64,000 nucleotides of DNA, taken from contig JAOKFJ010000003.1 of the NCBI GenBank assembly GCA_028247015.1, forward strand, positions 1 to 64,000, in the 5' to 3' direction. Positions 1-64,000 of the stretch are shown here, in pieces. The stretch is from Methylophilaceae bacterium. Lineage in GTDB: Bacteria > Pseudomonadota > Gammaproteobacteria > Burkholderiales > Methylophilaceae. The first letter of the stretch is position 1; each line of letters opens with the position of its first letter. The notes beneath the pieces were generated by a model. That model had not been told where the DNA came from. It did not search any database and was given only the letters and a program-made list of their open reading frames with translations. Both the position numbers and the translations under genes were made by a program.

Positions 1-1
1 C

Positions 2-319
2 ACCAAATATGATTGGGAAGTATTTGAACCCGCAGCATATGAAATTGACTTAAGGTTAGCACTTCAAGAGAAGGCAATTAATAATCTAGCTATTAACCAT
101 GGATCTGGTCTTCCTATGGAACATTCAGACTGTCCATTCTATATGTTTAAGTGGCATACAGAATCATTACAAACTACCTCTGCAGCAGGTCATAAAGTTA
201 ATTTTCTAATGGATTACGGGGATAGTAAAAAATGGGCTGCTCCCAACCAACATCACATTTGGGAAACTGATGACGCTGATATAATACTAAAGACGCTAAA
301 GGATAATGGAGATATATAA
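2..319 (+). CDS. 3' end of an unrecognised protein (partial)
   Basis: An open frame runs in from the left edge without a stop and ends with TAA at 317-319, giving about 105 C-terminal residues. An internal ATG at 116 is not needed as the start, because the frame is open to the edge and reads as ordinary protein upstream of it. Visible features are a run HGSGLPMEHSDCPFYMFKW with several His and Cys residues and an acidic C-terminus. I do not recognise the family. It directly precedes the aldehyde dehydrogenase/aldolase genes on the same strand, so it probably belongs to the same polysaccharide operon. A role in sugar metabolism is inference from context only. Confidence 0.6.
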   Translation, partial: TKYDWEVFEPAAYEIDLRLALQEKAINNLAINHGSGLPMEHSDCPFYMFKWHTESLQTTSAAGHKVNFLMDYGDSKKWAAPNQHHIWETDDADIILKTLKDNGDI

Positions 320-400
320 ATGGATAATATTTTCATTATTGGAAACAATTCATTTCTAGCGATTCGTTTAAAAACCATTATAGTACCTAAAAAATGTTAA
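320..400 (+). other. 26-residue mini-ORF, possibly the remnant of a Rossmann-fold gene
   Basis: An ATG lies directly after the preceding TAA (TAAATG) and the frame stops with a TAA at 398-400 that overlaps the next gene's start (ATGTTAA). The peptide MDNIFIIGNNSFLAIRLK... resembles the first beta strand and glycine turn of an NAD-binding epimerase, then ends abruptly. It may be the stump left by deletion of an SDR-type gene, or a short ORF that couples translation of its neighbours. Nothing beyond the open frame and perfect spacing shows that it is expressed. Confidence 0.3.
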
Positions 401-1263
401 ACGTAGCAATATTAGGATCAGGAAACATAGGCATTGATCTTCTTTGTAAGGTAATAAAGTCTAAAACTCTATCCTGCAAATTAGTAGTCGGGCGAAATCT
501 TAAATCAAATGGCTTGGTATTTGCAAGAAAAAAGGGTTTTAATGTATCTAGCAAAGGAATAGATGCGATTATAGAGAGTAAAGAGAATATCGATCTTGTC
601 TTTGATGCTACCTCGGCAAAGGATCATATAGCTCATTGGGCTATTTTAAAAAAAAATAATATTAGTGTCATTGATATGACTCCCTCAAAAATTGGCTGTC
701 CAATAGTTCCCACTATAAATTTAGATGATGCCTTAGTTAATAAGAATATCAATATGATAAGTTGCGGAGGACAATCATCAATTCCGTTGATTTATACAGT
801 CAGAAAAATTCTAGGTAATCATATTCAATATATTGAATTAGTTTCATCTATTGCATCAATCAGCGCAGGTCCAGCAACTAGAATTAATATTGATGAATAT
901 GTTACAAATACAGCCTCTGCAATTAAGGAATTTTCAGGAAATAAGGTAAATAAAGTCATCTTAATATTAAACCCTGCTGAACCTCCTATAAATATGCAAA
1001 CTACGTTATCTTTTTTATTAAAAGATAATAATATTAACCTAGACTCCCTAACAAGAAATTTGCATATAACCGTCGACCGTATAAAAGAATATCTACCTGG
1101 ATATGACTTAGCTTTTGAGCCTAAAATTATTGAAAAAAGATTAGTTATAATGATAAAAATTGTTGGTAATGGTGATTATTTGCCCAAATTCTCTGGTAAT
1201 CTTGATATTATAAATGCTTCAGCGATTAAGGTAGCAGAGCATATTGCAAGCAGTAAAATATGA
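394..1263 (+). CDS. Acylating acetaldehyde dehydrogenase-like protein (DmpF/MhpF/BphJ family)
   Basis: Cytoplasmic NAD(P)-dependent enzyme of 289 residues, close to the usual family length. The Rossmann glycine motif AILGSGNIG is at residues 5-13 and the catalytic cysteine is C124 in MISCGGQSSIPL, matching the family pattern TCGGQATIP. Family members oxidise an aldehyde to acyl-CoA in complex with a pyruvate aldolase, which is the very next gene with a 4-base ATGA overlap. In catabolic operons the pair ends meta-cleavage of aromatics. Here no other catabolic gene is present and the neighbours are polysaccharide-type enzymes. The pair therefore more likely works in making an unusual sugar or acyl group, possibly in the synthetic direction. 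The substrate is unknown. Confidence 0.85.
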   Translation: MLNVAILGSGNIGIDLLCKVIKSKTLSCKLVVGRNLKSNGLVFARKKGFNVSSKGIDAIIESKENIDLVFDATSAKDHIAHWAILKKNNISVIDMTPSKIGCPIVPTINLDDALVNKNINMISCGGQSSIPLIYTVRKILGNHIQYIELVSSIASISAGPATRINIDEYVTNTASAIKEFSGNKVNKVILILNPAEPPINMQTTLSFLLKDNNINLDSLTRNLHITVDRIKEYLPGYDLAFEPKIIEKRLVIMIKIVGNGDYLPKFSGNLDIINASAIKVAEHIASSKI

Positions 1264-2288
1264 AAAAAATAATCATACATGACACTACTTTAAGGGACGG
1301 CAACCATGCCATAAGTCACCAGCTAAGTGCTAACTCCATTGAAAAATACTGCAAAATAGCTGAAAAGGCAGGTATCCCTGTTATTGAAGTTGGGCATGGG
1401 AATGGTCTGGGTGCAAGCTCTCTTCAGGTTGGTTTTTCTAAATGCACTGATAAAAAAATGCTTACGATTGCCAGAAAAGTTTTAAATAAGACAAAGCTGG
1501 CTGTTCATGTCATGCCAGGCTTTGCGACAATAAAAGATGATTTAACTAAAGCAATAGATATTGGAGTAGATATAGTTCGTGTTGGAACCCATTGTACCGA
1601 AGCAAATATCTCTAAAAATTTTATAGAGTTTTCAAAAAAAAATGGACCTAAGGTTTATGGTGCGCTGATGATGAGCCATATGGTAGATAAAAAAGAATTG
1701 CTCAAGCAAGCAAAGATATTTCAAGAATATGGTGCATCTGGGGTTAGTATCTTTGACTCTGCTGGCAACTATATTACCGAAGATGTTAAAAGTAGAGTCT
1801 CTTATCTAGTGAAGAATTTATCAATTGATGTTGGCTTCCATGCTCATAATAATTTAGGTTTAGCAATTGCAAATTCAATAACTGCAATTGAGAGTGGAGC
1901 AACAATCATTGATTCTTCTATCAAAGGTTTTGGGGCTGGAGCAGGTAATGCTCAACTAGAGGTTCTTGTTGCCGTTTTACAAAGAATGAAATATCAAACA
2001 GGCATTGATTTATATTCCGTACTTGATGCGTCAGAACTTGCAATGAATAATTTTATCGAACAATCACCTTCAATAAATTCAAGTGCAGTAATTAGTGGTC
2101 TTACAGGAGTTTTTTCTGGGTTTAATAAACATATAGAAAAAGTTGCAAAGGTATATGATGTTGACTCAAGAAAGATATATGCTTACTTAGGTAAAGAAAA
2201 AGTTATTGGGGGGCAGGAAGATAAAATTGTAGAAGCTGCTAACTGGGTAAAAAATAATGAAAAATCAACTAAAACAAAAACTAAATAA
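1260..2288 (+). CDS. 4-hydroxy-2-oxovalerate aldolase-like pyruvate aldolase (DmpG/MhpE/BphI family)
   Basis: Divalent-metal-dependent class II aldolase of 342 residues that makes or cleaves a 4-hydroxy-2-oxoacid from pyruvate and an aldehyde. The HMGL-like TIM barrel starts at once with HDTTLRDGNHAISH (residues 7-20), containing the metal and base residues. The metal-binding pair appears as FHAHNNLG near residue 195. A C-terminal helical communication domain follows, as in the dehydrogenase-associated family. It overlaps the dehydrogenase by 4 bases (ATGA) and the next aldolase by 32 bases, so the three are probably translationally coupled. Family assignment is firm. The aldehyde acceptor in this polysaccharide setting is unknown and could be a sugar-derived aldehyde. 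Confidence 0.85.
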   Translation: MKKIIIHDTTLRDGNHAISHQLSANSIEKYCKIAEKAGIPVIEVGHGNGLGASSLQVGFSKCTDKKMLTIARKVLNKTKLAVHVMPGFATIKDDLTKAIDIGVDIVRVGTHCTEANISKNFIEFSKKNGPKVYGALMMSHMVDKKELLKQAKIFQEYGASGVSIFDSAGNYITEDVKSRVSYLVKNLSIDVGFHAHNNLGLAIANSITAIESGATIIDSSIKGFGAGAGNAQLEVLVAVLQRMKYQTGIDLYSVLDASELAMNNFIEQSPSINSSAVISGLTGVFSGFNKHIEKVAKVYDVDSRKIYAYLGKEKVIGGQEDKIVEAANWVKNNEKSTKTKTK

Positions 2289-3030
2289 AAAACAATCTTG
2301 TATAGGTACCTGGATTACTGTGCCTTCCATCGAAATGGTTGATATTATTTCGAGCTCAGATATTGATTTTATTGTGATTGATAATGAACACTCACCAATA
2401 TCTTTAGAAACAGCTCAACTTATGACAATGGTTGCTCATAAAAATAATACCTCAGCAATTCTTAGAGTGTCTTCTATAAATAAATCAGAGATTCAAAAAG
2501 CAACAGAAATTAATGTTGATGGAATTCAAATTCCTAACGTACATTCTTTTGCTGATATTAGTATGATCAATGAATACTCACTTTACCCACCAATAGGAAA
2601 AAAAGGACTCTCTCCATTTACATCGTCAGCAAAATATTCTTCTGCTGATATAGAAAGTTTTATTACTAGTTATAATGACGATTTATTATTAATTCCTCAG
2701 CTTGAGGGAGCAAATGTCCTAGAAAATATAGATAAAATATTAGAGAATAATAGGTCTGATATATTCTTTATTGGATTGTATGACTTATCAATTTCAATTG
2801 GCGTTCCTGGTAATTTTAATGACCCTAAATTCATCAAAATATTCAAATTACTCGCCGATAAAATATTGAGTTCAGGTTTTATTTTAGGCTCTATTGCATC
2901 AAACAATGTAGACCTAAAATTTTTAATAGATAATGGGGCAACTTATATTACATATGATGCAGACTGCTCTCTGATTTCAAAATATTTCTCAGAAATCACG
3001 TCACACTTTAATAAAGTAAAAGGTAAATAA
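2257..3030 (+). CDS. HpcH/HpaI-family aldolase
   Basis: Class II pyruvate aldolase of the HpcH/HpaI type, 257 residues, of usual length. Visible hallmarks are GTWITVPS near the N-terminus, FIVIDNEHSP (family LLLDGEHAP), IPQLEG carrying the metal-ligand Glu, and IGLYDLSISIGVPG carrying the metal-ligand Asp. The ATG at 2257 gives the family-typical lead MKNQLKQKL and overlaps the upstream aldolase by 32 bases, so the start is probable. It is the second C-C bond aldolase in one operon, which suggests stepwise building of a carbon chain. The substrate cannot be deduced from sequence. Confidence 0.8.
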   Translation: MKNQLKQKLNKKQSCIGTWITVPSIEMVDIISSSDIDFIVIDNEHSPISLETAQLMTMVAHKNNTSAILRVSSINKSEIQKATEINVDGIQIPNVHSFADISMINEYSLYPPIGKKGLSPFTSSAKYSSADIESFITSYNDDLLLIPQLEGANVLENIDKILENNRSDIFFIGLYDLSISIGVPGNFNDPKFIKIFKLLADKILSSGFILGSIASNNVDLKFLIDNGATYITYDADCSLISKYFSEITSHFNKVKGK

Positions 3031-3032
3031 AA

Positions 3033-3824
3033 ATGGATTTAGGAATTAAAAATAAAATTGCTTTAGTAACTGGTGGTGCATCTGGGATTGGAAAAGCTAT
3101 TGCTGTGGATCTTGCGCTAGAAGGAGTAACGGTAATTATAACCAGTCGCAGCGATGAAAAGCTTAAAGATGCTTTAACTGAGCTAAAAAAAATTAATAAC
3201 AAGTGCGTAGGTTTTAAATGTGAATTAACTGAGGATAACTCACCAACAGAGCTAGTTGATTTAGTTATGAATCAGTTTGGGTCGATAGATATTGTTGTAA
3301 ATAACGTTGGAGCTACCTTAGGTATTCTTGATCCATTATGCCCTTTAGATGATTGGTATAATCTATTTAAATTAATTATGGGGGTGGCAATAGAAATAAA
3401 CAACAAAGTTATTCCTATTATGAAGAAAAATAACTGGGGAAGAATTGTTAATATTACAGCAGGGGCATCGATGGAGAATAGCGGGCCTGTTCCTTATTCT
3501 TCTCTTAAAGCAGCTTACACCGCTTACTCAAGGTCAATGGCTAGAGTTTTAGCCCTAGAAAAAACAGGGATAGTCATGAGTGCAGTATTACCTGGTGTTG
3601 TAATAACTGAGGATGGCCATTGGACACAAAGTAATGCAAATTCGGATCACGCAGAAAAGTACTTGAAAGACAGGACAGTTTTAGGAAGATTTGGACAACC
3701 AGACGAGATAAGTCCTATTGTAGTTTTGCTTTGTTCTGAAAAGGCATCTTTTTGCATAGGATCAGTTATTCCAGTTGAAGGGGGTCAAGCTCGCCACTAT
3801 TTTCAAAAAGTTGATGATAATTAA
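3033..3824 (+). CDS. SDR-family NAD(P)-dependent oxidoreductase
   Basis: Classical short-chain dehydrogenase of 263 residues. It has the cofactor motif TGGASGIGKA (about 12-21), the structural NNVGA motif, a Ser in NITAGAS and the catalytic YSSLK (Y154, K158). The C-terminal cofactor-lid region GSVIPVEGGQA is present. It starts two bases after the HpaI-like aldolase and ends two bases before the ThDP enzyme gene. It probably reduces a ketone produced by one of these C-C forming enzymes, as YerF-type reductases do after ThDP-dependent acetyl transfer in yersiniose biosynthesis. That parallel is inference. Confidence 0.85.
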   Translation: MDLGIKNKIALVTGGASGIGKAIAVDLALEGVTVIITSRSDEKLKDALTELKKINNKCVGFKCELTEDNSPTELVDLVMNQFGSIDIVVNNVGATLGILDPLCPLDDWYNLFKLIMGVAIEINNKVIPIMKKNNWGRIVNITAGASMENSGPVPYSSLKAAYTAYSRSMARVLALEKTGIVMSAVLPGVVITEDGHWTQSNANSDHAEKYLKDRTVLGRFGQPDEISPIVVLLCSEKASFCIGSVIPVEGGQARHYFQKVDDN

Positions 3825-3826
3825 TT

Positions 3827-6418
3827 ATGCCTATTAAAGGATCTGACTTTATAATCGATTTTTTGCAAAAGAAAGGATGCGAAAAATTCTTTGGTGTAAC
3901 AGGCGGCGCAGCTGTACATTTATTTGATTCAGTTGAAAAAAATCCAAAAACTGAAGCAATCTATTTTAATCACGAACAATCAGCATCATTTGCAGTTAAT
4001 TCATACAGTAGATATAAAAATAAAATTGGAGTTGGGATATTCACAACTGGTCCTGGTGCAACAAATTCATTAACCGGTCTATCAGCTGCATGGCTTGATT
4101 CTATTCCTTGTATTTTTCTCTCAGGTCAAGCTAGAACAGATCAAACAATAAATGGAAGAAATTTAAGGCAGGTGGGAACCCAAGAAATCGATATAGTTTC
4201 AATGGTAAGGTCAGTCACCAAATATGCAAAAACTATATACTCCTTAGAAAATCTACAATACGAACTACAAAAAGCAATTTATTACGCTACTACTGGCAGG
4301 CCAGGTCCAGTTTGGCTCGATATACCAGGTGATATTGGATGGTCGTTTATTAAAATAAAAGACCAGCTATCTTTTTACCCAAGTAAAGAGGAGATTAAAA
4401 AATATTCAACTGTAAGTAATAAGTTATTAAATAAATTTTCTAAAATCTTAAATACATCTCTTTTAAATTCATCGAGACCAATAATTGTTGCTGGTTATGG
4501 TATTCGCTTATCTAATGCCGATTTATTAGTTAAGAAATTTATTAAAAGTACTAAAATTCCATATGTAGTGACATGGTCAAATTTTGATGCTTTTGATTCT
4601 GAAGATAAATTAAATCTTGGGTGTCCTGGAATAGCCGGTCATAGAGGAGCAAACCTAGCACTACATAATTCTGATTTAATTATTGCAATCGGTAGTCATC
4701 TAAACTCAAGCATTATAACGGTCAGGCCTAACAGCTTTGCACCAAATGCAAAAATTATAATGATAGATATAGACAAAAATGAAATTAATAATTCTTCATT
4801 AAAGTTAACTCATGGCATAAATTGTGACATTAATAAGCTTTTTAGCCACCTAGCCAAAACTAAATTTAATTATAAAAATACGAACAAAGAGTGGTTTCAA
4901 TATATAAGTAAATACCAAAAACAGAATCTCATTGCTCTAGGCTATAAAAAAAATAAAGATAAGATTAATTCATATTATTTTCAACATGTACTAAGTGAAT
5001 TGTTAGACAAGTCATATTCGTATGTAATTGATGGTGGAGGAACAATTGTTTATTCCTCATTTCAATCATTAAGGGTTAAGAGCAAACAAAGAGTTATCTT
5101 ATCAACCAGTCTGTGTTCAATGGGCTCTGGAATACCTGAATCTATTGGTGTCCATTATGCGGATAAAACAAAGAAAATTGTATGCTTTATAGGTGACGGG
5201 AGCCTACCATTTAACGTTCAAGAATTACAATTAATCTCAAATATAAAGATGCCAATTATTATTTTTGTATTTAATAACAATGGGTATACCTCAATTAAAT
5301 CTACACAAAATGAATTTCTAGATAAGCGCTTTTGCGGCTCCACACCAAATACTGGCTTACATTTACTTGATATAAAAAAGATTTCAAAAGCATTTAACCT
5401 TAAATACAAGTTACTGACTTCTCAATCAGGGTTACATAATAAATTAAAAGAAATAATCTCAGAAAAAACACCTATTATTTGTGAAGTATTAGTAAGTGAA
5501 AATCAAGAGATTGTTCCTAGGCAGGGATTTTCAAAGGATAATAATGGAAAATCTTTACCGTTAGGACTTGATGATATGTATCCATATCTTAATAGGTCGC
5601 TATACAATTCATTAACAACCACAAAAAGTGTTGATGATATTAAATTAAGAGGTAAAGAACTTAATTTGATGAAGACATACCCATATGTAAAGAAGGTTGG
5701 CAACCGAATCCCAGTAAAGGCTAATCTAAATCCGGTTAAGGATAAAAGGCGTGATTTTGATAAAGATTTAATGTTGAACTCACATTGTGAATCAGGAACT
5801 ATTTTGGTGGGTAGTCTCCTAGATCAATTTATCCTTGAAGATACTGGCAAATTTAGTAAAAGTTATTTCGATGGCAAAAGAAGTGAGGGTTATGGTGGAT
5901 ATTATTACAATCCAAAATTTTTTGAGGGGGTTGCTAAAGACATTGTTGAATATTATAAGATTACTAAAAAGTCTAAGGTACTAGAAATTGGATGTGCTAA
6001 GGGGTTCCTTCTTTACGAAATTAGAAAATTAGTTCCAGGTGTTAGTATCACAGGCATTGATATTTCAAAATATGCTATTGAAAACGCTCATCCAAAGATA
6101 AAAAGATATTTACGTACTGCTTGCGTAACTAAATTGCCATATAAAGATAAAGAATTTGATTTAGTTATTAGCATAAATACATTAAATGAAATTTCTGAAA
6201 CTTTATTGCCAAAAGCAATACAAGAAATTGAAAGAGTTAAAAAGACACACTCATATATAACTTTTGCTGGTGCTAGAAATGTAAGAGATCTAGATAAATA
6301 TAACTCATGGAATGTATCAGCTAAATCTTATTTTTCTATAAATCCATGGAAAAGAATATTAATGAATTCATCTTACTCAGGAGATTACTTCATGGCAGAT
6401 ATAGAGGGCATGCATTGA
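3827..6418 (+). CDS. ThDP-dependent acetolactate-synthase-like enzyme fused to a SAM methyltransferase
   Basis: A protein of 863 residues in one uninterrupted frame. Residues 1 to about 570 are a complete ThDP enzyme of the acetolactate synthase type: the activating Glu lies near residue 50 in YFNHEQSASFAV, GPGATN follows, and the ThDP motif GDGSLPFN...NNNGY begins near 456. After a linker of roughly 80 residues, a class I methyltransferase begins (GYGGYYYNP near 690, SAM-binding VLEIGCAKG near 718, DLVISINTLNE). The family makes acyloins from pyruvate; YerE adds a two-carbon branch to a keto sugar. The fused methyltransferase may then methylate the branch or the sugar. The fusion is unusual. 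A read-through of two once-separate genes cannot be excluded, but both domains look intact. Confidence 0.8.
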   Translation: MPIKGSDFIIDFLQKKGCEKFFGVTGGAAVHLFDSVEKNPKTEAIYFNHEQSASFAVNSYSRYKNKIGVGIFTTGPGATNSLTGLSAAWLDSIPCIFLSGQARTDQTINGRNLRQVGTQEIDIVSMVRSVTKYAKTIYSLENLQYELQKAIYYATTGRPGPVWLDIPGDIGWSFIKIKDQLSFYPSKEEIKKYSTVSNKLLNKFSKILNTSLLNSSRPIIVAGYGIRLSNADLLVKKFIKSTKIPYVVTWSNFDAFDSEDKLNLGCPGIAGHRGANLALHNSDLIIAIGSHLNSSIITVRPNSFAPNAKIIMIDIDKNEINNSSLKLTHGINCDINKLFSHLAKTKFNYKNTNKEWFQYISKYQKQNLIALGYKKNKDKINSYYFQHVLSELLDKSYSYVIDGGGTIVYSSFQSLRVKSKQRVILSTSLCSMGSGIPESIGVHYADKTKKIVCFIGDGSLPFNVQELQLISNIKMPIIIFVFNNNGYTSIKSTQNEFLDKRFCGSTPNTGLHLLDIKKISKAFNLKYKLLTSQSGLHNKLKEIISEKTPIICEVLVSENQEIVPRQGFSKDNNGKSLPLGLDDMYPYLNRSLYNSLTTTKSVDDIKLRGKELNLMKTYPYVKKVGNRIPVKANLNPVKDKRRDFDKDLMLNSHCESGTILVGSLLDQFILEDTGKFSKSYFDGKRSEGYGGYYYNPKFFEGVAKDIVEYYKITKKSKVLEIGCAKGFLLYEIRKLVPGVSITGIDISKYAIENAHPKIKRYLRTACVTKLPYKDKEFDLVISINTLNEISETLLPKAIQEIERVKKTHSYITFAGARNVRDLDKYNSWNVSAKSYFSINPWKRILMNSSYSGDYFMADIEGMH

Positions 6419-7581
6419 AAACTATAGAAACTTGCAACATCTGCTCAAAAAATGATTTAGTTGAATTGATTCAGCTGCCAAAAATGCCATTAACCGGGCT
6501 TTATCTTGATAAAAGGAACCTAAAGGATGATTTGTATGATCAAGCTTTAAATTATTGTAATAATTGTGGTCATGGCCAATTAAAAAATGTATTACATCAA
6601 AATATTCTTTACGATAATAGCTATACTCATAGAACATCGGCAAGCAATATGGCTAAGGATGGAAATGACTTTTTGCTAAGAACAATTGATGATGTAGTTG
6701 GAAATAAAGTTTTTAATCAAATTTTAGAAGTGGGTTGTAATGATTTATATCTAATTAATAAATTATCTAATAAAGCAAAAAATCTGGTTGGAATAGATCC
6801 AATTTGGAAAGAAAAAGACGTTGTTATTAGTGATAAAGTATCAATTTTTGGGAAATTCATCAATGAATTAGATCAATCAATATTAAATGAAAGTCCAGAC
6901 CTTATTGTATCGTCACATACCTTTGAACATATCAATGGAATTTATGAGGAATTTGTTAAATTAGTTGATTTAGCAGCTGATGAATGTTTATTTTTTATAG
7001 AAGTACCTAGCCTTGAGACCCTTGTTAAAACTAGAAGGTATGATCAAATAACTCACCAACACCTACAATATTTTTCAAATTCCTCGATGCTATCACTTAT
7101 AGAACGTATTGGATGTGAATTTATAGGAAATAAATATAACTATTCTTACTGGGGAGGAACCTCATTGTATTGGTTCAAAAAATCTAGTAAGAATGCCAAA
7201 AAGCAAAATACAAAAGCACCTCTTATAAAAAAAATAATTACTGATAACTTCGAAATATTCAAAGAAACACTTAAAGTATCAGCGCATCAAATCCAAGCAC
7301 TTGATGAACCTATTATTGGATTGGGGGCCGCACAAATGCTTCCACAAATTGCATATCATATGGAATCTAATCTAGAGTTCGTTTCAAAAATTTATGATGA
7401 TAATGATGATAGGATTGGTAAATATCTCTCTTGTGTTTACCCAAAAATTGAAAAATTTTCAGAAAATGATATTTTAGACTCCATTATTATGATAACTGCT
7501 CTAGATAGCTCAAGAGTTTTATTGAAAAAAATATTAGCCTATAAGCCAAGACGCATTTATACCCTAGTTAATATTATTTAA
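6415..7581 (+). CDS. Sugar C-methyltransferase-like protein (TylCIII/NovU type)
   Basis: SAM-dependent methyltransferase of about 388 residues with the three-part layout of NDP-sugar C-methyltransferases. It has an N-terminal zinc-binding segment (CNIC ... CNNCGHGQL), a Rossmann methyltransferase core (ILEVGCNDLYLINKL) and a C-terminal domain. THQHLQYFS matches the Tyr-His region of C-methyltransferases. I place the start at TTG 6415: it overlaps the upstream stop as TTGA and has GAGGG at 6404-6408, six bases away. It also leaves the family-typical seven residues before the first Cys. An ATG at 6346 would add 23 residues and overlap the previous gene by 73 bases. It likely methylates a carbon of a 4-keto sugar nucleotide. 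Confidence 0.75.
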   Translation: MKTIETCNICSKNDLVELIQLPKMPLTGLYLDKRNLKDDLYDQALNYCNNCGHGQLKNVLHQNILYDNSYTHRTSASNMAKDGNDFLLRTIDDVVGNKVFNQILEVGCNDLYLINKLSNKAKNLVGIDPIWKEKDVVISDKVSIFGKFINELDQSILNESPDLIVSSHTFEHINGIYEEFVKLVDLAADECLFFIEVPSLETLVKTRRYDQITHQHLQYFSNSSMLSLIERIGCEFIGNKYNYSYWGGTSLYWFKKSSKNAKKQNTKAPLIKKIITDNFEIFKETLKVSAHQIQALDEPIIGLGAAQMLPQIAYHMESNLEFVSKIYDDNDDRIGKYLSCVYPKIEKFSENDILDSIIMITALDSSRVLLKKILAYKPRRIYTLVNII

Positions 7582-7698
7582 TTATTTTATTGTAACGACA
7601 TATAATAGAAGAAAATTTAAAAGGTAAGGTTATATAATTTATTATCAGTCAAAAAATAACAAGCATAAAATAATAAAGGGAACAAAATTTAAAAAAAT

Positions 7699-8844
7699 AT
7701 GGGTGATATAAAAAATACAGACTACCATCAAGCCCGCATAGATTTTTCTAAAAAAATATATGACAGTCCATCTATGCTTCCTCATCGATATGTTTTTGTT
7801 TTAACAAATAGATGTAACCTGCGGTGCTCATTTTGCTTCCAAGAAAAAGATAGGATTGAGGGTAGCCTTTCAACCAAGCAATGGCTAGATGTTATTGACC
7901 AGCTTCCTGAATATGCCCATGTAACACTGACAGGGGGAGAGCCATTTCTTTTTAATGGCTTTGAAGAAGTTTTCCGAGCTGTCACTAAAAAACATACCTG
8001 CAATATTATATCTAATGGCCTTTTACTAACTAATGAAATAATTGAATTACTATTGTCAACACCAAACTTCAAAGTTTTATCAATATCAGTTGATGATATT
8101 GGAAATATTGTCAGGGACGTTGTTCCTGACCAATGGGTTAAAGCAGAAGAATTAATGCGTCGCTTTAGTGAAAAAAGAGACAAATATAGGTCAAATACAG
8201 TACTAGACTCAAAAACCGTTGTTCTTGATGAGAATGCAGGTGATTTATTTGATATTCATAAGTATTGTATTGAGAAACTTAAATGCGACACTCATAGCTT
8301 TATGCTATTAAAGGGGTCACCAATTCAGTATGCCGACCATATGCTTCCTTTAGAAAATATGATGCATGAATCGAAAGCCTATGTTTACAAAAATCTCCCA
8401 ACGATCTTAAATGAGCTAGAAAAAGTTAGGGAATATAATATTGCTATGAATAAAAAATGTTTCGTGCATCCAAAAGTTGTTGACCTTAATAGCACCAAAC
8501 CTGTCGATGATGTCGATTTAGGATTCATTAATAATGGTAAGCATAATGTAGCTGATTTTAAGGCATGCAAGGCCCCATGGGAAAGTGTTCATATTAATGT
8601 CGACGGAAATCTTTTTCCATGCATGGCTATAAAAATGGGAAACGTTAAAGAACAAAAATTAACTGATATTATATCTAGCCCTACATTCCAAGAATTTAAG
8701 GATAAAATTCGTGCAAAGGGGACTGTAGGAGGATGTAATAGATGCGGATACTTACTTCCAAAAGACGAGCCAAAAATATTAGACAAAAATGTATCCAAGG
8801 AAATAAAGGAAACAATTGATAGTATCTCTGTCAGAGTTATTTAA
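7699..8844 (+). CDS. Radical SAM protein with SPASM domain
   Basis: 381 residues. The radical SAM 4Fe-4S motif CNLRCSFC has C39, C43 and C46, followed by the SAM-contact motif LTGGEPFLF near 77. The C-terminal third carries a SPASM-type cysteine set (FKACKAPW, GNLFPCMAIK, GGCNRCGY) for auxiliary Fe-S clusters. SPASM enzymes modify peptides, or oxidise or epimerise sugars and cyclitols. Given the flanking sugar genes, a sugar-modifying role is more likely than peptide maturation, and no small precursor peptide gene is visible beside it. A 117-base AT-rich gap precedes it, so it may have its own promoter. Confidence 0.8.
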   Translation: MGDIKNTDYHQARIDFSKKIYDSPSMLPHRYVFVLTNRCNLRCSFCFQEKDRIEGSLSTKQWLDVIDQLPEYAHVTLTGGEPFLFNGFEEVFRAVTKKHTCNIISNGLLLTNEIIELLLSTPNFKVLSISVDDIGNIVRDVVPDQWVKAEELMRRFSEKRDKYRSNTVLDSKTVVLDENAGDLFDIHKYCIEKLKCDTHSFMLLKGSPIQYADHMLPLENMMHESKAYVYKNLPTILNELEKVREYNIAMNKKCFVHPKVVDLNSTKPVDDVDLGFINNGKHNVADFKACKAPWESVHINVDGNLFPCMAIKMGNVKEQKLTDIISSPTFQEFKDKIRAKGTVGGCNRCGYLLPKDEPKILDKNVSKEIKETIDSISVRVI

Positions 8845-8892
8845 TCAAAAATTAGTTGTGGGTCATACATTCTATTTAGGTGGCATTAAAAA

Positions 8893-9783
8893 ATGAGCCC
8901 AAAAAATAAATCTCAATCTATTGTAGTTTTAGGTGGCGGTTTTCTTGGTAAGAATATAACTTCATATTTTAAAAAAAATTATCATCACGTCAAACTTATC
9001 GATAGAAAAATATGTGATCTGTTAGACTTAAAAAAACTATCAATTCTATTTCAAAGTATTCCACCTTCTTCTACCTTTATCATTCCTGCAGCTGTAACTC
9101 GATTAATTTCTAACGATAGGGATTCGTATGACAAGAATATTAAAATTATTAAAAATCTTTTAAAGGTCATACCTATTCATGCTAAACATGTAATTTTTTT
9201 TAGTACTATAGATGTTTATGGACTTAATCCAACTTTACCGATTAGTGAGTTAAATCCAGTCAATCCAAATGATTTTTACGCTAAAGCAAAATTAGATAGT
9301 GAGATTATTTTAAAAAAAACATCAGACGACAAAGGATTTAATTTAACAATACTCAGACTTTGCGGAGTTTACGGAAAGGATGATGCATTAAAAAGTACGA
9401 TTAATCGATTGGTATCATCTGCTATTAATGAGAGAAGGATTAATATAACCTCTAATCCCGATATCGAAAGAGATTTTATTTCGGTCAATGATATACCTCG
9501 AATAATTGAGAGGATAGTTAGTAATAATATAATTGGAGTTTTTAATTTAGCTACAGGGCAGAGTCATACATTATCTAATATTGCTAAAAAAATTGTTTCC
9601 ATATTAAATTTTAAAGTTGACATTAATATACGAAATAAAATAGAAGACAATCGAGTTTTAAAGTTACAATTTGATACTAGCTGCTTATCAAATGAATTCA
9701 AGGAATTTAAAATGACTTCTCTAGATGATGGTTTGGTTGACTATATTAATAATTATTTAAGCCATGAAGTGAAAAAAAAATAA
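8893..9783 (+). CDS. NAD-dependent epimerase/dehydratase (extended SDR)
   Basis: 296 residues with the N-terminal dinucleotide motif VVLGGGFLG (a variant of GxxGxxG) and an active-site YAKAK (YxxxK) preceded by FFSTIDVYG. RDFISVNDIPR and FNLATGQSHTLSNIA are typical of sugar-nucleotide epimerase/dehydratase C-termini. A ribosome-binding AGGTGG lies at 8878-8883. It shares one base (TAATG) with the following alcohol dehydrogenase, so the two are coupled. It probably acts on an NDP-sugar intermediate of the same pathway. The exact reaction (epimerase, dehydratase or reductase) cannot be told. Confidence 0.8.
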   Translation: MSPKNKSQSIVVLGGGFLGKNITSYFKKNYHHVKLIDRKICDLLDLKKLSILFQSIPPSSTFIIPAAVTRLISNDRDSYDKNIKIIKNLLKVIPIHAKHVIFFSTIDVYGLNPTLPISELNPVNPNDFYAKAKLDSEIILKKTSDDKGFNLTILRLCGVYGKDDALKSTINRLVSSAINERRINITSNPDIERDFISVNDIPRIIERIVSNNIIGVFNLATGQSHTLSNIAKKIVSILNFKVDINIRNKIEDNRVLKLQFDTSCLSNEFKEFKMTSLDDGLVDYINNYLSHEVKKK

Positions 9784-10826
9784 TGAAAATTAATGCTGCA
9801 GTTTTAGAAGTGCTTGGTAGTCCATTATTAATTAAATCAATTGATGCGCCTCCCCTTCTTCCGGGTCAGGTCTTAATTAAGATCTTATTTAGCGGAGTTT
9901 GCCGTAGCCAACTTATGGAAGTTAAAGGAAAACGAGGTTCAGATAACTGGCTCCCCCATCTTCTTGGCCATGAAGGTTCTGGTATTGTCCAAGAAATTGG
10001 CAAAGGCGTTACTAAAATTAAAGTTGGCGATGAAGTAATTTTAGGGTGGGTTAAGGGAGATGGTCTGGAGGCCCCTGGAGCTAAGTTTAAATGTGGTGAT
10101 CAAGTTATAAATTCAGGTTGTGTAACAACTTTTTCTAACTATTCTATTGTTTCGGAAAATAGACTAGTAAAAAAACCAATATCTTTACCTTTTGATATAG
10201 CTGTTCTTTTTGGCTGTGCCCTTCCCACAGGAGCAGGTATGGTTTTAAATGAGCTAAAACCATCAACTGATCTATCAATTATTGTTCTTGGTTTGGGGGG
10301 GATTGGACTTTCTGCTCTCATGGCTCTAAAAGCACTAAATATTAAGATGATTATTGCCGTTGATATATCTGATGAAAAATTAGCATTAGCTAAGCAATTG
10401 GGTGCAACACACACTTTTAACTCAAAAAATCATAATATTCAGCAAGATGTTCATAAGCTGACAGATGGTGGCGCTGATAGGTGTATTGAATCTGGTGGTC
10501 ATGTAGCTACCATTGAACTCGGATTTTCGTTAATTAGAAAAAAAGGGGGTAAAGTTCTTTTCGCGTCTCATCCTCCTGATGGTGAAATGATTAAAATAGC
10601 CCCACATGAACTCATTTCTGGGAAGTCTATAGATGGCTCCTGGGGTGGATCAACTATTCCAGATAAGGACATACCAATAATGCATAACTTATTCCAAAAA
10701 TCAGATGCACCCTTAGGGTCTCTGCTTGGCAAAAGATATAAATTAGAGGAGATAAATGAAGCTTTAGATGATCTAGAAGCTGGCCGCGTTTTCCGTCCCT
10801 TAATAGTTATGGAACATTTAGAATAA
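9783..10826 (+). CDS. Zinc-type alcohol dehydrogenase (MDR family)
   Basis: Medium-chain dehydrogenase of 347 residues. The catalytic zinc ligands are recognisable as C40 (SGVCRSQ), H63/E64 (LLGHEGSG) and C145 (LFGCALPTG). The NAD-binding glycines are in VLGLGGIGLSAL. The structural-zinc lobe is degenerate: residues 90-115 hold only two cysteines (FKCGDQVINSGC) where four are usual. It overlaps the upstream epimerase by one base and ends the plus-strand operon. It likely oxidises or reduces a hydroxyl or aldehyde group in the same pathway. Confidence 0.8.
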   Translation: MKINAAVLEVLGSPLLIKSIDAPPLLPGQVLIKILFSGVCRSQLMEVKGKRGSDNWLPHLLGHEGSGIVQEIGKGVTKIKVGDEVILGWVKGDGLEAPGAKFKCGDQVINSGCVTTFSNYSIVSENRLVKKPISLPFDIAVLFGCALPTGAGMVLNELKPSTDLSIIVLGLGGIGLSALMALKALNIKMIIAVDISDEKLALAKQLGATHTFNSKNHNIQQDVHKLTDGGADRCIESGGHVATIELGFSLIRKKGGKVLFASHPPDGEMIKIAPHELISGKSIDGSWGGSTIPDKDIPIMHNLFQKSDAPLGSLLGKRYKLEEINEALDDLEAGRVFRPLIVMEHLE

Positions 10827-10854
10827 ATTTAAAAAAATTAAAATTTTTGTTGAA

Positions 10855-11541
10855 TTAAGAATTAGCTTTTTTGTATGCTTCGGGTGTCCCTATATCAATA
10901 AATATCTCTTGCGTTTCATAGGTAAAAATACGACCAATTAAATGATTAAGTATTTCTGTGCTGAAATCCTTCGCCTCAGATAGCTCTTTTTTTATCGTCA
11001 CTAATAATTCAGCAGATAATATATATATAGCTCCATTTGCTAGATTTCCTGGTGGATTGGTAACTTTTTCATAAAATTGAGTAACTATACCTTTTTGATT
11101 TAATTTAATAATTCCGCAAGCAGAGGGGTTATTAGTTCGAAATGTCATCATTGTTAATAAGCATTCTTTTGGTCTATTTTGATGCGCGTCGATAAACGCA
11201 TTAAAATTAGCCATACAATAATTATCAGAATGAATTAATAAGCCATCTTCACCTTGAAAAAAATCAAGATTTTTAACTAATGTTCCAGCTGTTCCCATAA
11301 GTAAAGATTCATTAGCTATTGTTACTTTATTACTATATTGACTTCCCTTAACATATGACTCAACCTGATTTGACTTGTAATGAGTGTTGATAAGAAATGG
11401 GCCTAAATTAAATTCGACTAATCGACTTAACCAAATTTCTAGAAGTGGCACTCCTTTTATTGGTACTAGGCACTTTGGGATATCTTTAGTTAACGGCATT
11501 AACCGCTTACCAAATCCTGCTGCTAGAAGTATTGTTCTCAT
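10855..11541 (-). CDS. Sugar-1-phosphate nucleotidyltransferase, HddC-like
   Basis: 228 residues, the length of heptose-1-phosphate guanylyltransferases. The N-terminus LAAGFGKRLMPLTKDIPKC is the nucleotide-binding signature GxGxRLxPLTxxxPK, followed by a metal-binding Asp in LLIHSDNYC. Together with the neighbouring GmhA-like isomerase and heptose kinase it fits D-glycero-D-manno-heptose 1-phosphate guanylyltransferase (HddC), which makes GDP-heptose for S-layer or capsule glycans. Glucose- or mannose-1-phosphate specificity is possible on sequence alone; the context favours heptose. It is the last gene of the minus-strand operon and converges on the alcohol dehydrogenase gene. Confidence 0.75.
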   Translation of the reverse strand: MRTILLAAGFGKRLMPLTKDIPKCLVPIKGVPLLEIWLSRLVEFNLGPFLINTHYKSNQVESYVKGSQYSNKVTIANESLLMGTAGTLVKNLDFFQGEDGLLIHSDNYCMANFNAFIDAHQNRPKECLLTMMTFRTNNPSACGIIKLNQKGIVTQFYEKVTNPPGNLANGAIYILSAELLVTIKKELSEAKDFSTEILNHLIGRIFTYETQEIFIDIGTPEAYKKANS

Positions 11542-11598
11542 TTTATTTTTTGATTATTTCGATAGTGGTATGAGTAAATTAATACTTTAATATAATAT

Positions 11599-13032
11599 TT
11601 ACGTTAGGACTTGAAGAAATTCATCTAAATTAAGAGGCGTATTTCCGATTCGACCAACTTGTAATGCCGCAGCTAATGAACCAAGACATGCTGCTTCCCA
11701 TACATCTGCTCCACATGCCATTGCCATAGCACTAGTAATTAATAAAGAATCTCCTGCACCCGCCTCATCCTTAACAGCATTATTAAGACTTGGTATTCTG
11801 TCAGTAGATCTATCATTATTACTTACGCCCTTATAGACCAACAAACCTTCCTCACCTAGTTTAAGTAAAATATTCTTTGCAGATGAATCTCGCCTTAACT
11901 TCTCAGCCAATACTACTAATCCATCTTCATGATTACGCGTACTAATTCTGGCTTCTCGCTCAGTTGGTGTTAGAAGATCCATATTTTTGAAACGACTAAT
12001 ATCGCCAACCTGAGAGGATGATTGACTATCAGCGGCAACAAATATTTTATGATTTTTAGTGATATTCATAATATCGCCAACTAAAGACTGTGGTAGGCAA
12101 CCATAATTAAAATCTGAGAACACTAGTAAATCTACATCATTGATATTTTTCTTTATTAGTTCAAGCATTTTATTTTGATAGGCTATTGAAATTGCTCCTT
12201 GATAAAGATGACTTACTCTCAATAAACTTTTATTCTTACTTCGGAAGCGTTGCTTTAAAGTAGTTGGGCGGGCCTCGTCGGCGAATAAATTTACATTCAC
12301 TCCACTTTTAGAGAGGCAATCAATAGCATATTCTCTGGATTCATCATTTCCTGTTACTGAAATAAAATCAACAGATGCTCCTAGACTTGAAGCATGCGAT
12401 GCAACAATTCCAGCACCACCAACAAATTTTTGTGAATCTGTCGGAGTGACAACAATAGAAGGGTCCTCATGTGACATTCCCAATGCATGACAAGTAATGT
12501 ATTCATCAACAATTAAATCACCTATTACACAAACTTTTAGGTCTTGGAATTTTTTTAGACGACTTATAAGCTTTTCTTTAGAGAGATTATGTTGTCTTAG
12601 ATATTCAGTAGGTAATGAAATAGAATGAGAATCAATTTCCCTAAAATCTTTTTTGATTAAATCTACTGATGAGAAGAAAGTATCTCCCGAGCTAAAAACT
12701 AATTGCCCACCATATGACAAGACAGCATTAGATTCAGGATTTTCAAGCAACTCATATTCTTTTCCTTTGACTACAATATCAGGCTTAATACGCCTAATAA
12801 TTTTTTCAATTGGCTCGTTTGTGATAAATACCTCACTTACTAGATTATGACTTTCTAGTGCCTCTAAACGAAGATTTTCAGGGATATGGGCATGCTCTCC
12901 AGCATGTTGATCTCCTTCTATAGCCACTATAAGATTGTCACCATAATTTCTAGCAAACCTTAAAAATCGCATATGTCCAGGATGAAGAATATTGAAGACT
13001 CCTGAAACTAAAACTGTAGTTTTTTTTGGCAT
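11599..13032 (-). CDS. Bifunctional heptose enzyme, nucleotidyltransferase-kinase in reversed order (HldE-like)
   Basis: About 477 residues. The N-terminal ~130 residues are a cytidylyltransferase-like domain (VSGVFNILHPGHMRFL with the HPGH motif, then KPDIVVKGKEY). The remainder is a PfkB/ribokinase-family kinase (VIGDLIVDEYI, VGGAGIVASHASSLGA, catalytic EAGAGDSLL). E. coli HldE has the kinase first and the adenylyltransferase last, so the order is swapped here. I chose the ATG at 13030-13032, one base after the upstream stop; a longer frame to 13086 would overlap gmhA by 53 bases. The likely substrate is heptose-7-phosphate from the adjacent isomerase, giving a bisphosphate or an NDP-heptose. 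Confidence 0.8.
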   Translation of the reverse strand: MPKKTTVLVSGVFNILHPGHMRFLRFARNYGDNLIVAIEGDQHAGEHAHIPENLRLEALESHNLVSEVFITNEPIEKIIRRIKPDIVVKGKEYELLENPESNAVLSYGGQLVFSSGDTFFSSVDLIKKDFREIDSHSISLPTEYLRQHNLSKEKLISRLKKFQDLKVCVIGDLIVDEYITCHALGMSHEDPSIVVTPTDSQKFVGGAGIVASHASSLGASVDFISVTGNDESREYAIDCLSKSGVNVNLFADEARPTTLKQRFRSKNKSLLRVSHLYQGAISIAYQNKMLELIKKNINDVDLLVFSDFNYGCLPQSLVGDIMNITKNHKIFVAADSQSSSQVGDISRFKNMDLLTPTEREARISTRNHEDGLVVLAEKLRRDSSAKNILLKLGEEGLLVYKGVSNNDRSTDRIPSLNNAVKDEAGAGDSLLITSAMAMACGADVWEAACLGSLAAALQVGRIGNTPLNLDEFLQVLT

Positions 13033-13033
13033 A

Positions 13034-13618
13034 TTATTTTTTAGGGCGGTTTTTATATAGCCATTGCATAAGCATATGACCAACAATTATTTGAAGATCT
13101 TCTGCAATTTGCATATCATTTACCGAAAAGTGAATTGGTACATCGACAATCTCTTTGCATTTTCCTCCACTATAACCCAACACAGCAAATGATTTTACCT
13201 GCATTTTCTTAGCTTGTTCAACGGCACGCAAAATATTAGGCGAATTACCACTTCCACTAAGAGCAATTAATAAATCGCCCTTCTCTGCTTGAACAGCTAA
13301 TTGTTCGGAATAAATATGATCATAGCCTATATCGTTTGCCAGGCATGTTATTACTGCTGAATTATCAGATAGTGAAATTGCTCTTAGACCGCCACCGGAC
13401 ATCTTAGCAATCCCATATATAAAGTCATTGGCAAGATGAATTGCATTACCCGCACTACCCCCATTTCCACATAAGAATAAACGACGCCCGTCACTCCAGC
13501 AATTTTGGATATCAGTAGCTAATTCTTCGATAGGCGACCAATCTGATTCCTGAAGAACTTCCTGTAGTTTTTTTGAGTAGCTTTCAAAAAATTCTTTAAT
13601 ATTAGGGTTCGTTTTCAT
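13034..13618 (-). CDS. gmhA: Phosphoheptose isomerase (SIS domain)
   Basis: 194 residues, the usual GmhA length. It converts sedoheptulose-7-phosphate to D-glycero-D-manno-heptose-7-phosphate in the cytoplasm. Visible signatures are LCGNGGSAGNAIHLANDF, LSGSGNSPNIL and the C-terminal helix EDLQIIVGHMLMQ with the active-site Glu and His. It lies two bases after the upstream epimerase stop and one base before the HldE-like gene. It supplies the first committed heptose intermediate to that enzyme and to the HddC-like transferase. A core-LPS role rather than a capsule role is possible. Confidence 0.85.
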   Translation of the reverse strand: MKTNPNIKEFFESYSKKLQEVLQESDWSPIEELATDIQNCWSDGRRLFLCGNGGSAGNAIHLANDFIYGIAKMSGGGLRAISLSDNSAVITCLANDIGYDHIYSEQLAVQAEKGDLLIALSGSGNSPNILRAVEQAKKMQVKSFAVLGYSGGKCKEIVDVPIHFSVNDMQIAEDLQIIVGHMLMQWLYKNRPKK

Positions 13619-13620
13619 TA

Positions 13621-14565
13621 TTATTTATTTGTTAAAACAGTTTTTTGCATCCATTTTAAATTATAAAAATGATCTTCATCTTTTAATTCATTGTTTTTAA
13701 ATTTTTGAATTATTTCTTTTATAGCATCATCAACTGTCTTTTTTGGCCTGAAACCTGTAGCTAGTATTTTATCAGAATTAATTCGATATGACCGTGGGTC
13801 ATTTGATGGAGTAACTGAAATTTCTGCAGTAATTTTTTTAGAGATTAGATTGGCAATATCTTTAATTGAAATATTTTCAAATCCTGCATTATAAATTCCT
13901 GTGATTTCTGGATGGTCAATTAAGTGCAAATATAGATCAGTAATATCATCAATGTGAATATTCGGTCTTATCTGATCTCCTCCAAAGACTGTAATTTTAC
14001 CATTGGTTAAAGCTTGCATTGTTAATAGATTTACAGACACGTCTAGTCGCATACGCGGTGAATATCCACAAACAGTAGCTGGGCGAACAATTTGTACCAC
14101 CATATCATTCTCATAACTTAGCAAGACACGCTCGCCCACCATTTTAGTTTTATTATATTCAGATATAGGCTCTAATTCTAGATTTTCAGTTACCTGAAGC
14201 TCTTCCTTCACTCCATAGACACTGCCTGATGACGCATAGATAAAACGCTTAATTCCATTTCTTCTTGCTTTATCTGCAAGCTGCATAGTAGCTAAAGCAC
14301 TTATTTCCCAAGTTAATTTCGGATCTAGGTCACTACATGGATCATTAGCAATTGAGGATAAATGAATAATACAATCAACTCCTTCTAGTGGAATTGATTC
14401 TGTATCACGAACATCTCCCTTAATAATAGACAAATTTTTATGTGGAATTAAATAATTTCCAAACCATTGAATATCAAATACGATTACATCGTATCCCCTC
14501 TCTAATAATTTAGGAACAAGCACATGCCCCTTATAACCACAACCGCCTGTAACAAGAATTTTCAT
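13621..14565 (-). CDS. NAD-dependent sugar epimerase/dehydratase
   Basis: Extended SDR of 314 residues with VTGGCGYKGHV (a GxxGxxG variant), the NAD-ribose Asp in VIFDIQWFG and the catalytic YNKTK (YxxxK) after SSGSVYG. I use the ATG at 14563-14565; a TTG immediately before it also lies in frame. It is the first gene of the minus-strand heptose operon. It probably epimerises or reduces a nucleotide-activated heptose or hexose, as WcaG/DmhA-type enzymes do in GDP-heptose modification. The exact substrate is not readable. Confidence 0.8.
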   Translation of the reverse strand: MKILVTGGCGYKGHVLVPKLLERGYDVIVFDIQWFGNYLIPHKNLSIIKGDVRDTESIPLEGVDCIIHLSSIANDPCSDLDPKLTWEISALATMQLADKARRNGIKRFIYASSGSVYGVKEELQVTENLELEPISEYNKTKMVGERVLLSYENDMVVQIVRPATVCGYSPRMRLDVSVNLLTMQALTNGKITVFGGDQIRPNIHIDDITDLYLHLIDHPEITGIYNAGFENISIKDIANLISKKITAEISVTPSNDPRSYRINSDKILATGFRPKKTVDDAIKEIIQKFKNNELKDEDHFYNLKWMQKTVLTNK

Positions 14566-14808
14566 CAATGAATTAGATAAATATTTATAATTAAAACAAC
14601 ATTTTATCCTAGGGACAATTGCTTTGGGGTTTTTAATGACAATCTAAATTATTTATTAATTTTAGTCTCAACATATCTCATATTCCAAATTGAGGTGATT
14701 GGGTCTTAAATGTTATAAAATAATCATTTAAACATAAGCTGTATGAATCTCAGAATGATAAAAGCAGGGAAAATTAATAGCTGTGAGGTTTGTGCGAAGG
14801 GAAATTAT

Positions 14809-14931
14809 ATGGAATGGCTATACATAGGAATAGGAACACTTTTAGGAACTAGTCTACTGGGCTCAAGCTTTCTAACTAATATTTTACTTGGTTGGGCAAT
14901 ATGGGAATTAAGGAAAATGAGATCTAAGTAG
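14809..14931 (+). CDS. Possible 40-residue membrane protein
   Basis: ATG 14809 is preceded by AAGGGA at 14797-14802 with six bases between, a good ribosome-binding site. The 40-residue product starts MEWLYIGIGTLLG, holds one hydrophobic stretch of about 24 residues and ends in basic ELRKMRSK, a plausible single-pass inner-membrane peptide. The frame can be extended to an ATG at 14743, but the extension has no comparable ribosome-binding site. I do not recognise the family. I see nothing else in the surrounding stretch 14566-14954 beyond AT-rich spacer that must hold the promoter of the minus-strand heptose operon. Confidence 0.35.
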   Translation: MEWLYIGIGTLLGTSLLGSSFLTNILLGWAIWELRKMRSK

Positions 14932-14954
14932 GATTAAAGTACAAATCTTAATCT

Positions 14955-15461
14955 TTACATCTTTACAAAATCACGCTTACCCAAATTAACTCCATTAGCC
15001 CTTAAAATGTCATAAGTAGTAGTCATATGGAAAAAGAAATGTGGAATAATCCAATTACTTAAATACAAATGCCCATTTTTAAATTTAAAGTCTCTTTTTC
15101 CTATTGAGAATTCAATTTTTTTTAGCTCAGACCCATCCATTTTCTTTGATTTAATCTTCTTTAAAAAAGTAATAGTTTTTTGAATTCTTTTCTGTAATTC
15201 GGAAAATGTAACTTCATTATCTTTATATGATGGGGCTTTTACACCTGCTAATCTTCCAACACCTAGCCTTACCATATCAGTTCCAATTTGGATTTGTTTT
15301 GTCAGTGGCAACATATCTGGAGCCAGTCTTGCATTAATAAATACTGATTTATCAATTTTTCTTTTCTCTGCATCTTTTTCTGCTTTTAACAGAATATGGG
15401 AGAGAATATTAAAATTATGAATAAATAAAGGGACTGAGACTTCATACATTGATAAGGCCAT
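14955..15461 (-). CDS. DUF1993 domain protein
   Basis: 168 residues, the length of DUF1993 (PF09351) proteins. Recognisable features are the N-terminal MYEVSVPLFIHNFNILSHIL, the central DMLPLTKQIQIGTDMVRLGVGRLAG and the C-terminal IPHFFFHMTTTYDILRANG. The family is predicted to be an all-helical bundle related to DinB/metal-binding four-helix proteins; no reaction is established. It stands alone between divergent or unrelated genes and gives no operon clue. The family call is from pattern memory and fairly confident; the function is unknown. Confidence 0.7.
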   Translation of the reverse strand: MALSMYEVSVPLFIHNFNILSHILLKAEKDAEKRKIDKSVFINARLAPDMLPLTKQIQIGTDMVRLGVGRLAGVKAPSYKDNEVTFSELQKRIQKTITFLKKIKSKKMDGSELKKIEFSIGKRDFKFKNGHLYLSNWIIPHFFFHMTTTYDILRANGVNLGKRDFVKM

Positions 15462-15564
15462 ATTAAAACTCCAAAAAAATATCGAATAAATATAATTGTT
15501 GAATAATAACCAAATTATTAGAAAATTAACAATTTACACTTAGCAATCATTTATACTAGTTCTT

Positions 15565-16674
15565 GTGTTTATTCATTTAATAAAAATTATATTTCGACCT
15601 TGTATCGCGCTAGCGCTAGGATTTACTTTAGTTTTTCTATCTGGTTGCTCTCAGCTTGGTCCAGATTTTATGGAAAATGGTAGAAATGATTATAACAAAG
15701 TCCTGGCAAACACCAATGACGAGGAAATGTTACTGAATTTAGTTAGAAGAAGGTATGCAGACAGTATTGCAATTTTAGAAGTAAATAGTGTATCAACTTC
15801 TCTTGAATGGAAGCGAAGTGGTAATTTAATAGCTAATATTTTTGACGGGGCTGATAATAATTTTGGTATTAGAGGTGATGGTTCTTACAGTGAAAAACCA
15901 ACCATTACTTATCTACCTCTTCAGGGATCCAATTATGTAAGAAACGTATTAAGTCCCATCCAACCTGAAATTATATTGCTTCTAACAAGATCAGGTTGGA
16001 GTATTGAAAGGCTATTGAGACTAACAACCAATAAAATTAATGGGATAAATAATGCGTCGGAGGCATCTGGACCAACGCCTAATATTGAGCCATCTTATAA
16101 AGAGTTTAAAGTATTAGCTAATATCTTTTATCAACTTCAGAAAAAAAATATCATCAGCTTTGGCTATCAATTGGAAGGCTCTAATAATAAGCTTGCTCTC
16201 CTAATTAGGAAAAAATTTAGTGGCTCTAATGAAGTTAAAAGCCTACTCACTGCTTTAGATTTATCTACTAATAATACAATAATTCCTTTAACAACTAATT
16301 TCTCTAATGGGACAGAGGGCAAAAGTATTGAAATTAATTTAAGATCACTAGCAGGTATTCAATTTTTCTTATCTCATGGCGTTCTTATTCCAGATGAAGA
16401 TATTATTAATAATCGAGTTAAGGTTACCAAAACCAAAGATGGCGAGAATTTTAATTGGCAGAATATTATGTCAGATTTTTTTGTTGTCTACTCTCAAAAA
16501 GAAAAACCTAATAATGCATCCGTAAAAGTCAAATATAGAGGCCACTGGTTTTTCATAAAGGACAATGATATGGAGAGTAAGTACACATTAATGCTTCTTA
16601 ATCAAATTAGTGCCTTACAATCAGGTAACTTAGAGAAAGCAGGGCCAGTTTTAACTCTACCAGTAGCTCAGTAA
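15565..16674 (+). CDS. Predicted lipoprotein of unknown function
   Basis: 369 residues with a GTG start. The N-terminus is a lipoprotein signal: basic residues, hydrophobic ALALGFTLVFL, then the lipobox LSGC with the lipidated Cys near residue 28. The mature part begins with DYNKVLANTNDEEMLLNLVRRRY, a motif I associate with a family of uncharacterised proteobacterial lipoproteins. Asp at +2 is absent (Ser follows the Cys), so outer-membrane sorting is expected. The two tRNA-Arg genes follow on the same strand, but a separate promoter before the tRNAs suggests they are not co-transcribed. Confidence 0.7.
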   Translation: MFIHLIKIIFRPCIALALGFTLVFLSGCSQLGPDFMENGRNDYNKVLANTNDEEMLLNLVRRRYADSIAILEVNSVSTSLEWKRSGNLIANIFDGADNNFGIRGDGSYSEKPTITYLPLQGSNYVRNVLSPIQPEIILLLTRSGWSIERLLRLTTNKINGINNASEASGPTPNIEPSYKEFKVLANIFYQLQKKNIISFGYQLEGSNNKLALLIRKKFSGSNEVKSLLTALDLSTNNTIIPLTTNFSNGTEGKSIEINLRSLAGIQFFLSHGVLIPDEDIINNRVKVTKTKDGENFNWQNIMSDFFVVYSQKEKPNNASVKVKYRGHWFFIKDNDMESKYTLMLLNQISALQSGNLEKAGPVLTLPVAQ

Positions 16675-16686
16675 GAAATTTTCTGC

Positions 16687-16715
16687 CTGAATTACCCTCA
16701 AAACTAAGTTATAAT
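16687..16715 (+). promoter_or_regulatory. Predicted sigma70 promoter of the tRNA-Arg pair
   Basis: A perfect TATAAT at 16710-16715 ends nine bases before the tRNA. A weak -35 CTGAAT lies at 16687-16692 with a 17-base spacer. The -10 distance fits a transcript starting just before the mature 5' end. The call rests on the -10 box and position. Confidence 0.5.
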
Positions 16716-16724
16716 ATCGCTCAC

Positions 16725-16801
16725 GCGCCCGTAGCTCAGCTGGATAGAGTACTTGGCTACGAACCAAGGGGTCAGGAGTTCGAATCTCTTCGGGCGCGCC
16801 A
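16725..16801 (+). tRNA. tRNA-Arg (anticodon ACG)
   Basis: 77 bases including an encoded CCA. The acceptor stem GCGCCCG/CGGGCGC is fully paired. The D arm is TAGCTCAGCTGGATAGAG, the anticodon stem CTTGG/CCAAG holds the loop CTACGAA with anticodon ACG, and the T-loop is TTCGAAT. With A34 deaminated to inosine it reads CGU, CGC and CGA. It is followed after 15 bases by a near-identical copy with anticodon TCG. Confidence 0.95.
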
Positions 16802-16816
16802 ATTTTATTACTTTAA

Positions 16817-16893
16817 GCGCCTGTAGCTCAGCTGGATAGAGTACTTGGCTTCGAACCAAGGGGTCAGGAGTTCGAATCTCTTCAGGCGCGCCA
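16817..16893 (+). tRNA. tRNA-Arg (anticodon TCG)
   Basis: 77 bases with encoded CCA. It is identical to the upstream tRNA-Arg except at three positions: anticodon base 34 (A to T, giving TCG) and one acceptor pair changed from C:G to T:A on both sides (GCGCCTG/CAGGCGC). The paired change keeps the stem intact, so the copy looks functional and under selection. It would read CGA, possibly other CGN codons. It probably shares the promoter before the first copy. Confidence 0.93.
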
Positions 16894-16894
16894 A

Positions 16895-17914
16895 TTACAA
16901 TAAATTTTTTAAACCGTAATCAACAAATTCTGGGTCAATAATTTTCATTTTTTCAATAGTCCAATCAACCGATTTTTGATCTCCCTGAATTTTAGCTATC
17001 TTATATAACTCAACAAGTGAATCAAGATGTCGGTTGTTCAAATTAAGCGCCTTTTTAAGGTCAATTATTGCTTCTGAATAATTTTTCATTTTAAGCTCTG
17101 CTAAACCTAGAAAAAACCAGGCATCTGAATGTTGGTTATCTTCTTGAGTCCATTCATCTGCAATACGTTTGACCTTATCCCAATTATCCTGTTGCATCGG
17201 CATAATGACTTGCATAAAAAATGGTTTTTCATCATCTGCAAGGCTCCAGAATGGGGGAAATTTACTCTTCAAATCAAATTGAGGAGCAGTCTCAAGTAAG
17301 GCCGTAATCCACTCAGTGGGTAAGCAATAAAAATATCCTAATCTTTTACCAGGACTTTTAAAGGTTGTAATACCAATCAAATTAAAATCTAAATCAAATA
17401 AGGCCCCCCCGCTTGAACCAACAGTAAATGCTGCTGAGGTTCTTATAATATTGCTGTCTTTAAAAGGGTGGATACCTTTTACTTTTCCATAGGATGGAAG
17501 AGCAATCGGACTATCATTAGGAAAAGTTAATGCAAACACTTTACTTTCATACTGAACATTCTTTGATGTAACCATTTTTACAGGAGACAGAGGGAGATCA
17601 TCAAACTTTAAAATACATAAATCATTTTTCCAGTCTGCGTATACAGCTATTGGTACATATTTTTTAAAAGTCTTGACCACGTTTACACCTTCAGCGTCTG
17701 CAAAAACGTGACAATCAGTTGCAACATGATTTTCTTTAATAACTACCCCGGAACCGGTCCCAGTTACTCCATTTCCATAGGTCACCCAAACATGCACCAT
17801 GGATTGACTTAATCCAAATAATTCAGACTGAGCAGGATATGAATAAACTTGGTAATTAAAAAAAAGAACTAGTAGAGATAAAAGATATTTTAGTTTCGAA
17901 GAATTTTTTTTCAT
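16895..17914 (-). CDS. Secreted trypsin-like serine protease with TPR repeats
   Basis: About 339 residues from the ATG at 17914; an in-frame TTG 24 bases upstream would spoil the signal peptide lead. The N-terminus MKKNSSKLKYLLSLLVLFF is a Sec signal. The protease domain shows the full triad: His in ATDCHVF, Asp in WKNDLCIL and Ser in VGSSGGALFD. This resembles the S1C/DegP-like fold without a PDZ domain. About 100 C-terminal residues form TPR-like helices (AWFFLGLAELKMKNYSEAIIDLKKAL). A periplasmic protease or stress sensor is likely; the substrate is unknown. It ends one base after the tRNA-Arg CCA on the opposite strand. Confidence 0.75.
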   Translation of the reverse strand: MKKNSSKLKYLLSLLVLFFNYQVYSYPAQSELFGLSQSMVHVWVTYGNGVTGTGSGVVIKENHVATDCHVFADAEGVNVVKTFKKYVPIAVYADWKNDLCILKFDDLPLSPVKMVTSKNVQYESKVFALTFPNDSPIALPSYGKVKGIHPFKDSNIIRTSAAFTVGSSGGALFDLDFNLIGITTFKSPGKRLGYFYCLPTEWITALLETAPQFDLKSKFPPFWSLADDEKPFFMQVIMPMQQDNWDKVKRIADEWTQEDNQHSDAWFFLGLAELKMKNYSEAIIDLKKALNLNNRHLDSLVELYKIAKIQGDQKSVDWTIEKMKIIDPEFVDYGLKNLL

Positions 17915-18024
17915 ATTTGTTTGAGGCCAAAATATCAAATAAATTCATTTTAATATAGTAATTTGGGGCAACCTTCCTTTTCGAAGGTCTTTATCTTATT
18001 TTAAAACATATAAAAATACATTGT

Positions 18025-18047
18025 ACACTAATCATTAGTGTGCTAAT
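18025..18047. promoter_or_regulatory. Palindromic operator candidate upstream of the truncated globin gene
   Basis: A perfect 17-base inverted repeat (ACACTAAT-C-ATTAGTGT) spans 18025-18041. The right arm is reused in a second repeat (ATTAG-TGTG-CTAAT, 18034-18047), so three CTAAT-type half sites lie in a row. It includes G/C positions and is therefore less likely to be chance than pure-AT palindromes. The MarR gene just downstream is one candidate binder; this is inference. Confidence 0.4.
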
Positions 18048-18123
18048 AATATTATACCTGCTTAAAATAATGAAAAAATTAATCATAGATTTAAGCTTTT
18101 TTAAATAAACAGGAGGAGTAATT

Positions 18124-18660
18124 ATGAGCAAAAGTATCTATATAAAAATAGTATCCACATTAATGGCCATTTTTATCATTGGTTCATTTTCAACATTTGT
18201 AAACGCCGCTGACGAGAAGTCTCTTTACTCAAGGCTTGGTGGGACATATAACATTGCATTAACAGTAGATCATTTAGTTGATAAAATTTACGTAAATAAA
18301 GCCTTAAATGCTAATCCAGCCCTTAAAGCTGTTCACGACGCGGCTCATACTAAAGTAGGTTTTAAAGTAATGTTAACAAATTGGGTAGTTGAGCGGACTG
18401 GTGGCCCAAAAATATATATGGAAGATGAATTTGGTCGTGGGAAAAACATGAAAGACTCTCATCCACACCTAAATATTTCTGATCGCGAGTTTGATATCAT
18501 TATGATTGAATGTTTACATACTTTTTATGCTTTCAATGTACCTGATTATGAAATCAGTCAACTAATGGGGGACCTACAAAGCTTTAGAAAGCAAATAGTT
18601 ACTAAGCCAATAAAAGGTTACAAGAGCCCTTATAATAGCCCGTTTAAAGGTATTAAGTAA
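18124..18660 (+). CDS. Exported group I truncated hemoglobin-like protein
   Basis: 178 residues with a clear ribosome-binding site (AGGAGGAG a few bases before the ATG). A Sec signal peptide ends at VNA-AD near residue 28. The globin core follows: SLYSRLGGTYNIALTVDHLVD, a central helical part and the proximal-His region NMKDSHPHLNIS with H113. Group I truncated globins bind O2 or NO. Export to the periplasm is less common and suggests NO/O2 handling or redox sensing outside the cytoplasm. The gene has its own upstream palindrome and a strong terminator, so it is monocistronic. Confidence 0.8.
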   Translation: MSKSIYIKIVSTLMAIFIIGSFSTFVNAADEKSLYSRLGGTYNIALTVDHLVDKIYVNKALNANPALKAVHDAAHTKVGFKVMLTNWVVERTGGPKIYMEDEFGRGKNMKDSHPHLNISDREFDIIMIECLHTFYAFNVPDYEISQLMGDLQSFRKQIVTKPIKGYKSPYNSPFKGIK

Positions 18661-18690
18661 AAATACAGAGTCGTAGCAGCTTATTTAAAT

Positions 18691-18722
18691 AAAAAAAGCC
18701 ACTAACAAAGTGGCTTTTTTTA
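18691..18722. terminator. Bidirectional intrinsic terminator
   Basis: The stem AAGCCACT/AGTGGCTT with a short AACAA-type loop is flanked by an A-tract on the left and a T-tract on the right, so it can act on both strands. It sits between the stop codons of the globin gene (18660) and the convergent MarR gene (18731). Confidence 0.9.
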
Positions 18723-18730
18723 AATTATTT

Positions 18731-19210
18731 TTATACGCACTTTTTTAACTTAATCAAAGCATCTTGATCATCTTTGTTAACTTCCATTGTTTCTGTGAGC
18801 TCATTTAGAGTATTTTTAAGTTTATTAAACTCATCATCGGTTAGATGGGTTTTGCAAGCTACTTTGTTTTGTATCGCAGCAATTGTTTTTTCAATCTCAA
18901 GTCCTTTTTTTGTAAGGCTTACTAATACTACCCGATTATCTTGCTCAGAACGTTTGCGAACAATAAATCCCATAGCATCTAATTTTTGAAGAACAGGTGT
19001 GATGGTAGGTAGGTCTAATTTTAATATTGCCCCTATTTCTGACGCTGTTGATGTGCTTGATTCCCATAATGTAATAAGTACTAAATACTGAGGATAAGTA
19101 ATGCCAATTTCCTTAAGATAAAAGCGATAATATCGAGTTATCGAATTGGTAGCAGCATAAAGAGAAAAACAAAGTTGGTTCTTAAGTAAAAGATTATTGT
19201 ATTTAGTCAT
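18731..19210 (-). CDS. MarR-family transcriptional regulator
   Basis: 159 residues with the winged-helix layout of MarR proteins: helical dimerisation ends, TYPQYLVLITLWESSTSTASEIGAILKLDLPTITPVLQKLDAMGFI as recognition region, and the wing motif RKRSEQDNRVVLVSLTKKGLE (DxRxxxVxLT). It is cytoplasmic and probably binds a palindrome as a dimer. It may sense oxidants through several Cys residues or small aromatic ligands; the ligand is not predictable. The promoter region holds an inverted repeat (19232-19257) fit for autoregulation. Its neighbour is the exported globin, a possible target. Confidence 0.85.
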   Translation of the reverse strand: MTKYNNLLLKNQLCFSLYAATNSITRYYRFYLKEIGITYPQYLVLITLWESSTSTASEIGAILKLDLPTITPVLQKLDAMGFIVRKRSEQDNRVVLVSLTKKGLEIEKTIAAIQNKVACKTHLTDDEFNKLKNTLNELTETMEVNKDDQDALIKLKKCV

Positions 19211-19231
19211 ATAATATTTTTAACATGTTTA

Positions 19232-19257
19232 TAAGATATTTGCACTCTTATATCTTA
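19232..19257. promoter_or_regulatory. Inverted repeat in the MarR-gene promoter region
   Basis: A perfect repeat TAAGATAT-N10-ATATCTTA lies 22 bases upstream of the MarR start codon. The distance and symmetry suit autorepression. It differs from the CTAAT-type repeat before the globin gene, so both need not bind the same protein. AT-richness lowers confidence. Confidence 0.3.
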
Positions 19258-19264
19258 AAAAAAT

Positions 19265-19340
19265 TGGTAGGGAGTACGCGGATCGAACGCGTGACCAGCG
19301 GATTAAAAGTCCGATGCTCTACCAGCTGAGCTAACTCCCC
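19265..19340 (-). tRNA. tRNA-Lys (anticodon TTT)
   Basis: 76 bases with encoded CCA. The anticodon loop is CTTTTAA between paired CGGA/TCCG bases, the D arm is TAGCTCAGCTGGTAGAGC, and the T arm is CGCGTTCGATCCGCG. The acceptor GGGGAGT/ACTCCCT pairs throughout but ends in a G1:U72 wobble. The distinctive G1:U72 end is unusual but the rest is orthodox. Confidence 0.93.
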
Positions 19341-19358
19341 ATTAAATGGCTAGCGGCG

Positions 19359-19387
19359 ATTATCCCGTAATAATCTGTATAGGTCAA
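19359..19387 (-). promoter_or_regulatory. Strong sigma70 promoter of tRNA-Lys
   Basis: On the minus strand, -35 TTGACC (19387-19382) and -10 GATAAT (19364-19359) are separated by exactly 17 bases. They are followed by the GC-rich discriminator CGCCGC typical of stringently controlled stable RNA genes. The predicted start is about a dozen bases before the tRNA. Confidence 0.75.
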
Positions 19388-19424
19388 TGTACAGAGACAT
19401 ATTTTTATAGTTCATCCAATATTA

Positions 19425-20777
19425 TTAGTTCATACCAGGAAACCGACCTGATAAGCCTCTCATCAATTTACCCATACCACCTTTAGAAAACATCTTCATC
19501 ATTTTTTGCATTTCTTCAAACTGCTTCAAGAGACGATTAACATCTTGGACTTTTGTACCTGAACCCGATGCGATTCTCATTTTTCTTTTAGCTTTTAATA
19601 AATCTGGCTTAGCTCTTTCTAATGGTGTCATTGAATTAATAATGGACTCGATTTGAACCATAGATTTATCTCCATCCTCAGGGTTAACCTTAGAAGCAGC
19701 GCCTGCAATCTGTGAAGGCATTTTATCCATCATCGCACCTACACCACCCATTTTCTTCATTTGTAATATTTGATTTCTAAAATCATTCAAATCAAAAGTC
19801 TTTCCGGACTTAACTTTATCCGCTAATTTTTCTGCCTGCTCAATATCAACATTTTTTTGTGCATCCTCTACTAGACTAACAATATCTCCCATCCCAAGAA
19901 TTCGCGATGCCATACGCTCAGGATGAAATGATTCAAGTCCATTAGTTTTTTCACTTACCCCAATATATTTAATCGGCTGGCCTGTAATATGTCTTACTGA
20001 TAAGGCCGCACCCCCCCTTGCGTCACCATCTAATTTTGTTAGGATAATTCCTGTGAGAGGTAGAGTATCTCCAAATGACTTTGCCGTATTAACCGCATCT
20101 TGTCCCTGCATTGAATCTACAACGAATAATGTTTCTGTAGGATTTAATGTCTTATGCAACTGCTTTATTTCTTTCATCATTGCTTCATCAATACCTAGCC
20201 GCCCAGCCGTATCAAAAATTATTACATCAAAAAAATGTTTTTTAGCATACGCTATAGACTCAATAGCAATATTATTAGGTTTATCTTTTTGTGAGGAATT
20301 AAAACATTCTATGTTCAAACTTACTGCAAGCGTTTTTAACTGCTCTATTGCAGCCGGTCTATAAACGTCAGCACTTACTAATAAAACTTTCTTCTTTTGC
20401 TCTGATATGATTTTTGCTAGTTTAGCTGCTGTAGTAGTTTTTCCTGAGCCCTGCAGCCCAGCTAGTAATATGATTGCTGGTGGTGTAGTTGATAAATTTA
20501 TGGGGCTATTTGCATTCCCCATTAATTCAGTTAATTCATCTTGAACAATTTTTATGACTGCTTGCCCAGGGCTAATACTTTTTAATACATCAGCACCTAA
20601 AGCTTTATCTTTGACACGATCAATAAAATATTTAATAACAGGCAAGGCAACATCAGCTTCGATTAGGGCAATCCTAACCTCACGCATAGCATCACTAATA
20701 TTTTCTTCAGTAAAACGAGCCTGACCACGAATGGTTTTAATAACTGACTGAAGGCGTTCGGTTAAATTTTCAAGCAT
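19425..20777 (-). CDS. ffh: Signal recognition particle protein Ffh
   Basis: 450 residues, the normal Ffh length. SRP GTPase that binds 4.5S RNA and the signal sequences of nascent membrane proteins and docks with FtsY. The N domain is at 1-90. The G domain has LAGLQGSGKTTTAAKLA near 105, DTAGR and TKLDGDARGG. The methionine-rich M domain at the C-terminus (MQKMMKMFSKGGMGKLMRG) binds RNA and signal peptides. It is divergent from the CcsA-like gene, a pairing seen in many proteobacteria. I did not find the 4.5S RNA gene in this window. Confidence 0.97.
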   Translation of the reverse strand: MLENLTERLQSVIKTIRGQARFTEENISDAMREVRIALIEADVALPVIKYFIDRVKDKALGADVLKSISPGQAVIKIVQDELTELMGNANSPINLSTTPPAIILLAGLQGSGKTTTAAKLAKIISEQKKKVLLVSADVYRPAAIEQLKTLAVSLNIECFNSSQKDKPNNIAIESIAYAKKHFFDVIIFDTAGRLGIDEAMMKEIKQLHKTLNPTETLFVVDSMQGQDAVNTAKSFGDTLPLTGIILTKLDGDARGGAALSVRHITGQPIKYIGVSEKTNGLESFHPERMASRILGMGDIVSLVEDAQKNVDIEQAEKLADKVKSGKTFDLNDFRNQILQMKKMGGVGAMMDKMPSQIAGAASKVNPEDGDKSMVQIESIINSMTPLERAKPDLLKAKRKMRIASGSGTKVQDVNRLLKQFEEMQKMMKMFSKGGMGKLMRGLSGRFPGMN

Positions 20778-20819
20778 TTTTATTTATTTCATCTTTAACA
20801 GTTGTCTTATTTATCCATT

Positions 20820-20840
20820 ATAATTGTGTTTAACAATTAT
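20820..20840. promoter_or_regulatory. Hairpin/palindrome between ffh and the CcsA-like gene
   Basis: A perfect repeat ATAATTGT-GTTTA-ACAATTAT lies in the divergent spacer, 15 bases before the plus-strand ATG at 20856. It could be an operator or a leader hairpin that tempers translation. It may also be chance in AT-rich DNA. Confidence 0.25.
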
Positions 20841-20855
20841 CACCAATTAAAACCT

Positions 20856-21653
20856 ATGAATTATTGGACTCTACTTTTTGCATCATTGATTTTATATCTG
20901 ATTCCGAGTTTCTCATTGATATCAAAAACAACAAAAATCAATACACATCATAATTATTTACTATTAAGTATTGGATTAGTAACTCATATCGCTCTAATAT
21001 TTATAAGCCTGTTTAATCAAGGAATTAATTTAAATTTTTCCAATGCTTTGTTGGTGATTAGCTGGATTACTATACTTTTATTTTGGGTTATGAATAGAAA
21101 TAACTCATACGAAGGCTTAGAGTATTTAACGTTATTGCCAGCAATTATTATTCTAATGTTTCATCCCTTTATTCAACAAACAAACTATGTGTCGGATTAT
21201 TTAACTTTCAAAGCTGGAATGCATATCATTATCGCTATTCTGGGGTATAGCTTGCTTGCTTTTGGGGCCATTTTTTCTATTTTTATTGTAATAATTCAAA
21301 ATAATATTAACTCACCTAACAAGAATACTGAATTTTTTAAAAGCAAAACGTCGCTGCTTGAAATGGAAAAAGTATTATTCCAAATATATTGGATTGGTTT
21401 CATATTCCTAACAATTACTCTTATTACAGGTATTTTCTTCTCTGAGGAATTTTTAGGAATACCACTAGAATTATCCCATAAAATTATATTCTCTATATTG
21501 TCATGGTTAGTATATGGTGGACTCTTATTAGGAAGAGCTAGGGCTGGGTGGCGAGGCAAAAAAGCTATAGTATTCTCACTCTTTGCATTTGTATTACTGT
21601 TTATGTCTTATTTAGGGAGTAAGTTTGTTCTCGAAATTATAATTGGCCACTAA
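20856..21653 (+). CDS. CcsA/YpjD-type cytochrome c assembly membrane protein
   Basis: 265 residues from the ATG at 20856; a TTG at 20802 would add 18 non-hydrophobic residues ahead of the first membrane segment. Eight or so membrane segments are visible. The second half shows the family features KAGMHIIIAILGYSLLAFGAI and ELSHKIIFSILSWLVYG, each with a His that could ligate heme, and the arginine-rich loop GRARAGWRGKKA. Relatives handle heme during cytochrome c maturation, but the YpjD subgroup beside ffh has no proven role. It lies in the inner membrane and is convergent with the HAD gene with no spacer. Confidence 0.75.
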   Translation: MNYWTLLFASLILYLIPSFSLISKTTKINTHHNYLLLSIGLVTHIALIFISLFNQGINLNFSNALLVISWITILLFWVMNRNNSYEGLEYLTLLPAIIILMFHPFIQQTNYVSDYLTFKAGMHIIIAILGYSLLAFGAIFSIFIVIIQNNINSPNKNTEFFKSKTSLLEMEKVLFQIYWIGFIFLTITLITGIFFSEEFLGIPLELSHKIIFSILSWLVYGGLLLGRARAGWRGKKAIVFSLFAFVLLFMSYLGSKFVLEIIIGH

Positions 21654-22316
21654 TTACCGAAGGTATATAATTGGCCAATTTTCCTTGATAGCCTTTTTTT
21701 CTAATATTTCATCTGGATTTGCTGCAACAGGATTAGAAACTTTTTCTAGCAAAGGGATATCGTTCATAGAGTCACTGTAAAAAAAGGTTTTCTCTAATTC
21801 TTCAAATATCAAACCTCTTTTTTCAAGCCATGAATTTAAGCGAATAATTTTACCTTCCTGAAACGAGGGTAAACCAGAAACTTTTCCAGTAAATTCACCA
21901 TTTAATTCTTCTAGATCTGTTCCAATTAAATCTTCAATACCAAAAAGGTCTGCTATTGGCCTTGTAATATAACTATTAGTTGCTGTAATGATAAGTAATT
22001 TATGATTTTCTTTTCTGTGACTCTCAACTAAATCTTTCGCTTCTTTCGTTATCATAGGATTAATAATTTTTTTTACATAATCTGATCGTAATTCATCAAG
22101 TAATTCTCGTGGGTTATCTTTGAGAGTTTTAAATTGAAACTCACAATAAGCAATAACATCCAAGTTTCCCGACTGGTATTCCTTGAAAAATTGCTCATTT
22201 CTCTCTTTATACAAATCAGAGTCTAAAACTCCATGTTCAATTAAGAATAAACTCCAATTGTAGTCAGAGTCGCCATTGAGTAAAGTGTTATCAAGATCAA
22301 AAATTGCTAATTGCAA
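21654..22316 (-). CDS. HAD-family phosphatase (HAD-IB, SerB-like)
   Basis: 220 residues. The HAD motifs are FDLDNTLLNGDSD (nucleophile and acid Asp), TATNSYITRP (motif II Thr), a Lys in the following helix and YSDSMNDIPLLE (motif IV). The start is TTG at 22316: AAGGAG lies five bases upstream and the product begins right at the first beta strand. Longer starts would overlap leuA. Close relatives dephosphorylate phosphoserine, histidinol phosphate or similar small phosphates. Location directly after leuA suggests an amino-acid role, but substrate choice is open. Confidence 0.8.
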   Translation of the reverse strand: MQLAIFDLDNTLLNGDSDYNWSLFLIEHGVLDSDLYKERNEQFFKEYQSGNLDVIAYCEFQFKTLKDNPRELLDELRSDYVKKIINPMITKEAKDLVESHRKENHKLLIITATNSYITRPIADLFGIEDLIGTDLEELNGEFTGKVSGLPSFQEGKIIRLNSWLEKRGLIFEELEKTFFYSDSMNDIPLLEKVSNPVAANPDEILEKKAIKENWPIIYLR

Positions 22317-22329
22317 GAACGCTCCTTTA

Positions 22330-23877
22330 TTAAACTTGTGGATGGGCTCTTTCAAGCTTAGAGAGGAGCTTATTTAATGCATTAATATAAGCTTTTGCAG
22401 AAGCTACAACAATATCAGTATCAGCCCCCTGTCCATTAACAGTCCTACCTCCCTTAGCTAATCTTACTGTTACTTCTCCTTGCGAATCGGTTCCGGAAGT
22501 TATGTTATTCACTGAAAACAATAATAATTCAGCTTCAGATTTTACAATTGACTCAATAGCTTTGAAAGTCGCATCTACAGGGCCGCCACCATCGGCCTTA
22601 GCCTCAAATATTTTCCCATCAACTGTCATTTTAATTTCAGCAGCAGGTACTTTTCCCGTTTCAGAGTTTGTCTTTAAAGATACTAATTTATGTAAATCAA
22701 TAGCTCCTGCTACGTACTCTTCACTAATCAAAGCATGAATATCTTCATCAAATATTTCTGACTTTTTGTCAGCTAATAATTTAAAGCGAGAAAAAGCAGC
22801 ATTTAATGTCTCAGCATTTTCTATTTCGATTCCCAGCTCTAAAAGTCTAGATTTAAATGCATTCCTACCAGATAATTTTCCAAGAGAGATTTTATTTGCC
22901 CCCCAACCTACGTCCTGAGCCCTCATAATTTCATATGTTTCGCGATGCTTTAGAACCCCATCTTGGTGTATACCTGATTCGTGAGCAAATGCGTTTGCCC
23001 CAACAATCGCCTTATTTGGCTGGACAGGATATCCAGTAATAGTTGATACTAGCTTTGAGGTTGGAACAATAAATTCAGAATTAATGGTCGTCTCCAAATT
23101 AAATATATCTCTTCTAGTTTTAACTGCCATTACAATTTCTTCAAGGCTTGCATTCCCAGCCCTCTCCCCTAAGCCATTAATTGTACATTCCACCTGTCTT
23201 GCACCATTTATGACTGCTGAAAGAGAGTTAGCTACTGCCATTCCCAAATCATTATGACAATGTGTTGACCATACCACTTCATTTGAATTTGGAACTTGTT
23301 CAATTAATTTTGCCATTCGCTCACCCCACGTATGAGGCATTGAATATCCTACTGTGTCAGGCACATTAATTGTTTTAGCGCCAGCCTTGATAGTTGCATC
23401 AAAAACTTCAACCAGAAAATTAATATCTGATCTTACAGCGTCCTCCGCTGAAAATTCAACGTCATCTGTAAAATTTAGTGCCCATTTCACCGCCATTACA
23501 GCTCGCTCTAAAACTTCAGCTTCTGTCATGCGAAGTTTATTTTTCATGTGTATTTTACTTGTAGCTATAAAAGTGTGAATTCGTCTATTATTTGAGGGCA
23601 TCACTGCTTTACCAGCTTTTTCAATATCTGCTTCTACTGCTCTAGCTAAAGAGCACACAGTACTAGTTTTTATAGTTTTAGCTATCGCCTGAATAGATTC
23701 AAAATCACCTGGACTTGCTGCAGCAAAGCCAGCCTCTATAACATTGACACCTAACTTTTCTAGCTGTTTTGCAATTCTAACTTTTTCTTCCTGAGTCATT
23801 GATGCACCAGGACTCTGTTCGCCATCACGCAAAGTTGTATCAAATATAATTAATTTATTATCATTTATTTTAGGCAT
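22330..23877 (-). CDS. leuA: 2-isopropylmalate synthase
   Basis: 515 residues, full length. Condenses acetyl-CoA with 2-oxoisovalerate as the first step of leucine synthesis. The TIM barrel opens with [16 protein letters not shown] and carries the zinc-binding [13 protein letters not shown] and the [13 protein letters not shown] loop. The C-terminal ~130 residues form the leucine-sensing LeuA dimer domain ([14 protein letters not shown]), so feedback inhibition is expected. It starts 8 bases inside the end of pssA and is followed by the HAD gene, giving a three-gene operon. No leader-peptide attenuator fits between pssA and leuA. Confidence 0.97.
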
Positions 23878-24649
23878 CTTTTTTTCTCATATTTCGTATA
23901 TATCGGTTTCTAAAGAACATTACGTAACCTGATAATGCATAAGCCATCAAAATAATAAAAATTATCTCTGCAGGATTATGGGAAATAAGCCCAAAAATCA
24001 TTACGATGACTAAAATTGCTATAAACGGCTGGCTATTTCTTAGATTAATATCTTTTCCACTATAGTATCTTAGGTCTGTCACCATCGATAATGCTGCAAA
24101 AATAGTAAGCAAAAAAGCAAACCATTGCATTTGGAAGAAACCTAAAAATATTTCGTTACCACTAATTCCGTTATCATATGAAATCCAAATAAAGCTAGCA
24201 ATTAATGCTGCTGCCGCAGGCGATGGAAGACCAAAAAAGAATTGTTTATTATCGATATCTAGTTTTACATTAAATCTGGCAAGTCGAAATGCCGCACAGG
24301 TGCAGTAGATGAATGCTGCTATCCACCCTAGTTTTCCTAGTGGCTGAAGTGCCCATACATAAACTATTAGCCCGGGTGCAACTCCAAAAGATACCATATC
24401 AGAAAGGCTATCGTATTCTGCACCAAAAGAACTCTGAGTATTTGTCAAGCGCGCCACACGCCCGTCAAGCCCATCTAAAATTAGGGCAATAAATATTGCA
24501 AGGGCAGCATGATCATAAGAACCATTCATTGCTTGAACAATAGAATAAAAACCTGCAAATAAAGATGAGGTTGTAAGAATATTGGGTAGTAAATAAAAAC
24601 TTCTTTTACCTAAATAATTTTTTTGTTTAATTTTATCTATATTATTCAT
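23870..24649 (-). CDS. pssA: CDP-diacylglycerol-serine O-phosphatidyltransferase
   Basis: 259 residues. An integral membrane enzyme making phosphatidylserine, the precursor of phosphatidylethanolamine. The CDP-alcohol phosphotransferase signature is complete: [27 protein letters not shown] carries the metal-binding aspartates (shown across residues ~60-86). About seven membrane segments are visible. It precedes leuA with an 8-base overlap; the same pssA-leuA pairing occurs in many betaproteobacteria. The start ATG is near 24647-24649 and divergent from tgt. Confidence 0.93.
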
Positions 24650-24734
24650 AATTACTGAAATTCTATCCTAGAATATTCGTTTATTCATCGTTATCTAGAT
24701 TTAATGTACTTATAATGACAATAAAGTAACTTAA

Positions 24735-25853
<1,119 letters not shown>

Positions 25854-25900
25854 AAGCATGTCTTATGATAAAATCGTACATTTTTTAGGGGATAAAAATT

Positions 25901-26182
25901 GTGAATGAAGGATTAATGAGTTTTTTACCATTTATTATTATTTTTGTATTATTTTATTTTATGCTAATTCGTCCGCAGATGAAGCAAGCTAAAGAACATC
26001 GAGCCATGCTTGATGCTCTTAAAACTGGAGATGAGATTGTTACTACTACTGGAATTCTGGGTAAAGTAGTTAAACTAAGCAATCAATTTTCAACGATTGA
26101 GATTGCATCTAATGTTGAAATAAAAATTCAAAAGCAAACAATACAAACCCTTCTTCCAAAAGGAACTATTAAGTCGATCTAA
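25901..26182 (+). CDS. yajC: Sec translocon accessory subunit YajC
   Basis: 93 residues with a GTG start at 25901 (GGGG lies about ten bases upstream). It has one N-terminal membrane segment (FLPFIIIFVLFYFMLIRP) followed by the conserved QMKQAKEHRAML...LKTGDEIVTTTGILGKV. It associates with SecDF-YidC in the inner membrane. The gene lies between tgt and secD. Confidence 0.95.
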   Translation: MNEGLMSFLPFIIIFVLFYFMLIRPQMKQAKEHRAMLDALKTGDEIVTTTGILGKVVKLSNQFSTIEIASNVEIKIQKQTIQTLLPKGTIKSI

Positions 26183-26200
26183 ATCGATTCTAGTAAAAAA

Positions 26201-28099
26201 GTGAACCCTCAACCGAATCAATTCTCCCGTTGGAAATATATACTTATCATTACCTCGGTACTGCTAAGTTTTATTTATACTCTGCCAAATTTCTACGGTG
26301 AGGCTCCTGCAGTTCAAATTATGACTATTAAATCAGGTGAAAAGGTTGATAGCTCAATCCTAAAATCTGTTGAGACTGCATTAAAGGACTCGAATATAAC
26401 TATAAATAAGTTAATAATTGAAAATATAGGTATCAAAGTTAAACTTGAGTCGCCTGAAGATCAATTAAAAGCAAAAAAAGTTATTCAAGATACTATTGGT
26501 GATAATTATGTGGTGGCGCTTAATTTACTACCAAACTCACCTGATTGGCTCTCTAGTATTGGAGCTCTTCCATTAAAACTAGGTCTTGACTTAAGAGGAG
26601 GAGTTCACTTCCTAATGCAGTTAGACATGACAAAAGCTAGTGATAAGAGTGTTACTAATTTACTAATTGCGGCAAGAGAAGAGCTTCAAAAAAAGAAGAT
26701 TCCTTATTATGGGTCAATAAAAACTGATGACGGAATTGAGATGAAATTTAGAAAAGAAATAGACCGTGAAATGGCCAAAGAAGTATTTGAATCTTTGGGT
26801 TCAGGTAGAGAAATACAAGCAAGAAGTATCACAAAAAAAACAGCGGCTTTCGAATTTATTGAGACTAATTCTAACAATGTCTTTATCTTAAATGTAAAAC
26901 CTAATGCTTATTCTAATGAAGATACTCAAACTCAAGCTATAAAACAAAATCTAGACACTCTTCATAATCGAATAAATGAGCTTGGAGTAGCTGAACCAGT
27001 TATTCAGCAGCAAGGGGCAGATAGAATTGTGGTTCAGCTTCCTGGAGTTCAAGATACAGCCAAAGCAAAAGAAATTATTGGTCGGACTGCTATGTTAGAA
27101 ATGAGAATGACTGAAGAAAATCAAGCAGCTTATGATTCCGCAATAAATGGGAATGTGCCTTCTGGATTAGAATTATTCAATGATCGTAATGGTATTCCAG
27201 TATTGGTCAAAAAAGAAGTCGTATTCACAGGAGAGCGGATTACAGATGCTGGACCTGGCGTAGATAGTCAAACTGGAAGATCAGTTGTATCTCTTACCTT
27301 AGATGGTCAAGGAGCCAGTATCTTTAAAAAAATTACGCGGGAGAATATTGGAAAAAAAATAGCCTTAATTCTTATAGATAAAAAAATTACTGAAGTAATA
27401 ACAAATCCAGTTATTCAGGGTGAAATTGGAGGGGGGCGTGTACAAATCACTGGAATGGAAAATGCTCAAGAGGCAACTGATATAGCTCTTCTTCTAAGAG
27501 CTGGCTCTTTAGCAACCCCCATGGAGATAGTTGAGGAGCGCACTGTTGGTCCAAGCATGGGTAAGGAAAATATAGCTAATGGGATTAAATCTACCATATG
27601 GGGATTTATGGCAATTGTCATTATGATCGCAGCATATTATATGGGATTTGGACTAGTATCCGTAGTCTCGCTCTCAGTAAATTTAGTCTTTTTAGTCGCC
27701 TTACTATCCGTAATTCAAGCGACATTAACTCTTCCAGGAATTGCTGCTATTACTTTAACTATAGGTATGGCGATTGATGCCAATGTATTAATTAATGAAC
27801 GTATTCGTGACGAGATTAGAAATGGTAATACGCCTCAAGCGAGTATTAACATAGGATACGAAAAAGCATGGGGAACAATTCTAGATTCTAATATCACTAC
27901 AATGATCGCAGGAATTGCGTTATTTTATTTTGGATCAGGCCCTATAAAAGGTTTTGCTGTTGTTCATGTTCTTGGTATATTAACTTCAATGTATAGCTCT
28001 ATCTGGGTTTCAAGAGCAATTATTAATTATATTTATGGGAGACGTCGTCATATCCATAAACTTTCAATCGGTGAAATTTTTAAAATAGACAATAATTAA
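26201..28099 (+). CDS. secD: Protein translocase subunit SecD
   Basis: 632 residues with a GTG start 18 bases after yajC. Uses the proton gradient to pull exported proteins out of SecYEG. It has an N-terminal membrane segment, a large periplasmic P1 region starting with LGLDLRGGVHFLMQLD (motif D1), and a C-terminal six-segment RND-type bundle with GMAIDANVLINERIRDE (motif D4, carrying the conserved Asp). Full length and intact. Confidence 0.97.
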   Translation: MNPQPNQFSRWKYILIITSVLLSFIYTLPNFYGEAPAVQIMTIKSGEKVDSSILKSVETALKDSNITINKLIIENIGIKVKLESPEDQLKAKKVIQDTIGDNYVVALNLLPNSPDWLSSIGALPLKLGLDLRGGVHFLMQLDMTKASDKSVTNLLIAAREELQKKKIPYYGSIKTDDGIEMKFRKEIDREMAKEVFESLGSGREIQARSITKKTAAFEFIETNSNNVFILNVKPNAYSNEDTQTQAIKQNLDTLHNRINELGVAEPVIQQQGADRIVVQLPGVQDTAKAKEIIGRTAMLEMRMTEENQAAYDSAINGNVPSGLELFNDRNGIPVLVKKEVVFTGERITDAGPGVDSQTGRSVVSLTLDGQGASIFKKITRENIGKKIALILIDKKITEVITNPVIQGEIGGGRVQITGMENAQEATDIALLLRAGSLATPMEIVEERTVGPSMGKENIANGIKSTIWGFMAIVIMIAAYYMGFGLVSVVSLSVNLVFLVALLSVIQATLTLPGIAAITLTIGMAIDANVLINERIRDEIRNGNTPQASINIGYEKAWGTILDSNITTMIAGIALFYFGSGPIKGFAVVHVLGILTSMYSSIWVSRAIINYIYGRRRHIHKLSIGEIFKIDNN

Positions 28100-28102
28100 A
28101 TT

Positions 28103-29041
28103 ATGGAAATATTTAGAGTAAAAAAAGATATACCCTTTATGAAATTCAGTAAATTATCTGCTGTTTTTTCAATTATTATTTTTGTATTGTCCATTTCCTT
28201 TTTAAGTATAAAAGGACTAAACCTTGGGATTGATTTTACTGGTGGGACAATTATGGAAGTAAGTTATCCAGAAGTTGTAAACGTTCAGGATATTAGAGAA
28301 ATTCTTAAATCGATTAACATGAAAGACTCTCAAGTTCAAAACTTTGGTACAGCAAAAGATATACTAATTCGCCTACCAATTAATAATGATCTATCAATTG
28401 CCGATCTTTCCGAAAAAGTTATTTCTGCACTTAAAGCTGAAAATAGTTTAATAGATGTTAAACGTGTTGAGTCAGTCGGTGCTCAGGTGGGAGATGAACT
28501 CTTTGAAAAAGCAGCCCTTGCATTGCTTTTCGTTTGCCTAGGCATCGTTGCTTATTTATCATTGCGCTTTGAATGGCGTTTTGGTCTTGCGGCAATTATT
28601 GCTAATATGCATGACGTCTTTATTATTTTAGGCTTTTTTGCTTTTTTTCAATTAGAATTTAATTTAACAGTATTAGCTGCCGTACTTGCTGTGCTTGGTT
28701 ATTCAGTTAATGAATCTGTAGTCGTATTTGATAGGGTCAGAGAGAATTTTAGAAGATCGACTATGAGAAACACACCTGTTTCAGAAATAATGGATAATGC
28801 AATCACAAGAACTATGTCAAGAACGATAATGACTCACTTATCTACTCAGACAGTTGTAGTCTCAATGCTACTTTTTGGGGGGGAAATTCTACATAATTTT
28901 GCCATAGCCCTTACAATTGGTATTTTATTTGGTATTTATTCTTCAATTATGGTTGGTTGCCCCATGGCAATGTGGTTAGGGACTAACCAAAAGAATCTAC
29001 TTAACAATACTTCTGAAGAACCAAAAAAACACACGGAATAA
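28103..29041 (+). CDS. secF: Protein translocase subunit SecF
   Basis: 312 residues. It pairs with SecD as the other half of the RND-like export motor. Motif F1 LGIDFTGGTIMEVSYP and the membrane motif GYSVNESVVVFDRVREN (F4) are present, with five to six membrane segments. It starts three bases after the secD stop. Confidence 0.97.
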   Translation: MEIFRVKKDIPFMKFSKLSAVFSIIIFVLSISFLSIKGLNLGIDFTGGTIMEVSYPEVVNVQDIREILKSINMKDSQVQNFGTAKDILIRLPINNDLSIADLSEKVISALKAENSLIDVKRVESVGAQVGDELFEKAALALLFVCLGIVAYLSLRFEWRFGLAAIIANMHDVFIILGFFAFFQLEFNLTVLAAVLAVLGYSVNESVVVFDRVRENFRRSTMRNTPVSEIMDNAITRTMSRTIMTHLSTQTVVVSMLLFGGEILHNFAIALTIGILFGIYSSIMVGCPMAMWLGTNQKNLLNNTSEEPKKHTE

Positions 29042-29051
29042 ATTTTAAACA

Positions 29052-30314
29052 GTGTTTCACTTCTCACTTTCACAACAAATTACTCTATTAGCTGGACTTC
29101 TAATAGTCTCAGCATTTTTTTCTATATCTGAGACAAGTTTGATGTCTATTAATAGATATCGATTAAAGCATCTTGCAAAAAGTGGAAATAAAGCGGCTAT
29201 GCTTACATCAAAGCTTTTATCTGAAACAGATAAGTTGCTTAGCGTTATTTTGTTATGTAACAACTTTGCTAATGCTGCATCAGCAACTCTTGTAACAGTC
29301 ATTGCGGTTCAGCTATATGGCGACCAAGAATTTATTATTATGAGCGGGACCTTAATTACAACTTTTCTAATATTAATTTTTAGTGAAATTACACCAAAAG
29401 TCGTAGCTGCAGCACATGCTGAAAAAATAGCCTTATCTTGTAGCTTTATCTTATATCCATTACTAAAAATTCTCTATCCAATAGTATTTTTTGTAAATAT
29501 TTTTGTACTGGGTATTTTAAAAATACTTAATATCAAGACTAACTTTAAACAAAGCCATCTAATCAATATGGATGAGCTCAAAAGTATTATTAGCGACTCC
29601 GGTCAATTTATACCCCTTAAAAATAAATCAATTTTTTTGAATTTGATCGACCTTGAGAAAGTAACTATTGATGACATTATGACGCCTCATACCTCTATAG
29701 AATCAATAAGTCTAGGCCAAACCATAGAGGATATTTTAGAAAAAATATCCAATCTTCATTATCAGCGCATATTAATTCGTAATGACGATAATGAAACAAT
29801 CAAAGGCGTTCTTGAAAAACAAAAAATATTAAAATGGATAATAAAAAATAATCTTAATGATTTTAGCCATGAAGAATTAATAGATTTAATTGATCCCCCT
29901 TATTTTATTCCTTCCGGAACAACATTGTATAAACAAATACAATACTTTCAAGATAATCAAGAAAAAATGGGTTTAATTGTTAATGAACATGGAGAGTTAA
30001 TAGGTCTTTTGTCCCTGGAAGATATTCTTGAAGAAATTGTTGGCGAGTTTAATGAAGAACTTCCATCTAAAATGACAAAAATCGTATCAGCCGATGATGG
30101 CTGGATTGTTGATGGAGCTATATCTATAAGAGAATTGAATAAGAAATTAAAACTAAATCTCCCTATTGATGGTCCAAAAACATTAAATGGTTTAATTCTA
30201 GAATTTTTTGAAGATATTCCTGATCCAAATACTAGCTTTAAACTAAGTAATGTAACCATTGAAATTTTGAATGCTCAAGACAGAACGGTAAAAAGTGTTA
30301 AGATTTTTAGATAA
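29052..30314 (+). CDS. CNNM/CorC-family membrane protein with CBS domains
   Basis: 420 residues with a GTG start. It has an N-terminal DUF21/CNNM membrane domain of four segments with [16 protein letters not shown] and [12 protein letters not shown] pair follows (about 210-330, [15 protein letters not shown] ... [23 protein letters not shown]), then a CorC/HlyC C-terminal domain ([17 protein letters not shown]). Family members export Mg2+/Na+ or act in divalent-cation homeostasis. It lies between secF and clpS and is probably co-transcribed. Confidence 0.85.
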
Positions 30315-30331
30315 ATAAAGTATTGAAAAAT

Positions 30332-30643
30332 ATGACCTCTGTAAAAGATAAAAAAGACATAAAAATTGCTCCGGAACAAATTAAACCGAAGCTCCCAAGT
30401 ATTTATAAAGTAATTATTTTAAATGATGATTACACGCCCATGGAATTTGTTGTTTTCGCCATACAAAAAGTTTTTAATAAAAGTTTAGATGAGGCTACGA
30501 GAATAATGCTTAAGATTCATAAAGAAGGAATTGGAATTGGAGGAATGTATCCACTAGAGATAGCAGAAACTAAAAAAAATCAAGTGTTAAATTTAGCAAA
30601 AGAAGCGTCTCACCCCTTGCAATGTATTATAGAAAAGATATAG
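30332..30643 (+). CDS. clpS: ATP-dependent Clp protease adaptor ClpS
   Basis: 103 residues from the ATG at 30332; a TTG at 30323 would add three residues. The N-end-rule adaptor delivers substrates with destabilising N-termini to ClpA. The binding-pocket motif [20 protein letters not shown] is present, as are the Met and His residues lining the pocket (MLKIHKEG). It is directly followed by clpA, its partner. Confidence 0.95.
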
Positions 30644-30651
30644 TTTAATTT

Positions 30652-32916
30652 ATGATTGCACAAGAATTAGAAGTTAGTTTACATATGGCATTTATGGATG
30701 CTAGACAAAAAAGGCATGAGCTTATTACTGTCGAGCACCTTCTCCTTGCTATGCTAGACAATCCATCCGCACTAGATGTTTTACAAGCTTGCGGTGCAAA
30801 TCTTGAAAAACTTAAAACAGAAATTTCTGGTCACATCGAAGAACATACCCCATTGGTATCTGGATTAGAGGAAGTTGACACACAACCTACTCTTGGCTTT
30901 CAAAGAGTAATTCAAAGGGCTATGTTACATGTTCAGTCGTCAGGAAAAAAAGAAGTTACAGGTGCAAATGTTTTAGTGGCAATATTTGGTGAGAAAGAGT
31001 CCCATGCGGTTTATTTTCTTCATCAAGAAGGAATTGCTAGATTAGATATTGTAAATTTTATAGCCCATGGTATTTCTAAAACTGCTGATACCGGTACCAA
31101 AAAATCTGCGCAGGATAACAATATAGAAGAAGAAATTAAGAGTGATAAAAATTTAGAGAATTACACCATAAACTTAAATAAATTAGTTTCTGAAGGAAAA
31201 ATCGATCCTTTAATTGGTCGCGAAAATGAGGTCGAACGAGTTGTCCAAATATTGTGTAGGCGAAGAAAAAATAATCCTTTGTTGGTTGGCGAGGCTGGAG
31301 TAGGAAAAACCGCAATCGCTGAAGGTCTAGCAAAATTAATTGTTGAAAAAAAAATCCCTGAGGTACTCCAAGACAAGATAATTTACTCGCTCGATTTAGG
31401 GGCGCTAATTGCAGGAACTAAATATAGAGGAGATTTTGAACAAAGATTAAAAAATGTTCTTAAGCAATTATATGAAGAAAAAAACTCAATCTTATTTATT
31501 GATGAAATTCATACTATCATTGGAGCAGGATCAGCTAGTGGTGGGACCCTTGATGCCTCTAATCTCCTTAAACCAGCATTAGCAAAAGGTAATCTTAAGT
31601 GTATTGGAGCTACAACTTACCAAGAATATAGAGTTGTTTTTGAAAAAGATCAGGCATTAGCGAGAAGATTCCAAAAAATTGATGTTGATGAGCCAGATAT
31701 TCAAACAACTATTAATATACTTAAAGGTTTAAAATTGCATTTCGAGGAGCACCATAAAGTCAAATTCTCACCAAGTGCATTAATAAGTGCAGCAGAGCTA
31801 TCTGCAAGATTTATTAGTGATCGTCAATTACCAGACAAAGCAATAGATGTTATTGATGAAGCAGGCGCTGCTCAAAGAATACTTCCAAAAAATAAAAAGA
31901 AGAAAACAATTGGGAGCAAAGAAATAGAAGATGTCATAGCTAAAATTGCAAGAATACCAGCACAAAACATCAATAAAGATGACCGTAATGCACTTAAAAC
32001 TCTAGAGAGAGATCTTAAGGCTGTTATCTTTGGACAAAATCCAGCTATTGAGTCACTTGCCAGCGCTATAAAGATGTCTCGTAGTGGACTAGGTTCAGAT
32101 GATAAGCCCATAGGTAGCTTTCTATTTAGTGGTCCCACTGGAGTCGGAAAAACCGAAGTTGCAAGACAACTAGCATATACACTTGGGATTGAGCTAATTC
32201 GGATAGACATGAGTGAATTTATGGAAAGGCATTCTGTATCTAAATTAATTGGGGCGCCCCCTGGTTACGTTGGATTCGATCAGGGAGGTATGCTAACCGA
32301 AAAGGTTAATAAGACCCCCCACGCTGTATTATTATTGGACGAAATTGAGAAAGCTCATCCAGATATATTTAATATTTTATTGCAAGTTATGGATAACGGT
32401 TCACTTACCGACAGTAATGGCCGTAAAACTGACTTCAGAAATATTACAATGATTATGACAACAAATGCAGGTGCTGAAGTACTTTCAAAAGCTAACTTTG
32501 GCTTTACTCAGAATAAACAAACTGGTGACGAACAAGTAGAAATAAAAAAAATATTTTCCCCTGAATTTAGAAATAGAATAGATGCAATTGTATCGTTTTC
32601 ATCCTTAGGTACCCAAGTTATACTAAAAGTAGTTGATAAATTCCTAATGCAATTAGAAAATCAGCTTCACGATAAAAAAGTAGATGCCACCTTTACTAAT
32701 AATTTAAAGCAATTCTTAGCAAAAACTGGGTTTGATCCTCAGATGGGAGCAAGACCAATGTCTCGATTAATTCAAGATACGATAAGAAAAGCTCTTGCTG
32801 ATGAATTATTATTTGGTAAATTAGTGAATGGTGGTGAAGTTAATATTGATATTGATGAAAATGACAAAGTAATCCTTAAGTTCAAACAAGATGAAAAAAT
32901 TTCAACTAAGGTTTAA
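30652..32916 (+). CDS. clpA: ATP-dependent Clp protease ATP-binding subunit ClpA
   Basis: 754 residues. An AAA+ unfoldase feeding ClpP. It has an N domain (double Clp repeat, 1-145). AAA-1 has VGEAGVGKTAIAEGLA and FIDEIHT. AAA-2 has SGPTGVGKTEVARQLA, LLDEIEKAH and the sensor region. The ClpP-binding IGF/L-type loop is not clearly seen by eye. It overlaps the convergent GST gene by 11 bases at the 3' end. clpP is outside this window. Confidence 0.97.
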   Translation: MIAQELEVSLHMAFMDARQKRHELITVEHLLLAMLDNPSALDVLQACGANLEKLKTEISGHIEEHTPLVSGLEEVDTQPTLGFQRVIQRAMLHVQSSGKKEVTGANVLVAIFGEKESHAVYFLHQEGIARLDIVNFIAHGISKTADTGTKKSAQDNNIEEEIKSDKNLENYTINLNKLVSEGKIDPLIGRENEVERVVQILCRRRKNNPLLVGEAGVGKTAIAEGLAKLIVEKKIPEVLQDKIIYSLDLGALIAGTKYRGDFEQRLKNVLKQLYEEKNSILFIDEIHTIIGAGSASGGTLDASNLLKPALAKGNLKCIGATTYQEYRVVFEKDQALARRFQKIDVDEPDIQTTINILKGLKLHFEEHHKVKFSPSALISAAELSARFISDRQLPDKAIDVIDEAGAAQRILPKNKKKKTIGSKEIEDVIAKIARIPAQNINKDDRNALKTLERDLKAVIFGQNPAIESLASAIKMSRSGLGSDDKPIGSFLFSGPTGVGKTEVARQLAYTLGIELIRIDMSEFMERHSVSKLIGAPPGYVGFDQGGMLTEKVNKTPHAVLLLDEIEKAHPDIFNILLQVMDNGSLTDSNGRKTDFRNITMIMTTNAGAEVLSKANFGFTQNKQTGDEQVEIKKIFSPEFRNRIDAIVSFSSLGTQVILKVVDKFLMQLENQLHDKKVDATFTNNLKQFLAKTGFDPQMGARPMSRLIQDTIRKALADELLFGKLVNGGEVNIDIDENDKVILKFKQDEKISTKV

Positions 32917-33538
32917 TCATTGCTTTAATAAATAATTCACTATTTATAAGCGCAAGTAACCATCTTTGAACCTTGCTAAACCTTAATGACGAGAAATACT
33001 TCATATCCACATTAGCGAACTGCCTTATAAAAGGCATAATTGCTATGTCAGCAAAAGAAACTTTATCAGATAAAAGGTAGAAGTGCTCATCGAGTCTATC
33101 TTCTAAGACCTCCAAAAAAAATAAACAAGAATTCTGAAGTTCCTCTTTCGTTTTTGATGGGTAATTAATAGAATATTTATATTGATCTAGACATAACTTA
33201 AACTCATTATCATTTTTTTGGATTAAATCTAGTCCAATATTAATTAATTTTTTTTCAAAATTTGAGTACTGTAATGAAATCCCTTTTTTATAAGCCCACA
33301 TCATAATATCAATACTTTCATCAATAACCTCTTCTCCAAAAATTAAAATAGGTACCGTTCCTTTTGGGCTAATATCTAACATTTCAGAAGGTTTGTTTTT
33401 TAGAGTAATCTCAAAAGCGTTAAAATTAATTTTTGAATCAATTAGAGCCATTCTTGCTCTCATAGCATAAGGGCATCTTCGATAAGAGAATAGGAAGGGA
33501 GTGCTTTTATTCTTGACGAGTTTGTTCACATAAATCAT
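32906..33538 (-). CDS. Glutathione S-transferase-like protein
   Basis: 210 residues. The thioredoxin-fold N-terminal domain starts with FLFSYRRCPYAMRARMAL, where the Cys of CPYA is the likely glutathione-binding or redox residue. DISPKGTVPIL is the cis-Pro loop and EEVIDESIDIMMW the gamma-Glu contact. The C-terminal helical domain is short. It overlaps pyrD by 32 bases and clpA by 11. It is close to the SspA/GrxB-like group; the substrate is unknown. Confidence 0.75.
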   Translation of the reverse strand: MIYVNKLVKNKSTPFLFSYRRCPYAMRARMALIDSKINFNAFEITLKNKPSEMLDISPKGTVPILIFGEEVIDESIDIMMWAYKKGISLQYSNFEKKLINIGLDLIQKNDNEFKLCLDQYKYSINYPSKTKEELQNSCLFFLEVLEDRLDEHFYLLSDKVSFADIAIMPFIRQFANVDMKYFSSLRFSKVQRWLLALINSELFIKAMIKP

Positions 33539-34523
33539 GAATTAAATGATGGCCTTTAAAAATTAATCCCGAGTATATTTGTATTAATTCAGCCCCCTGA
33601 TTTATTCTCTCTTTCCCATCAGAAGCCTCCATTATTCCCCCAACACCAATTATTGGAACCTTACCTTTTAGGCCCTTATAAATATACTGCTGAGTTTTTA
33701 AGGCTCTTAACCTTAATGGTTCGCCTGAAAGTCCTCCTGCCTCATCCTTAAAATAGCTTTGAGCAACCTCATCTCTTGCAAGGGTTGTGTTAGTGGCAAT
33801 AACCCCATCAATATTATATTTTAATAATAACCTAATAATATTATCTAATTCACCTACATCTCCATCTGGTGATACCTTGACTAAAAATGGAACATATTTA
33901 TTATATTTTTTAGCTAAAGCAATCTGTTCTTCTTTAATTGAACTAATTAAACTCTCAAAGAAATCTTCCTCCTGCAACCTTCTAAGATTTTTTGTATTTG
34001 GTGATGAAATATTAATTACGATATAAGTTGCCAAATTATATGCTTTTCTAAAACATATTATATAGTCATTGATAGCCTCATCAATAGGAGTGTCAAAATT
34101 CTTACCAATATTGATACCTAAAACTCCCTTATATTTAGAACGCTGTATATTCAGAATAGCTTCATCAATACCAATATTATTAAAACCAAAACGATTGATA
34201 ATACCTCTTTCTTTTGTAAGACGAAATGATCGTGGTTTTGGATTTCCAGGCTGCGGTCTTGGTGTTAATGTACCAACCTCAATAAAACCAAACCCAAGTT
34301 TAGCTAAGCAATCAATATACTCTGCATTTTTATCTAAGCCCGCCGCCAAACCAACCGAGTTTTTGAATTCAATACCAAATACTACCCTAGGCTTACCATT
34401 TTTCGGGGAAGGTATTAATGAGAGTAATCCAAAAAAATCAGCCAATCTTAAACTTTTCATGGCAATATGATGAGCAGTCTCTGGGTTAAATAAAAATAAT
34501 ATAAAACGAATGATTGAATACAT
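33507..34523 (-). CDS. pyrD: Dihydroorotate dehydrogenase (quinone), class 2
   Basis: 338 residues. Oxidises dihydroorotate to orotate using ubiquinone in pyrimidine synthesis and is peripheral to the inner membrane. The N-terminal helix MYSIIRFILFLFNPETAHHIAM is the membrane-docking segment of class 2 enzymes. The FMN and substrate motifs GLAAGLDKNAEYID, GTLTPRPQPGNPKPR, NISSPNTKNLR (with the catalytic Ser region) and GVGGIMEASDG are all seen. Full length. Confidence 0.97.
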   Translation of the reverse strand: MYSIIRFILFLFNPETAHHIAMKSLRLADFFGLLSLIPSPKNGKPRVVFGIEFKNSVGLAAGLDKNAEYIDCLAKLGFGFIEVGTLTPRPQPGNPKPRSFRLTKERGIINRFGFNNIGIDEAILNIQRSKYKGVLGINIGKNFDTPIDEAINDYIICFRKAYNLATYIVINISSPNTKNLRRLQEEDFFESLISSIKEEQIALAKKYNKYVPFLVKVSPDGDVGELDNIIRLLLKYNIDGVIATNTTLARDEVAQSYFKDEAGGLSGEPLRLRALKTQQYIYKGLKGKVPIIGVGGIMEASDGKERINQGAELIQIYSGLIFKGHHLIHDLCEQTRQE

Positions 34524-34579
34524 AATGACAATTCTAACTTATGTTGTTTATATCGGATAATAAAATAAAGATAAAGCAT

Positions 34580-35653
34580 ATGATTTCTCCAATAAATCTC
34601 TTAGGAAATATGTCCAAAAAGGAATTCATTAGGAAATTCTGGGGAAAAAAAGCCTGCTATATAGGATCAGTTATAGAAAATTACTCTGAGTCTATTACAA
34701 AAAAAAACTTAAAAAATATAATTAAGGATGAACGGCTATTCACTAAGTTAATTAAACTTAATAAAGGTTCTTATATCAACCAATTTGGGCCATTTAAAAA
34801 GCAACCTATTAATGATAAAGATCCATTCACTCTATTAATACATAAATTTCACCATTGGCATAAATTTTCCTATGATCTTTTTAACAGTATTAAATTTATT
34901 CCATTTTTTAGGCACGATGATGTGATGATAAGCTTTTCAAATATGAATGGAAGTGTAGGCCCACATTCTGACTCCTATGATGTTTTTCTTTTTCAAGGTT
35001 CAGGTAAAAAAACATGGACAGTGGGGCAGTTTGAATTTATTGCAAAACCAGGAGATGTTATTTATATTCCTCCTAATACTCTCCATCATGGAGTTGCAAA
35101 TACCGACGACTGTATAACATATTCGATTGGATTCCGATCTCCCTCAAATCATGATATTAAACAACGATATCTCGAGTTTTTAATGGATGAGGTATTAGAA
35201 GATATAGACATTTATAATGACTCGAATGATAATTCATTAAATAATTACGCAAAACTTCCTAAAAAATTAATTAAATATATCAATAAAAAGTGTAAATTTA
35301 TATTAAAGAATAATAGTAACTCTATTTTTATTGGACAATTTATGTCTGAGCCTGACATCGATACTACATATATTAAAAAAAAGCATACACTTAGACGTTT
35401 AGTAAATAGTAAAAAGAAGCGGGTGCTATATTTTGATGTTGCTTCAAGAGGGATATACTTCGATAATTTTTTCTTTATTAACGGAGTTCATATTCCGGTA
35501 AAAAAAAATCATTATAATTTTTTAAAAGATTTCTTTGATAATAAAAAATGTTCTTTTTGTTTTACTGGAAAAAATCTAGACTTAGAAAAATTAATTATTG
35601 AATTATTAAACGATGGTTTCATTCACCTGACTTCGCCAAAATTTTTATTTTAA
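34580..35653 (+). CDS. JmjC/cupin ribosomal oxygenase (RoxA/YcfD-like)
   Basis: About 357 residues from the ATG at 34580 (a further ATG at 34541 adds 13 residues; neither has a clear ribosome-binding site). Fe(II)/2-oxoglutarate oxygenase; E. coli RoxA hydroxylates an Arg in ribosomal protein L16. The iron triad appears as HSDSYD (HxD) in VGPHSDSYDVFLFQG and the distal His in PPNTLHHGVAN. The C-terminal dimer/winged-helix part is present. It overlaps the convergent MBL gene by four bases. Confidence 0.8.
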   Translation: MISPINLLGNMSKKEFIRKFWGKKACYIGSVIENYSESITKKNLKNIIKDERLFTKLIKLNKGSYINQFGPFKKQPINDKDPFTLLIHKFHHWHKFSYDLFNSIKFIPFFRHDDVMISFSNMNGSVGPHSDSYDVFLFQGSGKKTWTVGQFEFIAKPGDVIYIPPNTLHHGVANTDDCITYSIGFRSPSNHDIKQRYLEFLMDEVLEDIDIYNDSNDNSLNNYAKLPKKLIKYINKKCKFILKNNSNSIFIGQFMSEPDIDTTYIKKKHTLRRLVNSKKKRVLYFDVASRGIYFDNFFFINGVHIPVKKNHYNFLKDFFDNKKCSFCFTGKNLDLEKLIIELLNDGFIHLTSPKFLF

Positions 35654-36420
35654 ACACTCAGCCAATCAATTCCATTCATTTGGTCAATCACTTTTATGGA
35701 CTCCGAATCTTTCAAGGTTGCCTCAGAAATTAGTCTTCTTACTAGAGTATCATCATTATTTTTTTCGCTGAGATGTGCTGCAGCTATCCAATTAATACCT
35801 TCGTAATTTATTGATTTTAATAGTTTTATTGATTCCATATTATCAAGATGACCATACAGACCAGCTACTCGATTTTTTAGACTTTGAGGATAATCTGAAT
35901 CCACTAACATAGTTTTATCGTGATTAAATTCTATGACAAGAGCTTTAATTTCTTTTATAGTTTTTATTATGTGATTAGTAATAAACCCGAGATCAGTAAT
36001 TATTGCTATGCTTTTTAAATTTGATTTAAACATAAACTGAAATGGCTCTCTTGCATCATGTGGAACTGGTATTGGGGTTACTTCAATATCATTAATCATA
36101 AATGATTGTGTACTTTCAATAATGTTAAAATTAATATCGTAGTTATCATTAATTCTTTTTTTACACATTTTGAATGTTCCATAACTAAGATATATTGGAA
36201 CCTTGTATTTATTGGAAAAGCTAAATGCTCCTTTTATATGATCTTCATGTTCATGAGTTAACAGAATTGCATTTATTTTGTCTGGACTTACACCGTATCG
36301 GCTTAATCGAGTAACTGTTTCATTTAATCCAAAACCGCAATCTACGAGCAATGTTGTTATTTCATTTTGAACTACAAATGAATTTCCTGAGCTTCCACTT
36401 CCAAGAGAGCAAAAACGCAC
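35650..36420 (-). CDS. Metallo-beta-lactamase-fold hydrolase
   Basis: 256 residues with a GTG start sharing one base with the bamC stop (TAGTG). The zinc motif is LLTHEHEDHIKG (HxHxDH). Further ligands lie in PVPHDAREP and IITDLG, with the late His in AAHLSEKNND. It resembles YycJ/WalJ-type MBL proteins linked to cell-wall or nuclease functions; the reaction is not established here. It follows dapA and bamC on the same strand and is likely co-transcribed. Confidence 0.75.
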   Translation of the reverse strand: MRFCSLGSGSSGNSFVVQNEITTLLVDCGFGLNETVTRLSRYGVSPDKINAILLTHEHEDHIKGAFSFSNKYKVPIYLSYGTFKMCKKRINDNYDINFNIIESTQSFMINDIEVTPIPVPHDAREPFQFMFKSNLKSIAIITDLGFITNHIIKTIKEIKALVIEFNHDKTMLVDSDYPQSLKNRVAGLYGHLDNMESIKLLKSINYEGINWIAAAHLSEKNNDDTLVRRLISEATLKDSESIKVIDQMNGIDWLSV

Positions 36421-37934
36421 TACTTTAGATGTTCATAGATAATTTTTAAGATTTTTTGAGCCTCTGCTGAGTTATTAAATTCTCCATTCGGATATTCAAT
36501 ATAGACCTTAGCACCATTTTCTAGTGGTAATATCCTAACTCTAAATCTTCTCTCATCCTTTGATAAAGTTTTTTCATCATCAGATCCCCAAGAAAATTTA
36601 TCTATCCATGCTTCTTCTTTCTCAGTCTTTTTTCTATTTATAAATTCTTGTTTTTCACTATTTTGAGATGATTCTTTTGCCTTACTAGATCTACCTTTAT
36701 TATTTTTAGGGGCCATAGGATCTGTATTTGTTATTTCTTTCTTATTTTTTGCCTCTTTTATTGCTTCTTTTTCTTCATCACTCCAAACAGATCTACCTTT
36801 ATTATTTTTAGGGGCCATAGGATCTATTTTAGATTTTCCTATCTCATCATCGATGTCTTCCTCATTGTCATCTCGCCAGAATGCTAGAGAGTCTAAAATT
36901 CCCTTATCCTTAGCCTCAGGGTTGCCTGGTAGCTCTATATTTTTATATCTTACATATAAGATTCCATCACTTCTATTCTTGTCTTCCGTAATAAAACCAA
37001 TAATATCCAATGCTAGTGAAAGCCTTCTCCATGAACGGTCGAATGGATCTTTAAGCATAATAAAGTTTCCACTATCTTGTGTAATTAATTTAGCATGGAC
37101 CTGGGTGATTGGATTTTTAACAATTTCTTTTGCATCAAGATCACTTGCACCAAGCTTAATCATTAGCCTTGTAAGTAATTCTGAATCAATCTCAAAATCA
37201 TCTAATTTTCTCTCTTCAGATATTTCAAGTTTTTCATTTTTCTTAGGATCATCAGGATCTATATATTCTGGTAATTCATATCTATCCCGTGGGGTTGATG
37301 AAGCAGCTTGTCTTTCAGCCAAAATTCTTTCGTGTTCCATTGTGCCTGAGGCTGCAGAACGCTGTGATAAATAAATTTCTGTAGTTCCTGGTTCCTGTCC
37401 TGGTTCTACCCTCGTTCTAAACTTTCTTCTATCAGCAAAACCAGACATACCATCAAGCCATTGATCAAACCTTGTCAGTGCTGAAGCCTTATTCTGATTT
37501 AAGTCACTTGTTTTAATCCATTCAGTTTCCATTATCCCAGTTCTTTTACTTGATTTTCTAACCTCGAATCCCATATCCTCCCAAAAATCCATCACATGAG
37601 GCCACAATATTTTTCGATCTTTTTTCACGACTAACCACCTTAGCGCGCCTGATTTAACTATCTTCATATCAGTGCGTTGAATTCCAATTTGAGCTGGTTT
37701 AGGCTTATTATTTTGTTGGTTTTTAAAGTCTTTATAAGACGTTGCTTCTCCTGGTACAGTATATACATCAGAACCTACCTCCATGTCTGAAAGATCTGGA
37801 GGTATTTCTAATTTCTTTGCTTTTGATGAGCTAACATAATCTGGCTGTAATATTTTATCTATAATCTCAGGCTCTTCTAGACCAATATATGAGCATCCGC
37901 TCAATAAAATTAAGATAGCTAAAATAGTTTTCAT
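36420..37934 (-). CDS. bamC: Outer-membrane assembly lipoprotein BamC (extended)
   Basis: 504 residues, far longer than the ~344 of E. coli BamC. The lipobox LLSGC is at about residues 11-15, so the mature protein is a lipoprotein of the outer-membrane BAM complex. Two helix-grip domains are recognisable (ALRWLVVKKDRKILWPHVMDFW... and QVHAKLITQDSGNFIMLKDPFD...). The added length is a Lys/Glu/Asp-rich linker near 370-440 holding two in-frame copies of DPMAPKNNKGRS, encoded by a 37-base exact repeat 102 bases apart. It overlaps dapA by four bases (ATGA). Confidence 0.85.
   Translation of the reverse strand: MKTILAILILLSGCSYIGLEEPEIIDKILQPDYVSSSKAKKLEIPPDLSDMEVGSDVYTVPGEATSYKDFKNQQNNKPKPAQIGIQRTDMKIVKSGALRWLVVKKDRKILWPHVMDFWEDMGFEVRKSSKRTGIMETEWIKTSDLNQNKASALTRFDQWLDGMSGFADRRKFRTRVEPGQEPGTTEIYLSQRSAASGTMEHERILAERQAASSTPRDRYELPEYIDPDDPKKNEKLEISEERKLDDFEIDSELLTRLMIKLGASDLDAKEIVKNPITQVHAKLITQDSGNFIMLKDPFDRSWRRLSLALDIIGFITEDKNRSDGILYVRYKNIELPGNPEAKDKGILDSLAFWRDDNEEDIDDEIGKSKIDPMAPKNNKGRSVWSDEEKEAIKEAKNKKEITNTDPMAPKNNKGRSSKAKESSQNSEKQEFINRKKTEKEEAWIDKFSWGSDDEKTLSKDERRFRVRILPLENGAKVYIEYPNGEFNNSAEAQKILKIIYEHLK
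36687..36825. repeat. In-frame direct repeat within bamC
   Basis: The 37 bases at 36687-36723 recur exactly at 36789-36825. The offset is 102 bases, that is 34 codons, so the reading frame is kept and DPMAPKNNKGRS appears twice in the acidic/basic linker of BamC. Exact identity suggests a recent duplication or gene-conversion event. Confidence 0.9.
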
Positions 37935-38800
37935 TCTGATAATTTATATCCTTCATTTAATATCTTAGTATTACTAGGGTCTAACTCAACTAGAGGAAGT
38001 CTTATATATTGCTGAATCAAACCCATTTTTGTCAGCATCCACTTTACTGGAATTGGATTAGATTCTATAAACATTGCCTTATGAAGTAGCTCTAACTTCT
38101 GGTTTAATTTTTCAGCATCCTCTATCTTATTTTCTTTTACTAGGTTACATATTTCATGCATCATAAGAGGCCTTACGTTCGCAGTAACTGAAATAACTGC
38201 TTTTCCACCCTTTTTTAAATAATCTAGGAATGTTATGTCATCTCCACTTATAAAAATAAAATTATCAGCTACCTTATTTTTTAAATTTTCGATTCTTGTT
38301 AAGTCTCCAGTGGCATCTTTAATACCTACTATATTTGGGAGATGGCTAAGCTTAATAACAGTATCATTTTCTAAATCGCATGAAGTTCTTGCAGGAACAT
38401 TATATAAGACCTGTGGAATATCAACCGCATCATTAATAGCCTTATAGTGCTCATAGAGACCTTTTTGCGATGGTTTGTTATAGTATGGAGTTACTAGTAA
38501 GCTTCCATCAACCCCAGCATTTTTTGCTTCCTGAGTTAGGAATATAGCTTCTTTAGTTGAGTTTGCCCCGGTTCCTGCTATTACAGGAATTCTGCCACGA
38601 ATAAATTTAACGGCTTTATTGATTAATGATATGTGCTCATCAAAATCTATTGTTGGCGCCTCTCCTGAAGTTCCTACAACAACAACACCATCAGATTTAT
38701 TTTGAACATGAAAGTCTAATAAATTATTAAAACTCTTAATATCTAAAGAGCCATCTTTATTCATTGGAGTTACGAGTGCAACAATACTTCCCTGAAACAT
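37931..38800 (-). CDS. dapA: 4-hydroxy-tetrahydrodipicolinate synthase
   Basis: 289 residues. Condenses pyruvate with aspartate semialdehyde on the path to diaminopimelate and lysine. The catalytic Tyr is in VTPYYNKPSQKGLY, the Schiff-base Lys in NIVGIKDATGDL, and VVGTSGEAPTI holds the Thr relay. It starts the dapA-bamC-MBL operon, a standard proteobacterial order. Confidence 0.97.
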   Translation of the reverse strand: MFQGSIVALVTPMNKDGSLDIKSFNNLLDFHVQNKSDGVVVVGTSGEAPTIDFDEHISLINKAVKFIRGRIPVIAGTGANSTKEAIFLTQEAKNAGVDGSLLVTPYYNKPSQKGLYEHYKAINDAVDIPQVLYNVPARTSCDLENDTVIKLSHLPNIVGIKDATGDLTRIENLKNKVADNFIFISGDDITFLDYLKKGGKAVISVTANVRPLMMHEICNLVKENKIEDAEKLNQKLELLHKAMFIESNPIPVKWMLTKMGLIQQYIRLPLVELDPSNTKILNEGYKLSE

Positions 38801-38857
38801 AATTTCCCTATATCAAGTTTATAAAGTTATTTTAACTTGAAATACGATTAGTTAATA

Positions 38858-39634
38858 TTATTTTTCAACAAAAGCATGTTCAATAACGTAATCACCTAAT
38901 TGTCCAATTCTTGGAGACACTTCAAAACCTAATGAATCCAAAATCTCTTCTGTATCTTTAAGCATTTCTGCACTACCACATATCATTGCTCTATCTTCTT
39001 TTGGATTTATTGGTGGCAATCCAATATCAGTAAATAATTTTCCACTTGTAATTAAATTGGTTAATCTACCTCGATTTCTAAACTCTTCCCGAGTCACAGT
39101 TGGGTAGTAAATTAATTTATTTTTTACTTCTTCGCCAAAAAATTCATTATTTGGTAATTCATTTTCAATAAAATCAGAATAAGCTAGCTCATTAACCGTT
39201 CTTACTCCATGGACAAGTATAATTTTTTCAAACCTATCGTACATTTCAATATCTTGAATTAGGCTCATGTATGGTGCTAAACCTGTTCCTGTTCCTAATA
39301 AATATAAATTTTTACCTGGTTTTAAATCATGAATAACGAGTGTTCCTGTTGGCTTTCGACTGACTAAAAGATCATCCCCTACTTTTAAATGTTGGAGTCT
39401 TGAAGTCAATGGTCCGTTTGGCACCTTAATACTAAAAAATTCAAGATGCTCTTCATAATTAGGACTTGCAACACTATAAGCTCTAGTTAGCGGACGTCCG
39501 TCGACCTCTATGCCAATCATTACAAACTGACCGTTTTCGAACCGAAGGCCTTGTTGTCGTGTTGTTTTAAAGCTAAATAATGTGTCATTCCAATGATGAA
39601 CACTTAAAACTTTTTCTGTTGAATATTTACTCAT
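38858..39634 (-). CDS. fpr: Ferredoxin/flavodoxin-NADP reductase, copy 1
   Basis: 258 residues. An FAD enzyme moving electrons between NADPH and ferredoxin or flavodoxin. The FAD motif is RPLTRAYSVASPNYEE (RxYS) and the NADP motif GTGTGLAPYMSLI. CGSAEMLKDT and the C-terminal tail GDYVIEHAFVEK are typical of the bacterial subclass with an aromatic/basic tail. It is followed upstream in the operon by etfA and etfB. A shorter paralogue lies at 44067-44810. Confidence 0.92.
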   Translation of the reverse strand: MSKYSTEKVLSVHHWNDTLFSFKTTRQQGLRFENGQFVMIGIEVDGRPLTRAYSVASPNYEEHLEFFSIKVPNGPLTSRLQHLKVGDDLLVSRKPTGTLVIHDLKPGKNLYLLGTGTGLAPYMSLIQDIEMYDRFEKIILVHGVRTVNELAYSDFIENELPNNEFFGEEVKNKLIYYPTVTREEFRNRGRLTNLITSGKLFTDIGLPPINPKEDRAMICGSAEMLKDTEEILDSLGFEVSPRIGQLGDYVIEHAFVEK

Positions 39635-39646
39635 AGTTTTCTTTCT

Positions 39647-40597
39647 TTAAGTTTTTGAAACTAAGGTAGCCATTTCTGGAACTGCCTCAAATAAGTCTGC
39701 TACTAAACCATAATCTGCAAATTTAAAAATTGTAGCATCTGGATCATTATTAATGGCTACCACAACTCTACTATCTTTCATTCCATAAATATGTTGATTA
39801 GCCCCTGATACGCCAATTGCTATATATAAATCTGGTGCTACAACTACCCCTGTCTGCCCTACTTGAATTTCATTAGGTGCATAACCTGCATCAACTGCTG
39901 CACGAGTCGCTCCAATTGCCGCTTCTAATTTATCAGCTAAAGGTGACAACACTTCATTAAATTTTTCCGCACTCCCAAGTGAACGTCCTCCCGAAATTAC
40001 TACTTTTGCATTAATAAGTGGAGGTCGAACAGAATCTATCTTTTTTTCTTTTTCCCATCTTGTTAGGTTAAGTGCTTCTGGTGCCGTTGAATCAATAATT
40101 TTAGCATTTCCATTCAAACCAACAGCTTTAAACTTACTTGAATGAACAGTAAGTATTTGTATTGGGTCACCACTTTTAAGTTTTGCGTGCACATTACCTG
40201 CATATGTTGAACGAATATAAATATTATCTTCATTAATTTCTAAGACATCAGAAATCATAGAAACGTCCAGTAATGCTGCAGCACGAGGCAAGATATTTCG
40301 ACTAAACCAAGTATGTGGCGCTATAATTACACTATATTCTCTACCTATTTTAAAAATTATATTAGCTACATCTTCTGCAAGTGGATGATTTAGGTGAGGT
40401 GCATCAAATTTTAAAATTTTATCAACTCCATCAAGCTTGCTAGCATGAATTGCTGCTCCATCAATTCCTTCTCCAACTATAAGGATATCAATAGATCCAT
40501 TCCAAATTTGCGCTGATCCAACAGCATTCAAAACTGCATCATTTAGCTGCTTGCCATCATGTTCAGCTAAAATTAAAATTTTTGTAGAAGTATTTAT
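39647..40597 (-). CDS. etfA: Electron transfer flavoprotein alpha subunit, non-canonical start
   Basis: 316 residues if started at ATA 40597-40595. ETF alpha binds FAD (C-terminal GQTGVVVAPDLYIAIGVSGA, INNDPDATIFKFADYG) and passes electrons to ETF-quinone oxidoreductase. The conserved first strand KILILAEHDGKQLNDAVLNA is encoded upstream of the first usable TTG (40531). No ATG, GTG, TTG or CTG lies between it and the in-frame TAA just before. ATA overlaps the etfB stop as ATAA, mirroring the usual ATGA, with GAGGG (40607-40611) nine bases upstream. So either AUA/AUU initiation or a single-base error is implied. Confidence 0.85.
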   Translation of the reverse strand: MNTSTKILILAEHDGKQLNDAVLNAVGSAQIWNGSIDILIVGEGIDGAAIHASKLDGVDKILKFDAPHLNHPLAEDVANIIFKIGREYSVIIAPHTWFSRNILPRAAALLDVSMISDVLEINEDNIYIRSTYAGNVHAKLKSGDPIQILTVHSSKFKAVGLNGNAKIIDSTAPEALNLTRWEKEKKIDSVRPPLINAKVVISGGRSLGSAEKFNEVLSPLADKLEAAIGATRAAVDAGYAPNEIQVGQTGVVVAPDLYIAIGVSGANQHIYGMKDSRVVVAINNDPDATIFKFADYGLVADLFEAVPEMATLVSKT

Positions 40598-41346
40598 ATC
40601 TTAAGTCCCTCAATATCATTTAATTTTTGTAATAGCTCTTTAACATCTTTGACTTTTATGCCTTCTTTTCTAGGTGGAGGCTCAGAAACGCTAATTGTAT
40701 TTAATCTAGAGGAAACATCTACCCCTAAATCATCAACTTTAATTGTTTCAATAGGTTTTTTTCTTGCCATCATTAAGTTTGGAAGTTTTACAAATCTTGG
40801 TTCATTAAGCCTCAAGTCAGCTGTTAAAACTGTTGGAGTTTTAGTTACTATTGATTCAGTACCTCCATCAACCTCCCTTGTAATAAATACCTCACCATCT
40901 TTAATCTCAATAGAAGAAGCAAATGTAGCTTGACTACAATTTAATAATCCCGCTAACATTTGGCCAGTCTGTCCTGCGTCACTATCCAATGCTAATTTAC
41001 CTAATAAAATTAAATCAGGTTTTTCTTTTTCTACAACTTTTTTTAGTACTTTCGCCACCGCCAAAGGTTGTAACACTTCTTCTGCTTCAACTAAAATTGC
41101 TCTATCTACACCCATAGCTAAAGACTGTCGAAGTACATCTTGACTTAGGCTTGACCCTATAGATACTCCAACTATTTCTGAAGCAAAACCTTCTTCCTTA
41201 AGGCGAATAGCCTCTTCAATCGCATTTTCATCAAATGGATTAACACCCATTTTAACGCCTTCCAGATCAACGTCAGAACCATCAGATTTAGGGCGAACTT
41301 TTATGTTGTAATCTTGGACTCTTTTGATTGCAACTAATATTTTCAT
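40594..41346 (-). CDS. etfB: Electron transfer flavoprotein beta subunit
   Basis: 250 residues. It pairs with EtfA, binds AMP and accepts electrons from dehydrogenases. Signatures are VAIKRVQDYNIKVRPK, NPFDENAIEEAIRLKE and the recognition loop LNEPRFVKLPNLMMARKKP. It is first in an etfB-etfA-fpr order on the minus strand, divergent from the LysR gene. The shared 122-base spacer probably holds promoters for both. Confidence 0.95.
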   Translation of the reverse strand: MKILVAIKRVQDYNIKVRPKSDGSDVDLEGVKMGVNPFDENAIEEAIRLKEEGFASEIVGVSIGSSLSQDVLRQSLAMGVDRAILVEAEEVLQPLAVAKVLKKVVEKEKPDLILLGKLALDSDAGQTGQMLAGLLNCSQATFASSIEIKDGEVFITREVDGGTESIVTKTPTVLTADLRLNEPRFVKLPNLMMARKKPIETIKVDDLGVDVSSRLNTISVSEPPPRKEGIKVKDVKELLQKLNDIEGLKI

Positions 41347-41404
41347 TTTTTAATTACCTATCTAATATCTTTAGCAGCGTCGATTATACATCCTGATATA
41401 GTTT

Positions 41405-41448
41405 TTATCTCATTGATTATCTGTATAATATATCAGTAAAATAGATAA
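41405..41448. promoter_or_regulatory. Candidate LysR operator/promoter region between etfB and the regulator gene
   Basis: Two direct TTATCT elements (41405-41410, 41417-41422) are followed by an inverted AGATAA (41443-41448). A TATAAT at 41424-41429 is correctly placed for a plus-strand start. Divergent LysR genes commonly bind such spaced elements and control the neighbour. Suggestive only. Confidence 0.35.
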
Positions 41449-41468
41449 GCATAATAAACTATAAAATT

Positions 41469-42395
41469 ATGAGATACACACTAAGACAATTAGAAATTTT
41501 TGTAGCTATAAGTCGCCTAGATAGTGTTTCTAGAGCTTCAGAGTTGTTACATTTATCACAATCTGCAACAAGTACCTCACTTGGGGAACTTGAGCGTCAA
41601 TTTGGACTGCAGCTATTTGATCGTATTGGAAAATCTCTTAGTATCAACGAATCCGGAAAAAAACTATTACCTAAAGCTATAGAGTTGCTTGATAGAGCAA
41701 AGGAAATAGAATCTGAACTTTCAGGGCTTGCTGGGTTAGGAGAAATAAATATTGGTGCAACTTTAACCATTGGAAATTATCTGACTAATTTATTAGTTGC
41801 AAAATTTTTACAAACTTACCCGGGAAGCAATATAAAGCTGCAAGTACAAAATACTAAAACTATTATCCAAAAAATTATAAATAATGAGTTAGACCTTGGA
41901 ATGATTGAAGGCGATTGTGATCATCCAGATATAGAAGTGAAACCTTGGATAGCAGATGAACTTGCAATCTTTAGTGCTCCTGATCACCCTCTTGCCAAAG
42001 AAAAAAACATTAATATTGATGAATTATACAAGCATGCATGGGTTCTTAGGGAAAAGGGGTCTGGTACTCGCGAAACATTTGATCGGGTTTTTGCTAAAAA
42101 TCAAAAAAATATGACTATAAGACTTGAATTAGAACATACCGAAGCTATAAAACGTGCAGTTGAGTCAGGTATTGGAATTGGATGTGTATCTCGACTTGCA
42201 CTTAAAGATGAATTTAAGAGGGGTAACTTAGTAGCCTTAGATGTTAAGAATATTAAATTGGATCGTTATTTTTACTTCTTATGGCCAAAGAGCAAATATC
42301 AGGCTAATGGTATAAAACAGTTTTTAATAATGTGTAACGATATGACTGCTGGTTTAGAGCGAAGTGATCAAATCAACTTACCTATAGGTATATAA
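41469..42395 (+). CDS. LysR-family transcriptional regulator
   Basis: 308 residues. The N-terminal winged helix is RQLEIFVAISRLDSVSRASELLHLSQSATSTSLGELE and is followed by a type-2 periplasmic-binding-like effector domain (INIGATLTIGNYL ... GIGCVSRLAL). It is divergent from etfBA-fpr and seven bases upstream of the ETF-quinone oxidoreductase gene, so it probably controls the ETF electron branch. CysL/CbbR-like neighbours in the family respond to small metabolites; the effector is unknown here. Confidence 0.85.
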   Translation: MRYTLRQLEIFVAISRLDSVSRASELLHLSQSATSTSLGELERQFGLQLFDRIGKSLSINESGKKLLPKAIELLDRAKEIESELSGLAGLGEINIGATLTIGNYLTNLLVAKFLQTYPGSNIKLQVQNTKTIIQKIINNELDLGMIEGDCDHPDIEVKPWIADELAIFSAPDHPLAKEKNINIDELYKHAWVLREKGSGTRETFDRVFAKNQKNMTIRLELEHTEAIKRAVESGIGIGCVSRLALKDEFKRGNLVALDVKNIKLDRYFYFLWPKSKYQANGIKQFLIMCNDMTAGLERSDQINLPIGI

Positions 42396-42402
42396 GGTTA
42401 TT

Positions 42403-44064
42403 ATGACAATTGAACGTGATGTAATGGAATACGATGTTTTGATAGTTGGTGGTGGACCAGCAGGTCTTTCTGCAGCCATAAAAATTAAACAACTTGCAAC
42501 TAAGGAGAATAAAGAAATAAGTGTTTGTCTTGTTGAGAAGGGAGTAGAAGTTGGATCTCATATATTATCAGGTGCAGTTATTGATCCAATTGCTCTAACT
42601 GAGCTAATTCCTGACTGGAAAGAAAAAGGTGCTCCTCTCAATACTAAAGTATCTAAAGATAGATTTAATATATTTAGTGAAAAAAATAGTTTGGATATAC
42701 CCCACTGGATGATGCCTCCGATAATGAGTAACAAAGAAAATTATATAGTTAGTTTAGGAGACCTATGCGGTTGGCTTTCGAAAGAAGCGGAGAATCTTGG
42801 AGTTGAAATATACCCTGGATTTAGTGCTCAAATGCCTATCTTTAATTCTAGTGAAGAATTAATTGGAATTACAACAGGAGATATGGGTAGAGACTCTGAT
42901 AACAATGAAACAAGTAATTATGTGCCAGGTATTGAAATTCATGCTAAATATTCACTTATTGCAGAAGGAACTAGAGGGTCAATTACAAAGATTATTGAAA
43001 AAAAATTAAATTTAAGAAAGAAGAGTGACCCACAAAAGTATGGGTTAGGGTTCAAGGAAGTATGGCGCATAGATAAAAATAAACACCAGCCTGGCCTTGT
43101 TGAACATAGTTTGGGCTGGCCTCTTGAAAATGATACAGGCGGTGGATCTTTTACCTATCATTATGATGAAGATTTGGTATCTCTGGGTTTTGTAGTTCAC
43201 CTAGATTATTCAAATGCATATCTTTCTCCGTTTGATGAATTTCAGCGCTTTAAAACTCATCCTAAAATTAAAGAGCTATTAACCGGTGCGAAAAGAATAA
43301 ATTATGGTGCACGAGCGATTAATGAAGGGGGTATTCAATCATGGCCACAATTAGTTTTTCCAGGTGGCGCCTTTATTGGATGTAGCGCAGGGATGGTTAA
43401 TGTTCCCAGAATAAAAGGAACTCACAATGCAATGAAATCTGGAATATTAGGTGCAGAGGCTTGTGTTGATGCAATTTTGAAACCAGAAAAAATTAAAGAT
43501 AAGATATTAGAGCAGTACCCAGGAAAAATTAGAGACTCATGGATATGGCAGGATTTAAACTCAGTCAGAAATATTAAGCCATTAATATCAAAATACGGAA
43601 CAATATTAGGAATGCTATTTGGTGGAATTGAGATGTGGTTAGCATCATATAAAGTTAACTTGCCTTGGACTCTACATCATAAAGAAGCTGACCATGAGAC
43701 TCTTATAGACATTAATAAGTCCAAACCAATTAGCTATTTAAAACCAGATGGTATTTTTACATTTGATAAATTAAGTTCGATCAGCTTAAGTAATATTGGA
43801 CATGAATCTAATCAACCTTGTCATCTCAAACTAATAGATAAGGATATTGCTATAAACTTAAATTATAAAATATATAACTCTCCAGAGCAGAGATACTGCC
43901 CAGCAGGCGTCTATGAAATATTACAAGAGGGTAATGACGTCAAGTTACAAATAAATAGTCAGAATTGTATTCACTGCAAAACATGCGATATAAAGGATCC
44001 AACACAGAATATAGATTGGGTTCCCCCTGAAGGTGGAAGTGGCCCAATATATTCAAAAATGTAG
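42403..44064 (+). CDS. Electron transfer flavoprotein-ubiquinone oxidoreductase
   Basis: 553 residues. Inner-membrane FAD and 4Fe-4S enzyme passing electrons from ETF to ubiquinone. The FAD motif is VLIVGGGPAGLSAAIKI. ETF-QO hallmarks are GVEVGSHILSGAVIDP, GYGLGFKEVWRI-type sequence and GGAFIGCSAGMVNVPRIKGTHNA. The Fe-S ligands lie in QRYCPAGVYE and NCIHCKTCDIKDPTQNI. It is complete and lies with LysR and near etfAB. Confidence 0.95.
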   Translation: MTIERDVMEYDVLIVGGGPAGLSAAIKIKQLATKENKEISVCLVEKGVEVGSHILSGAVIDPIALTELIPDWKEKGAPLNTKVSKDRFNIFSEKNSLDIPHWMMPPIMSNKENYIVSLGDLCGWLSKEAENLGVEIYPGFSAQMPIFNSSEELIGITTGDMGRDSDNNETSNYVPGIEIHAKYSLIAEGTRGSITKIIEKKLNLRKKSDPQKYGLGFKEVWRIDKNKHQPGLVEHSLGWPLENDTGGGSFTYHYDEDLVSLGFVVHLDYSNAYLSPFDEFQRFKTHPKIKELLTGAKRINYGARAINEGGIQSWPQLVFPGGAFIGCSAGMVNVPRIKGTHNAMKSGILGAEACVDAILKPEKIKDKILEQYPGKIRDSWIWQDLNSVRNIKPLISKYGTILGMLFGGIEMWLASYKVNLPWTLHHKEADHETLIDINKSKPISYLKPDGIFTFDKLSSISLSNIGHESNQPCHLKLIDKDIAINLNYKIYNSPEQRYCPAGVYEILQEGNDVKLQINSQNCIHCKTCDIKDPTQNIDWVPPEGGSGPIYSKM

Positions 44065-44066
44065 AA

Positions 44067-44810
44067 TTATGTCCAGTATCTTTCAACAGTAATATTGCCA
44101 GGGCTTGTTCTTCTATTTTTTTTTAAGCCAAAACTACTCAAGGCTGCTGAAGTTTCCTTAATCATTTCTGGATTTCCGCACAACATAAATTGAGAGCTCC
44201 CATTAATTTCAATATCGGCGTAATTCTGAAATTCTTTTAATTCAATTCCTCTAGGAATTCTATAATTAAAAGAATTTACAGCCTTTTCTCTAGTAACAGA
44301 CCGAATATATATTAATTGATTAGGATATTGTTTTTTTAACTCTTCAATAAGATCTTGATAAATTAATTCATTTTGATACCTTACCCCATGAACTAACACG
44401 ATTTTTTCAAATCTCTTCCATGGCAATGGTGTCTTTAAAAGCGATAAAAAGACTCCGAGGGCTGTTCCGGTTGCTAACATCCATAGATTTTCCCCGTCCG
44501 GAACTTCATCTAATGTGAAGTAGCCGATAGCCTGCTTCATCACTTGGATTTTATCTCCTTTTTTCATTTGATGTAATTTTGGGGATAAGACTCCATTTGG
44601 AATATTTATATAAATAATTTCAAGCAATTCATCCTGAGGAGAACTTGCATATGAATATGACCTAGTAACTAACTCATCATTAATCATTAAACCAATTCTT
44701 GTAAACTGACCAGCTTGGTGCGGCATTATATTTGCTTTAATTTTCAAGGAAGCAAGATTGCTAGTCCATTTAATATTTTCAATTATTTCACCTTCTTGCC
44801 ACTCTTCCAT
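44067..44810 (-). CDS. Ferredoxin/flavodoxin-NADP reductase, copy 2
   Basis: 247 residues, paralogous to the fpr at 38858-39634. The FAD motif is ELVTRSYSYASSPQDE, the NADP motif ATGTALGVFLSLL and then CGNPEMIKETSAAL. It is more divergent than copy 1: the glycine motif is GTALG, and the tail ends GNITVERYWT with an aromatic near the C-terminus. It converges on the ETF-QO gene with a two-base gap and is divergent from rnfB. A distinct partner ferredoxin or flavodoxin is likely. Confidence 0.88.
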   Translation of the reverse strand: MEEWQEGEIIENIKWTSNLASLKIKANIMPHQAGQFTRIGLMINDELVTRSYSYASSPQDELLEIIYINIPNGVLSPKLHQMKKGDKIQVMKQAIGYFTLDEVPDGENLWMLATGTALGVFLSLLKTPLPWKRFEKIVLVHGVRYQNELIYQDLIEELKKQYPNQLIYIRSVTREKAVNSFNYRIPRGIELKEFQNYADIEINGSSQFMLCGNPEMIKETSAALSSFGLKKNRRTSPGNITVERYWT

Positions 44811-44940
44811 AGTATTTCTCAGATCAAATTAGATTTTTTTATAAAAATTTAAATACTAATTTCAGTATATTAATTATTATACTTTAAATATAAATTCATT
44901 CATCGATGCTTTTTTTATAAAAAGCAATTACCATGTCAGC

Positions 44941-45558
44941 ATGTCTGAAAATATTGTTGAAAAAATTAACTCTATACTTCCACAGACACAATGTGGTCAG
45001 TGTAATTACTCTGGATGTAAGCCTTATGCAATTGCAATTACTAAAGGTAAGGCTGATATAAATCAATGTCCGCCTGGAGGGGAAGAAGGAATTCAAAATA
45101 TTGCGAAATTATTAGGAGTTGATTTCAAGCCACTAAATAAAAAACATGGGCTTACTAAACCAAAATCTGTTGCATTCATAGACGAATATGCATGCATTGG
45201 TTGTACCTTATGTATTTTGGCATGTCCAGTTGATGCAATATTAGGAGCAACGAAAAAAATGCATACTATTATTGAAGATGAGTGCACTGGATGTGAACTC
45301 TGTTTGAGTCCCTGTCCAGTAAACTGTATTGAAATGCTTCCAGTAAAAGAAGATAATAATAAAATATCTATCCAAAATAAATCTAACTTAGCTAGATCTA
45401 GATATGAATTCAGGTTGGATAGAATTAAAAGAGAGAGAAAAGAATCCAATGCAACGAGAAAATTACAAACTTCTACTAGCGAAAAATCAAAATTAATAAA
45501 TGAAAAAAGGAAATCTATTTCAGAAGCTCTTGCAAGAATAAAAAAAAATGAATCCTAA
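44941..45558 (+). CDS. rnfB: RnfB-like iron-sulfur protein (stand-alone)
   Basis: 205 residues. It has an N-terminal 4Fe-4S motif [18 protein letters not shown]...CPPGG and two ferredoxin clusters ([30 protein letters not shown]). A Lys/Arg-rich tail of about 60 residues follows. There is no N-terminal membrane anchor and no other rnf gene nearby, as in betaproteobacteria where rnfB sits alone with nth. It may be a soluble electron carrier for the adjacent reductase or for Fe-S repair of Nth. It overlaps nth by 11 bases. Confidence 0.85.
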
Positions 45559-46195
45559 AAAAAGAATTGAGATATTTTCACTTCTAAAGCAATCAACCCC
45601 TAATGCAAAAACAGAGCTTATATATAGCAGTCCATTTCAATTACTTATTGCCGTTATATTATCTGCTCAATCAACTGATAAATCGGTAAACAAAGCTACT
45701 AAAAAATTATTTCACGCTGCTAGTTCTGCTAAAGAACTTAGTAAATTATCAATTGAGACAGTTGAGACCTATATCAAAACTATAGGGCTATATAAAACTA
45801 AAGCAAAAAATATTATTCTAACTAGTAAGTTTATTGAAGAGAATTACGAAGGTGCGATACCCCATGATCGCTCTCTTTTAGAGAGCCTACCAGGAGTTGG
45901 ACGTAAAACTGCAAATGTAATCCTGAATACTATTTTCGGTGACCCTGTTATTGCTGTTGATACTCATATTTTTCGGCTAGCTAACAGAATCAATCTTGCT
46001 ACAGGAAGGAATCCTCTGGAGGTTGAGAAACGACTAACTAAATTAACTCCAAAAGAATATTTAGTTGATGCCCATCATCTTCTAATCTTACACGGAAGGT
46101 ACGTTTGCAAAGCAAAAAATCCAAGCTGTTCTAAATGTATCATCTTCGACCTGTGTGAATCTAATAAAAAAACTAAAAAAGTTTCTCCATCCTAG
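45548..46195 (+). CDS. nth: Endonuclease III
   Basis: 215 residues. DNA glycosylase/AP lyase for oxidised pyrimidines. The HhH motif [17 protein letters not shown] carries the catalytic Lys, the catalytic Asp is in [13 protein letters not shown], and the 4Fe-4S loop is [17 protein letters not shown]. It overlaps rnfB upstream by 11 bases and the convergent DUF1289 gene by 23. Confidence 0.96.
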
Positions 46196-46358
46196 TGTCT
46201 AGCTCATCCATAATTTTTTCTCTTTCGTCACTAGAGATCGTTACCCATTGCGAAATTTCTTCTGCAGTTCTAAAGCATCCAATACAGATCTCTTCATTGT
46301 TATACTGACAAATGCCAACACATGGAGAATCAATCTCTTGGCTTTTAGAATCAGACAT
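46173..46358 (-). CDS. DUF1289 domain protein
   Basis: 61 residues from the ATG at 46358-46356, which shares one base with the secA stop (TAATG). The longer frame to 46379 would run into secA. It has the four-Cys pattern SPCVGICQYNNEEICIGCFR followed by TAEEISQW of DUF1289, which probably binds an Fe-S cluster or zinc. Function unknown. Confidence 0.8.
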   Translation of the reverse strand: MSDSKSQEIDSPCVGICQYNNEEICIGCFRTAEEISQWVTISSDEREKIMDELDTRMEKLF

Positions 46359-49171
46359 TAGCTTATCCGCCCATGACAATGTTTATACTTTTTCTCACTT
46401 CCACATGGGCAAAGTTCATTTCTTCCTACTTTTATATTTTTATCTATATCTCCATGACAATGTTTATACATTTTTTTACTTCCACATGGGCAAAGTTCAT
46501 TTCTATCTACTGGAAATATTGAATCATCTGATTCATCAGAGGTTTCTGATTTATTCAATTTCTTCTTATTCTTATTCTTATGAATACCCTCTGCTTCATC
46601 TTCGTTAGCGACCTGAACCAACATAAGTACACGAGTAATCTCAAATTTAATAGTAGTAAGTAATTCATCAAATAAAGAGAATGCTTCTTTTTTAAATTCT
46701 TGCTTTGGGTCTTTTCCTCCATAACCCCTCAGCCCTATACCTTGTCTTAGGTGGTCTAGGGAAGACAAATGAGCCCGCCAATGATGATCAAATATTTGAA
46801 GTATGACTGATCTTTCAAAATTATGAACAGCCTCTTGACCTGCCACCTTTTCTTTTTCTCGGTAATTGTTTAATCCTATTTCTTTTATTCTTTTTGCAAT
46901 TTCTTCAATTGGTATATTTGGTTCTTTTTTTAACCAATTACCTACGTCACAATCTACTAAATAATCAGCTTGCATTCTTTTTTTAAGGCCAGCTATATCC
47001 CAGGCCTCTTCTGTACTTTCTAAAGGAAGGTATTCGTATACTGTCTGTTCTAAAACTTCTTCTATGATATTGTTTACAGGCTCTATTAAATTTTCGCTAT
47101 CTAAAATATCATTACGCTGCTCATAAATTACTTTTCTTTGGTTGTTAGGAACATCATCAAATTCTAAAAGCTGTTTTCTTACATCAAAATTTCTACCCTC
47201 AACTTTTCTCTGTGCACCTTCTATGGAACGATTTACCCAGTTATGCTCAATAGCTTCATCTTTTGGCATATTCAGTTTATCCATTACAGTGGCAATTCGA
47301 TCAGATGCAAAAATTCTTAAGAGCGAATCTTCTAAAGATAAATAAAATGCACTAGAGCCCGGATCTCCCTGTCTACCTGCCCTGCCCCTTAATTGATTAT
47401 CAATCCTTCTAGACTCATGTCTTTCGGTTCCAATAATATGAAGTCCTCCAGCACCAATAACTGACTCCTGTCTTTCTTTCCACGCCTCAGTTTGCTCTTT
47501 TATTACTCTTAATTTTTTTTCATCATTAAACTTTTTATCATATTTAGATTTATCTGCTAAGTTTTCATTTTTAGAAGCCACTCTTTTATAAATATGATTA
47601 GGATTATTTACACTTTTTATATAGGACTCAATATTTCCACCCAAAACAATATCAGTTCCACGACCAGCCATATTTGTTGCTATAGTAACCATACCTGGCT
47701 GTCCTGCCTGAGCTATAATATCTGCCTCTTTATCATGCTGTTTTGCATTCAATACATTATGTTTTAAATTAGCTTTTTTTAGGAGCTTTGAAATTAGCTC
47801 AGAATTTTCAATAGATGTTGTTCCCACTAAGACTGGTTGTGAGCGCTTGTGACAATCTTGAATGTCATCAATAACAGCATTAAATTTTTCATCTAACGTT
47901 CGATATATTTTATCCATTTTATCGATACGGACAGTTGGCCGATGTGGAGGAATGATAACGGTTTCAAGTCCATAAATTTCATTAAACTCAAAAGCTTCTG
48001 TATCAGCTGTTCCTGTCATACCTGAGAGCTTAAAATACATACGGAAGTAATTTTGAAATGTGATACTGGCAAGTGTTTGATTCTCTCTCTGAATTTTAAC
48101 GGCTTCTTTTGCTTCAACTGCCTGATGAAGTCCATCTGACCATCTTCTTCCAGGCATCATTCTTCCCGTAAATTCGTCTACAATTGTAATTTCTCTATCT
48201 TTTACAACATAATCCTTATCCTTAATAAATAGATAATGCGCTTTTAATGCTGAGTTAACATGATGAATTAAACTGATATTGACTGCATCATAAAGATTTG
48301 AATCTTTCTCTAAAATACCCATCTTTACGAGTAAACTTTCAGTTTTTTCATGGCCCTTTTCTGAGAGAATTGCTTGACTTCCCTTTTCATCAATCCAAAA
48401 GTCACCGACACCTTCTTCAGTTTTTTGCTGTTTTAAGCTAGGTACAATCTTATTAATTTTTTCATATAAATCAACATTGTCTTCTGCTTGCCCGGAAATA
48501 ACTAATGGGGTTCTAGCCTCGTCAATTAAAATAGAATCAACTTCATCAACAACTGCATAATAAAGTGGGCGCTGAACACGTTCATTTTCGCCATAAACCA
48601 TATTATCTCTGAGATAATCAAAGCCAAATTCATTATTAGTTCCATATGTAATATCTGCCTGGTATGCCAGTTTTTTAGCTTCAACTGATATTTTTGAAAG
48701 GTTAACTCCTACATTCAGTCCTAAGAATCTATAAAGCTCTCCCATCCATTCAGCATCTCTTTTTGCTAAATAATCATTAACAGTAACAACATGAACTCCT
48801 TTACCAATGAGTGCATTCAAATAAACGGATAGTGTCGCAACCAGAGTTTTACCTTCCCCAGTTCTCATCTCTGAAATCTTACCTTCATGAAGCGCCATCG
48901 CACCCATCAATTGCTCATCAAAATGACGCATACCTAATGAACGAACACTGGCCTCACGCGCATGTGCAAAAATCTCAATTAATAATTCATCTACTGACTC
49001 ACCACTTTTTATCCGCTTTTTAAATTCAATAGTTTTCTTTTTAAAGTCAGCGTCTTTTAGTTTTTTTATTGATGGTTCCAGCTCATTTATCTTATGTACT
49101 TTTTTTTCATACTCTTTTAATAGTCGCTGATTACGACTTCCAAATAAATTTTGAATAATTTTTTTTAGCAT
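46358..49171 (-). CDS. secA: Preprotein translocase ATPase SecA with duplicated SEC-C motif
   Basis: 937 residues (the typical length is about 900). Motor of the Sec pathway. Nucleotide-binding [28 protein letters not shown] and the helicase-like motifs [14 protein letters not shown] and [13 protein letters not shown] are all seen. The C-terminus carries two zinc-binding SEC-C motifs ([17 protein letters not shown] and [17 protein letters not shown]), 27 residues apart, where one is usual. The repeat is nearly identical in DNA (46371-46504). The zinc motif binds SecB and ribosomes. It is followed by the DUF1289 gene. Confidence 0.97.
46371..46504. repeat. Tandem duplication encoding the second SEC-C motif of SecA
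   Basis: Blocks 46371-46423 and 46452-46504 are 81 bases apart (27 codons) and match at 50 of 53 positions, with three differences in one short T-rich stretch. Each encodes one CPCGS...YKHCHG motif. In-frame and recent. Confidence 0.9.
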
Positions 49172-49175
49172 AATT

Positions 49176-50075
49176 TTATTTTTTTAAATATTTAAGAGGA
49201 TCTAATGAATTACCATTAAACCTTATTTCATAGTGTAAATGCGGGCCTGTCGATCGGCCTGTATTACCAACTAGCGCGATAACCTCGCCTTTAGATACTA
49301 TGTCACCATTTTTTACAAGTAACTTTGAGGCATGCGCATATCGTGTTTCAAGTCCACCACCATGATTAATTTTTATATATTTTCCATAATGAACACCACG
49401 CCTTGCCTCTATAACTATGCCACTTGCGGTAGCTATAATCTGTTCGCCGTGTGCTGCTGAAAAATCCACGCCCTCATGAAACTTACGTATACCTAGTATC
49501 GGGTCATTACGCCATCCGTACCTTGAAGAACAGCAGGGTATATTAACAGGCTTAAGTGATGGAAGTGTATCTTTCAGAACTGATTGTTTTAGAAGGATAG
49601 ATTCCATAGTATTGTAAAGTTCTTCTCTAACCTCTATTTTTGCCATTAGTCTTGTGATTTCTTTATTAAGTTCATAACTTGATGAATTATTGTTCTTAGC
49701 GTTCTCGTCAGCTGATTTTTTCTTTTTTTCATTAAGCTTCGGTACTTTATCCTTACCAACTATCTGTTTTTTAAGGATCTGTTGAAGTCTCTCTGTCTGC
49801 GAATCAATATGCATTATTCGAGAATATAGCTCACCCATTTGATCAGCGTAAACCTTCAAATTATTTTCGTAATCTAATTTACTTTCATTTGAATAAATAT
49901 GTGAACTGGTTTGACTATCTTCATTGGACTTTATCAAAGCATTTTCCTTATATTTTATATAAGAATAAGTTAAGGCAATATTCAAGCACAAAAAAATAAA
50001 TAAAATTAATAGAATCACGTTGGCACTTAAAGCTTTTGGTTTTCTTGGATTTTTTCCCAGATAAAGAATTCTCAT
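49176..50075 (-). CDS. M23-family peptidoglycan metallopeptidase
   Basis: 299 residues. One N-terminal membrane anchor (about 20-41), a coiled-coil stretch ([20 protein letters not shown]...) and a C-terminal LytM domain. The zinc site is FHEGVDFSA (HxxxD) with HLHYEIRF (HxH). [14 protein letters not shown] is the hallmark loop. An active cell-wall hydrolase is therefore likely rather than an EnvC-type activator. It lies just upstream of secA on the same strand, as in other betaproteobacteria. Confidence 0.9.
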
Positions 50076-50113
50076 TAAACGTAAATATTTATAAAATAAT
50101 GTAGCATTATAGT

Positions 50114-50536
50114 ATGGAACCTATCAAAAAGTTATTTCAAAGCAAATTTTTTTTAGAAATAAACAAAAGAAGAGAACATCTTGAATTACTTCAAAAAGAA
50201 ATGAGTGTATCTATTCCAGAGGAGCTAGTTTCATTAGTTCGCATTAAAAATCAGATAGGGAAAACTCTTTTTGTAGAAGTTAAATCTAATGTTGTAGCTC
50301 ATAAGCTAAAGCTTTATGAAAACAAAATTCTTGATTCAATTAATCAAAAAATAGGGCAAAGTAAATTACTTGATAAAATTAAGGTAAAAATTGTTATTCA
50401 GAACAAAAAAACTGATAAAGAACTAGGAGCTAAGTCAAGATACCCAATAAAAAAAATTAAAGATTTATTCAATTCAATTAATGATTCCCCTCTTAAAACG
50501 GCCTTAAAAAAAATAATTAAGTCTAGAAATGATTGA
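50114..50536 (+). CDS. DciA-like DUF721 protein
   Basis: 140 residues with a DUF721-type core (RIKNQIGKTLFVEVKSNVVAHKLKLYENKILDSIN) and a basic C-terminal extension. DUF721 proteins include DciA, the DnaB helicase loader of bacteria lacking DnaC. The position divergent from the M23/secA pair fits the usual betaproteobacterial order. It overlaps the TauE-type gene by eight bases. Assignment rests on context and the core pattern. Confidence 0.65.
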   Translation: MEPIKKLFQSKFFLEINKRREHLELLQKEMSVSIPEELVSLVRIKNQIGKTLFVEVKSNVVAHKLKLYENKILDSINQKIGQSKLLDKIKVKIVIQNKKTDKELGAKSRYPIKKIKDLFNSINDSPLKTALKKIIKSRND

Positions 50537-51329
50537 ATTTTTTATTCTAACGGTATCAGGTATTTTTATTGGGTCACTTATTGGGATGTTTGGGATTGGT
50601 GGTGGGTTATTTATTGTGCCAGTCGTTACCTATGTCCTAATAGGATTTCATAATTATTCCTTTAATGACGCTCTAATTATTGGAATCGTAAGCTCTTTAG
50701 CCTCAATAATTCTCAGTGGCTTTATTGCTACAATTTCTCATCATATAAATAAAAATATTGACTGGCATATTGTCCGAAAATTTATTTTTGGCGTTGTTAT
50801 AGGGTCAACATTAATAGGATTTTATCTTCCCTATATTTCAATAAACTTTATTCGTTACACTTTTATTTTTTATACTTTTTTTGCTGCATATAAAATTTTA
50901 TTTCCACGAATAGTATTCAAAAATAGATTACCTATGCTTTTTGTGCATAGTAATTTACTTGGACTATGCTTTGCTTCACTCTCTGGGTTAATCGGCATCG
51001 GAGGAGGAAGTTTATTTGTTCCTTACCTAACCTCAAAGGGTATTGCTATTAAACTGTCTATTGGTATTGCAAGCTGCCTAGGTCTGTTCATAGGGTTATG
51101 TTCATCGATTACAATACTTATGTCTTGGGGGCCTATATTATTTAACAATCAAGCTCACATGCTAGGACCTATTTATATACCAGCGATTATATTTCTGACA
51201 ATTCCAAGTTTAATTTTTGTTAAATTTTCTGCTGACTGGCTCCAGAAGATCTCTGATAAAAATATAAGAAGAGGTTTTGCATGCCTTTTAATCTTTATAG
51301 GTTTTTTGATGCTACTAAAAAACCAATAA
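50529..51329 (+). CDS. TauE/SafE-family membrane permease
   Basis: 266 residues with about eight membrane segments. The two glycine-rich repeats of the family are clear: GMFGIGGGLFIVPV near the start and GLIGIGGGSLFVPYL in the middle. Family members export sulfite, sulfoacetate or other organic anions. In a C1- or sulfur-compound user a sulfonate or sulfite role is plausible, but the substrate is unknown. Confidence 0.85.
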   Translation: MIEFFILTVSGIFIGSLIGMFGIGGGLFIVPVVTYVLIGFHNYSFNDALIIGIVSSLASIILSGFIATISHHINKNIDWHIVRKFIFGVVIGSTLIGFYLPYISINFIRYTFIFYTFFAAYKILFPRIVFKNRLPMLFVHSNLLGLCFASLSGLIGIGGGSLFVPYLTSKGIAIKLSIGIASCLGLFIGLCSSITILMSWGPILFNNQAHMLGPIYIPAIIFLTIPSLIFVKFSADWLQKISDKNIRRGFACLLIFIGFLMLLKNQ

Positions 51330-51349
51330 CACTAATATAAATATTTATT

Positions 51350-51377
51350 TTTACACTTATATTAAAAAAGGTATAAT
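51350..51377 (+). promoter_or_regulatory. Predicted sigma70 promoter of hppA
   Basis: -35 TTTACA (51350-51355) and a perfect -10 TATAAT (51372-51377) with a 16-base spacer. The transcript would have a leader of about 60 bases ending in GGAGGAAAC before the ATG at 51445, a strong ribosome-binding site. Confidence 0.65.
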
Positions 51378-51444
51378 CTCATTTTTTTATTTCTAATGGT
51401 TCTAAAAACCTTTAAAAGTAAACCCCTTTAAAATTGGAGGAAAC

Positions 51445-53499
51445 ATGTCTATAACTGAATTATCTGTAGTTCAAATTGCCTTGGGAGCTGCGATTCTTGC
51501 AATTCTTTATGGTGCCTTAATGTCAAAATGGATTATCAGTCTCCCTGCTGGTAATGCAAAGATGAAGAGTATAGCTGAAGCTATTCAAAAAGGAGCCTCG
51601 GCATACCTTGCTCGTCAATATAAGACTATTGCAGTTGTCGGCATTATTTTAGCGGCACTTATATGGAAATTTATTGATCCAGCTACTTCTATTGGTTTCA
51701 TTATTGGAGCTGTGCTTTCTGGTGCTTGTGGGTTTATCGGGATGAATGTATCAGTTCGTGCAAACGTTAGAACAGCTCAAGCTGCAACAAAGGGTCTACC
51801 ACAGGCATTTGATGTTGCCTTTAAGGGAGGTGCTATTACAGGTATGTTGGTTGTTGGTCTTGGTCTATTAGGTGTTGCTGGATTTTATGAGTATCTTGGT
51901 GGTTCATCAATATCAACTACCAAAGCTCTAAATCCTCTCATAGGCTTAGCATTCGGTTCTTCTCTAATATCAATTTTTGCCAGATTAGGTGGTGGTATAT
52001 TCACCAAAGGTGCTGATGTAGGAGCTGACCTTGTAGGAAAAGTAGAGGCAGGTATTCCTGAAGATGATCCTAGAAACCCTGCAGTGATTGCAGATAATGT
52101 AGGTGATAACGTTGGTGATTGTGCTGGCATGGCAGCTGACTTATTTGAAACATATGCAGTTACAATTATTGCTACAATGGTCTTAGGCACATTAATGGTG
52201 TCGGATGCTAATGGTGTACTTTATCCTCTTATGCTTGGAGCAGTTTCAATCGTTGCGTCAATTATTGGTTGTTTCTTCGTTAGAGCTAATGCCAAAATGA
52301 CAAACGTAATGCCAGCCCTTTATAGAGGACTTGCAGTAGCAGGTATCCTATCTGCAGTTGCTTTTTATTATGTAAGTTTAACTATGTTTCCACAAGGTAT
52401 TACTATTAATGCTGAAATAGTTCCAGCTATCAATCTTTTTTATTCGGCTGTTGTAGGGCTTGTACTTACAGCTTTATTGGTAGGGATTACCGAGTACTAT
52501 ACTGGAACTGAATATAAACCTGTTAAACATATAGCAAAAGCTTCTGAAACAGGTCATGCAACAAACATAATCGCTGGTATCGGTATCTCAATGAAGTCAA
52601 CAGCCCTGCCAGTATTATCAGTATGTGCTGCTATCTACTCTTCATATGCTTTTGGCGGTCTTTATGGTATCGCTATTGCTGCAACATCTATGTTAAGTAT
52701 GGCAGGTATTATTGTTGCACTTGATGCCTATGGCCCTATTACTGACAATGCTGGTGGCATTGCTGAAATGTCAGGTCTTCCACAAAAAGTACGAGATATT
52801 ACTGACCCACTTGATGCGGTTGGTAATACAACAAAAGCAGTAACCAAAGGTTATGCTATTGGCTCAGCTGGCTTAGCTGCATTAGTATTATTCGCTGACT
52901 ATACTCATAAATTAACAGAGTATGGACATAATATTGGCTTTAGTTTGAGTGAACCAATGGTTATTATTGGTCTCTTTATCGGAGGTCTAATTCCTTTCTT
53001 ATTTGCAGCTATGGCAATGGAAGCTGTTGGTCGTGCTGCAGCTTCAGTAGTTGAGGAAGTAAGAAGACAGTTTAAAACCATCAAAGGAATTATGACTGGA
53101 AAAGGTAAGCCTGATTATGAAAGAGCTGTTGATTTATTAACCACTGCTGCAATTAAAGAAATGGTTATTCCGTCAATACTTCCTGTAGCTGTTCCAGTGC
53201 TAGTTGGTTATTTCTTAGGGGCTCAAGCGTTGGGTGGCTTATTAATGGGGACAATTATTACAGGTCTATTCGTAGCTATATCAATGTGTACCGGTGGTGG
53301 TGCATGGGATAATGCTAAGAAATACATTGAAGATGGTAACCACGGTGGAAAAGGCTCAGAGGCTCATAAGGCTTCAGTAACGGGTGACACTGTTGGAGAT
53401 CCTTACAAAGATACTGCAGGTCCTGCGATTAATCCATTAATCAAAATTATTAATATTGTTGCATTATTGATTGTTCCAGTGCTACCTGTTGTTGTGTAA
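51445..53499 (+). CDS. hppA: Proton-translocating membrane pyrophosphatase
   Basis: 684 residues with about 16 membrane segments. Uses PPi hydrolysis to pump H+ across the inner membrane. The substrate-binding run [14 protein letters not shown] and the acidic [12 protein letters not shown] motif are intact. [18 protein letters not shown] has Lys (near 464) at the site that is Ala in K+-dependent enzymes, so a K+-independent H+ pump is predicted. It has its own promoter and terminator, so it is monocistronic. Confidence 0.96.
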
Positions 53500-53517
53500 T
53501 TAAAAAGTTATTAAAAA

Positions 53518-53544
53518 AACCTGCCTAGTGGCAGGTTTTTTTTT
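53518..53544. terminator. Bidirectional intrinsic terminator between hppA and purC
   Basis: The stem CCTGCC/GGCAGG (53520-53525, 53530-53535) has the loop TAGT. It is flanked by an A-tract and followed by nine T residues. It lies between the convergent stops at 53499 and 53552. Confidence 0.9.
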
Positions 53545-53551
53545 GACTAAA

Positions 53552-54436
53552 TTATAGGGATTGGCCAGTTAATTGAGTGAACGCCTCTAAATATTTATCA
53601 GCTGTGTTTTTAATAACTTCCTTCGGTAATGTAGGTGCTGGTGGTAGCTTATTCCACTGAATAGATTCCAGCCAATCCCTAACATACTGTTTATCATAAC
53701 TAGGTGGAGATATCCCTAACCGATATCTATCTTTTGGCCAAAATCTTGAAGAGTCAGGGGTTAGAACTTCATCTATTAAATGAATCCTACTATTAGAATC
53801 TAATCCAAACTCAAACTTTGTATCAGCAATAATGATACCTTTAGATTCTGCATATTCTGATGCTACTTGATAAAGTGATAAACTAATCTTAATAATCTGG
53901 CTGGCTAAATCCTTTCCAATTAAAGCTTCACATTGCTCTAATGAAATATTTTCATCATGATCTCCTACCTTGGCCTTGCTAGATGGTGTAAAAATTGGAG
54001 TTTCTAGCTTTGATGCTTGTTGTAAATTCATTGGCAATTTAATACCACAAATAACTCCATCTTTTTGGTATTCATTCCAACCACTTCCAACCAAATACCC
54101 TCTGACAATCGCTTCAATAGGAATAGGTTTAAGTTTTTTGACAACAACCGATCGCCCTTTAATTTTTATAGCTTCTTCATCAGATACAAAGTTTGATGGA
54201 TCGTCCTCCAGAAGATGATTGGGAGCGATACTATCTAACCTCTTAAACCAAAAGTTAGCCATCTGGGTCAAAACTCTTCCCTTATTTGGAATGGGTTCAT
54301 TCATGATCACATCAAATGCAGACAAGCGATCTGTTGTGACAATTAACATCTTCTCATCATTAATATTATAAATATCTCGAACTTTGCCCTGATGAAGAAG
54401 AGATAAGCTTTTTAAATTTGTTTGTAGAATCGTCAA
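53552..54436 (-). CDS. purC: Phosphoribosylaminoimidazole-succinocarboxamide synthase
   Basis: 294 residues. Joins CAIR and aspartate in purine synthesis. Motifs GKVRDIYNINDEKMLIVTTD, LKPIPIEAIVRGYLVGSGW and IADTKFEFGLD followed by DEVLTPDSSRFW are all present. The length fits the longer bacterial/yeast-like form. It lies four bases after pgk, an arrangement known from Methylophilaceae-like genomes. Confidence 0.97.
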   Translation of the reverse strand: MTILQTNLKSLSLLHQGKVRDIYNINDEKMLIVTTDRLSAFDVIMNEPIPNKGRVLTQMANFWFKRLDSIAPNHLLEDDPSNFVSDEEAIKIKGRSVVVKKLKPIPIEAIVRGYLVGSGWNEYQKDGVICGIKLPMNLQQASKLETPIFTPSSKAKVGDHDENISLEQCEALIGKDLASQIIKISLSLYQVASEYAESKGIIIADTKFEFGLDSNSRIHLIDEVLTPDSSRFWPKDRYRLGISPPSYDKQYVRDWLESIQWNKLPPAPTLPKEVIKNTADKYLEAFTQLTGQSL

Positions 54437-54439
54437 GTT

Positions 54440-55612
54440 TTAACTCGCCCGTTTTTCTAAAATTTCAATAGCAGGTAATTTTTTACCTTCGACAAACTCA
54501 AGAAATGCTCCGCCCGCAGTAGAAACATAAGAAATATTTTTTTCCATTCCATAAGCTTCAATAGCAGCAATGGTGTCTCCTCCTCCTGCTAATGAAAATG
54601 CCATCGAATTTGCCACAGCATGCACTAAGGTTTTAGTGCCTTCAGCAAACTGTTTAAACTCAAAAACACCTATCGGTCCATTCCAAAAAATAGTATTAGC
54701 TTGTTTAATTTTTTCAGTTATAGGGATCATTGAGGTTGGCCCTAAGTCGAATATCATATCATCTGAATCCAGATTCTTAATATTCTTAACCACAGCCACT
54801 TCATGCCTATCAAATTTTTTACCACATACGACATCAGTCACTATAGGTAGTGTAGCTCCTCGAGATTCAAGTTTTTTAATAATATTTTTTGCTGAAGGAA
54901 TAAAGTCATCCTCACAAAGTGACATACCAATGTCATAGCCTTGAGCCTTTAAGAAAGTGTTAGATATACCTCCCCCCAAAATTAGCTGATCCACCTTATC
55001 TGAGAGGCTATCCAGGATTGTAAGTTTTGTAGAAAGCTTGCTACCACCTACGATAGCAACCATAGGAGATTTTGGAGAAGCCATAACCTTATCCAAGGCT
55101 TCAAGTTCACTTGCAAATAGCATCCCAGCACACACCTGAGGACAAAATTCAGCTATACCATAGGTTGAAGATTGCTTTCTGTGAGCTGTTCCAAAAGCAT
55201 CCATAACAAAAATATCTGCTAGATTTGCGTATACTTTTGAAAGTTCGACATCGTTATCCTTCTCGCCTACATTAAATCTACAATTTTCTAGAACTACTAT
55301 CTCACCTGACCCAACAGTGAAATCTTTAATTGTCCAGTCCTTGATTACAGAAATTTCTTTATCTAATATTTGACTTAAATAATTGGCTATAGGTGCAAGA
55401 GAGTATTCTTCATTAAAATGTCCTTCTTTTGGCCGACCTAAATGGGAAGTAATCATCACTTTTGCTCCAGATTTAAGAGCATATTTAATAGTTGGAAGGG
55501 ATGCTTGAATTCTATTTTTTGAAGAAATTTTTCCAGAACTTATTGGAACATTTAAATCAGCTCTGATGAAGACCCTTTTGTCTTTAATATTAAAATCAGT
55601 TATTTGGTTCAT
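54440..55612 (-). CDS. pgk: Phosphoglycerate kinase
   Basis: 390 residues. The start RADLNVPISSGKI with N/R substrate ligands, TSHLGRPKEG, the nucleotide motif GGSKLSTKL and the C-terminal GGGDTIAAIE are all visible. Works between gap and the lower pathway of C1 assimilation or glycolysis. It sits between gap and purC in one minus-strand operon. Confidence 0.97.
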   Translation of the reverse strand: MNQITDFNIKDKRVFIRADLNVPISSGKISSKNRIQASLPTIKYALKSGAKVMITSHLGRPKEGHFNEEYSLAPIANYLSQILDKEISVIKDWTIKDFTVGSGEIVVLENCRFNVGEKDNDVELSKVYANLADIFVMDAFGTAHRKQSSTYGIAEFCPQVCAGMLFASELEALDKVMASPKSPMVAIVGGSKLSTKLTILDSLSDKVDQLILGGGISNTFLKAQGYDIGMSLCEDDFIPSAKNIIKKLESRGATLPIVTDVVCGKKFDRHEVAVVKNIKNLDSDDMIFDLGPTSMIPITEKIKQANTIFWNGPIGVFEFKQFAEGTKTLVHAVANSMAFSLAGGGDTIAAIEAYGMEKNISYVSTAGGAFLEFVEGKKLPAIEILEKRAS

Positions 55613-55623
55613 AGGAGTTTATG

Positions 55624-56640
55624 TTACTTTGCACTCATCATTGCTATAACTGTATCAAGCATGCGGCAACTAAAACCCCACTCATTATCATACCAACCAA
55701 AAACTTTCACTAACTTCCCGTCTTTAGAAACTTTAGTTAAGGTGGAATCAAAAAAACAAGAAGCGGACGTGTGATTAAAGTCTACTGATACTAGTGGCTC
55801 CTCGTTATATACTAAAATATCTTTCAATTGATTAACTGAGGCATTTTTCATTAATTTGTTTAGTTCATCTTTAGTCACTTTCTTTTGAGTATTAAGTGAT
55901 AAATCAACAATTGACACATTAGTAGTAGGAACTCTAATCGCGATGCCATCTAGCTTTCCCTTTAATTCTGGGATTACCAAACCTATAGCAGAAGCGGCCC
56001 CAGTTTTTGTAGGGATCATAGATGCCGCCGCTGAACGAGCACGTCGAATATCAGAATGCATGTTATCAAGTAGTGCTTGATCATTAGTATAGGAATGGAT
56101 AGTAGTCATCATTCCGGCCTCAATTCCTAATTGATCCTGTATAACTTTTAAAATTGGAGCTAATCCATTTGTAGTGCATGAAGCATTAGAAATAACTTGA
56201 TGAGATGATTTCAATTCCTGATGATTAACACCATAAACAATTGTTGCATCCACATCCTTTTCCCCAGGAGCAGAAATTAAGACTTTCTTAGCGCCATTGT
56301 CCAGATGCACTTGACACGCTTTCTTACTTCTAAAAGCCCCTGTACATTCTAGAACAACATCAACATTATATTTACTCCAGTCTAGCTCCTTAGGATTTCT
56401 TGAATTTAAATATTGGATTCTTTCGCCATTAATAATAAAAGCATCTTCATCAACATCAACGTTTTCATTAAATCTTCCATGAGCTGTATCATATTTCAAT
56501 AAATGCGCATTACTTTTAACATCGCCACGGCTGCAGTTAACTGCAACAATTTTAATATCCAATCGTTTTGTTTCATAAACCGCCCTTAAAACTAAGCGAC
56601 CTATTCTGCCAAACCCGGAAATAGCTATATTAATCGACAT
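55624..56640 (-). CDS. gap: Glyceraldehyde-3-phosphate dehydrogenase, type I
   Basis: 338 residues. NAD motif [17 protein letters not shown], active site [15 protein letters not shown] with the catalytic Cys, and the His in [13 protein letters not shown] ribosome-binding element lies before the ATG. It is followed by pgk after 11 bases, and tkt lies upstream on the same strand. Confidence 0.97.
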
Positions 56641-56750
56641 TGTTTTCCTTCAATAAATTTACAGGGCCAAACAAATTACTCTAAAGAGAGTTTTTATTAT
56701 GGTTAAATTAATTTACTTACCTGTAAATATTAATTTATGTAACTTTTAAA

Positions 56751-58739
56751 CTATAAAATCGATTTAGCTGTTACAACTACATTATCAACAGTAAAGCCAA
56801 AATGTTCAAAAACAGCTTTCCCTGGAGCAGATTCACCATAGGTATCTATACCTACACAAGCTCCATCAAGCCCGACATATTTTCTCCAATAGTCAGTTAT
56901 ACCTGCCTCTACAGATACTCGCTTAACTTCAGGTGTAAGTACACTATCTTTATAAGATTTATCTTGACGATCATAAGCTTGGGTACAAGGCATAGAAACA
57001 ACTCGGGCATGAATACCTTCACCTTTCAATACTTCTTGAGCGCCTACAGCTAGATCTACCTCTGAACCTGTTGCAATAAAAATTACTTGGGCAGCTCCAT
57101 CACAATCTGAAAGAACATAGCCTCCTTTTTTTATATCAGCAATTTGACTTTCATTTCTAGAATGGAACCCCATACCTTGACGACTTAACACAAGACTAGT
57201 TGGATTTTCTGCATTCTCAACACCCGCAACCCATGCTGTTGCAGTTTCTGTTGCGTCACAAGGCCTCCAAACTTCCATATTAGGAATAAATCTTAATCCT
57301 GATGTTGTTTCGATAGGTTGATGAGTTGGACCATCTTCACCTTGTCCAATTGAATCATGAGTCAAAACATAAATAACGCGCTGCTTCATTAATGCAGCCA
57401 TTCTCATGCCATTCCTCATATAGTCAGTAAACATATGGAAGGTTCCACCAAACGGCATTAAGCCACCATGAAGTGCAATACCATTCATAATAGAAGCCAT
57501 ACCAAACTCTCTTACACCGTATGAAATGTAATTACCCGCCTTAGTCCCACTCACATGCTCAAAGCTTGGGCAACTAGTTAAATTTGATCCAGTTAAGTCA
57601 GCTGAACCACCAACAAATTCTGGTAAAACGGGAGCAAGCGCTGTGATAACATTTTGAGATGCTTTTCGAGTGGCTACTTTTTCAGCTTTTTCGTTAGCAT
57701 CTTGAATAATTCCAGCAGATATTTTTTTCCAATCAGCAGGTAATTCTCCAATCATTCTTCTCTTAAATTCAGCAGCTAGTTCAGGAAACTCTTGGGCATA
57801 TGCATCAAATTTCTTATTCCATTCTGCCTCTCTTGCATCTCCTTTATCTTTTTGATTCCAACCATCATAGACATCTTGAGGAATAACGAATGGAGCATGA
57901 TCCCAGCCCAATTCCTTTCTAACTAATGCAACTTCTTCATCACCCAATGCTGCACCATGACAATCATGAGAGCCAGATTTATTAGGAGATCCCTTACCAA
58001 TAATTGTCTTACAGCAAATTAATGTAGGTTTGTCTGTTATTTTTTTAGCTTCTTGAATGGCTTTATCAATTGCTTCAGGATTATGTCCATCTACATCACG
58101 AATTGCATGCCATCCATATGACTCAAAACGTCCAGCAGTATCATCTGTATACCATCCCTCGATATGGCCGTCTATAGAAATACCATTGTCATCCCACAGA
58201 GCTATTAGCTTACCTAGACCCCAAGTTCCAGCAAGTGCGCAACTTTCGTGAGAAACACCCTCCATTAAACAGCCATCACCTAAAAATACATATGTATGGT
58301 GATCTACAATATCGTGTCCTGGCTTATTAAATTGGTCTGCCATAAGTTTCTCAGCCATAGCAAAGCCCACCCCATTACTAATACCTTGGCCTAATGGACC
58401 GGTCGTTGTCTCAATACCTGGTGCATAGCCATATTCTGGATGTCCTGCACATTTTGAATGGAGCTGTCTAAAGCTTGCTATTTCCTTCATAGGCAGATCA
58501 TAGCCTGTCAAATGTAGTAAAGAATAAATTAACATCGACCCGTGACCATTTGACAAAATAAAGCGATCACGATTCGCCCAATCTGGATTGTTTGGATTAT
58601 GACTTAAATGATGATTCCATAAAACCTCACCAATTTCGGCCATCCCCATGGGTGCGCCTGGATGTCCAGAACTTGCAGCTTGAACTGCATCCATTGATAG
58701 GGCCCGAATTGCATTTGCTAAATCTTGTCTTGTTGCCAT
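56751..58739 (-). CDS. tkt: Transketolase
   Basis: 662 residues from the ATG at 58739. GGGAGG lies four bases upstream, which decides this start over a further ATG at 58769. A ThDP enzyme moving two-carbon units in the pentose or ribulose monophosphate pathway. Motifs [32 protein letters not shown] (ThDP binding), [17 protein letters not shown] and the catalytic Glu region are intact. It leads the tkt-gap-pgk-purC set. Confidence 0.97.
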
Positions 58740-58862
58740 GTTGCCTCCCAAAATTAACTTATATCCCATTAAAAAATAGGACTAAATGATTATTATGTGT
58801 TGTACTAAAACTAAGAAGTAAATTATTCCCTAAAGTGGTCCTTCAATCAAGGTATCTAAAGG

Positions 58863-59429
58863 TTAAATCTGATTTATTTCCTTCCATTTTATTGAGCAAC
58901 CTATGCTGTGTAATTGCTGAGCAGGGCCTAATTTTGTCTTCACTACAAGTTTCATGGCATTAAATAAATCACGCTCATGATTTTTTGATGGCTCCCCTCT
59001 GCCTGTTGAGTCAAAACGTCCCCGATACTGAAGCTCTAAATTTTTATTAAATCCAAAAAAATCAGGTGTACATATAGCGTTATATTGTTTTGCCACCTCC
59101 TGAGTTTCATCAAATAAATATGGAAAATTAAAATTATTTAATGATGAAATTTTTTGCATATTCTCATAAGAGTCATCTGGGTAGTTTTCTACATCATTAC
59201 TGGAGATAGCCACCGTATTAATCCCAATCTCTTTTAACTCATTTATATCACTTATTAATCGATCTAATATAGCTTTAACATAAGGGCAGTGATTACAAAT
59301 AAACATGATAACGAGCCCTTTTTCACCAAGAGCTTTAGATGGTGACCAATGGCTACCATCTGTGCTAAGTAGGTTAAAATCTTTCGCCTTCCACCCAAAT
59401 TCACATACTGGTGTTTTTAAGCTTGCCAA
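58863..59429 (-). CDS. Thioredoxin-fold redoxin (AhpC/TSA-like)
   Basis: 188 residues. The fold begins KDFNLLSTDGSHWSPSKALG and the redox site is FICNHCPYVKAIL with a CxxC (CNHC). AISSNDVENYPDDSYENM and YNAICTPDFFGFNKN are typical of the peroxiredoxin-like redoxin family. There is no signal peptide, so it is cytoplasmic. It may be a thiol peroxidase or disulfide reductase; not resolved. Confidence 0.75.
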   Translation of the reverse strand: MASLKTPVCEFGWKAKDFNLLSTDGSHWSPSKALGEKGLVIMFICNHCPYVKAILDRLISDINELKEIGINTVAISSNDVENYPDDSYENMQKISSLNNFNFPYLFDETQEVAKQYNAICTPDFFGFNKNLELQYRGRFDSTGRGEPSKNHERDLFNAMKLVVKTKLGPAQQLHSIGCSIKWKEINQI

Positions 59430-59461
59430 ATTTTTTCTCCGTTCTGTATCATAATTAAACT

Positions 59462-60199
59462 ATGAAACGATTTTACCACCCAGATACACTAGAAATAAAT
59501 CAAAATATTTATTTAGATGATTTAGCAGCTCATCATGCCTTGCAAGTAATGCGAGTTCAGGTAAAGGACCAATTTATTGTATTTAATGGTGATGGCTTTA
59601 ATTACAAAGTTGAAGTAATTAGCGTCGAAAAGAAAAAATTAAAAATTAATATTATCTCTAAGGATGAAAATCATTCTGAATCACAAACAAAAATAACATT
59701 AATTCAGTCACTTTCAACAAATGAGAAAATGGACTGGATTATTCAAAAAGCAACGGAGCTTGGGGTTAATAAAATTGTTCCAATTTACAGTACACGAAGT
59801 ATTATCAAATTAGACTCAACAAGGGCTGATAAAAAACTGATTCATTGGCAACAAGTATTAATTTCAGCTTGTGAGCAATCTGGAAGATCAAGAATTCCTC
59901 AAATCTACAAGCCTACCAACTTCATTCAGGCATTAGAAAATCCTGAACTTAATGAGAAGACTCTTAAATTAATTCTCGCCCCAAATGGTCAAGCCTCTCT
60001 AGAAAATCTAGGTCCCTTAAATAATAAAGAGATTATTCTACTCATTGGTCCAGAAGGTGGGTTCTCAGAAGAGGAGCTCAAGCTAGCTAATGATTATAAA
60101 TTTACCTCTTTAAAGCTTGGACCTCGAACACTAAGGACAGAAACAGCCCCCTTAAGTATTCTTTCAATAATACAATTTAAATATGGAGATTTATCATAA
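59462..60199 (+). CDS. rsmE: 16S rRNA m3U1498 methyltransferase
   Basis: 245 residues. An N-terminal PUA-like RNA-binding part (HHALQVMRVQVKDQFIVFNGDG) is followed by a SPOUT knot (LILAPNG...IILLIGPEGGFSEEELKLA, LGPRTLRTETAPLSIL). It methylates U1498 of 16S rRNA. Its stop codon overlaps the predicted -35 box of the argA promoter. Confidence 0.93.
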   Translation: MKRFYHPDTLEINQNIYLDDLAAHHALQVMRVQVKDQFIVFNGDGFNYKVEVISVEKKKLKINIISKDENHSESQTKITLIQSLSTNEKMDWIIQKATELGVNKIVPIYSTRSIIKLDSTRADKKLIHWQQVLISACEQSGRSRIPQIYKPTNFIQALENPELNEKTLKLILAPNGQASLENLGPLNNKEIILLIGPEGGFSEEELKLANDYKFTSLKLGPRTLRTETAPLSILSIIQFKYGDLS

Positions 60200-60219
60200 A
60201 TCGATAAATTTAGTATAAA
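60191..60219 (+). promoter_or_regulatory. Predicted promoter of the argA fusion gene
   Basis: -35 TTATCA (60191-60196, at the end of rsmE) and -10 TATAAA (60214-60219) with a 17-base spacer. The start would fall near 60226, leaving a leader of about 25 bases. There is no recognisable ribosome-binding site before the ATG at 60251. Confidence 0.5.
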
Positions 60220-60226
60220 ATATAAA

Positions 60227-60243
60227 AATTATTTAAAATAATT
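60227..60243. promoter_or_regulatory. Perfect 17-base palindrome, candidate ArgA-HTH operator
   Basis: AATTATTT-A-AAATAATT reads the same on both strands. It lies just after the predicted transcription start and eight bases before the ATG of the HTH-ArgA gene, ideal for repression by a dimeric XRE protein. Its pure AT make-up means chance cannot be excluded. Confidence 0.45.
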
Positions 60244-60250
60244 GCTAAAT

Positions 60251-61795
60251 ATGCAAAATAAAATATCAAAAACTATAAAATTTTTGCGTAAAGAACAAAA
60301 ATTAACTCTAGTTAAGTTAGCCCAAAAAGTGGGAATAAATACCAGTAGCCTATCTCGCATTGAGAGGGGTGAAATTAATCTATCTGTCGACCTCCTCAAA
60401 AAAATAGCTCAAATACTTAATGTATCCCCACATATATTTTTTGATGCCACCCCCTTTTCCCAGAGCCTAAATGACTCAAGAAATTCATTTGTTGAACACT
60501 TCAGATTATCTGCGAAATTTATTTATCAATTTAATAAAAAAATATTTGTAATTGCCTTTGGTGGGGAAGTTCTTAAAGACGAACAATTAAAGCAAATCAG
60601 TCATGACATTAATTTACTTCATTCGCTCAACATCAAACTTGTGTTGATTCATGGCATTCGACCCTACATAGATAATAAATTAATTTCCACCAAAAATTCA
60701 ACCCAACTAGTTAGAAATCAACGTGTTACTGATAAAAAAGTGTTAGAACATATTATTGAAGTTAATGGTCGAATTCATACAGAAATTGAAGCCACCCTTT
60801 CGTCGAGTATGTCAGACTCACCAATGGCAGGTAGTGATATAAAAGTATCAAGCGGTAACTTTATAACTGCTAAACCTATTGGTGTTATTGATGGTGTTGA
60901 TATGCAATTTACAGGGCAAATCAGGAAAGTCGATAATAGTGCAATTTTAGATAAACTTTCGCATAACGAAATAGTACTAATTTCTCCACTAGGCTTTTCA
61001 CCAGTTGGTGAAATATTCAATCTATCCTATGAACAAACTGCTGCCTATATTGCCGGAGCAATTAAGGCAGATAAGCTAATCTACTACGTTGACTCTGATG
61101 GAGTGCTCAATAAACGAGGAGAGTTAATCCCTGAAATGACAACTAAAAAGGCTGAAAATCTAATTCGAAATATTAAAAAAAACTCCTCACCAGAAAATGC
61201 AGCACACATCTCCTATAAAGATTTAAACATCCTTAAAAGTAGCTTGTCGGCTATTAAACAAAATGTTGAAAAAGTACATCTAATCAATAGAAATACTAAT
61301 GGTTCACTAATTGAAGAGCTTTATACTGACAAGGGATCTGGTACAATTTTAACCGAATATGCATTAGAAAAAATAAGGCCAGCATCCATCAAAGATATAA
61401 AAGCAATACATCAACTTATTGAGCCACTGGGGAAGAATGGAGCGTTACTATCAAGAGCAAATGAAAAGATTGAACAAGATTTAGATAATTTCATTGTTAT
61501 TGAACATAATCATAATTTAATTGGCTGCGTCGCTCTCTATCCATATAAAAATATGACAGAAATTGCTTGCTTTGTAATTCACCCTAATTATCAAAAACAA
61601 GGGTTCGGAATGAAATTACTAAATTATTGTGAGAAAAAGATACAATCAGAATATGCTTTTATTCTTACAACACAATCCGAGCATTGGTTTATTGAAAAAG
61701 GTTTTTCAGAGGCTCCTACAGATTCAATGCCCTCTAAAAGAAGAAAAATTTACCAGATTGAACGAAACTCCAAATTTTTTACAAAAAAGCTATAA
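60251..61795 (+). CDS. argA: N-acetylglutamate synthase fused to an N-terminal XRE DNA-binding domain
   Basis: 514 residues from the ATG at 60251; a TTG at 60242 adds three. Standard ArgA is about 440. Residues ~5-62 form a complete Cro/C1-type HTH (KFLRKEQKLTLVKLAQKVG, SSLSRIERGEINLS, LLKKIAQILNVSPHIFFD). Residues ~84-355 are the amino-acid-kinase-like arginine-sensing domain (FVIAFGGEVL, LLHSLNIKLVLIHG, YYVDSDGVL). Residues ~375-505 are a GNAT acetyltransferase (FVIHPNYQKQGFGMKLLN). It makes N-acetylglutamate from glutamate and acetyl-CoA, the first step to arginine. The HTH is not part of known ArgA. argB follows 33 bases later. I infer an arginine-responsive autoregulator. Confidence 0.9.
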   Translation: MQNKISKTIKFLRKEQKLTLVKLAQKVGINTSSLSRIERGEINLSVDLLKKIAQILNVSPHIFFDATPFSQSLNDSRNSFVEHFRLSAKFIYQFNKKIFVIAFGGEVLKDEQLKQISHDINLLHSLNIKLVLIHGIRPYIDNKLISTKNSTQLVRNQRVTDKKVLEHIIEVNGRIHTEIEATLSSSMSDSPMAGSDIKVSSGNFITAKPIGVIDGVDMQFTGQIRKVDNSAILDKLSHNEIVLISPLGFSPVGEIFNLSYEQTAAYIAGAIKADKLIYYVDSDGVLNKRGELIPEMTTKKAENLIRNIKKNSSPENAAHISYKDLNILKSSLSAIKQNVEKVHLINRNTNGSLIEELYTDKGSGTILTEYALEKIRPASIKDIKAIHQLIEPLGKNGALLSRANEKIEQDLDNFIVIEHNHNLIGCVALYPYKNMTEIACFVIHPNYQKQGFGMKLLNYCEKKIQSEYAFILTTQSEHWFIEKGFSEAPTDSMPSKRRKIYQIERNSKFFTKKL

Positions 61796-61828
61796 AATAT
61801 TGGAAATAATTATGATGTGGTCTACAAA

Positions 61829-62701
61829 ATGACACCAAATGAAAAAGCAAAAATTTTAAGTGAAGCACTCCCTTATATAAAAAAATTTTCCGGCAAAACT
61901 ATTGTCATTAAATATGGTGGAAATGCCATGATAGATGAGAATCTAAAACACTCATTTGCTAAGGACATTGTATTACTTAAGCTAGTTGGCATGAATCCAG
62001 TAATTGTTCACGGCGGAGGCCCTCAAATAGATGAAAGTCTGGATAAGATAGGTAAGAAAGGAGAATTTTATAATGGGATGAGAATAACGGACGAAGAAAC
62101 AATGTCCGTAGTCCATGACGTCTTAAGATCAATCAGCAAAGAAATTATAAATTTAATAAAAACTATTGGTAGTAAGGCAAATAGTCCTTCTCAAGAGGAG
62201 GCATTAAGATTCATAAAAGCAAAAAAATTAATAGTAGGTAACAAAAATAAACACGGTAAACAAATAGACCTTGGCCACGTTGGTGAGATTGAAAGTATTG
62301 AGCCATCGTTCATGAAAGATTGTATTGATCATGGCATTACCCCTGTAATAGCGCCAATTGGTTTTGGGGAAGATAATAAAATGTATAATATTAATGCAGA
62401 TTTAGTTGCTGGGAAGCTTGCACAAGTAATTAATGCTGAAAAATTAGTGCTGATGACAAATACTAAAGGTGTATTAGATAAAGATAAAAATCTTATAACC
62501 AGATTAATTCCAAAAGAAATCGAAAGTCTTATAAAAACAGAAGTATTATCAGGTGGGATGTTACCTAAAATTCAAGCTGCCCTCATAGCTGCAGAGAATA
62601 ACGTTAATAGTGTTCATATAATCGATGGTAGGGTTGAGCATGCATTGTTGCTTGAAATTTTAACCGACCAAGGCGTGGGTACGCTAATAAAAGCAAATTA
62701 A
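61829..62701 (+). CDS. argB: Acetylglutamate kinase
   Basis: 290 residues from ATG 61829 (a GTG at 61817 would add four residues). Phosphorylates N-acetylglutamate, the second arginine step. [28 protein letters not shown] and the C-terminal [13 protein letters not shown] are present. The N-terminal helix [17 protein letters not shown] resembles the one linking hexamers in arginine-inhibited enzymes. It follows the argA fusion in one operon. Confidence 0.96.
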
Positions 62702-62702
62702 A

Positions 62703-63320
62703 TTGAAGCCTGTCTGGATTTTTGACTTAGATAATACGCTGCATGATGCACAGGCAAAAATTTTCCCAATTGTAAACGATAAAATGAATCAATATATTAG
62801 CTCAACCCTAAAAATTAGTATTGAAGAAGCAAGTAAAGTAAGAACGCAATATTGGGATGAATATGGAGCCACACTCCAAGGCTTAATAAAAAATTATAAT
62901 ATTGATCCGATTGATTTTCTAGATAAGACTCACACCATAACTAATTTTAAGGATCTTGTTATTCCTATGCCTAAATTAAAGGAGACATTAACACTCGCCG
63001 ATGGTAAGAGGATTATTTATACAAATGCTCCGAATAATTATACCAATCACGTTTTGAAGATATGTGGGATTGAAGAATATTTTGATGAAATTTTTACTAT
63101 CGAGGATTCTAATTTTAAACCAAAACCAAGCAAAGATTCTATGGAATTATTCATAAAAAAATACAATATTAAAGAGGCTTATTTTGTAGATGACGTAAAA
63201 GAAAATCTTAAAACTGCCAAACAATTTGGATTATCTACAGTATGGCTAACAAGCAATGAGGGTAACCCTGTGTATATTGATAAGAAAATATCCAAACTAA
63301 GAGATTTATTTAGCTACTAA
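62703..63320 (+). CDS. Pyrimidine 5'-nucleotidase (HAD family)
   Basis: 205 residues with a TTG start one base after the argB stop. HAD motifs WIFDLDNTLHD, IIYTNAPNNY (motif II) and YFVDDVKENLKTA (motif IV) are present, with the cap between. It resembles SDT1/PHM8-type nucleotidases that follow argB in many betaproteobacteria. It overlaps the end of cca by 11 bases. The substrate is a pyrimidine monophosphate by family. Confidence 0.85.
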   Translation: MKPVWIFDLDNTLHDAQAKIFPIVNDKMNQYISSTLKISIEEASKVRTQYWDEYGATLQGLIKNYNIDPIDFLDKTHTITNFKDLVIPMPKLKETLTLADGKRIIYTNAPNNYTNHVLKICGIEEYFDEIFTIEDSNFKPKPSKDSMELFIKKYNIKEAYFVDDVKENLKTAKQFGLSTVWLTSNEGNPVYIDKKISKLRDLFSY

Positions 63321-64000
63321 TCTTTTTAAGTAGAGAAAGCCTCTCTTGATATATCAAATTTTTGATATCTTCTCCAGAGTTTGAAAGATTTACCTCGCTT
63401 TTTAATTGCGTTACCTCCTCGTAAAATAAATCTAGGAAGACCTTAATATCCTTAAAATGTTTTACATCTAAATGATGAAATGTTGTCCTAAATACTGAAA
63501 TTATATTCAGAACTTCAAAGATTATATTTGGGCGCCTATAAAAATCAAATCGATATAAACAATCTAATTTTTCTTCTGCACTAAGTAATAAAAAGTCTTC
63601 AATATTTTGCTCTTCGTCCACCAAACTTTTCAATATTTTATGATTTTTACCAGATAATTTGAGATACTTTATTAAATGGCCCTGTTCTTCGATAGTTTTT
63701 ATATTACTTGAATCTTTGAAAAAATATGGAGCTATTAACAACATAATAATTTTCGATTCAGTTGCTAATGAGCTAGAATTATTTTTGATTGCTAGGCCCA
63801 AGCTAACAAAGTTTTTTGATTGTTGTTCAATTAACGATGGAGAATCTGAAGGTAAATTAAGTCCTGGGAAAATTTCATTCAAAGCACCTGATTCACAAAG
63901 GTAATGAATCATAATATCTGGATTCTTACCTTCCAATCCTTTTGTAACTTCCGCCACTACTCGCTCCACTGATAAAGTCTTAAGCTCTCCACTTTCGACC
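63310..64000 (-). CDS. cca: tRNA nucleotidyltransferase (CCA-adding), C-terminal part
   Basis: The frame is open to the right edge, so the gene continues beyond the window and only about 230 C-terminal residues are seen. SGELKTLSVERVVAEVTKGL matches the tRNA-binding region of class II CCA enzymes (VPERVWQEL). The conserved YLCESGALNEIFPGL follows. It adds or repairs the 3' CCA. The catalytic DxD head lies outside the window. Confidence 0.85.
   Translation of the reverse strand, partial: VESGELKTLSVERVVAEVTKGLEGKNPDIMIHYLCESGALNEIFPGLNLPSDSPSLIEQQSKNFVSLGLAIKNNSSSLATESKIIMLLIAPYFFKDSSNIKTIEEQGHLIKYLKLSGKNHKILKSLVDEEQNIEDFLLLSAEEKLDCLYRFDFYRRPNIIFEVLNIISVFRTTFHHLDVKHFKDIKVFLDLFYEEVTQLKSEVNLSNSGEDIKNLIYQERLSLLKKISS

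Follow-up and report, generated by a model that had tools for sequence, protein, structure and literature searches.

An N-acetylglutamate synthase fused to a Cro/C1-type DNA-binding domain in the Methylophilaceae, a probable trigger enzyme that may repress its own gene

Why does the first enzyme of arginine synthesis carry a DNA-binding domain? The gene at positions 60251 to 61795 (plus strand) of the window, the whole 64,000-nucleotide stretch that we analyzed, encodes an N-acetylglutamate synthase (NAGS, ArgA) preceded by a helix-turn-helix (HTH) domain of the XRE type. An earlier note on this DNA had proposed that the protein senses arginine and binds DNA, so that feedback inhibition and repression would reside in one polypeptide. 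We suggest, with a probability of about three in four, that the fusion is a trigger enzyme that represses the gene encoding it, as well as argB in genomes where both are on one transcript, with arginine as the likeliest effector.

The gene is a single open frame with an ATG start, encoding 514 amino acids followed by a stop. The Cro/C1-type HTH occupies residues 9 to 61 (60275 to 60433, plus strand; Pfam HTH_3, 55.6 bits against a cut-off of 23). An AlphaFold2 model, computed from an input alignment of nine sequences (mean pLDDT 76, pTM 0.67), shows a five-helix domain with helices at residues 2 to 15, 20 to 27, 31 to 38, 46 to 55, and 60 to 63. The helix at residues 31 to 38 (60341 to 60364, plus strand) is the predicted recognition helix, a role that we assume by analogy with the 434 repressor. 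A flexible linker (residues 65 to 75; 60443 to 60475, plus strand; pLDDT below 50) leads to the N-terminal helix of the synthase (residues 76 to 94 in the model; 60476 to 60532, plus strand). The amino-acid-kinase-like (AAK) arginine-binding domain follows at residues 97 to 346 (60539 to 61288, plus strand; Pfam AA_kinase, 98.1 bits), and the N-acetyltransferase (GNAT) domain spans residues 372 to 514 (61364 to 61792, plus strand; Pfam Acetyltransf_7 at 412 to 486, 42 bits). Two NCBIfam models cover the enzyme part: PRK05279 matches residues 76 to 514 (518 bits; cut-off, 344) and TIGR01890 matches residues 80 to 514 (458 bits; cut-off, 202.85). The best solved relative is the NAGS of N. gonorrhoeae (PDB 2r8v and 3d2p; whole-length match, 261 bits), which is likewise the top fold match of the AlphaFold2 model. 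With its AAK and GNAT domains and both NCBIfam cut-offs exceeded, the fusion protein is, by profile match, a classical (bacteria-like) NAGS. Downstream, 21 bases 3' of argA, lies argB, encoding acetylglutamate kinase (61817 to 62701, plus strand; TIGR00761, 215.7 bits, cut-off 151.3), and the two genes are probably co-transcribed. The presence of this separate argB speaks against a bifunctional, vertebrate-like NAGS/NAGK.

The enzyme part retains its ligand-binding residues. The roles of these residues in the N. gonorrhoeae enzyme are described in the available text of PMC4490483. By alignment, the arginine residues K201 and E270 of that enzyme correspond to K275 and E356 of the fusion, and the N-acetylglutamate residues R416, R425, S427, and S392 correspond to R497, R505, S507, and T473. 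K275, E356, G362, G364, T365, R505, and T473 are invariant in all 47 fused sequences; S507 is conserved in 45 of them, and position 497 is R in 20 and K in 27. The arginine-site motif E-(L/I)-(F/M)-(T/S)-X-X-G-X-G-T (PMC4490483, in part) is matched by E356-L-Y-T-D-K-G-S-G-T (E356 to T365; 61316 to 61345, plus strand) save for the aromatic residue, Y in place of F or M. The claim that the arginine-binding and catalytic signatures are kept thus holds across the 47 sequences. Because the arginine and N-acetylglutamate residues are intact, arginine feedback inhibition of the fusion's NAGS would be expected.

Is the fusion real, and how far does it extend? In a survey of 61 genomes, 37 of them Methylophilaceae, the HTH was present in all 30 full-length family matches, whose alignments begin at query residue 1 to 9; the remaining seven family genomes comprise three without a match and four with broken or partial matches. 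Elsewhere in the order, the 24 genomes sampled from other families all match from residue 66 to 80 onward and lack the HTH. ArgA was matched in 177 of 187 Methylophilaceae genomes, including every good-quality genome (119 of 119) and all 24 genera. Among the matches listed, nine from the family begin at residue 64 to 78, and all nine loci encode the HTH, joined through a longer linker. An HTH profile built on the 47 fused sequences detected the domain at each of 40 additional fused loci and at 0 of 43 loci upstream of unfused argA. In an order-wide sample of 399 genomes, all 13 family matches among those listed are fused, and the others begin at residue 56 at least. A query with the N-terminal alignment (E 1e-15) found no fusion outside the Methylophilaceae among 398 genomes of the phylum; the two family members in that sample were the only ones in which both the HTH and the synthase were matched.

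Since the fusion recurs in family genomes, on many different contigs, the possibility that two genes were merged in assembly or annotation is excluded, its chance being negligible. The earlier note had described an XRE HTH joined in frame to ArgA, and this is confirmed by the single frame, by Pfam and NCBIfam scores above their cut-offs, and by its family-wide occurrence. The cross-genome survey of the domain fusion bears the claim out as well (30/30 full-length family matches against 0/24 relatives), and neither of the two findings named as contrary evidence, separate HTH and argA genes in close relatives or a sequencing merge, was encountered.

Three side observations concern the distribution. 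In another order of the class, an XRE protein of 232 aa that stands alone (G920:C5:474868-475080) has an HTH closely similar to that of ArgA (E 5.5e-19), which may hint at where the domain came from. No ArgA match (E 1e-40) was found in 26 of the 399 order genomes, including the listed members of families f41 and f40; such genomes may rely on OAT alone or on a different synthase. In one genome that is 47% complete, argA is disrupted by several stops and frame changes (G029:C1:537973-540252).

The HTH has been maintained. The recognition helix is its most conserved stretch; among the 47 fused sequences, L34 and E38 occur in 47, S35 in 46, I37 in 45, N33 in 44, and R36 in 40 (K in the other 7). 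Taken over its full length, the HTH varies more than the enzyme does, with a mean column entropy of 1.65 versus 1.23 and 1.39. By comparison of 16 sequence pairs, the HTH is under purifying selection: its omega ranges from 0 to 0.39, and that of the linker, which is 6 to 43 residues long over 47 relatives, reaches about 2.

At the argA promoter or start of the fused genomes lies a 17-bp palindrome, TTTGY-N7-RCAAA, usually in two copies. An unconstrained EM motif search drifted to GC-rich coding sequence, and therefore the palindrome seed was chosen by eye from the upstream regions, using the two best sites per sequence. A palindromic 17-mer position weight matrix (PWM), with the tested genus held out, was applied to 83 fused loci from 22 genera and to 17 unfused controls. 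The start anchor failed in the other 4 of 87 fused loci (L055, L073, L085, and L086) and 6 of 23 controls; the HTH profile nonetheless recognizes the domain in all 40 loci of the batch to which these four belong. The scanned region was first -85 to 0, then extended to +25 after start-codon sites had been noticed, and later to +200. The sequences in these tests are kin, and the counts are not independent. Between -85 and 0, at most 5 of 100 dinucleotide shuffles matched the two-site score in 73 of 83 loci, and the intersite distance was 29 to 31 bp in 52 of 83. With the region extended to +25, 81 of 83 loci had a pair score that no more than 10 of 200 shuffles reached (L054 and L077 fell short), and in 76 loci no more than 2 did. 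Judged by the best single site in this region, 78 of the 83 fused loci outscored 95% of their shuffles, but none of the 17 unfused controls did; for the nearest controls, the score was reached in 11 and 14 of 200 shuffles.

The distance between the two sites is stepped. In the 65 loci with both sites scoring at least 6, the spacings fall into classes of 29 to 31, 41 to 43, 50 to 52, and 62 bp (40, 7, 14, and 4 loci, respectively), the upstream partner in the 62-bp class being weak. These classes step by about one helical turn, with few independent events behind them, the pattern that would follow if both sites were held on one face of the DNA by one oligomer or by adjacent dimers.

The pair of sites marks argA genome-wide. 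An operator-pair model was built from 31 sequences, none of the window's genus (1 of 32, L080, was omitted for its poor second site), and scanned against 42 whole genomes. The top match was the argA promoter in 16 of 16 training genomes and in 17 of 18 other fused genomes, some of which share a genus with training genomes. Thirteen of these held-out genomes matched at an E value of at most 0.003 and four (G073, G198, G200, and G203) at 0.03 to 0.35; G032 gave no match. In eight unfused genomes, the best E value was 0.6 to 3.9 or there was no match, and the matches listed lay away from argA. The strongest secondary match (G034:C111, E 1.7e-4) is inside a coding frame, and two others adjoin genes without relation to arginine. 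The single consensus TTTGC-N7-GCAAA occurs 5 to 31 times per genome; it is therefore not specific, and further targets are possible. All seven R36K sequences have TTTGT- or ATTGT-type sites. Because some R36 sequences have them too, we set covariation of helix and operator aside as evidence. The conserved palindromes lend support to the proposed DNA binding by the fusion, at least for its own gene.

Might the HTH be an inert or structural appendage, serving oligomerization, with another factor binding the palindromes? We consider this very improbable. The recognition helix is conserved and the domain appears to be under purifying selection, the operators occur at fused and not at unfused argA, and all 11 genomes of the window's genus (g1) have no other full HTH_3 domain. 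In this count, which covers HTH_3 domains and includes the window's own incomplete genome, the ArgA HTH is the sole match above the cut-off that spans at least 45 of 55 positions; three of the 11 genomes have an extra, shorter match barely above the cut-off. Genus g43 and G125 have additional XRE proteins, free-standing in g43, so this argument by elimination is valid for g1 and not there.

For the site scan of the window, the PWM was trained on loci from other genera. Operator 1, ATTGCTAAATATGCAAA (60241 to 60257), overlaps the argA start codon; it is the top site of the 64 kb, with a score of 15.6. In the shuffling test at this locus, none of 200 randomized sequences did as well. A site lies over the start codon, at the same position, in 13 of 24 g1 loci, and these proteins therefore start with Met-Gln (ATGCAA). 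Candidate operator 2, TTTGCGTAAAGAACAAA (60283 to 60299), lies 42 bp downstream of operator 1, within the HTH coding region, and has a counterpart in the relatives L002 and L003. It ranks third in the window (14.1); about 0.9 sites of such a score are expected by chance per 64 kb, so it is of interest for its location alone. The second-ranked site, at 50933 (14.8), is in the coding frame 50529 to 51329. In the window's clade, the upstream partner site is absent (score, 1.9) and the second site is intragenic. An in-frame TTG at 60242, nine bases 5' of the ATG at 60251, is an alternative start that would add three residues. A start there would fall within operator 1, and the sequence alone decides for neither codon.

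The site positions also bear on the direction of control. If the protein were an activator, an upstream site near -60 would recruit polymerase, and the upstream site is, by eye, close to the expected position of the -35 element. However, the second site lies 3' of the presumed -10 element, over the start codon (as in those 13 g1 loci) or within the gene, an arrangement typical of repression; activation is therefore quite improbable.

Genus g42 offers a further arrangement. A near-perfect site is present at +23 in all five members first seen, and in a larger set of 21 loci, 15 carry an intragenic site scoring at least 17.6. Two upstream sites scoring at least 6 occur in 4 of the 15 loci with the intragenic site versus 5 of the 6 without it, all 21 loci being compared. 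This pattern of replacement suggests that the intragenic site takes the place of the upstream sites. The codons show a matching constraint. Of the 21 loci, 19 were anchored and the 15 that were gap-free were used for codon analysis. All 15 loci share the same codons 9 (TTG), 11 (AAA), 12 (TCG), and 13 (CAA). A further 44 degenerate codons, codon 10 among them, also encode the same amino acid in every locus, and of these just codon 19 is identical throughout (hypergeometric p 1.2e-4, with relatedness ignored). Codon 10 holds the one variable third position within the site, in its unspecified center. In such an intragenic operator, part of the HTH coding sequence would itself be the binding site.

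Does the protein control more than its own gene? A scan of the DNA 5' of argG, argB, and argJ, covering 16 fused genomes, gave 1 of 48 regions with a score above 14. argJ is present in 16 of 16 genomes tested. By match coordinates, argB lies at most 200 bp 3' of argA in 6 of 16. Since one of 48 regions has a site and argB is near argA in these six genomes, the target appears to be argA, or argA-argB, and not an arginine regulon. The proposed repression therefore stands in part: self-repression is apparent from the operators at argA, and control of an arginine regulon is not. Among these regions, the one good operator-like site is AATGTAAAATACGCAAA, upstream of argB in G077 (L177), which scores 14.2; the next best site scores 10.7.

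The earlier note had also expected ArgR, the classical arginine repressor, to be absent. The N-domain of ArgR (PF01316) was found in 0 of 61 genomes, in a search whose positive controls were matched in 9 of 14 cases and in which the window's own genome (G000) is 62% complete; the fusion protein itself has no Arg_repressor Pfam match. The absence stands but is not distinctive, because the 61 genomes include one each from 24 other families in which ArgA is unfused and ArgR is likewise not found. ArgR loss as the cause of the fusion is weakened by the same observation.

How might the protein work? Sequence comparison gives it two marks of a trigger enzyme, an apparently intact catalytic domain joined to a DNA-binding domain and a putative operator at the target promoter; the third, metabolite-dependent control of transcription, is a prediction. 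The C-terminal part would be a working, arginine-inhibited classical NAGS. The N-terminal XRE domain would bind the TTTGY-N7-RCAAA operators at its own promoter or start and repress argA, along with argB wherever both genes share a transcript. Where two operators stand about three, four, or five helical turns apart, a single synthase oligomer could grip both through its HTH dimers. Binding of arginine to the kinase-like domain would then reduce both the activity of the enzyme and its synthesis. We infer physical binding, repression, and bridging by an oligomer. For the effector, arginine is the likeliest candidate, at about even odds.

When arginine binds to the N. gonorrhoeae enzyme, the N-terminal helix shifts and the hexamer changes shape (PMC4490483, in part). 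In the fusion, the HTH sits just before this helix, and arginine could therefore set the geometry of an HTH pair. The linker is disordered and variable in length (6 to 43 residues), which disfavors rigid coupling and makes avidity or oligomer state the likelier route. The same linker features fit an autorepressor without an effector, in which enzyme concentration alone would set the argA level and arginine would affect catalysis only. Operators found at argA only, among the arginine genes scanned, also fit such concentration feedback. Nevertheless, we find it rather unlikely, since in the model the HTH is joined beside the helix that arginine moves and the dimer or hexamer state of such enzymes is ligand-responsive (PMC4490483, in part, for the helix movement and the ligand response).

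Glutamate, acetyl-CoA, or N-acetylglutamate, and not arginine, could instead move the protein on and off DNA, as in a PutA-like switch. PutA is on DNA without its substrate, with putA/putP as its single target (PMC8249747, in part), and the GNAT residues of the fusion are intact. However, the HTH is attached at the arginine-binding end and not at the catalytic end, and this switch is improbable. Returning to arginine as the effector, we put forward tentatively, as something a little short of an even chance, a fuller scheme: arginine closes the active sites of the NAGS oligomer, and the same state bridges two in-phase argA operators and stops its own synthesis; some lineages use an operator in their own HTH codons, and the protein stands in for the absent ArgR.

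Related proteins are known in kind. The E. coli trigger enzymes PutA, NadR, and BirA likewise combine a metabolic enzyme with a DNA-binding domain. The DNA-binding domain of PutA is a ribbon-helix-helix, and that of NadR is an HTH. None of the three is a NAGS, and PutA is catabolic. PutA has its own gene as a single target, as the fusion appears to have, whereas NadR has several (PMC8249747, in part). SinR and the other Cro/C1 (XRE) repressors share the HTH family, but in the fusion the effector or oligomer domain is a biosynthetic enzyme. ArgR would also couple the arginine level to argA transcription, but as a separate protein of a different fold. N. gonorrhoeae NAGS shares the residues for arginine and N-acetylglutamate (with R or K at position 497 of the fusions) but lacks an HTH. 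ArgH-NAGS of Moritella and NAGS-ArgC of Haliangium are NAGS fusions too, with an arginine enzyme as the partner (PMC4490483, in part). In the available text of that review of the NAGS family, "DNA" occurs 0 times. In the open-access literature that we searched, we found no publication on an HTH-NAGS fusion and no NAGS-based trigger enzyme.

If our reading is true, the first enzyme of arginine synthesis joins the short list of trigger enzymes, and end-product inhibition and repression are united in one polypeptide. The fusion is a testable case for an allosteric oligomer that gates DNA binding. In this way, streamlined methylotrophs with almost no XRE regulators would control arginine synthesis, their order having yielded no ArgR in the genomes searched.
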